Below, piece after piece: positions 1 through 64,000 of a stretch of 64,000 nt of DNA. A program made the position numbers and the translations under genes. The stretch comes from Daucus carota subsp. sativus (taxonomy: Eukaryota > Streptophyta > Magnoliopsida > Apiales > Apiaceae), in contig NC_030383.2 in assembly GCF_001625215.2 (NCBI RefSeq), positions 46,434,380 to 46,498,379 of the forward strand. Reading direction: 5' to 3'. The notes below the pieces were generated by a model. That model saw nothing but the letters and a program-made list of their open reading frames with translations. It did no database searches and was not told the DNA's origin. The first letter of the stretch is position 1; each line of letters begins with the position of its first letter.

Positions 1-201
1 GATTAATTATCAGCGATTCTTGCCTATGAGCATGACCAAAAAGTGTCTTTCTTTTATTTCTATGTACGAGATGCTTTAACTATAGGACTGCAAAACGATC
101 CGGGTATTATCGGATATCTTTTTGCTCAAGTATCGGATCATATTATTTTGGGGTTTTTTTTATAAATATATAGGAGTTGCAGTTGCATATGAGATTGGAT
201 T

Positions 202-488
202 ATGCAACTGAAAACTGTAAGTTACAATTGATGTATGAGTGCCCCTGGCGGGGCCATTAGATCAAAATAGAATCAACTGAATGCAACCTCATAAGCAACT
301 GAATTTTTTTAGGGTGGGGTGATATTGTGATGGATTTGGGTTGCAGGCCCTGAGGGGCAATATTCAACTGAATATGAATATGCAATCTCATAAGCAACTA
401 AATGCAACTGAAAACTGTAAATTACAACTGATGTATGGGTGCTCCTGGCGGGGCCATTAGATCAAAATAGAATCAACTGAATGCAACC
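202..488. repeat. Direct repeat pair, 87 bp, spaced 200 bp
   Basis: Positions 202-288 and 402-488 are near-identical direct copies. Both start with ATGCAACTGAAAACTGTAA and contain CTGGCGGGGCCATTAGATC. The stretch between and around them is full of short GCAACTGAATGCAAC words. It looks like the end of an uncharacterised repeat; no coding frame is supported. Confidence 0.8.
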
Positions 489-668
489 AAATGCAATTGA
501 ATGCAACTAAATGCCTGATTTCAAGTTCCAGTCTCTAAATGTCATTTTCGACCAGATTTTCAGAATCGATATATATATATATATATGGATTTCAAGGATG
601 AGGTCGAAAATGACATTTGAAAAGTGGAACTTGAAATCAGGCATTCAGTTGCATATGAGGTTGCATTT
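489..668. repeat. Inverted repeat with ~65-bp arms
   Basis: The left arm (489-553) is the reverse complement of the right arm (602-668) with few mismatches. Both arms contain TGATTTCAAGTTCCA or its complement, then the complement pair for GTCATTTTCGACC. The ~48-bp loop contains an (AT)n run. This resembles a foldback MITE joined to the 202-488 repeats. No target-site duplication was identified. Confidence 0.75.
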
Positions 669-2093
669 AGTTGCAGGGGGAGGGGGTAGTATTTTTGCAA
701 TTTAGAAACTTAGTTTAGTAAATATGCAATTAATTTAGGAAGATGGTATTTTTGCAAATAAAATCCTAAAAAGTAGTATATTTGATAAATTCTCTATTAT
801 TTTTTGGTTGTCCAGATTTTCAAGATCATTTTGTTCGAATATTTAAAGGCCGGATCTAATTGGCCGAATACGAGTTTGTATCGTATTTTTTATTCATAAC
901 CGGGTAGTTTATATCCATCCACTAATATTAAATATTATTTCTATTTCAATTATTCAAATAATTTGCATTTGGTCTAAATAAACATAATACTATAAAATTA
1001 TGATAAATATAAACTAAAACTTATAATTATATGTATGTATTTATAACTTATTAAATATAAATGTGAAGATAATATGCATTATCACGGTGAATGAAAATTA
1101 TATTTATGAAGATTTAAACTTAAATAAAATATTTAAATTTTATAAAATTGATGACTATTTACCTACAAATGTAGCGAGTTAAAAATATAACCTATATATA
1201 AGTTGAAGGCGAATATGAATCTTGGATCGAATTTAGGTATTCGGATGAGATAATAGTGTGAAAAATAATATGAGACTTGATCTGAGCGGGTACATGAGTG
1301 CTCATATTTTATTCAAGTTTAATTTTTCTGTCAAATTTATATTATTTTCAAAATAAATATGAGACATGCATCATATTTTTGAGTCAAATATAAGTCAAAA
1401 CACCATATTGTCCGCATCGATTTGCAGCCTACTTAACTATAATAGTTACTACATAGGTTTATTTTTGCTTCAATAATTAAAAGATTAAATTTATACGGTT
1501 GCTAGCTATCGGTAAAACACAGCCATCACTAAATTCCAAAATAATCAAATAGAAATGGAGGGGACCAATAGGAATGCTGTATGTAGTCTGTTTAGGGAAT
1601 TGGGACAGTGAAGAGTTGTCGTCTTCTAATTTCTTTTACAAGTAAAAAAGATGGACCACACAGGATAAATAATTGAACGATATTGTTGATTGACGAGGGC
1701 TAACTAAATTGACAAGAGCTAACTAACATTATTGTTATATCCTTTTTATGCTGGAGAAGAAGAGTTAACCTAGCTGGATGATAGAGAGTGCAGAAAATTT
1801 GACATTTGTGGTCCAAAAGTTTTTCATTGTCATCCAGTCCGATCATAAACAATCAAATGACCATAACACAGAAGAAAGTCTGAACCAATCCATTAATTCT
1901 GTCATTCAGCTATTATCAAATGAGCTAAATCTGCTTTTGACTATCTTGTCAAATTTTTCGAAACTTTAAACTAAAGAATGTTGACTATAACTATTTCTCT
2001 CCGATGAGAGAAGAGAGTGCTTCGTGTTAGGATTTAGGAGTGAAGTGATCGATTTTAATTTTTGAAGTGTATGTCAATGTGTGTGTGCGTGTG

Positions 2094-2145
<52 letters not shown>

Positions 2146-2246
2146 GGCAATATGTGTGATAAATTTTATTATTCAATTTACTTATAAAATGAATATCAAA
2201 ATTTATCTATAGAGCGTATACGGTATACTTACTCGCTTTCACATAT
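669..2246. other. Gene-free AT-rich stretch
   Basis: I see no supportable gene. The only clear structure is an (AT)n microsatellite at about 2101-2141. The longest open frame (1778-1969, 63 residues) has no recognisable motif and no splice context. Confidence 0.6.
2101..2141. repeat. (AT)n microsatellite
   Basis: About 20 uninterrupted AT units, preceded by a (TG)n-like stretch from about 2075. Confidence 0.95.
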
Positions 2247-2347
2247 AGCCCCGTTCATCTTCGATGAAAGAGTGCTCAATCAGTGAGCTATTACGTACTT
2301 TTTGAAGGGTGTCTGCTTCTAGACAAATATCATGGCTGTCTCTGCCC
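2247..2347 (-). pseudogene. Organellar large-subunit rRNA fragment (NUMT/NUPT relic)
   Basis: Read on the minus strand, this stretch contains CGTAATAGCTCACTGAT, AGAAGCAGACACCCTTC and GAAGATGAACGGGGCT in the order of a conserved block of bacterial-type 23S rRNA. Plant chloroplast and mitochondrial large-subunit rRNA share that block. Both ends lie in ordinary AT-rich nuclear DNA, so it reads as an old organelle-to-nucleus transfer. Similarity may continue to about 2440 with lower clarity. I recognise it from memory of rRNA sequence and cannot say whether the source was plastid or mitochondrion. Confidence 0.6.
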
Positions 2348-5314
2348 TATCTATGTTTCTACGATGGCCCAAGAACACTCTTGACTTGGTTGGGGCTATA
2401 ACCTTTCTCCATGTGGTTCGCCCCTTGTTGTGTTGCATCATCGTGAGGTCTCTGTTGCTATTGCTCGTTTTCAGAATCTAGATTGGTGCTGCCTGGTTTT
2501 TAAAAAGGTAGGCCCAAGTCCCTAAGAGGGACCCTTCTCTTAAGGAATGGAACAAAAAAATCTCAATTTTACGACAAATCTGGTTTGGTGGCTGTTCTGC
2601 TGAAGGTAACTTGTAAAATTTTGAGGAGTTCACTCCATATATTGTTTTTTTATTGAACATTTAAAATTTTATTTCAACGTGGTAATTGTGGATTAAATCC
2701 GAATTTAAATATCTTATTCTTAATTTCTTGAACTGTATACGTATATTTCTTGATTTTATCTCTTATTTCTCATCTCCTTATATAGGTACGCCAAGTATTT
2801 TATAAAATAACTTGAAAATTAAATATTTCTTTTGTAGAAATATTTTATTTTTTAGAGTTTAATAATTTTTTAAACATAAATTTTATTAAAAACAACTTGA
2901 AAGCTCAAATAAAACATAACAAGATATAACTTGAGAGCATTAGAATATGTGCCGAACCCCTGTCTTCCAATGTAAACAATTGAGAGGGAAGGAGGGAATA
3001 ACAAAATTTGATTCATTCAAAATTTGTAAACAATGAGAGAGACGGAGTGAATAGCAAAATCCGATTTAATCAAAATTATATACAGGAATAAGTATTAATT
3101 CGAATTGAGATCTAAGGTTAGAATTTTGAGGCTGTTTTACAAAAATGTTGTAAAGCAGACTAGCAGAATGCGTTACAGATAACAAAATAGTACTTCCTTG
3201 GTCCAGGTGGAATAAAATTATCCTGAAAAAGAAACAGAAGTGGGAAAGTGATGGGGGCGTGATAACTATTTTTTGATAAGTTTTGAAATGTACAATAAAA
3301 ATAGATTAGACGCTAAAAAAAATGATAAAAAGATATTTAGGACACAGAGTACAAATACAAAGGAGAGGTAGAGGTAGAAGCTAGACATATGTATCAGCTG
3401 CAAGCCTGCAACTATATTAAACTATTGTTAACAAAAAAAACTACTCTACTCTATTAAACTATGTTATCTTTAGTCTACAGTATCAGGTGAAAACAGCAGT
3501 CACCAGTCACAACTACAACAAGTCTATGAGTAATATTTTTAGTCCGTACAAGGAACACGTGTCGAAGGCGTAGTGGGTATGGGGGCCTTCTGTTCCGGCG
3601 ACTGCTGTGACACTGTGCAATCATGAGGTCCCCTCCGTCTACTTAATGGCTTGATTAGACTCTTGCTTGTTTTATTCATTTCTCCTTATTGCTCGCTGCA
3701 CTCAAACTAGATCACTCAAAAGGACAACTTGTTTTATGCTGTTCAAAATATTTCTCGTTGGTGTTGTGCTCTTTTTAGCAACAGGGGAGTCATCGTTTAA
3801 ACCATGCTAAGCTATGAGTTGTAATTGTTGCCCTTTAAGCTTCTTTTGATTTTTGAGAGTGTTGGCTTATCAAGACATCGTTTACAGAGAATAATGGTAC
3901 TTTATATGAAAAGAAAGACATCAAAAATGATAAATTATTGTCAATTTTACTAGTTGAGATGTCCTTTAAGTCTTTTCCGTTTTTAGAGACAATATTATCA
4001 TATTTGTATTTCTGTTACTAAAAATTATTCTCTATCATATAATTTCTGAAAATCATATTTGTAATTGATCAACCAAAATGAAAATATGATAATAAACATA
4101 ACGAAGATAATTTAGTTGCGTAGTATACTTATGTAAAATAAATGTGAACTATAAGACCTATTGGTTAATAAAAAAATTATAAATATATATCATTTATATA
4201 TTTGATTTTCTAAAATGGGTCTTGTAAAAATATATCTTATAGGGTTGACTAAAATTATAAAAAATATTGAAATTTGTTGAACAAGCTAGACGTGATACTC
4301 CAATGTCCCATTGTAATTGGCTTTTTTTTTTGTACATTCTATTGTGTTTAAAATAAAATAGAATGACATTTTGTAAAAAGCAAATAAATGTGAGTTTTCT
4401 AATTAGAATATGATTTTAATTTTTTTTATTTTCAAAATCAAATATCAGCTTTTGTAAACATAATTTGTTATAACTCTTTTTTCTGCTTCTTTTCTTATTT
4501 TTTTTAATAAAATATAATCGCGAACTCAAAAATATTTTTCTTTTAGGGTTAATTTTCAAAAAAATATCCAAGTTACAAAAAAAAAATTCAAAAAACAAAT
4601 TTAGGAATGAAAATATTTATCAAAATATTAACTTAAAAAAAGTATTTTCAAAAACACGGTTTGCAACTGTTGCAACCATACTTGGAACTGATCAACCAAA
4701 ATTATAATATAGTTGCAACTGATCAAATCAAAATCAACCACAAATGAAACTTTAAAAAATTGATATTTGAAAATCATATTTAATTACATTATTTGCACTG
4801 CGCTATGCGCCATGGGATACCAAAACAAATAGTACACTGACTAGGATTTAATTATATAAATCATTAATCAAAACAAACCATTCAACCAATTCACAACACT
4901 ATCTACGCATATAAGTGCGTGTATGTAGAATCATTACCTATTTTGATAGATCAACCTAAATGGTTTCAATTTCAACCAATCTGAAGGTATACTACTTATT
5001 ATTTTATAATATAAATATAGATATTTAGGGATGTAAATTGGTCAAAACAATAATGAAACCTAGCTCGAATTCAAGTTATTCAGACAAATAACACGAGCTA
5101 ATAGCTGTTCACAAAATTTATAAAAACGAGTGAGTTTGAAGTTACACAGCTTGTAAGTGGAATAAGTATGTTTTTACAGTACCCATACTTGTTTCTTTCT
5201 CCTCTACACAAGTACAAAGCATTCACACACAACACACTCTTTCCTCCGCCACTGCAGAGCCGTTGATTATGATACACGGTCGATCACAGTAAACAGAGGA
5301 TTTCCAAAAGAATA
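2348..5314. other. Intergenic DNA upstream of the TRM1 locus
   Basis: Long AT-rich stretch with no supportable gene. It holds a degenerate Stowaway-like unit at 3193-3349 (outer ends TACTTCC and GAGTA). There is also a slightly GC-richer patch near 3540-3660 with a CACGTG hexamer. I see no other structure. Confidence 0.5.
3193..3349. mobile_element. Degenerate Stowaway-like MITE
   Basis: Its ends resemble the CTCCCTCYGTCC-type Stowaway termini in inverted orientation (CTTCCTTGGTCC at the left, GGACACAGAG at the right). TA sits outside both ends at 3191-3192 and 3350-3351. The termini are decayed, so the call is tentative. Confidence 0.4.
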
Positions 5315-8300
5315 ATGTCAACAGATATGAGTGATTACACTGATATTAAAGAAGGAGAAGCAGAGATTCTCATGCATGCCAAAAATGAAGTCTTTTACAA
5401 CAAAACTCAGGTCTTGGATCCTATAATTAACCCTTTTTGTGATTGTAAACTTGATTGCAGCTTCTTGATTTTGGGTATTATAAATGGTCATGTGCAATTT
5501 GAGGTTGCTAATTGTTTGATTGATATGTGAGCATGCTCAGGGCTAATCCATACATAATTACTCATGTTAAAAATCATAAGTAGCCATTCTTTTAAAAGAT
5601 GGAAATAAAATCTAGCCATTAATTTGTGAAGTTGGAATTTTGGCCACTTCTTTGAAATGTAGTTAAAAATACGGCCACTACTCAGCAATTTACTCGCATC
5701 AGATATGACTATTTTACAAGATTCTCCGCGTGTTTGTGCCTGTATTGATTCCTTTGTTATCTTTCTCTTTACTTGATGGAAGCTACTATCAAGGAGACCA
5801 TTCATTCAACTGAGTCTCAGGTTTATGATCACCAGGTTAATAACAGAGATATATCAATTGCTGTCTTGAGGACATTTATATCTAAACAAAAAGAAGAGTA
5901 CAAGTCATTCTTGTCCAGAAGAAAAAAAGTACCACCAAAGATACCTGAAAAACCTATATATGAAACAGAAGTTCCTACCATATCTAATCCTAAAGCAACT
6001 ATCGATTCCGTTAATGAAAAATCTGATGACCATTGACCCATGTGAAGTTTTAGAAGTAATACCACACGATCACCCATGTAGCGTTGTTAATGAAGCACTT
6101 GAAACTCAAGAAGGATATGTTCTAAGGGAACTAAAGCCACCAAGGGTTCTAGAGGTGTCTTCGTATTATCTTTTGTTAGAACAACTGTTTTTTGCTCATC
6201 AATCTTGTTATAACATTTTGTTCGTATTTATTGTTGAATTTCTATGATGCATAATATTTTCATTCTGTCCCTAATGGCTTATCGATCGTTTTCTATTCTG
6301 ACAGGCTTTGTCAGCATCAGGATTAAGGGCAATAAGATATGCAAGGGAAGTTGAATGTATTGGTGAAGTTGTAGCACTGGACAATGATAAAGGTATATTC
6401 AACTTCCCAGAAGTGCTTAAAGTTGTGAACTTGCCAATAGTAATATAGTCTTGTGTTTTTCTAAAGGAAGTGTTCGTAGATGTTGGTTTTATTTCAGTAC
6501 ACATACTTAATTATTCTAATAAGTTTTCTCAAAGTCGAGATACTTGTTTACAATATGGCTTTTAAATTGAGATGTATCTCATGCACTACAACTCTTGGCA
6601 AATGGAAGTTTTACCTCGTGATAGTGATACATATCAACAGAATCTATTGCTTGATTGCAGTCTCTGTTGAAGCAAGCAGGAGAAATATAAAATTTAATGG
6701 CTCAGTGGCATCCTCAAAAGTAGATTCACAACTTGCTGATGCTCATGTTTATATGCTTACCAACCCCAAAGAATTTGACATGGTATGAAATTATTGTTTT
6801 TGCATCGATATACATTCTGTCAAGTGTCAATAGCTTGTGAACTGTCAATTATGAAAACTAAATTAATGAATTTATTTAAATATGGATCGTTTTCCACTGG
6901 GAAGAAAGGAATTGAAAAACTCCCCTGGATATTTCTCTGTTGAAATATACTAGCCATTTCCTGAGGGAAAAGAAAAGCTTTCATGCTTAATAGGCTATTG
7001 AAATAAAAATTTAACTGTTCTTGCTCGTTAATGTTTCAGGTTGATCTTGATCCATATGGTTCACCCTCTGTCATCCTGGATTCTGCAGTTCAATCAATTG
7101 CTGATGGAGGTATGCTGATGTGTACAGCAACTGATATGGCAGTTCTATGTGGTGGCAATGGTGAGGTTTGCTATTCCAAGTAAGCGTCTGGAATCCATTG
7201 CTTTGTGCAGAGTAGCATTTTCTTAATAATTTTACCTTCTTTGTACAAACTCGAATGGAAGTAAAAGGACAAAAAAGTGGCTAAAGTATTGCCATGAAAT
7301 GGCTTTGTGTATCCTACTTGCCTGTATTGAGGTACTTTACGTTTTCCAACTCTATTTGCTCTTTCACTATCTCTATATATTAACTCTTGTAACCTATATA
7401 AGCTTGTCATTATTGTATAAAATGCATTTGTTTTTTCCATATGCTTTTCTATTCTCCTATATCAGTTGCAATAATGTTAACTATATATTGATTGCAGAGT
7501 CATGCAAATCGATACAAGCGATATATTGTTCCTATCTTATCTGTTCAGATGCACTTCTATGTCCGCATTTTTGTCCGTGTATACACGTAAGGATCTGGAT
7601 TATCTCTTTGTGCCCTACGTAAAATATCTGCATCATATGGTGTGACTGAAATAGTTACATGATCTTGTAATCTACTATCTTCTAAAAGAGGTTTATGCTA
7701 TCTGTGTATACATGTCTGCATCGTTTGGCTCGATTGAACGACTCGTATGATTTTTTTTAACCAAATGTCTTCTATATAAGTTGCTGGTTAAGATATGTAA
7801 CATCTAATTGTAGATCGGCAAGTGCCATGAAGAATACCCCTCTCAAGCTCTCTTATGTTTATCAGCGTGTTGATTGTGATTCCTTTCATCTTCAGCCAAT
7901 TGGAAGAACTGTGTCCAAGGTATACTCTGTTCATTATCTCACATTTTGCATTAGTGTGTTAAAATATTATTGAAACGGATCGTGCTTGGACTTCTAAATG
8001 GTTGCCTCATTTTATTAGATAGAAAGGCATTAGAACAACAGTACAATGTTATATGTGATCATTATTAAGTCTAAGGTTTCTCATAACACATGTTCCTGTG
8101 TGTGCTTTCTCTCTCTGTTTTTTTTTGTTTGATATGTAGTTTCAGTTGCTCCTTAGTTTCCTGTGACACTCCCATATTCTCCCGTTCTATCCCACTCCTA
8201 AACAGTGATTATGAATATCTGAAGCCTGAAGGATATTGTTATACTTTTATCTTTAATTGCCACTTAGAAACAGATTTTGGCAGTAGACCATTAGTAGGGT

Positions 8301-10631
8301 AAAAACTTCAAGCTTCTTACGTTCATGTGATACTTGCTCACCGTTTAGATTTTTCTGAAATATCCTCTAAGGTTTAAAACTTAAACTGGGCAATGATATT
8401 GTGGATCTGCAGAATAGCACTATATGCACATTAGCAATTGGTTTGTTAATATCATAGTTTGGTAGTTTCTGAGCTTTCTCTCTGATTCCCTCACAAATTT
8501 TGTAGACCGAACCTGGTCCAATCAAGGACAAAATAAACAGACTGTGAGTGTTTGTCCAGATAAAATGCAGTGCAGCCAGATTTATATTGTATTAATACAG
8601 CTAATAACAAACTGATAATTTGACCTTTTTATATTTATATAAACTACAATTTTATTCTGCAATACATGGGTTGATTTTGGCTGGGATTTTGCACATGCTA
8701 TATTCTGATGGTTGTCATCAAGACTTGTTTTTCTGCTGACATTACTGGGTCAGTATCACACTGTTTATTTTTTTTGTTAAAAAATTGTGATTAAGGTATA
8801 ACTGGTTCTCCTCGCATGTCTATCAGTCTATGCAATTGCAAATGTCCACCTACATACCTTGTAGGACCTTTACGGGTAGAAAATATACTCCTATGAAGAA
8901 GGTTCTGATAATTCATAGACCTAAGCTCTTCTCTCTTATCATAATTGTGTAAGGCCACTAATATTTTTGCATGCAGATTTTTTTTTTATGTATAGATCTT
9001 TATGAAATGTCTGACAAGACATATTTTGTATCATGTTATCTGGATGCACTTGAATCCGTAGAATAGGTGTTAAATATCAACCTGGATTTGGTCCTGTTGT
9101 TCCTCAAGAGTGCAGCGACTGTGGGAAAAAATATAATATGGGATGGTCTATTCCCATCCATGATCAAGAATGGGTATCTTCCATACTGGTGGATATAAAG
9201 TAAATGAAAGATTGCTATCTTGCTTACAATCGAATTTCAGCAGTATTGACAACTATTTCCAGGTTTGTGGTTTCCTTGATCTAAGATTGCTAGATATTGG
9301 CTAAATAACCCAAGATATGAGTTGTTACCTTGGACCACATTAATTGGTGCTAGCACACCTGAGAATTATTCTGTTAAATTGTAAATTTGTAATACATACA
9401 TCAGTAACAAGTAAACCTCCTTTTTTATTTTTTTATTTTATCTCAAAGTTCTTATAAACAATTGTAATCAGAGACAGAACACAGTATTTTGTACATAAGT
9501 CAATTAATAGTGTTACTGTGCCTGTCTGTTAGATTTTGTTAGTTACAAACTTTTGACAACATATGTTTTTAATTTTATTTTTTATCTGTGTTTTGTTTCT
9601 TTGCAGGAATTGCCTGATGTTCCCTTGTTCCTGAGCCTGCACAATCTTTGTGCAACACTAAAATGCACTTTCCCATCCGCCGTTATATTTCGCTCTGCTG
9701 TGATCAATGCTGGATATCGTATATCAGGAACTCATGTCAATCCACTGGGATTAGAATCAGGCGCTCCTATGAATGTCATATGGGATACCATGCGTTGCTG
9801 GGTAATGATGGGGAGGACTTATATTTTTGTCTTCAAATGCTGAACTCCAGTTAGATTGATCTGTCTATGGATAAAGACATCAAAATATTTGCCATATATC
9901 ATGTGGCTCTTTAGACATATTAAACACTAAAATGCATTCTTGAATATGATTGTGATGCAAATTGAAGGAGCTGCTGAAATTATCGTGTAGGTGAAGAGTC
10001 ATCCTGTGAAAGCTCAATCACCAGATTATGATGGAAGCATTATACTTGCCAAGGAAGCAGAGCTTCAGGTAACTTTTAGTTTTATGATTGGGCAATAGAA
10101 TGTTATAAAACACCACGCCCTCTATCTTTCTTAGCAAGCTTTATGTTGTCATAGTGTAAAAATATAATGGTGCTGGACAAGGACCCTGCTGGAAGAACTA
10201 TGTTCTTTTTGCGCATTTGCATTGCTATCAAGAATAATTTTAACATATTTTACAGATTATACTAAACCAGTGAACCTAAGATTTCAGAAAAGGAGATCAA
10301 CTATATCATGAAAGTATTAGTTATCATTTTGTGCTTATGTTTGAATTTTGGCCAAGCCTATATCTAATAGCATACGATTTTTTCTATTTGACAGGCTAAT
10401 TTTGCCATAGCTGTTGCATCACTTAGCAAGGCACAGGCCAAGAAAATTACCCGCTTCCTACCCAATCCTGAAAGGCATTGGAGCCCAAAACTGAAGGCAG
10501 GTCGTACTATCACTAGTAAGCACGTATCTCTTCTGGGTCCACATGCTATAAATGGCACCAATAATAATGAAGAAAGCGATGAACCTCAAGCAAAGCGTAA
10601 GAAGCCAGAAGATTCTACTTCAGCATTATAA
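5315..10631 (+). pseudogene. TRM1: tRNA (guanine-26-N2)-dimethyltransferase, disrupted
   Basis: TRM1 uses S-adenosylmethionine to dimethylate G26 of tRNAs. Exons read: 5315-5410, 5836-6154, 6305-6392, 6661-6782, 7040-7179, a remnant 7287-7331, 7498-7586, 7814-7919, a remnant ~9067-9260, 9607-9801, 9991-10068 and 10395-10631 (ends TAA). Family landmarks are AEILMHAKNEVFYNKTQV at the start, the SAM motif ALSASGLRAIRYARE, the catalytic block VDLDPYGSP, and FLPNPERHW near the end. Four lesions are visible. Exon 2 is one base too long, so its first half hits TGA at 6034-6036 while its second half is open in the next frame. The YGSYPLRGK block expected before YCHEMAL (7287) is missing or unrecognisable. 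Exon 9 has an in-frame TAA at 9201-9203 where a Ser codon is expected, and its borders do not keep phase. Introns are retained, so it is not a retrocopy. Sequencing error could explain one lesion, but not all. Confidence 0.85.
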
Positions 10632-11200
10632 ATAACATTGTCACTCGTCTCTCGAACTGTTCCTCTAGTAGGGGGATTAGCCAGCCAAGTGCTCTTTCTA
10701 CTTCTCAGTACGTGTTGCATTTCCTTGCATAAAGATCTCACATCCAACATGCCATCCAGTCGCATGAAATGCAGATTTCCAGTACAAGTATGGAACCACA
10801 TGAGAGAGTGCCCTTTGATATTTTTTATAGCCTTCCAGGACTCTTCTTGTACTTTAAGTGTTTAACACGTACTCAATGAGCATTGTTATTCTGCTGGCTG
10901 TCCAATAACTTGCAATGTTTGTCTTGCCTGGTTTTCATGTTTAGATATTTTGTGATGTTTATATTTCTGGGTTTGAGTAAATATATTTTGCTCAATATTT
11001 TGTCTTTCAGGACTGTTAATTGTATGACTGTGGAGTAAATATTTGGGTCATAGAAGGACAATTGAACATGGTTATTGAAACGTTTATTTAGTATCTACTA
11101 TCCAGTTTCAATAGAATGATGGGATTGGTTGGGGGTGAACTTTTGTATCGCTAATGCAAAAAACAATAAAAATATTTAATTCCACATTTCGCCCACCAAA
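10632..11200. other. TRM1 downstream region
   Basis: This probably contains the former TRM1 3' UTR and the short upstream flank of the tRNA gene. No further gene or repeat is evident. Confidence 0.5.
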
Positions 11201-11272
11201 GTCGTTGTAGTATAGTGGTAAGTATATCCGCCTGTCACGCGGATGACCCGGGTTCGATCCCCGGCAACGGCG
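11201..11272 (+). tRNA. tRNA-Asp (GUC)
   Basis: The 72-nt sequence folds as a cloverleaf. The seven-base acceptor stem GTCGTTG pairs with CAACGGC. The five-base anticodon stem TCCGC/GCGGA encloses CTGTCAC, with anticodon GTC at 11234-11236. The T arm is CCGGG-TTCGATC-CCCGG and the discriminator base is G. A T-run follows at 11274-11279 as Pol III terminator. Compared with the usual plant tRNA-Asp, one anticodon-stem pair appears changed from C-G to T-A on both sides, a compensatory change. It looks functional. Confidence 0.95.
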
Positions 11273-11278
11273 TTTTTT

Positions 11279-11340
11279 CATTATTTACAATGGAATTGCT
11301 GTTTTTTTTTCCATTATTTACAATGGAATTGCTGTTTTTT
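11279..11340. repeat. Tandem duplication of ~30 bp just after the tRNA
   Basis: The unit CATTATTTACAATGGAATTG followed by CTGTTTTTT occurs twice in direct orientation, about 33 bp apart, directly after the tRNA terminator. The rest of the gap to 11974 holds no gene; it probably includes the 3' UTR of the minus-strand gene ending at 11975. Confidence 0.85.
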
Positions 11341-11974
11341 GTGATTTTTAACAGTCTTTGCACCGGAATATCTGCTTTTTAAGATGTTTTTTTTTTTTCC
11401 CTTCAGAAGATTCTGTTTATGTAAACTACTTGACAACAATGCATCATCAACAGAACATTACCCATTTCATTGAAATGCATCTATCACAATTACAGTATGC
11501 ATACAGACATTGCTCTACTTCTTTCTGGAAGGACAGTTCTCAGTGTCAGTTTGTCATCTCTCTTTATAGAATTTCTGATCACTTGTACATTCTGTTGTCG
11601 AAATCTTGAGGGACTAAGGAAGTCGCCTCGAAAAACGAAAGAAAAAAGAAGTGAGTAAGTGGCCCTTGTCTCTCAATCAGATTATAGCAAGCAATTCATA
11701 GGCACCTTACTTTTTGACTTGCATGTAATATCATTTCTGAATTCTGATAGAATAACTAGTTAATAATGAATATGTTCCTGACTAAAAAGGATTCTCCTAT
11801 GCTCAGAATAGGCAAATATAGAATGTATTACTTGTTCATTTTGTAAATGCAAGAGATCACATGATGAAGATAACTACTTAAACTTTAGAAGACATATATG
11901 GTTGATGATATAACACTATTTTGAAGCCTAGAAAAGACTCTGATTGTTTGTCTACATCTTCACTTGCTGTCGGC

Positions 11975-13524
11975 CTACTTAGACGGGTTGAGTTCATCCC
12001 AGGCCTCGATCCACGTGACCATAGCATCCGCAAGCTTAGTGAAGTAAGGGTCAATCTTGCCAAGCTTTTCCCTGACTTGCTTCGACAACTCAATGTAGCA
12101 AGCTTGAACAGTAGTGCACTCCTTTGGAAGGACTGCTGCTTGGAAAAATGGAATGATCTCTTCTTGCCAGAAGATGCCTTTGTACTCCTTTTTCAAGTTG
12201 ACAAAAGGATTGCTTGCTTTGCTGTGCCATATGTAGGGAAGCCCTGTCTTCACTCCTAGCCCCAAATGGTCACAGATTACCTGTCAACAAAACAAGAAAC
12301 CAAATCAAACATTGGCAATTGCATTATATATCTAATACAAAGGTCATAAGCAAGTGAAGGTTGAAATGCACCTTGACACACCAGCCAGCCCACATATCAT
12401 CGTAGCGACCAATAGGCTGGCCCTCTCCCATGAGACCGAAGTACATAGCAGGGCCAATGAGATCGCGATCAAATGCCAAATTCATACCACACATGGGAAA
12501 CAAGGTGCTCTTTGGTATTGTCATGACTGCGTCCACATACCTGACTCAGAAGGATACTAATTTATGATAACAGAAACTATAACACAGAGCATACATGAAA
12601 ACATACAAGTAAAGAAGTGCGAACCTAGTGTTCCTCTCGCTAGGCTTCACAAGTTGTGTAGGCGCATCATAATCCGGAATGTTAAGCCAGAGTCCATGTG
12701 ACACAGCCGTGGGAACACCCTCTCGAAGACTGAAAGGATAGCCCCGGACGAAATCAGCACCCTCTGCATAGGGATCATACAGGGTGTTGAAGAAGTAGGG
12801 AGCGGATGGACAGAGCAAATTCTTGATGTGCTGCTCCAGTGCATTAATGTCTTGACCACTTGGATTTTTCGCAACCTTCAAACCAATGCAAGGGCACAAA
12901 ATTAGAAAGAGTCAGCACATCATTTACATGCATAAATTTCAAAATTTTATCAACCAGGCTAGAATTAAAAATACGGTTTTTCTATGCTATGTCCATTACA
13001 TATGTTAAACACTAAATTTATAAATTTGACTTATTTTGATCGGCTCCTACTTCTTAATAATGACGGACTCTGCATATACAACAATCACGCCAATCAAAAT
13101 AAACTAAATACGTAGAATTTAGTGCTCAGCATGTGGCCATGACACACACCAGACAAATCGCACATAATATTAGTCATCAAGAGAAGGAAATGATTAATTA
13201 TTTTATACTCACAAAGCAATCATCATCAATGGTGTAAATATACTTCTTCTTGGAAACCATGTAACCGAAACAACGACAAGCAGAGTCCTTAAAAGAAATG
13301 CAAGAAGCCTTAGGACCCAGAAGCTTGTTAATGTCGTTACGATTATAGAGATCATACTTAAAACCATAAGGAACTTTGATTTGTTTAGAAGGATCACCAT
13401 CCTGAACAATGATGAGATGGTAAGGCTGAAAGAAAGGCCTCCACATCTCCAAGAAATCCAGGTTTCTAATAGTAGGTATCACAATGTCAAGTTCATCTTT
13501 CAAGGGAGGAGAAGCAGTAGCCAT
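11975..13524 (-). CDS. RGP: UDP-arabinopyranose mutase / reversibly glycosylated polypeptide
   Basis: This family interconverts UDP-arabinopyranose and UDP-arabinofuranose in the cytosol and at the Golgi, supplying arabinose for cell-wall polysaccharides. Minus-strand exons 13524-13213, 12875-12625, 12540-12372 and 12280-11975 join in phase to 345 residues, close to the usual ~350-360. Landmarks are [20 protein letters not shown], the acidic triplet DDD at 100-102 after [19 protein letters not shown] around the reversibly glycosylated Arg, and [15 protein letters not shown]. All introns are GT-AG. I chose the ATG at 13524 because of its good context (AACCATGG) and the family's short N-termini. 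An in-frame ATG at 13554 would add ten residues. The product appears intact. Confidence 0.93.
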
Positions 13525-14692
13525 GGTTGAAGCAAGTTTGTGATAGTATGACAAGAGTTATTATATAAATAAAGGAGGGAAGAAACATGCGAGAGCAAAG
13601 GGGAGGTGTGTGAGGTGCAGGACTTGTTCTCTGCTTTTCCCGCACTTGTAGCCGTGCTTTTGTGTGTCTTCTTTTTATTTCTTGCATTTTATACACTTGC
13701 ATTTTCTCTTGTTTAATTGATTTATACAATACTCCTTTATTAATTTGTCATTTTAACTGTTAATATTAATATGGCGATCAGTTATGTTGGCTGTAAATAA
13801 GGCTTGTCAGAGTTTGTGTAACTCTCCGTTTAATGTACAGTAATCTTCCTTCCGTACCCGTCAATTGTTTACGATTACTCGACATGTATTTTAATACCAT
13901 CATAGTTTGATAAGTAATTATAAATTTTTTTCTTGTAAATAAAAATTTAATTTTATAAGAAAATTAATCATATAAGCTATGAAATTATATTTTATATGCA
14001 TCTCAAACTTCGTGCCGAACAATGAAAAAACATTTCTTTAAATGAGAGGGACAAAAGTATACCATCATTTTTTATAAGATAGCCTGATCTTTTTAATTTT
14101 AAACAATTACTATGTAATAAAAATTCATCAAATTTGAATCAAAAGTTTTACTGTATGTATCATTTGGATGACAAGTCACATCATATCGAAACTTCTATTA
14201 AACAAGGTTTTGAGAAGAAAAATTGATGAAAAAAATTAAGATTAATAATCTCGACAGAAGTTGCGTGGACAGTGGATTGTAATATTATTAACAGAGATGC
14301 GAAGAACGTGATACTCTGCACTGCTCTTTTATTCTAGGGGTTTCACGTTTAAGTGTAGGAAGACTGGGCCGTGCCCGTCCATGCACCACCACTTTACAAT
14401 TCATGCATGTCATTTTGTCAAGTTGTCAACTCATGGCTTTTGTAATGCTTCTCGAAAATGTAAAATTTTCATCTTTCAACTTGGAGAACAGTTGCATGCA
14501 TTAGTTAAGTTTACATCTAAACATCTTATATATTGTGCAGATGCAATAGTCTCAACACGACAAAACTTTGAATTCTCTTATTTTGAATCATCAGCACAGC
14601 TTCACGACTCTTGCTTAACCTACATTTCTAATATACAAAGCAGGTACTATACTAGGCTAGATTAGGACTAATCCATATATTTGGCTTATAAG
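13525..14692. other. Intergenic DNA between the RGP and CYP85A genes
   Basis: Promoter side of RGP and 3' side of CYP85A. About 13843-14057 looks like a worn Stowaway-like MITE: CTTCCTTCCGTACCC at one end, AAATGAGAGGGAC near the other, TA outside. Its right half resembles the element at 51979-52226. No gene seen. Confidence 0.45.
13561..13569 (-). promoter_or_regulatory. Candidate TATA box of the RGP gene
   Basis: TTTATATAA on the minus strand lies about 37 bp before the chosen ATG, which would give a very short leader. Other TATAAA-like words lie further up (near 13687-13693 and 13720-13726) and could serve instead. Confidence 0.35.
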
Positions 14693-17152
14693 TCATTTTC
14701 TTTCTTCTGTTGGTAATGCCGAAATCTTAATATGCAGCCCTTTCGGTGCTTCAACTCTTGGAAACTTTACCAGCTCCTCTCCTCCAATTTCTTCCCATCT
14801 GCATCCAATTCCGAACCACATTTGTCAGTCTACACCGTATCGTCGAAATGCAAAAAAATTACCTAGCTAGTTGTTTTTGGCAACTACCTGTATCTGGTGA
14901 CAAAATAATGCAGGAACGTCGAAATTTCGGCTATTCCCAGTTCCTTTCCAGGACACTGCCTGCTTCCTCCCCCAAATATGAACAAGTATTTTTGAGCATC
15001 CATGATTTTATTCTGCATTATAAACTTCTTGTCACTTTTTAAAGTCTCGGAAATAAAGTTACTTGCAAGTACCACGGAAGAGGTCACGGGTGAATATGTA
15101 CGAATATTTCACTATCTGTACTGTGCCAAAATGATTCTATTTTGTACTATGATAATATTAACTTAAAATTCAGAATTATTATTGCAACTTGCAAGTCTAC
15201 TTACCAGCCATCTCCATGGATTAAAAGAGTACGGATCAGGATACAGATTTGAGTCGTAATTAGTTTCTCTGGTGTAAACATATATTCTCCATCCTTCTGG
15301 AATAACATAACCTGAAATCCATGAAAACAACACTGAATATATTTATCTTTTCTAAATAGGAGTATTTTTTTCGACGCCATGTGATCAAATGCACTGGCTG
15401 ATATGGTAGCCTTGCGATGCAGATAATGAATATGGTTGGGGAGTAGGGTCCTTTCAAGGGAGATGATTACAAAATCATAGACAACCAACCGTATCTCATT
15501 TTATAATAAACATATTAAAGTCGAATGTTGGAAAGTATTTTAGTTTTTTTTAGATGATGAAAAGCTTTAAACAGCAAGGAAATAGATCTACTATACCATT
15601 CAGTTCCATTTCCTTAGTAGTTTTTCGCAGAACGCCATTCACGATTGTTGCTAGTCTTGACGTCTCCAAGATTACCTGAATCATGGTCACAAATATTTAT
15701 TACGTTGCCACAATACTCACGCACACATGACTCCATCGAGGCTTGAACCGCCTTAATATATAATGTTGCAACTATTTACTACATTATCTTGTAATATCGA
15801 TCTGACTTACAGCACGAGTAAAGTTCATAGACTTGTAATCGTTCCAGTTAATCGGATCCTCTGGCCCCTTACTTTCTCTGAGTGCCAAATGCTCTTTCTA
15901 CAAGATATTATAAACCAAGTTAGACAAAGAAACTAGAAAAACAACTATTCATGTCAGGGAATATACATGTGTTAATAATAAGGAATGCTGCTGACTAAGC
16001 TTACTCTGAGTTCTTGCAGTACTCTGGGATGATCATGAAGATATTTGACAGCCATCATTGAAGTAGTAGAAATAGTTTCATATCCAGAGTACAGAATTGT
16101 AATAATTTGATCAATGATCTCTTCATCACTCATTTTATATCTATTTTCTTCACTGCTCATGTAATAACCAAGCATGTCCTTTTTTATTTCCTGGCAAGCT
16201 CTTCTCTCCTCTATAAGTTGTCTCAGCATGCTCACTATGCTCTGCCTTGCCTGTAATTTTTTTTATAACAGTATTAGTAAAACTGCAAACATATATATAT
16301 ATTTTTTTTTACGTGGCATGTAATTTACCTGAACGCCACCGCGATAATTTGTACTGGGAAGGTTGATTGGCAATGAAATAGTTCCAAGTACCAGCTTGAA
16401 GAACTCAGGCATAAATTCCTTGCACATTGAGCCAGATTCTATTCCAGCAATTTGCTTTAGTGATGACAAAAGTGCCATCTGCAAATAAAATAAATCTAAG
16501 TCATCAAACAGATCGTAAAAAATAAAATAAAGGAGTACTACAGTCTACAAGTCTCTTCTAACCAAACCTCTTTGGTCTTCTGTTGAATATCAATGACTTT
16601 GTTATCCCAGTTGCTGAGGTGTTTTCTCATGAAATCATCGATCTTCGGAAGATGCTGATCTCTGATCATAGCAGGGCTAAGAAGAGCAAGCACAGCGCCT
16701 CTCATGTTCTTGTGCGCGGAACCATGAACAGCAGCAATGTTGTATGTTCCCAAAATGTCAAGCATGGATTGCGGATAGCCTGGCACAAAACCTTTAGCTT
16801 CATTCATGAGAATATATCTGTTCATCTCTGGATCCATCGATATGATCGTCGGACAGCCCAGGATATGGGTCTTGAACAAACTCCCAAACCTACATAACTT
16901 GAGATATATCATACAGTCCTGTTAAAACAGTAAAAAAAACACTAAACAGAGATTAATTCACCTTGCACTTTGGTTTTTAATGAAGCTAGGTCCTTGTTTG
17001 AGAAACTCAGTAGTTTCACCGAAAACCGGCCAACCCATTGAGCCTGGCGGCAAATCTTTTCTCACGTACCTCATTTCATTCCATCTCAACAATATTGTAC
17101 TCAAGAGACAAACTCCCAGAACAGCAACAAAAACAAATATGCAAATGGCCAT
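14693..17152 (-). CDS. CYP85A: Cytochrome P450 CYP85A, brassinosteroid-6-oxidase
   Basis: CYP85A enzymes oxidise C-6 of 6-deoxo-brassinosteroids to castasterone-type hormones on the endoplasmic reticulum. Nine minus-strand exons join in phase to 470 residues (family ~465): 17152-16962, 16889-16568, 16478-16329, 16250-16005, 15897-15811, 15675-15597, 15311-15205, 15012-14888 and 14798-14693. The N-terminal anchor begins MAICIFVFVAVLGVCLL. Proline-rich hinge LPPGSMGWPVFGET follows. The I-helix is SGYETISTT (276-284), the K-helix ETSR is at 336-339, and the haem loop FGGGSRQCPG has ligand Cys414. ILGCPTIISMDPEMNRYILM is typical of CYP85A. All splice sites are GT-AG and there is no lesion, so it looks functional. 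Whether it also performs the later lactone-forming step of some CYP85A2 enzymes cannot be told. Confidence 0.95.
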
Positions 17153-19101
17153 GGATGCTAGATTCAGCAGTCTATACAGTTCTAAACTGGAAAAAAGTTT
17201 AGCAACTCTATATATTTTCTTTTTTGGTACTTTTGTGTTGATTGTTGGAGCAAGCGAAAGCGTGCACATATATAGACCTCGTGGAGTGTTGATTGTTTTG
17301 AAAGAGAAAGCCCCCCAACCGTGCACCCTACAGGAGGAGAGGGACCAGAGACTTTAACACAAACGAAAAGGGCATTAAAAGAGGCCGTTAAAACTGACCA
17401 AAACTTATTGTTACTTTTACCGGCCATGCACACTGTCACAAACTTAGACATAGCCATTAGCCACCCAAAACCTAGCACAATTTATTGTCTTAGCACCGAC
17501 TCTAACTGCACAAGATTTGATAATACCTCCTGTAATTCATTTTATAAGTTCAAACACAAAATGTGCCGAGGGAATAATGTCCGCTCTTTTTTTTTACGGT
17601 GACAATGCAATAATTTGGATCCTCGTAAAGATTGATTAGAATACAATTTCCCTCTTTTCTTGCGACAGTGTCATTGATTCAAATCCTCAAAAAATTTGAT
17701 AGAAGCCTAATTTCCCTTCTTCCGTGACATGACAGTGTCATATATCAAATTCTAATAAAGAGCGATAGAAGCCTCATCTAATAATCCCGCCTTTCAACAT
17801 ATATATATATATATATATATATACATACGTGGTCAAGATTCTGCAACACATACAAAATCGCAGATAAGAGTGGTAGACAAAATTACCCGTTTGGACCACT
17901 CAAGTCTCTGTAATGCTACACCTACAAAATCTGATCACATTTATAATCAGAGGAGGCGCATTTCAAAGATAACATCCTCTTGTTATCGGGAGAAGAAAGT
18001 CAAAAGATACAGTTATCTATACATGTTGTACAAAGGGAAGCTCTGGTTTCAGCTTCACACAAATTAAGGAGGCACAGCCATATACACTCTGCAATTTTTA
18101 TGCACATTTCGCATTTATTTTTTGTCTGTGACTTTCTGAGAGAAAAAGAAGGGGGGCTATTTTTTGTTGGCCAAAATGAGGACTGAGGACTGAGGAGTAG
18201 ACATTAAGGACAAAGCAGCTGCGAGTCTTTATGATTTGGTTAACCAGAATTATAAAGCATTAAAAGAAGAATGTATAAGTGACAGAAGATCTAGGCAACA
18301 AGTTGGTGTAGTTGATGCACGATTCTATTTACACATACAACAAATATCATGCATGTAATCTTGGCTTGGCCCATTTTGATTTCCATTGGCGCAGCTCTGG
18401 AAAGGAAGAAATGATTTTAAGATAAGATGGTTTAGCTATACAGAGTATTGTAAGGTCACACTTCAATTCTGAGATTCAAATCCTCACTGTTGATTTATGA
18501 TTGGTTTAACTATAAAACAAAACAATTAGGTCGTGTGTTAAAGAATACTTTGTGTCCTGGGTCATGTGTTAAGGACTTATTCTTGTCATCTAATTTTTTG
18601 ATTATCGCTTACCCTACTAATGAGAACATATATTTATTTGTAGACATGAAAATCTAATTTTTTTGAAGAAAAAGAGAATTAATTGTTCTGAGTATTATTC
18701 TAAAAATTCGTGATTAATCTCTATTTCGTAACCCGTCAAATTAATTAAATTTTTGACTATTCAATTAATCATCTTATTAATCTTTATTCAATTTAAATAA
18801 TTTTATGATTAATCTTTATTCTTATTTTTCATCGATTAAAACCGATGCTCACATTTTACCACAGTGATTATGAGTTTTAAAACATCATAGTCACTAAAAA
18901 TGACAACACATGAGTTAACTACCAAGCAAGTACTGTACTGTTTGAAAGGGATCGAGTAACAAGAGTAAGAAACTTTGGGTCCTTTATGAGAAGTCAACAA
19001 GTACCTTGTCTTTGGGTTTCTTATGACTCATGTCTGAGTCCACTTGAAATGATTAGGAGTTAAAGTAGTGCTTAAGCTTCCGTAATCACATCAACCAAGT
19101 A
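17153..19101. other. CYP85A upstream region and gene-free DNA
   Basis: Contains the CYP85A promoter. A degenerate threefold tandem repeat of about 65 bp lies at 17597-17790, each unit holding a GACAGTGTCAT-like word and TTTCCCTC. An (AT)n run lies near 17803-17822. No gene is supported. Confidence 0.5.
17207..17216 (-). promoter_or_regulatory. Candidate TATA box of CYP85A
   Basis: AATATATAGA on the minus strand lies about 55-60 bp before the start codon. A second TATATA word at about 17266-17275 would give a longer leader. The choice between them is open. Confidence 0.35.
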
Positions 19102-19358
19102 CTCCCTCCGTCCCATTTTAGTTGTCACATTTCCTTTTTTGTTGGTCAAATTGACTAATTTTTGACCAAAGATTACAAGTCACTCTTTTATTATTTTAAA
19201 AAACTGAAAATTACATCTTAAAGTAGATTAAAAGTTATTTTCGGTGACATATTTTTTTTATTTTTTCAATTGATAAAATATTAATAAATTTCAGTCAAAC
19301 TTTGGTCAATTTGACCGGCACAAAACCAAATGTGACAACTAAAATGGGACGGAGGGAG
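19102..19358. mobile_element. Stowaway-type MITE with TA duplication
   Basis: 257 bp bounded by perfect inverted termini CTCCCTCCGTCCCATTTTAG and its complement, with TA on both sides (19100-19101 and 19359-19360). These are the hallmark ends of Stowaway elements mobilised by Tc1/mariner transposases. It is non-coding. A diverged copy lies at 55154-55410. Confidence 0.95.
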
Positions 19359-19360
19359 TA

Positions 19361-20106
19361 GCGTAATTTTGTACCATCTGCTAAAGGTTGAAGAGAATGG
19401 GGCCGTTTAGATTATATTAAAAGAATTGACTTCTTACTTATTGTAAAGGAGTAGAGTAAAAGTGATAAGAAAATAAGTTAATAAACTGTTTGGAAAAGAA
19501 GCAGAAGCTGTGAGAGAGAAGTTAGCAATCTCAGCTTCTTAAAAGTGCTTCTACTTCTTTACACAAACGGGTCAAGAAAAGCAGAAGCCAGAAGCACCAT
19601 TTGCTTCTAGCAAACAAACACCACCAATATCTCGCTCTTTTTTTTTTCCTTCTCCTTTTCTTATCCGCTCTTCAACCTTCATCCTCCTTGCTGGTTAATC
19701 ATCTTCGCTCATCCATCTTCTCTCTTATTTATCAGTTTCATTAACAAAATCAAGATCTGATTTTTTTCGGATAAGTTCTTGTTATCTCCCTTCTCATCAA
19801 GGTTATTAGTCGTGCACATCTTTTTGAGCTATTTGTGTTTGTTTTGATTTGTTATGGGTTTAGTCATGTTTCTAAAAAGGACTTATATGATATTTTGGGT
19901 GATCGGTACGACTCGTGTCCAATATGACACGGTGAATATCGCAAGAGTTTACTTTTCACGACAAAAAATTGTTCATGTTTTAGGGTAAATGTTGCTTCAT
20001 TAAAAAAGAAAGAAAGAAAGATCGGAACATAAGAATAGATCTGATACCAATACAGACTACCCTGTTGGTGTAACCGATAGCTGTGAACGTTGAGGTACAC
20101 ATGATA
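19361..20106. other. Gene-free DNA with a probable MITE
   Basis: About 19394-19630 carries AAGCAGAAG and AAAGTGCTTCTACTTCTTTA words also found at 39230-39930 and 52340-52575, so it belongs to the same dispersed family. No gene is supported. Confidence 0.4.
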
Positions 20107-20345
20107 CTTATGTGAAGGTCAATTACGATGCTATTATGATCACAACTGATGGAGGCTGGATTCTGGACTTGGTTCTAATAATATTTGGATTAAGGAATTT
20201 AAATATTCTACGTGTTAGGCGATTTGTAAACAAAGCGGCTATGTATTTAGCTCATATTTTGTTTTATAATAAGGTTGTAATTGACAGTTCGAAGTTTTTA
20301 TCAGCTAGTTTAAATAATTTATTAAATTCTCCGCTTTTCATAAAA
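20107..20345 (+). pseudogene. RNase-H-like relic, copy 1
   Basis: Translation gives VNYDAIMITTDGGWILDL and later NKVVIDSSKF. This pattern (hydrophobic-x-CDA start, EGW, then VID plus D/S) is that of the plant RVT_3 RNase-H-like domain found in retroelement-derived genes, but with key Cys and acidic residues altered. It is clearly homologous to 22940-23190. It is too short and altered to be functional. Low-level similarity could mislead here. Confidence 0.45.
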
Positions 20346-20487
20346 AAAAAAAATACGGTCAGAATTCGTTTCACATCTTTCTTAGGTTGGAAATCAAGAA
20401 AACGATTTAGCCCAACGATTCTCGATTTCCCGAAGATGAAATATAATACTCCCCTTCCCCAAAATAGTAGTTTAGACTTTTTTCATG

Positions 20488-20668
20488 GAGTAGTGCTACA
20501 TGCACAAAGTTGGGTACATAATTTTACACAAAATGACATGGCAATCTAGGTGGAGAGTTTTAATTGGTGCTATTAATGCATGTGCAGGGGGTCCATTCCA
20601 ATCACAAGTTAACACATACTCATTCTGTGAATATTTCTGTACCCATTTCTGTGCATGTAGCATTTTCC
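20488..20668. mobile_element. Mutator-type MITE with 9-bp duplication
   Basis: 181 bp. Its termini are inverted repeats around TGCTACATGCAC (left) and GTGCATGTAGCA (right). It is flanked by identical 9-bp TTTTTCATG at 20479-20487 and 20669-20677. Nine-base duplications are typical of Mutator elements. It has no coding capacity. Confidence 0.85.
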
Positions 20669-21768
20669 TTTTTCATGTGAGATTAATATTAAAGACATAG
20701 TGTTAGCGCTAATTAAGTACATTGTCTGTCCAAATGTTGCATGGTTAACTGGCGATAATAACAACTGGTAATTAAGAAGAGCCCAATTCTAAATCGTACG
20801 TAGTTCGTAGCGAATTGATGTTGTACGTGAAGATGTGACGGTGGTTATTCGTTGCTTAAGGTCTGGTTTACTGTTTAGTACCAATCAGTCCAATCAATAT
20901 ATGAGATTATACATGATTCTGGTAAAACAGGATTAAAGTGCTTATAATATATAATAATCCTTTTTAACCCTTTTATTAAGCTCCAAATATTTTCATAAAC
21001 AATTAAATTCAACTATTCAAGCCATGTAAGTTTATCAAGGATCTACAGCAATTGTAACGGCGCTTTTTGACTTCTTGAGCTAAGACAAAATGGATAGACC
21101 AATTACGTCCTCCAAGCATTAATCGAAACAAGAAAATTTATATAAGCGGGAGTCAAAACTCGGTAAAGTTCGGAAAGAATTAATCGAAAATTTGTGAACA
21201 CGGATTAATCAAATTAATCGAAGATTTAATTTAACGAAATACTGAACAGTCGCCGATATTAGAACTGAGCCTTCGTGACAGACACTTGAGCAGGGTGAAA
21301 ATAATGGGATCAAATGGATTCTGGTATCTGCTTGATTTCAAGGCCCAAAAGTGTAAGTGCTTGTTTCGGTGAGTTAAAAATCTAGAAAACATATTTGAAT
21401 ATTATCTTTATTATTATTTAGAAATTTCCTCAAATAATTATTTTTTAATATATTTCTTTTATTATTCCAATAAATTTAAAATTCAAAGAAGGATATATTA
21501 AACTTATGAGAAACTTTCTCCAATATTTTTTACATGTGCAAATTGAGTAATATTAAATGCTAATAATTTTAATACCATCTGATCTTTCCTATATAAGTTT
21601 ATATTTTAAAGAAGTACGACAAGAATGACAAGAACACGAGATTAATTTATTGCAACTTGACAATATGTACGTATATGGTGCCGCAAAACAAAGGAGAGAC
21701 AATACAAAATAACAAAACATGGTCGTAATTTAATCTTGATCCGTTCCGAAACAAATCCGTATCCATCT
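20669..21768. other. Gene-free DNA downstream of B12D
   Basis: AT-rich and without a supportable gene or repeat. The last ~150 bp probably hold the B12D 3' UTR. Confidence 0.5.
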
Positions 21769-22309
21769 CTATTTGGTATTAATGTCCGACTCCGAGAAGA
21801 AGTGGTTGATCGCCGGCATAACCTCCGGTGGGCGTTCACGGAGAAACTTGCGGAGTCCATGGTGCCTGTATTTCTCTCCTTCTTCCAAGTTATCTAGTAC
21901 ACCTGCTGTACGGTGAGCTTTGTTAATCCTGCAAACTCCAAATCATACAATTATTTATAACCATTTTTATCCAAAAAAATAATTAATCGAGATTAATATG
22001 TTTATGTTTATTCACATGAATCAAAAAATAATAATAATTTTTTTATCGTTGTTAAGGTACGTACCTGACATCAGGGTTCATGAAGACGTTCCTGGTGAGC
22101 TGAAAAACACACATACTTGTTACAAATGTCATAGCTGCCATCAGAGGATATACCTGGAGTATTTTTTTTTATAATTAATATAAACACGTACGAAATGCTT
22201 GATTAGTATACATAATCAAAGTATTAGTCCATAAGTTAAATTAAAAATTTATAGATAGATGATAATGATAATAGAGATATATTACCTCTGGTTTGATCCA
22301 ACGAGCCAT
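21769..22309 (-). CDS. B12D: B12D-type small mitochondrial protein
   Basis: B12D proteins are ~90-residue plant proteins related to the NADH-dehydrogenase MLRQ subunit family, expressed in seeds and senescing tissue and reported in mitochondria. Three minus-strand exons (22309-22286, 22153-22065, 21928-21769) join in phase to 90 residues. Exon 1 encodes only MARWIKPE. Exon 2 carries VYPLMAAMTFVTSMCVFQL, the single membrane segment, then TRNVFMNPDV. Exon 3 carries RINKAHRTAGVLDNLEEGEK and RKFLRERPPEVMPAINHFF before TAG. Introns are GT-AG and length matches the family. It is easily missed because its exons are short. It looks intact. Confidence 0.93.
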
Positions 22310-22383
22310 GCAGGGATGAAATAGATTGATAATATTATATTATGTGAAGTGTATGTATATTCAATCACACAGGATACGTACAC

Positions 22384-22391
22384 TATTTATA
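22384..22391 (-). promoter_or_regulatory. TATA box of the B12D gene
   Basis: TATAAATA on the minus strand lies about 75 bp before the ATG, which fits a leader of roughly 45 nt. Confidence 0.6.
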
Positions 22392-22939
22392 CAGGTCGAT
22401 ATGGTTGCATAGCCTGGAATTTTCATAGGCTGCAATATACGGTGGGCGGTTTAAAATTGATGATAACAAAAACCAGGAGCTGAGCCGCTTGTTTTCTGCT
22501 TGTAAACTTGATTGTCACGGTAATATGTTATGATTTTGATACACTAGACTTGCTTTTGGTCTTGTTTTGACTCGGTTTTTTATACAGTGCATGATAATCT
22601 GGAAGATTATATTCCAAACTTTGACCTTTTCTGCTTTATCTTCTGTGAATGTAATATTCATATTACTCCACGTAGAATCTATATGTTTATTTTATATAGT
22701 AATAATATTGAAAAATATTATACAAATATATAATATTTTTCTGAAACAAGTCCTTTTGGAAAAAAGAGAGAGACAATCATGCTTATTATATACTGCATTA
22801 CTTGCGTTGTTTTATTTTTCCAATGTTTATTTGTCACAGTTATTTATTCGGACATTTTGGAAAAAAACGTTCATCTTTAAAAAGTCTGCATCAGTTGATG
22901 TAACTGATAATTCTGAATATTGGGCTACAGATGTTGTTG
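22392..22939. other. B12D upstream region
   Basis: AT-rich promoter-side DNA with no distinct repeat. The long plus-strand open frame here (from 22567) is coding-like only in its last third, which is the relic listed next. Confidence 0.45.
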
Positions 22940-23190
22940 CTTATGTGAAGGTCGATTGCGATGCTACTATATTCATAAATGAAGGTTGGATTGTTCGAGG
23001 TTTGATTGTTATACTTTTTTATTTAAAAAATTTAGATATTCTATTTGTTAAGCGATCTAAAAATAAAGCGTCTTTAAGTTTAGCTTGTTTTTTGCTTTTT
23101 AATCAGATTGTAATTGACATTGACAGTTCGAGAGTTTGCCTTGATTAGATTTCAACTATTTATTAAATTTTTCGTTTTTCGTAAAAAAAA
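22940..23190 (+). pseudogene. RNase-H-like relic, copy 2
   Basis: Translation gives YVKVDCDATIFINEGWIVRG and later NQIVIDIDSSR. Plant RVT_3 RNase-H-like domains begin with such a VK(V/I)xCDA strand and end with an acidic motif after VI(E/D). The middle is degenerate and the C-terminus is cut short. Base-level similarity to 20107-20345 extends into the following poly-A-rich stretch, so the two are copies of one repeat placed on either side of B12D. Confidence 0.5.
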
Positions 23191-23684
23191 AAAAAAGAAG
23201 GCCCGCATCACTTTGGCAGAAACTCGAAAAACATCTCGCTTCTCTCCATCACTAATTTTTTTAGGGATATCAATCTCACAGGAGTATTATTTTAATGAGA
23301 ATGAAACCTATCGAAATTTGTCACAAGACTTGGAAAAATTTCCAAAAACAATTTTTGGGATCTTTATTAACATTTCTCTTACATAATTTGTTCAGTCATT
23401 GGCCTTTCAGGGAGACAGTCTTCGAATTATCCTACTCACCGCACACCAGAAGTTGTTCTGTTATCCTCTTCGCCAGTTGGCTACACCTCCGGTACACGAT
23501 TTCTTCCTATTATCAAACTTAATTCCGGTGCCTCAACACTATACATAACTATATAGGATCTACATGAAGGGTTTCAACGCATAACACTCGGCCCTTGGCG
23601 ATGAGCTTTCCAAATAATAAAAATGTTCTGGAAAGTAAACTTTGGGGTAATCAGATTTAGATTGAAATGCAGGGCTTGGAGTTT
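23191..23684. other. Gene-free DNA
   Basis: The tail of the repeat containing relic copy 2, then unique-looking sequence. No gene is supported. Confidence 0.45.
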
Positions 23685-23780
23685 TACCACCTTGAAAAAT
23701 TCAGGCATAAATTCCTTGCACATTGAACCAGATTCTATTGCCAGCAATTAGCTTTAGTGATGGCAAAAGTGCCATCTGCA
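23685..23780 (-). pseudogene. Duplicated fragment of CYP85A exon 3
   Basis: This 96-bp piece matches 16395-16484 of the CYP85A gene almost base for base, including the CAG acceptor and the start codons of exon 3 (minus strand ATGGCACTTTTG). It differs by several substitutions and one inserted base that breaks the frame. It has no neighbouring CYP85A exons. It is a non-functional scrap of a local duplication. Confidence 0.85.
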
Positions 23781-24257
23781 TGCTACAATTTCAAGTCTAG
23801 TTCATGCTACAATTTACTCACATATATAACTATTTAAGAGAAACTTGATAAACCGATTAAAGAAAAGGCCTCATGCCCACACAATGGAGCATGACTTCAG
23901 TGGCAATCTTGGGGGTAGTCACGGCATATTTAATTGGAGGTCCAATGTCGAGAGTCTTAAGAAGATGCTAAAATCAAAAGTCACGGAGTGAAGAGCAAAA
24001 ATCAGAAAGAAATATCATATGCACGCGTAGAAAGAAATCAACATGTTATTTACTAAACAGGTTAGTTGAAGGTTGTTGGTCCTAGAGCGCATTCGCTACA
24101 ATGGAAGTTTGGATGTTGCTCGCAAAATTGTCAAATTGGTAAGCTATTAATGTACGACACCATTGCTTGCTTTTTGTTATGCTAATCTGCTGCAATGCTT
24201 TGCCTGTGTTAAATGTGACCATTAACCCGTTGATCTTTTCCTTCTTTTTGCATGGAT
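23781..24257. other. Gene-free DNA left of two abutting transposons
   Basis: No gene or repeat recognised. Ends with the left GCATGGAT duplication of the next element (24250-24257). Confidence 0.45.
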
Positions 24258-24906
24258 CAGGGGTGTTCACTAAACCGCCCACACCGCATAAACTGTCCGC
24301 ACCAAACCGCAAAATACGATTTTTCTTTTTTGTGGTGCTGTTGCGGGTTGAAATTTTAACAAACCGCGCGGTGCGGTGCGGGTTGCGGTTTGATATTATA
24401 CAAACGCGGTTCAAACCGCACTGCACCACTATTTTCTAATATATAAAAATATATCAAATATAATTATAAATATTTATAGTATATAGATAGATTATTTATG
24501 ATGTTATCTCCTATATTATATAGATAGATTATTTTTTCTATAAAATAACTTGTTAGTGTTAAAATCTTTTTATCTTCATCATTATCATACACATATTTTA
24601 GTTTATATTTCTTGATGAGTACCATTACTCTAAATTTGTGTGTGTGTGTGTTTTATAAAAATTATATTTAAATACATATAGTTTAAAATTATTTTACATT
24701 GTCAGTCAAAAGTATAAATTTTTTGAATGTATAAACCACACAAACTGCAAGAACCGCACCACACCGCACCGCAATTTTGTGGTGTGGTTTACGCGGTTTT
24801 AATATTACGCGGTGCGGTTGCGGTTTACGAATTTTCCCAAACCGCATGCGCGGGTCGGTTCGCGATTTTAGAAAAAAATCGCACTGCTCGCACCACGAAC
24901 ACCCTA
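24258..24906. mobile_element. hAT-type non-autonomous element with 8-bp duplication
   Basis: 649 bp. The ends are CAGGGGTGTTC and GAACACCCTA (inverted), flanked by identical 8-bp GCATGGAT (24250-24257 and 24907-24914). An 8-bp duplication and CAGGG/TAGGG ends fit the hAT superfamily. Both subterminal zones are packed with AACCGC, GCGGTT and CCGCACC words, while the centre is AT-rich. Non-coding. Confidence 0.9.
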
Positions 24907-24923
24907 GCATGGATGGCCACTAA

Positions 24924-25612
24924 GAGCATCTCTAAGGGGATTAGCTAAAATAGTTAGTTAATATAATATATAATAATGATTATGTAAAATTTGTTGAACC
25001 TGTAAGGTGATGTACTCCAACGGTGTTAGCTATATTGATTAGCTATATTTCAAAAACAATATTATATTATTATTTTCAAATTTAAACGGTTATGATTTTG
25101 TTTTACTAAACCGAATCGAGCCGAAATAATTTTTAAACCGAACCGAACGAAAATAATTTGATATATTTAATAAACAAACACACGTCTAATACTAAGTAAG
25201 TAAATAACATGAAAATAGACTATGGCATATTTCTCATCTTTCAATTGCAATAAATAAAAGCAAAGACCATTTCCCGATTCAATACCAAATAAAATATCAA
25301 TTCATAGCAAAAGAAAAACAAACCAAACACATCCACACGCAAATTAATTTAAAGGCGGGGAGAGGAAAACAAGATGAATTGAGCAGGGGAGGAGAAGAAA
25401 TGCGCGGGAGCTGACTAGACTGATATAGATATTGATATAGATGATGATCTTGGGTTCAATAGAAATAGCGGGTGAAGGATTGATAGCTATATATTTACCT
25501 AAAAGGAGCTGATGGTTGGAGAGAAGGATTTAAGAGCTATTAGCTATATTGTGTACAGTATGCTGCCAGGTTGAAGATTATTACTAACAGATACACTGCA
25601 TTGGAGTTGCTC
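24924..25612. mobile_element. PIF/Harbinger-like MITE with TAA duplication
   Basis: 689 bp starting GAGCATCTCTAAGG and ending GCATTGGAGTTGCTC (inverted relative GAGCAACTCCAATGC), with TAA on both sides (24921-24923 and 25613-25615). A 3-bp TWA target and GAGCA-CTCC ends fit PIF/Harbinger. It starts nine bases after the preceding hAT element's right duplication. No coding frame is supported. Confidence 0.7.
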
Positions 25613-25615
25613 TAA

Positions 25616-26195
25616 GGCCAAAGAAAACTCTGTATATAAGGTCTGAAACAGTGACTTTAATAGCTAATAGGTATATCAGGTGGATTGGTAATTTTCTGGA
25701 AACTTTTTACTTGTTAGGGTCACATCGAACTATCACGTGTCCTAGATTCGTACACTTAAATTTTCGGGACCCCAGTGAAAACAATTCTTCTCTGCCGAAT
25801 TTAGAATGTTTAGTACAGTTTAAGTGTTTCTTACAGAAAGAATGATGTCTCTGAAATCCTTTTTGCTGATCAGTTGTCATCATGTCTTAATATTTGAATC
25901 TGCACAGATTTGTATGAGTGCTCTTGAATCTTGATATGTTATGTAAAAATCTGGTAGAGAGGAAATAGTCACTCTGCCATACATGCACAAACAACAGGAC
26001 TAAACAAAGGCAATCCCGGTTGATAGGTATGCAACATAACAACCTAATCCATATTACTTCCATCACATCAAAAAAATTTGAACAAACAATTAATAGCACA
26101 ATAACATGAACAAATTCAATCATAACTAGACGAACTTTTAAACTAAGAACATGATGAGTCCTAAATCTTGCTTGTATTGATCCTGTCCAGTATCT
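25616..26195. other. Gene-free DNA 3' of the repeat-protein cluster
   Basis: No gene recognised. The right part may be the 3' UTR of the minus-strand unit ending at 26196. Confidence 0.4.
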
Positions 26196-26988
26196 CTAGT
26201 TGTAAATGTCTTTAAAAACTGGCAGACGTTGATTATTAGGGCTCGGAGGTGGGCTCTCATCGTGATGGCGAATGATATTATACAAGTGTTCGAATTTTAC
26301 ATCAGCCTGTAGCTCTTCAGCTGAAGGTTGTATGTTATCGTTTTGTGGAAGCCAGCCCGTTAACATCCAGGGTTCCTCCAATACCTTAGCCCTCAGAACA
26401 ATAATTGCTGGTGCTAGGGCTTCCATCTCCAAAGCAGCTGCTGCTGCTCTTGTATTAGAAGAGTTCTGAACAGGTGCATTAGGCGTAGAAGGAATTGGCA
26501 AGTCCAAAAAGCAACTCTCTATCTCTTTTACAGTAATGTCCTTTATATCTGGTGCTGGCAGAAATTCTTTCATTGATAGAATATCTGCACTCACTGTAGG
26601 CTTAACGGGTATATTAGGCGCAGAGGAAACAGTCAAGTCCTGGGAGCCACTCTTTTTCTCCTCTTCAGTATTGTTATTAACGTTTGGTAGCTGGAACCGA
26701 GTTTTAAAATCAAATGGCGTGTTGCTCTGTGGATCCCCTGGATGGTTGTGAGGTTTGTCCCCCCCCCCCACCCAATTGTTTGACAACCTTGGCTCAATTT
26801 ATTTTCTTCATTTTTCCTCTTTGTTTGTGGTTGCGTCTGTTGTTATGATCCACCATCTCTGCTCTTAAAACAATCTTTGCATGGGCTTTCATCGTGAAAT
26901 TTGCAGTTGCTTCTTTTGTAATTGAAGTATTATGAGCATTGAAGGAACTCAAATCAGTTCTCTTTCGCTCTGTCTTGTTACTCTCCAT
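26196..26988 (-). pseudogene. Unknown repeat protein, unit A
   Basis: I do not recognise this family. Reading starts plausibly at ATG 26988 (MESNKTERKR, a basic N-terminus) and stops at TGA 26794-26796. A second long frame (26786-26196, no ATG at its start) carries FDFKTRFQLPNVNNNTEE, a QDLTVSSAPNIPVK module, then LPIPSTPNAPVQ, and ends FEHLYNIIRHHDESPPPSPN before TAA. Either an intron bridges the two frames or the gene is broken there. The junction holds an 11-base G run (coding strand, 26769-26759). The protein is acidic, low in Cys and without a membrane segment. Unit B (27043-27880) is a tandem homologue and 28920-29168 repeats its C-terminus. Confidence 0.5.
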
Positions 26989-27042
26989 TGTCCCTATTAA
27001 AAATAAAAGATCAGAACTCAACTTAAATGCAGAATAGGTGGT

Positions 27043-27880
27043 TTACAAGGTCATCATCACAGAAAATATTAGAACACATATATCCTCTTCAGCTGGTGGA
27101 ACATCTGCACTTGCAGAATGCTTAATAAGTACTTTAGGCACATATGTTTCAATCAATATATGAGAACATGGGGAGCTAATCTCTCTCTCTTTTCCAGTAT
27201 ATTTCTTAATGTATGGTAGAGAAAGATTCCCTTCAGCTGGCAGAATATCTGCAATTGTGTATTGCTCAACAGATATGTTAGGTGAATAGGTGCAAACAAG
27301 GCAGGCAACAGATATGTTAATGCGTATATTTTGGTATTTTCCTGTGTACCTGATGGTGGATGGTGGCAGAAACTCTTCAGCTGTCGAACTATCTGCAGTT
27401 GTGGAATACTTAACAGATGCATGAGGCGCGGAGGATATAGTCAAGTCCTGGAATCCGCCCACTATATCTTCTCCAAAGATGCCTTTTTTATGTGGTGGTC
27501 GCCCAAAATCAAATTCTTCTTCACTTGACAAATTATCTGAATTGCAGAATGCTTAACAAGAATGTTATGTTCAGAGGAAACAGTCAACTCTTTGGAGCCA
27601 CTCAATATCTTCTCTTCAGTACTATTGTTGAAGTTTGGTAGGCCTGGCCAAACTCTAAAATCAAACAGCGTGCCACTCTTCGGAGCCTATGTTGCTCTTG
27701 GATGGTTGAGAGGTGGTCCCCCCCCTTTTCATAATTCTCTGCTTTCGGTTTCTCATTTTTGCTGCCGTGTTTATGCTGCGTCTTCTCTTGCGATCCATTT
27801 TCTCTATCCCAAGACGTAAGAGTATTATTCACTAATTTACGAACAATTTGTGTATTAATGGGAATGAAATAAAGCATAAC
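27043..27880 (-). pseudogene. Unknown repeat protein, unit B
   Basis: Tandem homologue of unit A. From the minus strand it reads a basic N-terminal part (RKRRRS..MRNRKQRIMKRGG, 27820-27725), then LPNFNNSTEEKILSGS and KELTVSSEHN (27660-27570). After a frame change comes a frame (27531-27043) with three degenerate ~45-residue modules: QDLTISSAPHASVKY..AEEFLPP, SPNISVEQYTIADILPAEG and VPKVLIKHSASADVPPAEED. The modules share a P-x-(I/A)-x-V / A-D / A-E-E-x-L / Y-T-G-K pattern. An 8-base G run (27725-27718, coding strand) sits where unit A has its G run. Frame breaks suggest decay, though unseen introns could hide a working gene. Confidence 0.45.
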
Positions 27881-27956
27881 AAAATTTAGATCATCTTTCT
27901 TATTCTAGAAATAAGAGCAAGAAATAACAAGTCTATCATATATTTTAGTGAAAGAA

Positions 27957-28270
27957 TTAGTATTATTATAATTTGCTGACAATATGCATTTCAGGAAACT
28001 AAATACAAGTACATGAAATGATAATTAATCACTTTAAAACTATAGCAAGATGTAAAATTGAGTAAAGATGGCAAGTTTACCAGAGAGCAAGGAGCGTTTG
28101 TAAGATTCAAATTTTTAGCATTACTGTAATTGGCTGACAATTTGCATTTCAGGAAACTAAATGCAAGTACATGAAATGATAATTAATCACTTTAAGATGT
28201 AGCAAGATGTAAAACTGAGTAAAGATGGCAAATTTACCAAGGAGCAAAAGCGTTTGTAAGATTTAGAAAA
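27957..28270. repeat. Tandem direct repeat, period ~158 bp
   Basis: Two adjacent copies (about 27957-28114 and 28115-28270) share TTTCAGGAAACTAAAT (at 27989 and 28147), CATGAAATGATAATTAATCA and AGTAAAGATGGCAA. They lie upstream of unit B and could be its 5' flank. Confidence 0.85.
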
Positions 28271-28919
28271 AATGTTTATGCAACTTCTGAGAAAATTGAA
28301 AACAGTCTGAAGAAAATAAGTAGCGTTTCAGTAGTATATCTCCGATCTACACAAATCCAAAAAACCCGAATGATAAAGATCATAAAAAGATAGAAGACGG
28401 AGATTGAAAATATCAAAATCTTTACGTGTGTAGTGTGCTAGTAGAGTTTCTGCAACTTCTTGCAAAAAACAAAAATGCAATTCATAAAAACAACAAAATT
28501 CTTTTTTTTTTTTGAAACCAAAAACAACAAAATTCTTGATTATCTTCTCAGTCTGGAAACGAAAATTGAGCAGAAAACGCCAAGAACTTAAAAGTTAATC
28601 GCAGAAAACTATATCCCAGATTTTATATCAAGATTATAAACGAAGAGTAGAGCTGTTGTTATTATTTTGAAGGATTATAATATAAAGTATGAATATTAAT
28701 TTTTTGTTTTCTGTGTTATTATTTCGGTTTCAAACATTTTAATAAAGGTGTACTTGACTTGTTTATTTTATGCAACGGTAAAAAATACATAATATGAATA
28801 TTAAATTTTTATTTTTTGTGTTATCATTTTGGCATTGGACATTTTAACAGTGGTACACTTTCTCTCTTTTCCTATATGACTATATCAATATTTGTGTTTG
28901 ACACTAGCTGTAACTTTTT
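28271..28919. other. Gene-free DNA inside the repeat-protein cluster
   Basis: AT-rich. Contains a short local duplication of AAAACAACAAAATTCTT around 28480-28540. No gene is supported. Confidence 0.4.
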
Positions 28920-29168
28920 ATTCATGCGAATATTTTCAAACACTAGTAAACGTCGATCATTGGGACTTGGAGGTGAGCACCCTTCAAGTTGGCGGATGAT
29001 GTTGTATAAGCACTCGAAAGTTACACTAGCTTCTAGCTCTTCCACCGAAAGGTTTATGTTATCATTTGCTGAATGGTTTATGTTTTCCATTTCTAATTGC
29101 CAGCTTGTTAAAGTGTAGGGTTGCACAGATATCATTGTCATTGTCGCAATAATTGCTGAGGCTTTCAT
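28920..29168 (-). pseudogene. Unknown repeat protein, C-terminal fragment (unit C)
   Basis: An 83-codon minus-strand stretch ends with SVEELEASVTFECLYNIIRQ and SPPSPNDRRLLVFENI. This aligns over its whole length with the C-terminus of unit A (AEELQADVKFEHLYNIIRHH, SPPPSPNNQRLPVFKDI). No N-terminal modules or start are visible, so it is a truncated paralogue. The conserved reading frame across two copies is the best evidence that this family once encoded protein. Confidence 0.55.
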
Positions 29169-29710
29169 CTCGAAGAATGCAGCTGCTTCTATTACTTATA
29201 TATTAATGAAAGATATTACTTATTTATTAGTGAAAGATTTAAATGTTCAAAAAAATAAACTGGATTGTACCTCAACTGCCAATACAACTGGTGGAGAAAT
29301 AAATATTATACTAAAAAAATTGACTGTTTTGTTTCTTGGTCGTTTAACATATAGAATTTAGAAATTCACAAAGCTGAAAATGAAATCAAAGATATTCCAA
29401 GCGATCTAAATTGTACCAACTTTCCAGAAAAAATAACATCACAATTTACCTTATCACATACTTAAAAGTCATTATAGACCAGTGTTCATAAACTGAGATT
29501 GGGCACTCCAGCTATCGAAATGTTGGATACCACTTGTAGACAATGCCAAAAATGTATACCCCTAGTGGATGAACAATCTTTGATTGTGAAATGTGAGCTC
29601 TTGTCATAATTATCCCCGGCTTAGATATGACGATGCTTTCCAAATCCCCAAAAATACCAATAAAATCATCCTCAACAAATACAACATCGAATAAATTCAA
29701 ACATAACTAA
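29169..29710. other. Gene-free DNA
   Basis: No gene or strong repeat seen. Ends in the left duplication of the next element. Confidence 0.45.
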
Positions 29711-29719
29711 ATAAAAATA

Positions 29720-31275
29720 GAGTGATTGACACTTTGCACCCCTTATGTTTAGGCGCTTTTTCGATTTGGTCTCGAACAATTTTTTTTGGCAATATGCACC
29801 CAAAAGTTTGAAAAGCGCTACGCTTTGCACCCTTTTGACCACTCTCCGTTAATTGACCGTTAAAGTTAACAGATTTCAGGTTTTCACTTTGCACCCCACA
29901 GTTTTAATTATTTTTCATGAGTATTTTGAAATATTTTTTTTCCAAAAAAAATATTTTCCTCAAGATCGTCGATGGCCTAGTGAAAGGCCTCGTCCTCCCT
30001 TCCCATGATCAATGCAGATACATGTAAGATAAACATTCTAGTTATACAGTACATAAGACTACTACATGACTGGTAGCCAACAGATTAAATGATTTTCCTC
30101 TGCAGAACTAAGTTAAACAAAGCCATCAAATTTAGCATACTTGAGAAACAAATCGCACCATATACATGATAAATTAACTTTCATCTAGGAATCACCATTA
30201 GCAAATTTGTTCATAGAGTTTATGTCTGCTGCTGCATTAAGGATGATTCAGAAAAATACCCTGCTGCTGTAAAATACCCTTGCAACGTCTTTTTTCTTCT
30301 CAACTTCTACACTGTTGTTAAGGTTTTGGATCACATTACCTTGGTTGTCAGTTTCCGGCTTGTTGAGATCCATTGGGAGTTTCATTTTCACCAGGGACTC
30401 AGAGAATTGCTGCATGCTCCTCATTTACATGTCAACAATTTGTTGCTGCATAGCGGTTTGTTCAACTTCCAGGTTTATATTCCCAAGCGGAGCTGACAGT
30501 GCCTGAGTAACAAATTTGGCATTGCTGCTTTCTTGAACATTGTCTTTGGAACTAGGTATATTCGCGTCTAGGATTTCAAGTCCTTTTCTTGATGTTGCAG
30601 TGTCTAGACAAGCCGTAGGCCTTAGTGCCTCTTTAGTGATCGACTGATTTGGAGAATTCAGCAGACCAACAAGAGGATGACTCTTCTTCTCCATAGAGTC
30701 ACCAGAGTTTCGGTCATCACTCAAGCTTGTCATCGTAGAACTCAAAAAACCTGAATTCTGAACACTGCCGTTGGGAGATAGAGATACATACCCGTTGTCA
30801 TCAGATGAGTTAGCAGTCATCTCGTAGTCATCTACAGGTTGATGTGGTGCACCAAGGCGAAGAAATGAACCAGAATTAACCAGATCATGTCTCGACACAG
30901 AACCATGTCCTTCTAAATTGAAATACTGAGTCACCATCTGCTGATTCTCTCTAACTACATTGATGTCTGGAAATTCTATCCTCGAGTACTCAACTGGATC
31001 CAGCACCACTTATAGAATATAAGAATTTTGAGGAAAATATTTTTTTTTTGAAAAAAAAAATATTTCAAAAATACTCATGAAAAAAAATTAAAACTATGGG
31101 GTGCAAAATGAAAACCTAAAATCTGTTAACTTTAACGGTCAATTAACAGAGAGTGGTCAAAAGGGTGCAAACCGAAGCGCTTTTCAAACTTTAGAGTGCA
31201 TACTGCCAAAAAAAATTGTTTGAGACCAAATCGAAAAAGCGCCTAAACATAAGGGGTGCAAAGCGTCAATCACTC
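29720..31275. mobile_element. Mutator element carrying a gene fragment (Pack-MULE)
   Basis: 1,556 bp bounded by long inverted repeats of about 245 bp (29720-~29965 and ~31030-31275), both starting GAGTGATTGAC and containing CTTTGCACCCCTTATG. It is flanked by identical 9-bp ATAAAAATA (29711-29719 and 31276-31284). Long termini and a 9-bp target fit Mutator. The interior carries no transposase but holds a foreign coding fragment (30248-31009). Such gene-carrying elements are known as Pack-MULEs. Confidence 0.92.
30248..31009 (-). pseudogene. Captured coding fragment inside the Mutator element
   Basis: The minus strand reads one frame from about 31009 to TGA at 30248-30250, about 254 codons, broken only by a TAA at 30425-30427 between VDM and MRSMQQFSES. 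The protein is Ser/Asn/Asp-rich and hydrophilic: FNLEGHGSVSRHDLVNSGSF, GYVSLSPNGSVQNSGFLSS, AMQQQIVDM, MKLPMDLNKPETDN, ending VFYSSRVFF. It looks like the C-terminal part of a host regulatory or nuclear protein. I do not recognise the parent. There is no ATG at the 5' edge (GTG), consistent with capture of internal exon sequence. Confidence 0.6.
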
Positions 31276-31397
31276 ATAAAAATATAATGAAACACTCCAA
31301 AAAAAAGACAAAACAACCCTTCTAAGAGGAGCGACACGAAACATCTAAAAGATTGGTTTTTATTGAAACAAAATCAAAGAAAATGAAAGAAAATAAA

Positions 31398-31597
31398 GGA
31401 AAATGCTAGGGACCCTAAATATTTATCCCAAAAATTTTTCCCAAATGACGTGGCAAAATCTCATTGGTTGCATTCATTCCCATAATAATGAGGCCCTCTG
31501 CAGATTCATCAATCACCCAATCAAATTTCGCCACTTGTTAGCCACGTCATTTGGTAACAAATTTTGGGAAAAAAATTTGGGGTCTCTAGCATTGCCC
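31398..31597. mobile_element. Mutator-type MITE with 9-bp duplication
   Basis: 200 bp. Inverted ends GGAAAATGCTAGGGACC and GGTCTCTAGCATTGCCC enclose further complementary zones (ATGACGTGGC / GCCACGTCAT). It is flanked by identical GAAAATAAA at 31389-31397 and 31598-31606. The ATGCTA core resembles the ends of the 20488-20668 element. Confidence 0.88.
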
Positions 31598-31728
31598 GAA
31601 AATAAAAGGGTTAGTGATTTTTCCCCAGAAAAAAAGGTGAAAATCTCTCCACTAGCTTGAAAAGGGACAAAAAGAAAAAATGACAGGCGACTCTTCAACT
31701 CTAATTTTTTAGAGAACGTGATTACCTA

Positions 31729-32006
31729 TAGGGCTGTTTAACGAACCGAGCTGTTCGCGAACAAGCTCGAGCTCGGCTCGTTAAGAGCTCGTTCGGCTCG
31801 GCTCGTTAAGTTAATGAGCTCGAGCTCGAACACAAAAAATTGTTCGTTAAGTAAACGAGCTCGAGCCGAGCTTTTAGTATGTTCGGCTCGAGCTCGGCTC
31901 GAGCTCGACTCGAGCTCGCTCGGCTCGTTAAAGCTCGAAAAAATGCAAAATTTTTGGTTTTTTTTTATAATTTATATATGTTATTGAACTCAGAATTCAA
32001 CATATA

Positions 32007-32057
<51 letters not shown>

Positions 32058-32525
32058 AGTGATGTAACCAAAATTTCGGAAAATAATAATTTTATATGGT
32101 TTGCTATTTTAACAGTCAAGTAAAAGGTTAACTAGTACCGCTAACTAGTGTTTAATCCTAATATAGTGTTTCAATATTTTAAAAAATATTTCTTACCGAT
32201 CCAACCGTATGGATGTTAACATATATACATTTTAGTGATATAAACAAAGTTTCAAAAAAATTAAAATTATTTGGTTAGCTATTTTAAGAGTCAACTAGCG
32301 GTTTGTCTTTAATTTTTTCTGGCTCGGCTCGACTCGACTCGACTCGGCTCGGCTTGTATTTGTTCGCGAACAAGCTCGTGTTCGGCTCGTTAGTTAACGA
32401 GCCGAGCTTGAACACAATTTTTGTTCGATAAAAAAGCTCGGCTCGGCTCGACTCGTCAGAAAAAAAATTAAAACTCGGCTCGGTTCGGTCAAAACTCGAC
32501 TCGGCTCGGTTCGTGAACAGCCCTA
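31729..32525. mobile_element. hAT-type element with CTCGGCTCG-rich ends
   Basis: 797 bp. Ends TAGGGCTGTTTAACGAACCG and CGGTTCGTGAACAGCCCTA are inverted repeats, flanked by identical 8-bp ATTACCTA (31721-31728 and 32526-32533). The subterminal ~200 bp on each side are dense arrays of GCTCGAGCTCGGCTCG-type words able to pair with each other. The centre has an (AT)n tract near 32010-32053. Non-coding. The 8-bp target and TAGGG ends fit hAT. Confidence 0.92.
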
Positions 32526-32533
32526 ATTACCTA

Positions 32534-33726
32534 CATAATATTTTTACGGCATTATATAAGCTCCAACCAAACAACTTTGTTTGAACTAGGAAATAAGCCA
32601 GAAATAGATTATGACTTGTTAATTGGAAAGACAGAGATTGATTTAAAATTATAAATAAGTTATAAATTGAATAAAAACTAAAAGTTAATTTGATATATTT
32701 TTCTCATTGATTTGATTTTTTCTATATTTTTTTTATAAAAGTTCGATTCATATAGTTTCACTACAGGTACGGTCAATCTGTCGTTACTATTTTTCGACAG
32801 GATTAGTCTATTATAACTTGACGAGATAACCTTATCGACCACAAATTTTAAATAATATATTTATAAATATATAGTACAATTGAATATTTCTCCATTTATA
32901 GAAGAATTTGTTTTAAATTTAGAGTAGATGCATGCAATCATCATCGTGGACATCCATTTGATTCTTAATGTAATACACATGCATGCATTGCCGTTAAATG
33001 CAAATAGACGACTTTGCAAGAACTGGTAATCGCACCACAAGGTCCACAAACATACATTAATGGGAAATGCTAAGAAGTTCGTAGCTGTGGTATGGGTAAG
33101 TATGGCGATCACGTCGTAAGCTAATGAATCAAGTGCACGCACAAGAGAGAGCAAATAGTAAAGACAGCAGTTGAGCGAATTGATCATTTATTTGCTCTAG
33201 AATCTCACGCGCATGCCGCGCGATCACCGTCTATAAACTCCAAGATTTAATTTACATTATAATATGATTTTAAGTTTTTTGTAACTATAAGAAAAAACTG
33301 GCTCCAAATCTTCCATGTCCTTGAAATAATGCCCAACAGAGTTGAAAAAAATGATCTCAAATACTAGTTAGAGACGCTGATAATGTAGCATTTTCAATTT
33401 TGGGATGAAAACTAGATTGGGTAGCATTTTACTGTTTTAAGCCCATATAAAACGCTACACGTTTAGGTTAACCTAATTAGACGCGCGCCGTATAAAGTTT
33501 TCAATTAAGTTAACCTAATTATACCCTACACGGCGTTCTGTTAGGGATAACCTAATAGAACGCTACATTACTAAATGATATTTGGGGTCATTTTCCTGCA
33601 TTCTCATATTTAGGACATTAATGATGAATCTATAGGTACTCATCAGGGAAGCTAGAATTTATTTTGAAAAATGTTAAATAACCAAAAATAATAATAATAG
33701 TAATTTTTATTATCATCAGATTCGTG
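32534..33726. other. CYP96A upstream region
   Basis: AT-rich flank with no gene. Around 33360-33570 there are repeated GTTAACCTAATTA and AACGCTACA words, perhaps remains of a transposon, directly before the CYP96A promoter. Confidence 0.45.
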
Positions 33727-33734
33727 TATAAATA
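33727..33734 (+). promoter_or_regulatory. TATA box of CYP96A
   Basis: TATAAATA about 117 bp before the chosen start. It overlaps the upstream end of the long open frame, so codons before about 33760 are probably not transcribed. This supports the internal ATG at 33844. Confidence 0.6.
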
Positions 33735-33843
33735 TAACATAGCCTCCGGTATGCATTCTGATCCATATACTCACCATTGTCTAGATATATCAAAGATTTT
33801 AGCAATCACCTCTGGTCTATTCACTACGCCCATAGAATCATAT

Positions 33844-35376
33844 ATGGAAGCCTTACGCTTTGAATACTTTGAAATAGTATTAGCCATTTTAAGCTTTTGG
33901 TACATAAGGAGACTTCGCTTCGACGATGGTCTTCCATGGAACTGGCCCCTGGTGGGAATGATGCCATGGATTTTATCCAAGGTGAATCGAGTTCACGACA
34001 TGTGCACCAAAATCCTGAATCAAGAAGGTGGCACTTTCCTACTCAAAGGCCCTTGGTTTACTAACATGGACATGTTATTCACAGTCGATCCGGCCAACGT
34101 GCGTTACGTGCTTAATGATGGCTATGCCAATTTCCATAAAGGCCATGAGTTCAAGGAGATTTTCGATGTGCTTGGAGATGGAATTGTGAATGCTGAATTT
34201 GAGTTGTGGAAGATCCAGAGGAAGCATTCTCAGTTCCTGTTTAGTCTTCCTCAATTTAGGAAGTTCTTGATGAGGATCAGCACGGAAAAGGTCGAAATTG
34301 GGCTCATGACAGTCCTTGATCATGTTTCTCAACGAGGTCAAGTGGTGGACATGCAAGATTTGTTTCAAAGGCTTACCTTTGATACAACTTGCATGTTTGT
34401 CACAGGCTATGACCCGGGCTGCCTCGACGTTAAACTCCATGAAGTTCCGTTCTCAAAAGCCATGGATCAGACTGAAGAAGTTATATTCACGCGTCATCTC
34501 ATGCCTCAGACATTGTGGAAGCTGATGAGATGGCTAAACGTTGGATCGGAGAAGAAAATGAGCCAGGCAAAGAAAATCATCGACGATGAACTATATACTT
34601 ATATAAAGAGGAAACGAGAAGAAGTGAGCAGTAGAGGTGGCAAATTGGACGATGGTGCAGAAGGAAATGGAGCTGATCTCTTAACATTGTACATAACTGA
34701 AGAGGACAAGTCACTGGGATTAGAAAACAACGACGAGTTCATGAAAGATATCGTGCTGAACCACATTCTTGCGGGAAGAGACACAACGAGCTCAGCTCTG
34801 ACATGGTTTCTTTGGCTTGTCATTACGCATCCACAAGTAGAATCCAAAATTCGAGCTGAACTCAAAGCAGTGACCCCACCAAACGAAGCTGAAAAAAGGA
34901 AATTTTTCAGTGATGAAGAGCTAGGGCAACTTCCTTATTTGCATGGTGCAATTTCAGAAGCCTTAAGGCTGTACCCTCCAGTTCCATTCCAGCACAAGGA
35001 ACCTATCAAAGCGGACGTTCTCCCCACAGGTCATCGGGTTCACCCGAAACTGAGGGTGATGTTCTCCTTGTATGCAATGGGAAGAATGGCCACTGTGTGG
35101 GGAGAAGACTGCCTGGAATTCAAACCAGAGAGATGGATTTCCAGAGACGGAAGCATCAAGCATGTACCTGCTTATAAGTTTACAACGTTCAGTGCTGGGC
35201 CAAGAGCATGCCTTGGAAAAAAAGTAGCTTATACTCAAATGAAAGCGGTGGCTGCTGCATTGATATATAATTACAACTTTAAGATGGTGGAAGGACACAA
35301 AGTGATTCCTAATCTTTCTATGATCCTGTTAATGACACATGGATTGAAAGTTACGATTACTGATAGATGGTCCTAA
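33844..35376 (+). CDS. CYP96A: Cytochrome P450 CYP96A, mid-chain alkane hydroxylase-like
   Basis: CYP96A members oxidise long aliphatic chains. Arabidopsis CYP96A15 (MAH1) converts wax alkanes to secondary alcohols and ketones at the endoplasmic reticulum. Single exon, 510 residues from ATG 33844, the usual family length. The open frame extends 40 codons further up but overlaps the TATA box, so I chose this start, which begins MEALRFEYFEIVLAILSFWY (membrane anchor). NWPLVGMMPW follows, then I-helix AGRDTTSSAL (310-319), K-helix EALR, PERW, and haem loop [12 protein letters not shown] with ligand Cys456. There is no lesion. Its 3' third and 3' flank are duplicated at 37762-38470. The substrate is inferred from family only. 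Confidence 0.93.
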   Translation: MEALRFEYFEIVLAILSFWYIRRLRFDDGLPWNWPLVGMMPWILSKVNRVHDMCTKILNQEGGTFLLKGPWFTNMDMLFTVDPANVRYVLNDGYANFHKGHEFKEIFDVLGDGIVNAEFELWKIQRKHSQFLFSLPQFRKFLMRISTEKVEIGLMTVLDHVSQRGQVVDMQDLFQRLTFDTTCMFVTGYDPGCLDVKLHEVPFSKAMDQTEEVIFTRHLMPQTLWKLMRWLNVGSEKKMSQAKKIIDDELYTYIKRKREEVSSRGGKLDDGAEGNGADLLTLYITEEDKSLGLENNDEFMKDIVLNHILAGRDTTSSALTWFLWLVITHPQVESKIRAELKAVTPPNEAEKRKFFSDEELGQLPYLHGAISEALRLYPPVPFQHKEPIKADVLPTGHRVHPKLRVMFSLYAMGRMATVWGEDCLEFKPERWISRDGSIKHVPAYKFTTFSAGPRACLGKKVAYTQMKAVAAALIYNYNFKMVEGHKVIPNLSMILLMTHGLKVTITDRWS

Positions 35377-35621
35377 CGTCCATTAAGTGTATGAATTTAC
35401 CTATTGTCTGTTGCGTGGATGTTGAAGAGAGTGTTCTATGTGTGTACTGGAAATAATATGTTGCCATTTCATGACTCCTCTGCGTTTGAAAATATTATTG
35501 GTATTTTCCTAAAAAGCTTGTTTAGCCGTATCTGAATTCAAATATTTCTGTCTCTTCGCGTTTCATTGTTTTAAGATAGATATGCCTCATAAGCTTCATG
35601 TATAATAGTAATGTGTTTATT

Positions 35622-35754
35622 TTCTGTACTAAAAAACATCAAACAAGTAATAACTGTGACTGTGCTCTGCCGCGGCTAATTTACTCAAAGGGAAGTACTG
35701 CAGAGCGTCACTCAAGACGATGTTTCTCCTCTCTTTCTTCAGCACTTTCTGCAA

Positions 35755-35818
<64 letters not shown>

Positions 35819-35905
35819 TTACAAATTAGAAAAACTGATATCTTCGGTTGTTTACTGTGCTAATTAAGAGAGATGTAGTAATATATACCACTTTAATAGC
35901 TGATT
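35622..35905 (-). pseudogene. Duplicated 3' end of the PKHD oxygenase gene
   Basis: This stretch matches about 40525-40805 downstream: AACTGTGACTGTGCT, the minus-strand acceptor CAG and the last exon (AAAGTGCTGAAGAAAG here, GAAGTACTGAAGAAGC there), and CCACTTTAATAGC at the end of exon 8. An (AAT)n microsatellite (about 35755-35818) has expanded inside the copied intron. It is an orphan fragment on the 3' side of the intact CYP96A, not a gene. Confidence 0.8.
35755..35818. repeat. (AAT)n microsatellite
   Basis: About 21 uninterrupted AAT units, lying in the copied intron of the duplicated oxygenase fragment. The corresponding place near 40700-40710 has no such run. Confidence 0.95.
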
Positions 35906-37440
35906 ATCTGGTATTTCTGAGCTGCGTCAATGGTTGGTATTGTCAATGGAAATTTATCCCTTGTTTATTGACTAATTAAGTTGGTGTTGGTATGAATATC
36001 ATCAAAAAAAGCTCTGGAACAAGATGGATGATGAGTTTCTCGATTATTGTAAGCTTATTTATATTGAAAGAGAAATAGTAAAAAGTTTTAGTATGGACTG
36101 GATTTCGTGATTAATATTTTTGTGTATTTGCTACATTGAATATTTAAATGTGTTGACGGAAACAATTTTTGGCCCCTCTGTTAGAGCTCGTTATAACCCC
36201 TCCTCTCAACACGTTTTGAAAAATGATGATATGACCACCGGCAGGATCCATTCATTGCAAGTCAGAATATAATCTACTGATAAGGTCTATACCTATTGTA
36301 TTCGTGCTCATGAGGATGAATTTACTGTATCTTGAATTTTCGTTTTCCTTTTTAATGGAAAGAACTTGTCCTTCTACATGAATAGAGGTATTAAGACTTA
36401 AGAGGGCTTAAATTCACACTCCTTTAAATTTTGACTCAAGTCAGTGTTTTTAGAGTTCGATTAGAGTCCGGCCCAACGAATTATTGTTCATCTCTAAGTT
36501 CTACATGTGTTTTCACCTTGCATGTGGTCAATGTAGCAAGTACACTTACATTTGGGACGCTCTGGCAGCATCAAAGATGGTCCATATCCAAGGTAAATGT
36601 AGCTCAGGGTAAAAAGGCTGGTATGGCCAATTAATATGATTGATAAGTAGCCTGGAAGATGGATTGAATTGAACTGAATGATTTCAGATGTTGGTGAGAT
36701 GGTGTTGTCAAGAGCAGTACATTTGTACTCGTCAAAAATTATTGATATATGGAGGTTCGTCGTTTATGTCCAATTAGTTTTTGAAGATAACAGTGAGCGA
36801 TTAAAGAAATGATGCGCGATCACTATCGAATCAATATGCCTAGGATATAGTATGAAGTTGAACTGATAGTTGTGTGAAAAATGATGATATTTCATATGCC
36901 TCTGCTCACTGATGTACATAATACTGATTCCAACTAATTACAGCACTAGAATACTAGATGGAGCCGTAGTTCAGACACTAAACGTAAGATCAAACACTAT
37001 TTATTACGAAGATGTCGTAGCCATGTGGGGGAACCTAAGATTATGTGTGGAATGGCCGGAATGCATTGAGTGTGCGGAAAATGTGCTTCAAGCTGGAGGA
37101 TGCACAGATCCGAATTTTGTGCCTAGTTCTTTTCGGTCTGCAATCTGCATTAATAGTAGTACGTTAGTAGGTATAGTTGCGTATTTTGGGGGCAATGGTG
37201 CGTGGTGCTTTATTGTGGTGTTTTCTTTCCTCCGGTTCTGAACACCATGTGAATCTGCAAAGTTTCTTAAATGGAGAGGGTTTTCTGTCAAATAAGCTTT
37301 GGAGCATCTTCAAGGACATTTGATTAGCTATATTTGTTGAATCAATGTAACTTTTAGTATAATTTTACCTAATCACAATTATAGATAACTCTATTGGCGC
37401 ACATGTCTTCACTCTTAGCAAAAAATTTAGCTAATGATCA
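35906..37440. other. DNA between the two CYP96A copies
   Basis: No gene is supported. A 109-codon frame at 36912-37241 has no recognisable motif. About 37300-37435 resembles the left end of the Harbinger-like MITE at 24924 (GGAGCATCTTCAAGGACATT, then GATTAGCTATATT). Confidence 0.45.
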
Positions 37441-37761
37441 ACTAAAAAAACAGGACAAAACCGACCGGCATGAAAAAAATGTCGGAATAAAACCGACGGG
37501 CGGAAATCGGTCGGTTTTAAGTTTTAACAAGAACGACGTCATTCTGCGTTGCTGGTAAGACTTCGACTTATTTAAACTGGCCAAAACGAGTTTGGTCGGT
37601 TTTGGAGCTGACTTGTCAAGATCATAACCGACCAACAAATCGGTCGGTTAAGTATTTGGGTATTTTTAATCAGTTTTTCAATTATTGGTTCAACAGAACG
37701 ATGTCGTTTTCTGTCTAAAGACAAAACCGACTGGCCGTCGGTCGGCTTTGTGTTGAGGGAC
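37441..37761. mobile_element. Possible CACTA-like fragment
   Basis: At least eight AACCGACCG or CGGTCGGTT words occur in both orientations within 320 bp (for example near 37457, 37507, 37593, 37625, 37639 and 37737). Arrays like this are common in subterminal zones of plant CACTA elements. No CACTA terminus or 3-bp duplication was found. It abuts the broken 5' edge of the CYP96A pseudogene. Confidence 0.35.
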
Positions 37762-38240
37762 AAAATTCGAGCTGAACTCAAAGCATTTACCCCACCAAAT
37801 GAAGCTGAAAAATGGAAATTTTTTAGTGATGAAGAGCTAGGGCACTGCCTTATTTGCATGGTGCAATTTCAGAAGCCTTAAGGCTGTACCTTCCAGTTCC
37901 ATTTCAACACAAGGAACCTATCAAAGCGAACGTTCTCCCCACAGGTCATCGGCTTCACCGAAACTGAGGGTGATCTTTTCCTTGTATGCGATGGGAAGAA
38001 TGGCTACTGTATGGGGAAAAGACTCCCTGGAATTCAAACGAGATCGAGAGATGGATTTCCAGAGAAGGAACTATTAAGCATGTACCTGCTTATAAGTTTA
38101 CAACGTTTAGTGCCGGGCCAAGGGCATGCAAAAGTGGCTTATACTCAAATGAAAGGACACAAAGTAGTTCCTAATCTTTCTATGATCCTGTTAATGACAC
38201 ATGGAATGAAGGTTAGGGTAACTGATAGATGGTCCTAATG
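37762..38240 (+). pseudogene. CYP96A pseudogene, 3' part only
   Basis: Starts abruptly at the codons for KIRAELKA (matching 34847 of the intact gene) and runs to the same TDRWS end. It lacks the first two thirds, including the I-helix. Small deletions break the frame (for example near 37850 and 37965). The stretch from CLGKK to just before EGHK is reduced to a few residues, so the haem Cys is lost. Similarity continues into the 3' flank to about 38470. It cannot encode a P450. Confidence 0.92.
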
Positions 38241-38732
38241 TCTTTTAAAAATACTATGAATTTGCTCATTATGTGCTGCGTGGACGCTGAGAGTGTCATG
38301 TGTGTGTAGTCAGAATGTAATGTTTTTCAATATCAAGGGCTCTTCTATATTTAGAAATATTATTAATATGTGTTCTTGAAAAGCTGTTATGGCTGCAAGT
38401 ATATTTAGATATTTCGGTTTTTCTATAAAAGATTATGCTTCATAAGCTTCTTGTTTTGTAGTTGGCGAATGTGTAAATTTGTCCCAAGTTATCAATGAAA
38501 CAAAACAGATACTTAAGAGAGAGTACGACAAGATTGCCTACCCAAAGTTATGAATAACTTATCTAAAGCATCTTGCCCCCGGAGTTATCCACAGACCACA
38601 AGATCTCAACAAATCAAATTCTTGTTAAAATCGAGCAATTCAGAATGTGTTAAATTTTCAAAAAAATAAAAATGGTGGACAATTACTCACTAAAAATAAG
38701 GTAACCTGAATACCTGACTATTAAATTTAATA
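38241..38732. other. 3' flank of the CYP96A pseudogene
   Basis: Up to about 38470 this is homologous to the flank after the intact CYP96A (about 35377-35610). The remainder holds no gene. Confidence 0.55.
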
Positions 38733-38917
38733 CTCTCTCTGTTTTTTATTTGATGTTTTGACTATCAGATAATAAAATTTATTATTTTTATTTGATTTTT
38801 TTGTGCATTAAAATTTTGATTACATATTTCTTTTCAAAATAATAATAATAATAATAATATTTTTAGTTGTCCGGTCAAAATGTATATGTCAAAATTCGAA
38901 TAAAAAAACAGAGTAAG
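38733..38917. mobile_element. Stowaway-like MITE
   Basis: 185 bp. Ends CTCTCTCTGTTTTTTATTTG and the inverted CGAATAAAAAAACAGAGTAAG, with TA at 38731-38732 and 38918-38919. GTTTTGAC and GTCAAAAT words are mirrored inside. The ends are imperfect but the layout fits Stowaway. Confidence 0.6.
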
Positions 38918-39229
38918 TACATTTGTTATTAAATCAGACCTCCCATTTTATTCTGATACCAGATATTGAACTTCGAATCTAAATAGATCGTAAACTACGT
39001 CTCACATTTTCCTTCTTATTGCGGGTAATTTTGTTGCACACCCCAGAAAGGCAGAAACTCGTAATCAGAAAATGTCCCTATACACTATACAGGGAGAAAT
39101 CAGTACATTTTTTGGCAGGTTACTTGGAACATTTTACCCCCAAAACAATTACTATGAATATATACTAAATGGAAACTTGAATATGCTATACTTCATACTT
39201 AATATCCAAATTAAACAATCCTTGGATAA

Positions 39230-39930
39230 ACTTAAAACAAGTACTTCTTGATTAAAATAAAAAAAAAAATGAAATAGAAGTTAAATCAAGTTAAGACTAG
39301 TGATTAAAGTGTTTGGGAAAAAAGAATTAAACAATCTATTTGAATAAACTTAAAATAAGTGCTTCTTGATTAATATAAAAAAATGAAGCAGATGTTAAGA
39401 CTTATAAGTGATTAGAGCATCTTCAAGAGACTCTTAAATGAGCTCTTAAATTGAAATTTGAGGAGGGAGGAAGAAATTTTTGCTCCAAGAGACTTTAAGT
39501 TGCTCTTCATATCACCAAGAGCCTCTTGTTTCTCTCTTTTATCTCCTCAAAATTAAGAGCCACTACAAAGCTCTTAACTTATTTTTTACGATAAAATATT
39601 CATTCCCTCCAATTACATTTGAGTTTGTGTCATATATAAGTCTAAACAAAAATAAAATATTAACTTAAGAGCAAGTATAAAGAATATTGTTGGAATTGAG
39701 ACTCTTAAATTTGTATTAACTTACTATGAGTCTAATATTTTATATTATATTTAAGAGTGGGTTATGAGACTATCGGAGATGTTTTAAAATGTTTGAAAAA
39801 AGAAATAGAAGTTTTGAAAGAAAATTGAGCATTTGTAACTTCTAAAAAGTATTTCTACTTTTTTATACAAACGGGTTAAGAAAAGTAGAAATCTAACTTT
39901 TTTGAAACAAAAGTACTTCTTTTGCGGAAC
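39230..39930. repeat. Dispersed-family repeat, internally duplicated and interrupted
   Basis: Two direct copies of AAACTTAAAA-AAGT-CTTCTTGATTAA-ATAAAA (about 39228 and 39345) are followed by AAGTGTTTGGGAAAAAAG in the first copy. In the second copy the equivalent AAATGTTTGAAAAAAG is displaced to 39786 by the element at 39415-39783. TTTATACAAACGGGTTAAGAAAAG at the right end ties it to the repeats at 19394-19630 and 52340-52575. Confidence 0.6.
39415..39783. mobile_element. PIF/Harbinger-like MITE with TTA duplication
   Basis: 369 bp from GAGCATCTTCAAGAGAC to GACTATCGGAGATGTT, imperfect inverted ends, with TTA on both sides (39412-39414 and 39784-39786). Removing it restores GTGATTAAAATGTTTG, which matches the uninterrupted neighbouring copy GTGATTAAAGTGTTTG. 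This confirms both borders. Internal TCTTAAATTTAAGAGC-like complementarity is present. No coding frame. Confidence 0.75.
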
Positions 39931-40660
39931 AATATTCTGTTATTCGCGTTTGCATCTTAAACCAATTCCAATCACATTTTCAAGTCAAATATAAACTCAA
40001 TGAAGAGAGAGCTTTCAGCCCCAACTCAAAGTTAAAAGTTTTAATTGTTCATTTTTAGGATACTTAGAGATCCAACAGCAACACAGACTACTGTTAATAC
40101 CATTGTACAAGTATCTTAAATCTAAACAGAAGCGGTAGATAGGTAAGGTCTGTGACCAATAGCAAGTTGGCACCTACTACAGTACTACCTACTGGGGGTT
40201 ACAATCGACAGTGAGAAACAGTAAGCAATCCGTTATGTGCCACAGAATGTCAATGAATGTGAAGTCTTATGTACTGACTAGGAAATTGAACTTAACTAAA
40301 AAGACAACTAATCAGTAACCCATGCCTGCTTGTCAACATCTTTGCCAGAAACAGTGACTAAATCACTAAATCTGTTATATTAGACCACAGAAGGGGACTA
40401 TATCACCAAAATAAGTCGACAGGTTAACTATAACAAGTACCACTGTTTCAGTTTTTTTTTCTTTCTTCCCTTCTTGAAAGTAACAGTACAGATACTTGAG
40501 CAGACCTTAATGTACAACTTGCAGCTACTAAAAAACATTCAACAAGTTAAAGCAGACAACAAGCTTCAATCTTTTGTACTTGAGCAAGATAATGCACACT
40601 AACTGTGACTGTGCTTTGTAGCAGATAATTTACTGAAATAGAAGAACTGCAGAATGTCAC
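39931..40660. other. 3' side of the PKHD oxygenase gene
   Basis: No gene. From about 40525 to 40660 it is the partner of the copy at 35622-35705 and probably includes the oxygenase 3' UTR. Confidence 0.5.
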
Positions 40661-43600
40661 TCATGACGGGGTATCCCCCGGCTTCTTCAGTACTTCCTGC
40701 AAAAATATATATTATCACGAATGAAAAAAGAAATTGATATCTTCAGCAATTCATTATGTCCAATTAAGAGATGTAGGAATATTTACCACTTTAATAGCAG
40801 AAATCGACTGTCGCTGCCTTTCTTTCTTCAGACGTTGACACTCACCACAAAATTCTGGAAACTCCCTTTGATATTTCTTCAGCTCTCTAAAAACAGAGCT
40901 GGGAAAAGAGGATCGGTAAGTTAGTAAAAAGGTAGTGAAACAGCTCCAAAGAAGATGATAAACTCAACCCAAAGAAAAACTGAAGTACATAGATTATAGA
41001 TGCATCACTAACTCCATTGGAAGATAATCAGCATTCCTACTAAAACTTTATTAGGTAACTGATCATATTATTTAGTACTTTCTTCTTTGTATAGTCCAAT
41101 ACATGCTAAACTCATAGATAAGCTTTAATATTTGGTTTTAGCATCTCATGTGCAAGCAGCTAACTCAATGAAGGAGAAACAAAAGGTTGTACAGAGCAAT
41201 ATAGTGTCATTTAGCACCAACAGAAGGTAAGAATTGTATTTAAAAAACGAAAATATGCAATGGCCAGAAGATCCTAGGCCGAACACATCCTTACATTTGT
41301 GTGTGTGTGTGTGTGTGTGTGTGAGTGAAAGAGAGAGAGAGTCATAATACGGAGAAACGTAAACATGCATTGATGCACCGCCTCTTGAAACTAAATATGA
41401 AAATTCCACTAAGGTGATCTACTACCCACCGCTATCTCGATTGCTTCATATGAAATCTAGAAGAGTAACCCTGTATAGATGGAAGGGATGGTCTCATAGG
41501 TTCATTGTGCTCACTGAAAGTATGCTACATAAAAGCCAAGCCCTCGAGAGTGCTGACGTTAAGCACACTTGCATCCATTAAAAAGTGTTTTTAAGAAAAT
41601 TTCACTGGGGCTAGACCAGAAAGTACTTTTTACTTTTTAATATAATTCATACAAACACCCACTTAAGTTAGTTTCGTCATTCGTGGGAGCATAACCTGAA
41701 AAGAAAAGTAAAACAGTGCCGTATTTTAAAGGTAAGATCATCAAGCTACAGCTCATTTGAGGCTTTGAGCAACTGACAAAGTGACTGAAATACAGTATAT
41801 TAGATGTAAATTGAACATTTAAATTGAATTGTTTCTATTAAAACCTCTTGAGGACAATAAGAAGCTAAAACTAAAACATTAGGCACCGTAGGATAGCAGG
41901 GTTTAAGGAGTTAGGCAGAATTACCTTCTGCACCACAAAAGCAAATTTAGCCTATGCCCAGATGTGGTAGCTCTAGCTCCATGACGATGTCGACCACGGT
42001 GAATAACAGCCCGACCTGGGACATGGGAGTAATCCAAAACTTCCTACAAGCATTTAAACTCAAAATAAGTCTTCAACCAACAATAGTTGCAGAATAAAGT
42101 ATATTAACTACTAAAATACTTGTACAATGAACTAACTGGTTTACAGAGAAATATGTCTCAGTCTGACAGTGGTTTGCAACATCTCAGACATTTATACCAC
42201 ATTTTAACCCAGTTAGATTGAAGAAAATGAAGACAAATCAAGGAGAAATCACATAGCAGAGCAACATAATAGAAACAGCATCCCACCCTATGCTCATTAT
42301 TAGCAAAGTCTTTTCCTCACTGACTTTAGCGGAGGGAGGGGGTAGGCCCACATTCACAGGTCTTCTTAACATTTGTTTTATGAAAAGGAAATTTCACCAC
42401 TAATTTCAAAGGCACTCAGGTAGCTAATATATATAAATATCATTCTGCAACAAGGATCATAACTGAGAGTCTGAGAGGGTAGTATAATATCAAAGAAACA
42501 TAATTATCTTCATATAAAGTAGATCTGGAAAATAGGCTCATATACCTCTGATTGAGTTCCTGTGTTGACATGCTTCTCACACCGCACCCCACGAAAAAAC
42601 AGCTCACCACCAGTAAATTGTTTCCCCACACACACATTTAAGGTGACTTCTGAGTCATCCACGTGAAAACCTGGCAACGCAAACTTCTTCAGAACTTCAA
42701 GATTATGAAAACATGGATAATGTATTTCCAAAGAGATTTTGGGACAATAGAGATAAAAGATTGGACTTCTAGACCGGCATAGACCATCTTCAAAACTTAC
42801 CCGAGAATTGTACATATAAAGGCCGTTCTAAGAGGACAGTGAAAAAAAATATCATTGTATGTTGTTCTCGTCACTGAAATGTCAGGAGCGGACACTCACA
42901 CATATAACTCAATAACCTCTACTAAAAATAGAATTAGAATCTGAGTTCAATACGAAAAGCACTAAGAAAAACCACCCATATATTTATGATGGCGACTGTC
43001 ACGATAGATACATCACAAATCTGTTGATGCACGACCAACCTAGATAATGAACTCAGATATGTGCCTTCCTATTCTACTCTATGTTAAGTGCTGTGACCTT
43101 CTAATTAAATAAACACACAGATGAATTATTAAATGGAGCACTAACCAAGGTCAACGTCCCTATCAATTCCATACTCGACAACAAAGCCATGATGAGAATC
43201 AAGTGTTGATCCACCAACTTCCGGAAAGAAAACTGTAAAGAAGTCATATTGGAATAATAGAGTACATTAATAGACCTCATACATCATCATTAAGACAGTT
43301 CCCATAAATTTTAATTACTCCAAATGTCATAAAATTTATTACCTCTAGATATAGGTTGTATGAAATCTTCCATTAACCTGTCAAGCATCGTTTCCAAGCC
43401 AAAGTCATCAAGAACAGCACCATATTTGTTCATGGTATTTGGTCGCATTATTCTGAACTTGGTCTCACGGACCCATTTTTCAAAATTATCAACCTATGCA
43501 ATCAGAACCTGATAAGAAAACATAGAAGCTAAACTACAAGAGAGCTGTGATTGCAACATGAAGAGCGAAGGCTAGTCGCTACCTCTGCTAAAAGCATTTC

Positions 43601-46600
43601 ACAAAAGCGTGGCTGCAGCAGTTCAAAAGTTAAAATTCCTGGTGAAGGTTCAGTGATTATTTTTCTAAAACTCTCCTCCTTGTTCTCACTGATTGCTTTA
43701 AGAAAAGATGGTACAAAGAAGTTTGTGGGATGCATATTATATAGCTCCCGATGCAGAGGCTGTGAAAAAAGAGAGAAAAGTATTTACTTAAAAGTAAGAC
43801 GAAAGATGCTGGTAACTTAAGTTATTAACATATGCCATGTTAAGTTCCATGGAAAATGCAGTAATCATATGATCATTTCACACACATTCTAATCATGCTT
43901 TTGCAGACCCGTAATCCAAATCCAATTATTACGTAACTATACAAAACCCACATATGTCCACCAAACAAAGGTTCACATATCTATGTCCATGAGATGACAG
44001 GTCCAGGTATTCTTACACTAGATAGCAAAATCCAGTTGCAATTTATTCTCATTCTGTGCAACAGTACGTGTATCTAAAACTGTAACTGGTGGTACTTGCA
44101 ATCGAGTCATAGAGTTGGATACACTTAGCATTGCTTTTTTGCTCTTCTTAAATGTATTTGGTCATTAGTGTAACAGAGCATTATCCTGAAATGTTTTGGA
44201 CAGTAGGACGAAAATATCTTAATATTGACTCGTTGCACATACTTTTTCCTTTGGGTGATTCAGCACATTAACTATGTGTCTCCATCAGGGATAAAATAGT
44301 ACAAGCTTTAAACGAAAATAATTATAATCAAGAAAAAGCTTGGTTTTTCAGGTGACAAGGGCAAATAAGTATTATGCTCCTACATAGATTTTATTGTATA
44401 CCTGATAGTTGGATATGATCTTCTGTCTGTATTCTTTATGCCTCTGGAACTGTCAGGAATGAAACAGAAAAAGTGCACAAATTGTTTAGTCTTATGACAC
44501 ATAACGTAAGAATACACAGAGTTAAAATGCAAGAAGCATTTTGAAGATGCGCATCTTTACTAGTTAATCATTTTTATGTGCATGCGCCATTCAAAATTGC
44601 AGATATAAATGGAGGATGAGCAGAAAAAAAAATTGCATATGATGAGATAACAGAGCAAGTCCATGCTGCATTTAAATTCACCGATAGGAGCAATGACTAC
44701 ATTCGTGTATTTGATGGATAAATCATCCGAGTGGTCTCTAATGAAGTTCTTGTCAATTTTGGTATGGAAACATTTTGGAAAAAAATTTAAAAACTGAACC
44801 AATCAAACACAAACAGTATATTCCAGACCTAGGCCACACTATGGAAAAACAATTCAAAATTTAGTAAGCTTCCAATATAATATGCTTCAAGATGTTGCAC
44901 CAATATATGTTCTCGTTTCTCAAGTTTGTACCTTTAGAGTACTATTGTAATGGTATTGTAGGACATCGTTTCATTGTATTATACAATTAATATTAGAAAC
45001 TATACACTGAAACATTGTTAATCTTTTTTGGAAGATTGAACTAGTGCAAAAGGCTTTCTATGAAACAGAGGAACTAATATACAGTACAAATATACAAGTG
45101 CATTGACTTGTTTACTGCAACCTAAGTGTAATATATGAAAAAGGAACTATAGATGCACATGGGTTTAAGAACAGAATAAGCTTACCACAAACTGAAGTGC
45201 AAAAACTAAAGACATGTTTGGTTATGATGCTAGAAGGCCCGTAAAATGTAATCAGATGATGAAATTATAGGATACAACATCAAGTTTAGCTACTAAATCT
45301 CTCTAACTAAGATAGTTGATAAAAGAAGATTAATATATATCAGCTGATTTCTTTTCATATACAAGCCAATTTGAAATGGTAGTAATAGGAAAGTGAGAAG
45401 TCAAACTTATATCAACGAATCTCATGAATTAACATATCTTCATGTAGACATGTAGTCACAAACCAGTGTATGATCAACTCTCAGACCAAAATCAGTCATA
45501 GAGGTTTAGTTCTCTGATTTAAGAAATCGCTATTCACATATATTCTCATCCGCACAACCAAAAGAGAAATACTTGGAAATTTACACTATGGTTTTATGTT
45601 ATCTCTTTGACTCTTGTAACAGCAATAAACATGTGACAAAACTGATGATAAGCTTCAGAGGTCAATCTTTTGTGATTGTATGAGTAACTTAGTTTTAAAT
45701 CATCTTCAATATAAACACTGCTAGACTGCACCAAATTGAATAAAGTAAGACAAAATGACTTCAGAGTAATCATAAACCTTGAAGAAATTAAGCACATAAA
45801 CTGAACTCATAAAAAACGCAGAACGGCAAGCTAGATTAGGGATATGACCAAACATAGTCGCAAGCAGACACTTCACTATAAGTTCACAAGTTACAAAATC
45901 TACGCCTGTTTAAGAAAGCATATGCAACTCTTCACCCTGGTTATACTTACACTATAATCTAAATGCATTTTAACAGTATGTTCATATTCTGTTTTAAGAA
46001 ATGCCAGAGGCGTTCGTAAATGCCTCTTTAACCATTAATATGCACGCCCAAACCTAGTTTTGGTTTCACAAACACCTCACAGAACTAGACATTATAGTAA
46101 ATAGTGTAGCAAGTAGAAACTTCAAAATAACATTTATAAATCCCATAGACTCCCTCTGCTTAGATCAACATTTGTAACTATTTCTCTGGTTTATATTTCC
46201 ACTTTCATTAAACCTAAGTTGCAGTTTGGCAGCATTTTAGAGATTCCTCTTGTTCTGAGCCAGAGGCCTCTATTACTAACCACTTTATAATAATTCACAA
46301 CAGCACCAAAACTTAATTCCACTATTCCACATTTATTAAACCTAAATTGCATTTCAGCAGCACTTTGAGCTTTTCTTTCGCCAGGCCTCCAAAAACACCT
46401 CTTTAAGGCCATCCACTGCTACTAATCACTTACCCAACTCAACCACACCAAAACCTAATTCCATTCCTCTGCATGCCTACAAAATTCTCAATACAAGGCC
46501 CAAACACCATTATTAACCACTTTCACAATTCACAACAGCACCAAAACTTAATTCCACTGTTCCACATTTATTAAACCTAAATTGCATTTGAGCTTTTCAT

Positions 46601-47169
46601 TCATTGTGAGCCAGGCCTTCGGAAACACCTCTATAAGGCCATCCGCTGCTACTAATCACTTATAGAACTCACAACCACAGTAAAACCTAATTCCATTCCT
46701 CTGCATGCCAAACAAAATTCTCAATACAAAACCTAAACACAAAAACCGAACACGAAACGAATCCTCCTCAATCCTACACACATCAATTAAACCTAACCAC
46801 CTCCACTCACACAATTCAAACACCTCAATCACATTCATCATGCAAACACCTCAAATCAAACAAATAACAGAACAGACATCATTCACACACACTTACTCGA
46901 TTGCGTTCGCCTTGCGGCGAATAGCGAAGAAGAATCTGTAGCATATACTTCACTTTGGTCTCTCGCGGCTCATTAATCATAGACGGAGGCAAGTAGCGCT
47001 CGAGAGAGCTGAAGAGAAAATGACTGAACTCTAATTTGAGATCTTCGTAGCTCTCTGGTTGGTGATCGGTGTTAGGGTTCAATCGGAGCCTCTGACTGAC
47101 GGCAACGACGGAGTTGCCGTTCGCCGCTAGCTTCATTTCGGGTTTCTGATCTACGACGCCGTTTGACAT
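40661..47169 (-). CDS. PKHD-type 2-oxoglutarate/Fe(II) dioxygenase
   Basis: Matches the plant PKHD-type hydroxylase family (prolyl/lysyl-hydroxylase fold). The substrate in plants is not established to my knowledge. Nine minus-strand exons join in phase to 375 residues: 47169-46897, 44449-44402, 43759-43583, 43493-43343, 43232-43146, 42670-42546, 42043-41925, 40898-40787 and 40696-40661. Landmarks are SLERYLPPSMINEPRETKVK, LHRELYNMHPTNFFVPSFL, iron ligands His248-x-Asp250 (FHVDDSEVTLNVC) and His308 (GRHRHGA), the 2-oxoglutarate-binding Arg318 (SGHRLNLLLW), and a Cys/Lys-rich tail. An in-frame ATG at 47199 would add ten residues. Intron 1 (~2.4 kb) contains a tandem repeat. The gene appears intact; its 3' end is duplicated at 35622-35905. 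Confidence 0.92.
41301..41321. repeat. (GT)n microsatellite in an intron
   Basis: About ten TG units, followed by (AG)n, within intron 7 of the oxygenase gene. Confidence 0.9.
46190..46740. repeat. Degenerate tandem repeat, period ~235 bp, in intron 1
   Basis: CCACATTTATTAAACC recurs at 46327 and 46562. AACAGCACCAAAACTTAATTCC, GGCCATCC-CTGCTACTAATCAC and ATTCCATTCCTCTGCATGCC follow in the same order in both copies. A partial third copy precedes them from about 46190. It lies in the first intron of the oxygenase gene. Confidence 0.85.
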
Positions 47170-48686
47170 GGTTGGGGAAGATGAAAAGGCTGTTTTCATG
47201 CAAATAGTTAGGGCTCAACAGAGCATAGCATTTGGGAGAGGAGTGATATGCATATATACTTACAATCATGCAGATTCCATGGGTGAAGTGAACTGAAGCC
47301 TTTGCAAATTAGGGTTTCCTGCTCGCCTTAGCAAATTTTATTGTCGTTATAAAACCTAATGTCCTTTACGATTTTAAATTTTGGTATTTTAAAGCGTCTT
47401 CGACTATCTCGGCTAAAATAATATAAATAATAATTATGAGATTAATGTTCTATTTTATCAGTGTATTCGATAATAAATTTTTATTAATATATCTAATAAT
47501 AAAAAAAATTAAATAAATAATAATTCTCAACTATGAGATAAATTTAATAAAATTTTCAACATTAAATCATATTGAATTTTACGTCTACACGTTAAATGTT
47601 ATAAGCCACTCTATCGATTTACTGTCAAATAAATCCAATCTATATTAATTTTGACTCGTCATGCTATCAAGGCAGTTTAAGAAGTAACAGGAGCAGTTGG
47701 ACGGGATATCAGAACCAATGTGCCACGTTATTGTCAAATAAGCCCAATTTATATTAATTTCGACTCGTCTTATTATCAAGTCAATCCAAGAAAATACAAG
47801 AACAGTTGGATGGGAGAAACCAAGAAGAAGCACTCGGAGAAATGGAAAATTGTTATCGAATCAAGATTTGAATTATAATTTCAAAGGATTGAAGTTGATC
47901 CCCAGAGATACTATGTCTTTTATCCAACTTTGTTGAAACATTCGAATGTAAAGACATCGAGTAAGAGGAATTGATAATCTGTTTTGTCAAGACTTTACAT
48001 CACAATATATTTTGATATTAGAATGTATTGTTAAGTCTAGATGTGAATCTTTTGCTCCGAATGATTGTATATATAATTTTATGATCCAAGTCGAGGAAAA
48101 TGTTTCTCATAATTCCAGAGAGGCAAAGACCATACCACCATGTCTTAACAACAAAAATCACCACTCAGTCGCCACAACTTCAGAGTCATTCAGAACTTGA
48201 ACTTCCCCTGGGATCCAGAAGAAAAAGCTAAAGAAAACACATAGGAAAGATCATGGATGTTTTTTGTTTTTTTTTGGCATGTAGAATGTCTTTATTAGAA
48301 ATTTAATAAATATAAGTGTAAATTTAAAATGTATGGTACACTTAGTTGAATTAATGAAACGTTTTTTATCTCTTAGATCAATTGAAAATATTCGCTAGAC
48401 CAATTGAAAATAATGGCTCAGTGCAACGATGAATTAGAGCATTAACCCAATAATGATGTAGTATTTGTTAAACTTTCATGAGTATCTCAATGAAGATGGT
48501 TGAAATAACAAAAAAGTAATTACATAAATTTATAAACCCTCTAAAGCATGTGCTCTCATGCTTCTACAAGACTCGTAATAAGATAGACTAAATTTTAAAA
48601 ATAGATGTTGTTGTTATTTTAAATTATATAAAATAGATAATATCAAATGTAATATACATCTCTGAAATTTTACATAGCCAAATTGT

Positions 48687-48852
48687 AACTAAAATAAATT
48701 ACTTTATTTTAGTTTAGGTTATATTCAAACTCATCACTGAAGTCAATCTGCTATTTGAGACCCCGTGGAGATCAGTGATGAAATTGATATCATTTGTCGA
48801 TTTCAGTGATGAGTTTGATAATTAACCTAAACTAAAATAAAATAATTTATTA
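48687..48852. repeat. Inverted repeat, ~55-bp arms
   Basis: The left arm contains TTTTAGTTTAGGTTA then AACTCATCACTGAA. The right arm carries TTCAGTGATGAGTTT and then TAACCTAAACTAAAA, its complement, around a ~60-bp loop. It is MITE-like, with an A/T-rich flank and no clear duplication. Confidence 0.7.
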
Positions 48853-49673
48853 AATCACATCAATATATAACACATACTGTATGTAAAGCAATCGTTGGGG
48901 GTATTAAAAAATACAATCAGGTTAGATTTCAAAAAAATATATATCGATTGGCAGGAAAAATTGAATTAGAAATGGATGGGATCATCGAAGATCATATGTG
49001 GAAGGGTGTACTTCAATTGTTTGGTGATTCATGGAAAACCATTAAATTAGATTTATCGGAGAGGCTAGATTATGTTTGTAATTTGTATACTAATTTGATT
49101 TTTATTTGAGCAATTGTATATATGTGCGTGCGCAATGTTTTAAAAAAAAATATAGAAGTTCATCAAATATAATTTTCTCTTATTTTTGTTGTGGCATAAC
49201 ACATGAATTTTTACTTTAAGAAACTTCTCTGCTATCACCAATGATTTTTTTTAAAATATTATTTAAAGTGAAACAAAATACTCATTAGGTAGAATTTACG
49301 GAAATTTTAAGATGTTATATCATAGTTATATTTTAAATTTAAAGACAGTGTTATGATTATTTAAGGCGTGGACTCAACAGGTCCTTACAAATTTAACACA
49401 GCTAGTCAATACTCAATATGATGACATTAGATAACATTTTATTTAATGTAAATGTTCCATTAGAGTGTGTAATCTTTTGCATATTTTTTTATATGTCGTA
49501 GCATACGTATTATTTTAGTTAAGGGGTTTTATTAATATTTTTTGTTGAAAAATATTGCACCTTCCATTACTCAAAATTCACATCGACTCCAACATAAATG
49601 GATGAGCTATATTATCTCACAAGAAAAACGAGCCACAGTATGGGTTGCGGAATGTCGAGTCAGAGATGATTGG

Positions 49674-50032
49674 GGCCTGTTTGGGATGTTTTGGAGTGTT
49701 GTTAAAATTATTGACCGTGTTTGGAAGTTAGCGGTTTGGGGAAAAATTAGAGGTTTGTGGAGATTTGGAAGTTTGATCATTTCAATCCTCTCATAATAGT
49801 GTTTGATAGTTAGCGGATTGAAATAGCGGTTTGGGCTCAAAAAGCTAGTTTGAGGAGTTTTTTTAGTTAGAATTTTGGATATGTGTCATAAAAAATTACT
49901 GAAACAGCTATTTACCAGACAGTTTTATAAGAAACCGCTAATTCAATCCACTAATCAAATCATCTATTTCAATCAGTCAGTCAAATCATCTAATTCGATC
50001 CGCTAACAGCTAATCGGTAATTACCAAACAGG
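49674..50032. mobile_element. hAT-like MITE without clear duplication
   Basis: Starts GGGGCCTGTTTGG and ends CCAAACAGGACC. AGTTAGCGG words near the left are complemented by CCGCTAAC words near the right. Ends of the GGNCCTGTTTGG kind are frequent among plant hAT MITEs. No matching 8-bp flank could be defined. Confidence 0.55.
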
Positions 50033-51775
50033 ACCATCATGATGTTAGAAAAAGTGCACATAAAAAGTGCTTTTATAAAATTCATATAACTATTGGGCAA
50101 TTTTCTTTTATATTTATATATATTTTTTTTTTGACAAATATGGCTTATAGCCTTACAAATGAGTTTTGATATTGAAATTTATGACAACTTCTCACAAAAA
50201 TTGAAATGTCATTTTTTCCAAAAGTATGGGGACCGGTTTTTTTAAAAAGCAACGTTTAAGCTAAAAACTGCTATATTCGTTTCCTTAAAAAAAAATGCTA
50301 GATTCGAAAAAAGCTATTTATAAATTTATCAAGTAATTTTTCACATGTTTTATGATTTTATGATAAAAAAAAATTGTTATTATTATGTACAACAGTATTG
50401 TCAAACGGAACCTTAGTTTGGTTAGAGATGCGCTTAGTTTCAAAAGTTTTTTTTTCCTTCCATAAAAATATTGGATATTATACGAGGCATGATATTAGTG
50501 TCGATTATCACCAAAATAACTAACACGAACATCACCAAAATATACAAAATCAATCATTTAAACTAATATAAATTATAATTAAATACAAATATATCAATGG
50601 TTTTGGCAGTATATCAACGGTTCGCAAAATAGAAAGATGACCAAGATTTTAAAACACAAAAAATGTGCGTAACTATGGAAAAAGGTGACAGAAACATATA
50701 CTACAAAACTAAGAACATGACAGAACCTAATGCAATCAGTAACAATAATATATAGATATACCTGATTATATAAAATAAGGCATATAATGCATGAATATCC
50801 ATCATTAAAACATACAAAAAATAAGCAATCCAAAAAGATAATATTTATATAATATAGATAAATCTGATTATATAAAATAAGGCATATAATGCATGAAAAA
50901 CTAACAATGTAATTCAAGAATATTCAAAAACAATTCTAAATTCTATGTTCGCTAAGAATCAATTAGTTATTAAAATAAACCTAAATTTAAGAATAAAAAA
51001 ATGTTTTTTTTCAATGATAGATGTCTTAATATTTGAGTTAAGTATATAATGTGTTTATAATAATATATATTATGATGTAATTAGAAGAAAATATTTCTTT
51101 AAAATTAATAATCTAAATGTTTAATGGTAAAAATGTGATGTATAAAATACCGGGTAAAAAAGAAGCTTTCCATCAAACTCCAATTTACATGGATCCATTT
51201 TCAAAGTAAGGTTATGCAACAGAGCACCTAATATTTAAATTCCAGAAACTGTCCAAACTTTTGAGACCAAAGAAAAGAGGGTTAAAGGATGACTGGATAT
51301 TTTAGAGTTCCAGTGAACTGAGAAAAATCATGAAAAATACTTCTGAGGTACCGAGTGAGACTTCAATAGTTAAGTACTTGCGTTCTATTTTTTAGTGCTG
51401 TATTTTACTGAACAAAGTTGTTTTATTAGTCTAGATCTACTAATGGTATTGTTGCCATGGTAAGATAAATATTAAATTTACAAAATCTAAGTTACAGAAA
51501 TATGTACCTTCATACCACGATGCACAGTTAATGGGTATCTGCAACTAATAGGGTCAGATGTCAGTATTCATCATAATCTTAAAAATGGAAATGCATCCCT
51601 CAAGAGAAGTTGGAAATAGAGCATAAGATAAATGTTGGTTTTAGTGTTTAGTGAGTTTATATAATGAAACAAATGAACTTCAAATATAAGCCAAATAAGG
51701 GAATTTAGTTATAGGGGGCAAAATAAACAAAAATACAGCTACAGCTTAGCTCTCTTCGAGCCTCCTTTGACTGTC

Positions 51776-54700
51776 TCAGTCGAGAATTTGGGCTTCATCA
51801 TTACTGTCATTATCTTCATCATCTCTGCTAATTTCTGCATATTCATCGAGGGATGCTGCTGTAAATAAGTCCCCTACCTTGGAAACATCAGTACTTGGGG
51901 CTTTTGCTGCAGACGTCTCCAGTTTTGCTTTGTTCATCTGTTGTATCACAAGAAAAATGAACATCAGACCGAATAATACTCGCTCTGTCCCCCTAGGTAA
52001 TTTACCTTGGGGGACAAGAGTTTGGCACGCATTCTAATGCTCCTAGAAAACATAGTTCCGTAACTTATTTTTTTAATTTTTTTTCTTTTGAATAAAACTT
52101 TGATGTTTGAATTTTTATACACAAAGAAAATCTCAAAAATAAATTACGGAACTGTGTTTTATAAGAGCCTTAAATGCGTGTCGAGCAGTGAAAAAAACTG
52201 TAAAGAAATGAGAGGGACGGAGGGAGTAGTAAAAAAGCAGTGCTCACTAGGAATATTAGGTAAAAGTATATAAAAAATTAAGTCAGACCAGAACAAAAGC
52301 AAGTAGCTCTCAACTTTCAATGATCAAACTAAGGGTGGGTTTTTAAGCCTCACTTCTAGAGTTTTAAGTTAGAAACACTTATTCGTACCGTTTGTGTAAA
52401 ATGTCGAGAAGCACTTATAAAAAGTTAGGATTCCTAACTTTTGTTTCATGACGTCTACTTTTTTCCCAAACACCTTAATCACTTATAAGTCTTAACTAAC
52501 TTCTAACTTCTACTTCATTTTTTTTACTTTAACCCAGAAGCACTTATTTTAAGCTCACCCAAACGGCCCCTAAGTCCATAAGCTACTGCATATTGGAACT
52601 AACTTAACTTCATAAATAAGAAATCTGTTTTTTTTCCGTGAATATAGTGAATTATGGAGCACCAACTGCCCCAGCTTTCAGAAAATTCAAGATGTCTGAG
52701 CTATAATTTAGATATATACAAGCTCTGGCAGCAGAAAGAGTTGTTGACCATCCAATGCTGGTTGCATTTCAAGGATGGATACCACATTAGTGAAAAGTAA
52801 TGTATCACTAAACATTATTAGCTCACTCTAAACCCGTCACTCAATACATGTCACCTTCATGTTGACCTATCATCTGCACCACAGGATGACTTATACTTAA
52901 GGTTTATATATCTAAAATTATTCGATGTCTCTTTCAGTATATCTTATTGAGGAGGCTTATTAGGCGATTTTACTGTGAGAAGATGGCTGTAAAACACATG
53001 AAGTTTCAAAAGACGAGTGAAATTAGCTTTGAGGTTTCACCATGTGAATTACAAGTACTATTACCCACCATCCCACTCCAACCATATACACCCACGCTGC
53101 CCCTTACACCGGTGACAAAGAGCTAAAGTGTAACGAAGCCAAAGCAAAGAAGCTTCAAGCAGAGTAAACTTCTAAGTGAGAGAATCACTGTTGGAGTCTT
53201 CACCTGACTTTGGAAAACATTTCTCCGCAAAATAAATTCTTGGGAATATATTTTCTTAGAAATCATTAGGAAATATTTTCCATCACTTGACTTTTGTCAA
53301 AAACATTATAAAAATTGTAAGGGAGATAGTCAGTGCTGGAGTCTTAACTTGAATTTGGAAAATATTTTCCGAAAAAATATTTTTCCAGAATATAAATTCA
53401 TGGGAAATGAAATTATTAGGAAAATGTTTCCCATGACTTGAATTTTGTGGAAAACATTATGAAAATTGGTGAAAATGATCAATTTGGAAAATGTTTTCCT
53501 CTTTTGAGAAGGAGAAATGATTTTCCAGGAAATCATGTCATTTTAAAAAGGAATTTCCTTCTCTGGATAAATTTTTATTTAAACAAACCCAGGAAAAGTA
53601 GAATTTCTGGGATTTCTGCATTTGTTAACACTAAAACATTCAGGAAAACAAACAGTGTCTTAGATAAGGGACAGGTAGCAAAACTTGGCAGGGGGCATTT
53701 CTTGAGTCTAGGTGTTAAAAGAGAAGATAGCATGAGAAAGAAGAAAAAGAGGTTATGGAAGAGAATGGCTAAAGACACAAGCAGACTTGAGACAATAACA
53801 GATTCTTATCGATCAACAAAACTGTTTCACAGTGCAGGCCATGGTCTATACACAAGTTTAAATCCTCTATAAAATACCTTTCATCAGGACCATAAGCATT
53901 TACCAAGTAATAATAATAACTCCTAGAAACTACTTGAAGCATATTGATGATTAGTACAGATTATGTCAAGGAGGCTCATCTAAAAGATCTAACAAGCAAA
54001 AAAAAAAAAAAAAGAGGCTAGGTTAGCATTCTAAACACACAAATACAAAATAAAGATTCGATATTGAAGCCTTACAGCGCGAAGCAGGGTCCTCTTTTCC
54101 CTTTCTCTGGCATTATTTATAGCCTACATCATAATATCAATTAATCAATTCCCATATCCATTTCACAAGTCACATTACAATGGTTAGCCAATATAGAAAA
54201 ATGGTAACACTGCTAAACCGACCTCCTCAAGCATCTTCTGCTCAGCTTCCACTTCTGTAATGTCTCTGTAAAAGTAACCCAAAAAAACTTGTATGTAAAA
54301 AAAAGCTTTGCACTTTGCTAAAAAAAAATCCAAATCAAAGCAATTCCCAACAAAAGATTCTATTTAAACAAAACAAGAAAGGACCATAAAAATAGTTTAG
54401 TGAAATAATAACCACCTTCCAACAATTCTATTAACTTGACGCGAACATTTGGCGCACACATTATGCTCCTTTGCGCAAGCTACAGATACAATCATCAACC
54501 ACCCATTAACCTCAATGGTATAAAAACATGGGCATAACAAAGAAATCCAGGGGGCAAAAACTTACCTGTACATAAATTATGATAAGCCTGACGAACAGCT
54601 CGTTTCGAACATTTTTGACTGCAAATTATCACATAAAACCGAGTTCTTTACACTCCTTTGTAAAGATAATGAAAGAGAGAGAGAGAGAGAGATTTTTAAG

Positions 54701-55018
54701 TACTAGTAGTACCATTTAGCGGGTTCAGAGAGGGGTTTGTATTTGCCATATTTACGCTTCCATTCAATTTGATCTTTACAGCGTGGGCATACTCCGGTAA
54801 TCTCGGAGAGAGGCCTGAACTTGCCTCCAACTTCCTGAAACAAAAGTATGAGCTACATCTATACAGAGAGAGAAAGGGAGGGGGGGAGAGAGAGAGAGAG
54901 GTGTATATGATATAGTATGAGAACTGAGTCAACTGACGGTTTCGTTGATCTTGACGCCGGCTTTGGGTTTCCAGGCGAATTTATTCTGGTGTTTAGGAGG
55001 ACCTCGTTTTGTGCTCAT
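51776..55018 (-). CDS. C9orf85/DUF2039-type zinc-binding protein
   Basis: A conserved eukaryotic family of unknown function, matching the animal protein C9orf85. Seven minus-strand exons join in phase to 190 residues: 55018-54938, 54834-54713, 54618-54566, 54479-54416, 54265-54223, 54123-54076 and 51937-51776. It starts MSTKRGPPKHQNKFAWKPKA. Four CxxC pairs follow at Cys43/46, 68/71, 84/87 and 94/97, a zinc-ribbon-like set. Then comes a charged helix (EVEAEQKMLEEAINNARERE) and an acidic tail (VGDLFTAASLDEYAEISRDD). The last intron is about 2.1 kb and holds a Stowaway MITE and other repeats. It looks intact. A nucleic-acid or RNA-processing role is only a guess from the zinc motifs. Confidence 0.92.
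51979..52226. mobile_element. Stowaway MITE in the last intron of the zinc-protein gene
   Basis: 248 bp with ends CTCGCTCTGTCCCCC and GGGACGGAGGGAG (inverted) and TA outside both (51977-51978 and 52227-52228). Internal ACGGAACT / AGTTCCGT stretches pair with each other. Non-coding. Confidence 0.85.
52340..52575. repeat. Dispersed-family repeat in the last intron
   Basis: Carries AGAAGCACTTATAAAAAGTT and CCCAAACACCTTAATCAC words that are the reverse complement of sequence at 39230-39930 and 19394-19630. It starts GGGTGGGTTTTTAAGC and ends CACCCAAACGGCCCC, which suggests a hAT-like MITE. Confidence 0.5.
53185..53467. repeat. Tandem direct repeat, period 145 bp, in the last intron
   Basis: TGGAGTCTT recurs at 53192 and 53337 and both copies continue with TTGGAAAA-ATTT, then ATTAGGAAA and ACTTG-TTTTGT in order. 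The 144-codon open frame at 53438-53872 is a by-product and has no protein features. Confidence 0.75.
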
Positions 55019-55153
55019 TTTGTCGCCCTCCGCCGCTGCTAATACCTAAACCTCTTTCGATTTTCCGCTATTTGCTTTTATTTTGGATCACCTACTCATA
55101 TGCTATCTTATTTGCCAACAAACGAAAAATCTTATTTTGAAAAATATATTATA

Positions 55154-55410
55154 CTCCCTCCGTCTTTTTTTAATTATCACATTTCTATTTTATTTGTCAA
55201 ATTCACTAATTTTTTAACAAAAATTATAAGCCACTTTTTTATTATTTTAAAAAACTGAAAATTACATCTTGAAGTAGATTAAAAGTTATTTCCGGTGATA
55301 TATTTTTGCTATTTTATCAATTGATAAAATATTAATAAATTATAGTCAAATTTTTGATCAATTTGACGGGCACAAAATGAAATGTGACAACTAAAAAGGG
55401 ACAGAAGGAG
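55154..55410. mobile_element. Stowaway MITE, diverged copy of the 19102 element
   Basis: 257 bp, same length and order as 19102-19358 (for example TTTTTTATTATTTTAAAAAA, AAGTAGATTAAAAGTTATTT, TCAATTGATAAAATATTAAT). The left end CTCCCTCCGTC keeps TA; the right end is mutated (GGGACAGAAGGAG) and its TA is lost. It lies just upstream of the zinc-protein gene. Confidence 0.9.
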
Positions 55411-56394
55411 TTTAATGACTTAAAGAAAAGCACAACATTACTCTAAAGGTAGGTGACAAATCTTGACAATTAATCATTGATTAATTTCTTTTCTGTAGTC
55501 AGTTAAATTTTTGATTATTTAATTAATCATTCAATTAGTTCCCAATCAATTTAACTAATTTTTGATCAATAATTGTCTGTATCTTTATCGATTAAGTTCG
55601 ATTCTCAAATTTTATAATACCGGATACATGTCACAATTAAGATAGAGTATATTATTGAAGTGTTTCTTTTTCTTTATTTCAATAAAATAAGGACATATTT
55701 TGAAATTTTAATATATTTAGTTATATTACATTTATATGTAATATTTTAGAATTAAACTTTTAATATATGTTTAATATTATTAAATTATACAAACAAATAC
55801 TTAATTTCAAAAAGTACGTAAATATTTCTCATAAATAATTTATTTTGTGACCATTATGGAAAATAATCTGCTCTTCATTAACTCAATATAGCAAATAAAC
55901 TTATAAATTTTAGATAGAATTAGAGGTGGAAACCCTTTTTGAAAAGAAATAATTAATTCAATGATGAAAATTCTTGTGACATCTAGAAAACAATTGAGTC
56001 GAACAAATATAAAACGGATCATATCGTGTATGATCGCAATCTCGTATAAATCATTATCACCGAATCAAACTCTTGAAAAAGTGGCAGATTTAACATCTTG
56101 AACATTGAATCACACCAAAACAGATAAAAAACACACCAAACTTCTACAAAGAGAGATAAACAAAATCCTAAATAAATTGGAAACAAAACTCGCCTCAAAA
56201 TTTTTATCAATTAATCAATCTAGAAAGATAGAAATTCTTGTGACAAAAAAAGATATAAATTCTTAGAAAAAGTATTAATGAAAAAATAAGAATAAAACAA
56301 GAAAATAATTGATGAGGCTTTTCGTCGATAAAAATTGACGAAAATTCCAAGAACAATTGGAAAAAGGTTGAGAGATTTTTTTAGGATGGCAAAA
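55411..56394. other. Gene-free AT-rich DNA
   Basis: No gene or clear repeat; short frames only. Confidence 0.5.
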
Positions 56395-57742
56395 TAATCT
56401 GATTTGACGGATACCCGATCCGAAATCCGATTTTCTGGATATACCGAATCCGATATTTTGGATTTGGATTTGGATATGAATTTTATTTTTGTACCCGAAT
56501 TTATTTGGATTTGGACATGACCTTTACCGATCCGAAACCCGAAATCCGATCCAAACCCGATCCGAACCCGAAATCTGAAAAAAGCCCCGAATATATATGT
56601 ATTAATTATTTATACACCATATAGTATATTCATATTAAATTATTTATAATATATATATATATATAACATATGTTATTTAATTTTTTTAATGAATGTAATA
56701 TATAATCTCAATATCAATAGATTAAGTTAAAAGAATAAGGTATTCTATTCAATACAAATACTTCATCAATAATATATTGTATAAAATATATTATTAAATG
56801 ACATGAGAAGATGTTATTAAATAAAATTAATTTAAATTTTTTTGATCCAATGTCTTCTATCTCATAGTTCAAGTATAAGCATATATTATATATATTTATT
56901 ATAATTGATAAATTGAATGAGGGTTAATTATTTATTTGGTCACCGAAGTGGGCTTAATGTATCAAGTTGGTCACTTAACTGAAAACGGTATCAAGATGGT
57001 CACTAAAGTCATCATAAATATCAAACAAGTACCTCGAAATATGAGTTCAAGGAGTAAAAACATTATTTATAGAGTTTTACACATTATTCTTGAATGTTAC
57101 CACAACCAACTAAAAGATTATGAATTCTAGTATTTATGAAAATATATTTAGATTTTATCAAGTTTATTTTTATATTAAATAAACTTGATAAAATCTAAAT
57201 ATATTTTCATAAATACTAGAATTTATAATCTTTTAGTTGGTTGTGATAACATTTAAAAATAATGTGTAAAACTCCATAAATCATATTTTAATGTTTAAAC
57301 TCATATTTCGAGGTACTTATTTGATATTTACGGTGACTTCAGTGACCATCTTGATACTGTTTTCAATTCAGTGACCAACTTGATACATTAAACCCACTTC
57401 AGTGACCAACTTGATACGTTAACCCAATTGAATGATTGGTAATAATGAAAATAATATGATTTAAGTTTATATTTTTCTAAATTAAACAAATACAATCCCA
57501 TCCAATAATCCTAATTTTGAAAAAAAAAACTTAATTATCATAGTTTAGACAAGTTTATAAAATTTTTTTTAATTTTAATTTTTTTAAAGATATCAGGTTG
57601 AAACCCGAAAAAACCCGACGGATTGGATTTGGATTTACATTTTTAATATCCAAACTCGAACCCAATCCGATCCGAAATATAATGGATTGGATATGGATTT
57701 CATGAAACCCGACCCGATCTGCCCCGATTGTCATCCTAGTGT
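56395..57742. mobile_element. hAT-like element with CCGATCC-rich ends, interrupted
   Basis: The left end TAGGATGGCAA and the right end TTGTCATCCTA are inverted. Both flanks just inside are dense in CCCGATCCG, CCGAAATCCG and CCCGACCCGATC words, as in the 24258 and 31729 elements with their own word sets. No intact 8-bp duplication was found, so it may be old. The foldback element at 56921-57425 has inserted inside it. Confidence 0.6.
56921..57425. mobile_element. Foldback Mutator-type MITE with 10-bp duplication
   Basis: 505 bp that is almost entirely one inverted repeat. Each arm is about 245 bp with GGGTTAA ends and the arms meet near 57175 with almost no loop. It is flanked by identical AATTGAATGA (56911-56920 and 57426-57435). 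Long termini with a 9-10-bp target fit Mutator. The AAGTTGGTCACT-type words recur in each arm. A transcript would form a very long hairpin. Confidence 0.92.
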
Positions 57743-58397
57743 TACACGGATTATCCGATTTCATCGGAAAATTATCCTAAATTTCGTATCTTATATATGT
57801 ACTCATCAATATTGTATATTTCTTTATTAAAATAAATGCAAGGAGTTGGACAAATAAGAATTAGCATAATTAAGCGTTAAATGCATCACCAGTGTTGACG
57901 GCTAGTGAGAAGTTGGTTTAGAGTATCTACAGCAGCTTCCTTGTATGGTGTCCTAAGCTATTAATATAAGGAACATGACATAAAACACAACTCCAGAGTC
58001 CTAGGCATCCCTTAAAAAGTTAGGATGCCCACTTTATTTCTCATTTTTAAGGATTGTGGAACCAATCCTCATACTATTTTAAACAATAAAATATTCATTT
58101 CTTTCCTTTCCCCTTCTTTCCCTCTTTTCTCTATTCTACTTACAAGTTGAATATAATATTATAATAATAATAGGGAATAGAAATAGAGAATATTGTTGGA
58201 GTTCCATTCAATAAAATGTAGTAATCCCTTAAAAAATGAATATTTTATTATATATTTGGAGAACACCTAAGGACTCTGCTTTGCGAGCATTTCAGAAAGA
58301 CAACAAGTTGTTTCCAGAGCAGTGATGACAAGTTGGGAGGGAGTGAAGACTTGACCCAAAGTCATTAATTATAATTGGAAAATTAGGATAGAAGACC
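57743..58397. other. Gene-free DNA before the kinase fragment
   Basis: About 57920-58290 may be a MITE remnant: GTCCTAAG and TTAAGGATTG stretches are mirrored by AATCCCTTAA and ACCTAAGGAC. No malectin-domain coding sequence for the kinase is seen here. Confidence 0.45.
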
Positions 58398-59042
58398 TTG
58401 ACCAAAACTCCAGTTGATATCCAAAGACGTGATCACTCTGAATATACATCTCCGATTCCACAGCTTCCAAAAGCAGTTGGAAGTTTTGGCCAGATCAAGA
58501 TGCTTGCAACTTATGTAATTGTTGTGATCACAGTCCTTAATATCATTATGTATAAGCTTAAACAATATCGTGAAGCACACTACTGCGAGGGTGATATACA
58601 CTTACCGTCATCCTCTGAAAAGCAGTGGCGTCTGTTTTCTATTCAAGAGATTCGATTGGCTACTCGCAACTTTGATGATGATTTATTCCTAGGAAGAGGT
58701 GGATTCGGCAGGGTGTACAAAGGCTTACTCGACGATGTGGCCATGAGCACAGTCGCAGTGAAGCGCTTGAATTCTAAGTCCAGACAAGGGGCCAAGGAGT
58801 TCTGGACGGAGATTGAGATGCTTTCTAATTTTCGACATTGCCATCTCGTGTCCCTGATTGGTTATTGTAGTGAGGAGCAGGAGATGATACTTGTTTATGA
58901 GTACATGCCTCATGGTACACTCTCTGAACACTTGTATAAAAATAGCAGAAATGGCCATGTTGTCTCTCAGCCCCTGTCCTGGGAACGACGCTTGAAGATA
59001 TGCATTGGTGCAGCACGTGGATTGGATTACCTTCACACCGGG
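58398..59042 (+). pseudogene. Receptor-like kinase fragment, FERONIA/CrRLK1L-like
   Basis: The frame is open over 215 codons. It begins with TTG; the first Met is at residue 35 (58500), starting the membrane segment MLATYVIVVITVLNIIMY. A juxtamembrane RLFSIQEIRLATRNFDD leads into a Ser/Thr-Tyr kinase domain with Gly loop GRGGFGRVYKG (99-109), catalytic Lys122 (VAVKRL) and EMLSNFRHCHLVSLIGYCSE. It ends at GLDYLHTG, just where HRDVK of the catalytic loop should follow. The remaining two thirds of the kinase and the whole extracellular part are absent. The stop (TGA, 59043-59045) is supplied by the LTR element that starts here. The type is assigned from remembered CrRLK1L kinases; another plant RLK subfamily is possible. 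Confidence 0.8.
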
Positions 59043-59613
59043 TGATGGTACCATGCATAATTATCATTTAATAATATCTATAGTATTATATACAAAGCTA
59101 GGGAGCAATAAATGCAAAGACTAACACCACACGGCACACCCATGTGATACACCCATGCCACAAGGACAACAAAACTTTAACTATTGTACTTTTAATTGAC
59201 TCAACTGTAGCTTGACAGGAAGCATGGATGTGCACTGCAGGTAAGGCCATGACTTTAACTATAGTAATTGTACTCCTTGCTCAATAGTGCTCATATGGAT
59301 GTACTATAAATACATGCATTCTCACAGGTAAAAAGGGGGGCCTCACTAGTATCAAGCATGCTCACAACACACAAAATATTCATCTCTAAATATTCTCTCT
59401 CTGGGCTATCACAAATATTCACTCTTCAAAGCATACAAAATCACATATCTCTCTCATTCTCTACTTATGCTCTTATGTTCCGATCACTGATTATCACGCC
59501 GGAGGCGCTTCACGGGACACACCCCCGTGCGGCGTTGTTTTGCAGGTCCCGGGTCTATCTCAAACCACCCAAAGCAATGACAACGGACACATCGACGATA
59601 AATGGACTTATCA
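59043..59613 (+). repeat. 5' LTR of a retrotransposon
   Basis: 571 bp starting TGATGG and ending TTATCA, immediately followed by a primer-binding site. TATAAATA at 59305-59312 would serve as the LTR promoter. The left border is placed where the kinase reading frame stops matching its family; no second LTR is in the window to confirm it. The expected 5-bp target copy would be CCGGG (59038-59042). Confidence 0.65.
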
Positions 59614-59615
59614 TT

Positions 59616-59635
59616 TGGCGCGCCAGGAAGGGGCC
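59616..59635 (+). promoter_or_regulatory. Primer-binding site for tRNA-Arg
   Basis: TGGCGCGCCAGGAAGGGGCC lies two bases after the LTR. TGG plus CGCGCCAGG is complementary to the 3' end of plant tRNA-Arg(CCU) with its CCA (…CCTGGCGCGCCA), apart from a mismatch further in. This marks the start of minus-strand DNA synthesis and the plus orientation of the element. Confidence 0.75.
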
Positions 59636-59977
59636 TTTTTTCATTACGAAAAGCCTTCAGCACCTGCGCCATTATTTATGCAAAGGAAGCTAACACATAA
59701 ATCAGTGAAAGAGGGTCATCAAAAAACAAAATAAAATATTACAATCTACTCCGAGAGGAAGCGGAGCATCAAGCTATTTTATTTTCACTAGTTGGGCCCT
59801 ATGCTATTTTTTCGGGGGAGCACCATGTCATTTTTTCAAACAAAACATCACACCACTTTTATACGTGGAGCAACATGCAACTCCCCAAGGGGATCACCAA
59901 ACCAAACCAAGCAAATAAACAATATGCTAATATCTCTCAAAGCGGACAAAAAAGCAACATATACATGTCTCCGAAGT

Positions 59978-60105
59978 CAAGCAACATGGCCACATACAAC
60001 TAGGTCCCGCAACCAAGCAACATGGCCACACACAACTAGGTCCCGCGACCAAGCAACAAAGCAACACACAACTATGTCCCACGACCAAGCAACAAAGCAA
60101 CATCA
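59978..60105. repeat. 36-bp tandem repeat
   Basis: CAAGCAACATGGCCACA or close variants start at 59978, 60014, 60050 and 60086, each followed by CACAACTAGGTCCCGC-type sequence. The period is exactly 36, so the array is open in one frame as a 12-residue repeat. Confidence 0.9.
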
Positions 60106-60108
60106 TCT

Positions 60109-60382
60109 CACAAAAGCAAGCACAAAAGCATCATGCACATATCACAAAAGCAAGCACAAAAGCCTCATGCACATATCACAAAAGCAAGCACAAAAGCATC
60201 ATGCACATATCACAAAAGCAAGCACAAAAGCATCATGCATCTATCTCACAAAAGCAAGCAACAAAGCATCGTGCACATAGCACAAAACAAGCAAAAAACA
60301 TCATACATCTATCTCACAAAAGCAAGCAACAAAGCATCATGCACATGTCACAAAAGCAAGCAACAAAGCAACATACATCTAT
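60109..60382. repeat. ~34-bp tandem repeat, about eight copies
   Basis: Units of CACAAAAGCAAGCACAAAAG followed by CATCATGCACATAT, with variants (CATCTATCT endings, CAACAAAG). Directly follows the 36-bp array and shares its AAGCAACAAAGCA word, suggesting one array evolved from the other. Confidence 0.9.
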
Positions 60383-63300
60383 CATTACAAATTTTGGTCC
60401 ACCTTTACTGCAGGTCCGGACCTTCTGCACCCAATACTAGCAAGTTACACTTAAAATACCAATATACAGAAAATCCGGCAATGGGAGGCGGCCTTGTCCA
60501 ATACGGCCACAAATATCAACCTTATGGATCATCTCAACAAATTAATTTTATTAAATAAAAAGCATGATGCCTGGACATGCTTATCTCGCTCAAAGGATGC
60601 AACGACGACTACAGGTTCTTTTTTCATGTGTACTGCCACTATTTATATTCACAATTGTCCGGATATGTTTGCATATTTTATTTCATCATAATTACCTCTA
60701 TCTTTGATGTTTCAAATATCAGAGCATGGTGCATATATTCATTTATGTAACTCACATATATGATCGCTTCACACTTTGCTACTGTTGCTATTAACTTTGC
60801 CGGCAGCTAGTATCACTCAACTACATGGTATTGTTGTCCGCAACTCCACTTTAAGGAGTCCGCTACCTTACTGGTTTCTCCCCAGTTTCCCCAGATCTAC
60901 CCAATATTGAACACCACCTGACCACACACTATTGTCAACCTGCAGCCCATGCATTTATATCTATTTTCCACTTAGCAATATTTTGACGCGGGCAACAAAA
61001 TATATATATTCTTAATATGTTTCTTACTTTTGACACATGCAAATAATCTCTATATTTTGATTTTTATAATCAGATATTTTCGAGATACAAGCTTTCAATT
61101 TTATTTATTCAGTTCTTTTTCATCAATCACTTGATCTCTCTTATATTAGTTAGTGCAACACATATTACAAAAATATCTTATCACTTGATTTATTTGTCAA
61201 AAGAAAGAAAAGCTGCAACTTAGAAATCCTACACAGTACCACATAACATGCATTAGAAATTTATTCCTGCTTACACTCTTGTGAAAAGCTTGCTAAAGCA
61301 AAATACAAATTTCTGCCCGCTGTCATAACTCATAACGGTGCTTGTTGGCCAAGAGTTCACCTTTAAATATATTTCATGCTACAAACACTTGCACATTGCA
61401 ATTTACGCATTTAGTTTAAAAAAAATCTGTCCTGGGGCATGAAGCAAAATTTCAAATGCACATTTTCTTAAAATTTGCACATCATTATTTTTTAATTTTT
61501 CTAGCTATGCTACGTGTTTCATTAATATTATTGTTAACCAGAATAGAAATTACACTCTTACAGACAATATTAGTACACCCAAAATTCATCCATCACAGCA
61601 TCCAGAGGATACAAGATTTATACATATTTTTTCTTTTATATATCGCAAAGCTTGATCCGGGTGAGCAACATGAATAATTATTTTTCAGGCTTTACACATC
61701 TTCTTTCCTTTTTCTTTAAACCCATTAACACTCCAAGGCGGGGTGCGGGCGTTGATCTTGTAACTTAATCTCTGGCTACATGCATGTTATGTCTCTTGTA
61801 CCGCCACCAAGCTCATCACGGCATCACGGATTGCCGCTTGCAAATCTATCCCGCTACGCTCACGTCCTCAAACTTAAGCCCGTCACATCAGTCCTATTAG
61901 GCCCGCCACGTACCTTTATTTATGAACATTATATATAAGGGACCGCTGGCTCACTTCAACAGTATCATCTAGCATCTTTGAAAGACTTTACACGGAGTAG
62001 CAGTTTACACATATACATATGGGTATATCAATACATATGCAAACTCAACATTCACGTGCATAATTGGATTTAAATCCGTCACCTTCATTGGCACCGCCAT
62101 CAACGCCTCCCGCTATCTCGTGTAATTGTTGCATCGGTTAAAATATATGTTATTATTCTCCATCTCACCATTTTTCTTCATCACGGCACAAATCAAATGC
62201 ACCACCCATAACATACAAAAGATGAGTCAATAGCTTGTAATAAGATTTGAATCCTATCACACCTGTCCCCGTCCGCCAGCCTTTGGTGTCGCACACTAAG
62301 CTATATATTACATACATATATACACAATCTGCTACTGCTACCACACACCAGCATGCCACACTGTATCATCATGTGTCCGCTAGTAAGCAAGACAATGGTG
62401 TAGATATCTATATTTGTTGTTCAACTCATCTTGGACAAAGTAGGGACAAACCCAGCACCTCGGTTGTCGCGTCTTGTCGTCTTTACTCATGCCCTGTAAT
62501 ATTATTTTCACATATCTAAAAACAACATGCCACCTCATTCTAACAGTCCGCGACCTCCGCAACCTACCACACAAGCACAAAATGGTCACCAACTTCCTAC
62601 TCTCAGCATAATTCTATAACACTGGATATTTCTCTTTTTCCCGCAACCTTTTTGCTATATCTCTTACAAACAGGTAGCCTAAATATTCAAACAATCTGGC
62701 AGGCTAAAATGATCATATGATTTATATATGTTACCTTCAAACTCTCACTGATATATTTGACTAAGTTACTACACTTATACTTTGATTCTGCGACATTTTG
62801 GAAGCTTTTCTCTTATTTCCATCAACCACTAGTGTCTTGGGCTAAATGGCCCGTCCGCCGTGACCTTTTTTACTATCCCGCATAGATAACCATAATACAG
62901 CCCGCTAACTCACAACCGGTATTAGTATATATTATATGCTTTTATTGTATATTATATGCGTTCAACAGAATAAATATGTGTCCGCTACCCATGTTCTACC
63001 TCTGTACCGCCATCAATGCGTGCCACCACCTCGTATCAGTTGTTGCGTCCATCTCTTTTTGCGTACAAAATTATGGGTAGCAGATCGTCAAAAAGAAGCT
63101 TATACATTTTTTTTTTTTTTTTGTTACAATAACACCAACTTCATCCCGGCCATTCAGAATAGCAAGATAGTTGGCCGCCACTCAATGCATACCTATATGT
63201 GTGTTTAGGCAACATATTTTTAATCACTACGGGGCGTGTCACTTTTATTAACTTTTAACCTTTATTAATTAGCTTTGAGGCCCATCACCTTTATGTGTAT

Positions 63301-63612
63301 TGCATATGTTCTTATACAATCCGCTACCTCACTCACAAAAACCGTACCCGCGATCTCGTTCTTGCGACCCACCAAGTCTAAGACACCATTATCAAACCAC
63401 CGCATGCATTGATTATGTAGCAAACAAGCTTATCTCTCTAGCTTAGGCCAACACATATTAATTGTCTATGCATTCTTGTTTGTGCTGAAATATTTGTCAT
63501 CCTTTCACTTAAGTTCATTTTTGGCTCCATGCGTCACTTTCTCCTATATCATATTTTTTAGTCTTGTACATCCGAGAACTAATCTTTCACATATTTACAC
63601 AAAATTCATATA

Positions 63613-64000
63613 ACACTGGGGGGCAACCAAGCACCAATTTTTTCACAAAATTTTTCTCTTTCCCGAGTGTTGTCCGCAACCAACACTGGGGGGCAACCAA
63701 GAACCAATTTTTTCACAAAATTTTTCTCTTTCCCGAGTGTTGTCCGCAACCAACACTTGGGGGCAACCAAGAACCAATTTTTTCACAAAATTTTTCTCTT
63801 TCCCGAGTGTTGTCCACAACCAACACTGGGGGGCAACCAAGAACCAATTTTTTCACAAAAATTTTTCTCTTTCCCGAGTGTTGTCCGCAACCAACACTGG
63901 GGGGCAACCAAGAACCAATTTTTTCACAAAATTTTTCTCTTTCCCGAGTGTTGTCCGCAACCAACACTGGGGGGCAACCAAGAACCAATTTTTTCACAAA
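63613..64000. repeat. 70-bp tandem repeat running off the window
   Basis: ACACTGGGG-type starts at 63613, 63683, 63753, 63823, 63894 and 63964 give a 70-bp period (one unit is 71). Units are nearly identical: GGGGGGCAACCAAG, CCAATTTTTTCACAAAATTT, CTCTTTCCCGAGTGTTG, TCCGCAACCAACACT. AGTGTTG and CAACACT can pair as a hairpin stem within each unit. Confidence 0.95.

Follow-up and report, generated by a model that had tools for sequence, protein, structure and literature searches.

Structure of the element

The window analyzed here is a 64,000-nucleotide stretch of the carrot (Daucus carota) genome, C3:46434380-46498379, and positions without a contig name refer to it. It includes a 1,556-bp element at 29720-31275, which corresponds to C3:46464099-46465654, with the following features.

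29711-29719, no strand: left 9-bp target-site duplication, ATAAAAATA (letters compared)
29720-29966, plus strand: left terminal inverted repeat (blastn and alignment; end matched genome-wide)
29963-31011, minus strand: captured host DNA, 94% identical to C1:31300560-31301610 (DNA match to the parent locus)
29963-29965, no strand: 3-bp microhomology AGA at the left capture junction (junction comparison)
29963-30247, minus strand: captured 3' flank past the parent's stop, 285 bp (alignment with the parent)
30248-30424, minus strand: final 58 codons of the captured frame and native stop TGA (frame and parent alignment)
30425-30427, minus strand: TAA private to the window copy among four copies (copy alignment)
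30428-31009, minus strand: 194 open codons, C-terminal part of a C2-domain gene (frame and parent alignment)
31009-31011, no strand: 3-bp microhomology (AAG on the minus strand) at the right capture junction (junction comparison)
31012-31024, minus strand: family-own subterminal sequence from the capture junction to the right repeat (also in other members, e.g., L017 and L018)
31025-31275, minus strand: right terminal inverted repeat (blastn and alignment)
31276-31284, no strand: right 9-bp target-site duplication, ATAAAAATA (letters compared)

An original prediction, made from the letters of the window, described this element as a Mutator-like element (MULE) carrying a piece of a host gene, with long inverted ends, a perfect 9-bp duplication and no transposase. 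The inverted ends measure 247 bp (left) and 251 bp (right), and 233 of 247 ungapped pairs are identical, with 4 gap columns. When compared by blastn, the two ends match at 92.4% over 251 columns, and the two-parameter distance between them is 0.059. The duplication ATAAAAATA is indeed perfect on both sides, and 9 bp is the typical target-site duplication size of MULEs. Equal 9-mers at the spacing of the element were found at 2 of 62,426 window positions, with the ATAAAAATA pair counted among the two.

The coding frame lies on the minus strand, where 194 open codons are followed by the TAA, 58 further codons and a TGA (30248-30250). This agrees with the predicted foreign frame broken by one stop, which proves to be a host frame that ends at the native TGA of the gene. 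An open stretch of 194 codons was reached by 1 of 2000 Markov-1 sequences modeled on the same element inside. When frames of the window were used to train a codon-usage score, the cargo frame came first of six by a negligible margin (-0.004, compared to -0.010 for the best of 500 noncoding draws); this score does not separate the cargo frame and contributes nothing. The GC content of the coding part (0.43) is above that of its surroundings (0.31-0.34), yet not high. No transposase domain was detected by Pfam in the two frames of the element that were scanned. Furthermore, the inside is accounted for by a host-gene match (element positions 244-1292), and thus the element carries no transposase, as first proposed.

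A host C2-domain gene matches the cargo

The genome that includes the window (441,086,747 bases, 11 contigs) was searched with the element DNA, and 40 of 613 first-look candidates were scored. Among these, we recovered the element itself, two near-full copies, one internally deleted copy, and an inside-only match of 1,049 bp (query 244-1292, 94%) at C1:31300560-31301610. The latter locus has an uninterrupted single frame of 440 codons (C1:31300850-31302172, minus strand), in which a C2 domain was identified (3.6e-9; domain scan of 391 codons on L010). The last 50 codons of the frame, scanned apart, gave no domain match. No family ends were found in 20 kb around this gene, where the sole match consists of 29 AT-rich bases of the inner repeat. 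The original prediction left the host gene unnamed and suggested searching the genome for an intact parent. The gene is now recognized as a C2-domain gene, and the parent has an intact frame without Mutator ends. It is located on contig C1, and the window copy is on C3.

The cargo corresponds to the last 253 codons of the parent (about 250 had been predicted) together with its native stop and 285 bp of the 3' flank, and does not include the C2 domain. The captured part of the parent frame is intronless. A search of the genome with the parent protein uncovered two diverged paralogues on C4 (41% and 39% identical), and scoring of all 14 candidates gave no other close relative outside the loaded elements. 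The open frames of both paralogues terminate in VFYGSRAFF, as does that of the parent. Therefore, the captured piece belongs to the C2 gene family and contains a genuine gene end rather than transposon coding sequence.

Other assignments for the cargo were considered and rejected. A Pfam match to Arm was below threshold (0.18). When the 194-codon frame was compared with PDB sequences, 34 matched up to an E value of 10, and the best of these by whole-sequence score were designed Armadillo chains (6.4e-07), although in most of the 34 no single stretch passed. We discounted the Armadillo matches as probable repeat-summed scores, given that the cargo derives from a C2-domain protein and that conservation is poor in the part of this protein where the stretch falls. 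Likewise, the sole match of the 58-codon frame was to ferritin, with an E value of about 1. Peptide strings from the cargo frame had no match in a literature string search, a result that we do not extend to absence from print, and the plasmid, genome_contigs and viral_contigs collections yielded no relative.

Capture junctions

Both limits of the cargo can be read by comparing family, parent and window sequences. At the left junction, these are CTCAAGAC (family), CCAGATCG (parent) and CTCAAGATCG (window element), and the shared AGA is followed by C in the copy at C3:5.16 Mb and by T in the window element. At the right junction, read on the minus strand, the corresponding sequences are TATAAGAG, CTGAAGTG and TATAAGTG. 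Each junction has 3 bp in common, and the chance of at least 3 bp is 0.0675 per junction under random placement. In part of a study of animal Pack-TIR elements (PMC8277862), breakpoint microhomology with a median of 2 bp is reported and is explained by gap filling with template switching. The 3-bp microhomologies observed here fit such a model without proving it, as this length is not rare.

Other loaded copies

Four loci carry the cargo between the same ends: the window, C3:5.16 Mb, C1:6.24 Mb and C5:41.2 Mb. This count derives from the 40 of 613 candidates that were scored, and therefore more copies may exist. The flanks, which the original prediction had singled out for comparison, differ among the loaded copies. 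The C1:6.24 Mb copy has its own perfect 9-bp duplication on both sides (TATTTTTTA), unlike the ATAAAAATA of the window. In the C3:5.16 Mb copy, 5 bp are missing from one end, and the C5:41.2 Mb copy has an internal deletion and is without a 9-bp duplication (3 of 9 bases differ). Because only the window and C1:6.24 Mb copies have perfect and distinct duplications, transposition is demonstrated for two of the four loci. The junctions are common to all four wherever they are undeleted, and these shared junctions, together with the shared ends and cargo, point to a single capture that was followed by movement.

The C3:5.16 Mb and C5:41.2 Mb copies differ at 5 of 859 sites, and the remaining copy pairs are separated by 2.9-3.6%. 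The distance from the parent to the copies is 6.2-6.6%. The frame is open across 253 codons in the C3:5.16 Mb and C5:41.2 Mb copies. In the C1:6.24 Mb copy, it is disrupted by frameshifts (2-bp and 1-bp deletions) and the native stop is gone.

An element family with many insides

The terminal 23-mer of the element occurs with at most one mismatch at 330 places in the genome, compared to none for a reversed control. We examined 45 paired members, of which 29 came from the best matches of the element DNA search and 16 from the first places in the list of exact-match end pairs. Four unpaired arms (L021/L044, L039, L043 and L045) and L023, which covers less of the same element as L052, were left out before counting. 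The 45 members are not equivalent to 45 independent insertions, since L050 and L051 share a duplication, as do L059 and L060, and these are probably copied segments. The 9-bp duplications are perfect in 32 of the 45 paired members examined and have at most one mismatch in 37.

The insides of the 45 members form 27 different groups, which may include old family sequence besides captured genes. Pfam was run on the longest frame in 22 of the groups, all but those of L042, L055, L058, L065 and L067, and in 16 of the 22 there was no match above the cut-off, including the C2 and NB-ARC insides that are known through their parents. Matches above the cut-off include F-box (L018), PPR (L049 and L063), acyltransferase (L041 and L062) and peroxidase (L054). 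In total, 7 of the 27 insides have been traced to host genes.

One inside is common to L014, L015 and L016, of which L028 is a deleted relative, and a further match to it lies at C5:4247516. In two separate blocks, this inside matches a gene cluster at C3:2.2-2.33 Mb. One gene of the cluster was examined (89% and 77%); it is of the NB-ARC type, and no family ends were found in 8 kb. In L014 (cargo 447-1498), the two NB-ARC blocks are about 0.8 kb apart in the gene, and thus the piece was joined, or its middle was lost, during or after capture.

Another member, L056 (C1:27368422-27370894, 2,473 bp), has the same terminal 23-mers as the family and includes a 179-codon frame with part of the MULE transposase domain PF10551 (1.7e-07; 32.0 bits versus a cut-off of 27.6; profile positions 1-75 of 99). 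This partial domain ties the family ends to the Mutator group and suggests a possible source of transposase, although no active transposase was found. L064 shares part of the inside of L056, which is possibly a decayed autonomous member. Separately, three members with a shared inside and near-identical flanking duplication (L059-L061, C2:37668158-37855592) occupy one 190-kb stretch, and further family end matches extend up to C2:37948164. This region resembles a local duplication that occurred after insertion.

Substitution pattern and identity of the donor

Among the four copies, 25 changes alter the protein sequence (24 replacements and 1 stop) and 14 are silent. These counts do not differ from neutral ratios of altering to silent changes of 2.39-2.96 (P 0.09-0.24), and the difference is marginal when a ratio of 3.47, which assumes no transition bias, is used (P 0.04). 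The cargo is decaying among the copies, as is evident from the stop in the window copy, the frameshifts in the C1:6.24 Mb copy and the near-neutral substitutions.

The 30 fixed coding differences, which set the parent apart from every one of the four copies, have another pattern, with 13 altering and 17 silent, which departs from neutrality (P 0.0017 or less). Under an equal split, with half of the fixed silent changes assigned to a drifting element, the chance of seeing no more than 13 altering changes is P 0.01-0.04. The fixed differences are thus more conservative than an equal split predicts, which leaves room for a donor that was a paralogue since lost or an allele that had diverged. We consider it a minority reading, though one to be taken seriously, that the present parent allele was not the donor and that the cargo came instead from such an allele or paralogue or from a haplotype gained by introgression. 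Against this, placing 70% of the changes on the constrained parent branch gives P 0.05-0.19, and placing 90% there gives 0.21-0.65. Moreover, a Fisher test gives no significant difference between the fixed ratio and the within-copy ratio (P 0.095), and the 14 candidates scored with the parent protein held no second close relative without family ends.

Perhaps one chance in a few should be given to the broader proposal that the cargo derives from a form of the C2 gene now absent from this genome (through any of these three routes) or was once kept by selection inside the element. If true, this would explain why the parent and the copies are separated by changes no less conservative than in a functioning gene, and, in the case of a lost form, the element would keep a record of gene variation that is gone from the host. 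We note the conservative pattern of the fixed differences without offering it as a finding.

Origin and fate of the loaded element

The evidence leaves little doubt that the window element is a non-autonomous MULE, a Pack-MULE in the strict sense, that was loaded from the host C2-domain gene and moved as a unit, and whose cargo has since drifted. In the proposed sequence of events, an ancestor of the family would have taken about 1.05 kb from the 3' half of the gene, replacing its own inside, likely by template switching at the 3-bp microhomologies during gap repair. The loaded element would then have been mobile as one unit, presumably through a family transposase acting in trans, to reach the four loci at which it is now found. 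After this spread, the cargo drifted toward a pseudogene, with the window copy gaining its stop and the C1:6.24 Mb copy its frameshifts.

The original prediction named new chimeric genes and small RNAs directed at the parent as possible outcomes of such a capture. The cargo is most likely without protein function at present, and we do not favor the window element as a putative protein source. It is rather improbable that the loaded element is functional, with transcripts that give rise to small RNAs, or to a C-terminal peptide lacking the C2 domain, and so act back on the parent gene. The window element contains 1,536 21-mers, of which 273 occur unchanged at the parent locus, so that any small RNAs it produced could match the parent in principle. 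Part of a review (PMC13317346) reports that captured sequences serve as siRNA reservoirs in maize, and the two copies that remain open in frame also accord with function. The disrupted frames of the window and C1:6.24 Mb copies, and the near-neutral substitutions within copies, argue against it. An RNA-mediated effect of the element on its parent is possible.

Finally, a plain segmental duplication or retrocopy of the C2 gene that merely sits between inverted repeats is very hard to sustain and is rejected on the shared junctions, because the match halts on both sides at family-own subterminal sequence, has the same limits at four loci and has 9-bp duplications outside the inverted ends, even though the intronless parent segment means that intron loss cannot be judged.

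Relation to known elements

Pack-MULEs, in the partial descriptions used here, are MULEs with captured gene fragments and are best known from rice. The window element resembles them, to the extent that those descriptions go, in its long inverted ends, 9-bp duplications and absence of an internal transposase. It also carries a non-transposon gene fragment whose parent is unlinked to Mutator ends, the same loaded element is present at several loci, and one family has many insides. Within the same descriptions, there is no structural difference, and the particulars here are that the fragment is the 3' part of a gene with its stop and 3' flank and that the cargo GC of 0.43 is above the surroundings though not high.

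Two other classes offer further comparisons. Animal Pack-TIR elements, as covered in part of PMC8277862, share breakpoint microhomology on capture and include some multicopy cases, but in that study 160 elements (56.9%) are less than 15 kb from their parent, whereas here the parent is on another contig (C1 versus C3). Pack-CACTA elements, according to a portion of PMC8903248, are likewise non-autonomous, gene capturing and bounded by inverted ends. However, their duplication is 5 nt, compared to 9 bp here, and a member of the present family has a MULE-type transposase domain.

Pack-MULEs have long been known as such, and the present element adds a new, well-documented example of this process. 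The case is complete in that the element and its parent have been assembled together with the capture junctions, the other loaded copies, a relative that carries part of a transposase domain, and a family whose members have many different insides. Such families provide natural material for examining the mechanism of capture and any influence of captured pieces on their parent genes.

Other features in the window

Several additional features were observed in the window. To the left of the element, the frames at 26466-27725 and 28875-29195 are repeated, with a common motif (FEHLYNII or FECLYNII, then PPPSPN or SPPSPN), and are perhaps duplicated host-gene pieces. Just past its right end, a small inverted-repeat element (31402-31593) has 56-bp arms that are 86% alike, with no clear duplication seen. 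An open frame of 564 codons at 33682-35373 is cytochrome P450-like by eye, and a second, partial copy (76% identical DNA) lies downstream at 37761-38480. Two small palindromic elements (19100-19360 and 55152-55411) have ends TACTCCCTCCGTCCC and are 87% alike; we take these to be Stowaway-like. A tandem repeat of about 70 bp, with units about 98% alike, begins at 63612 and reaches the window end at 64000.
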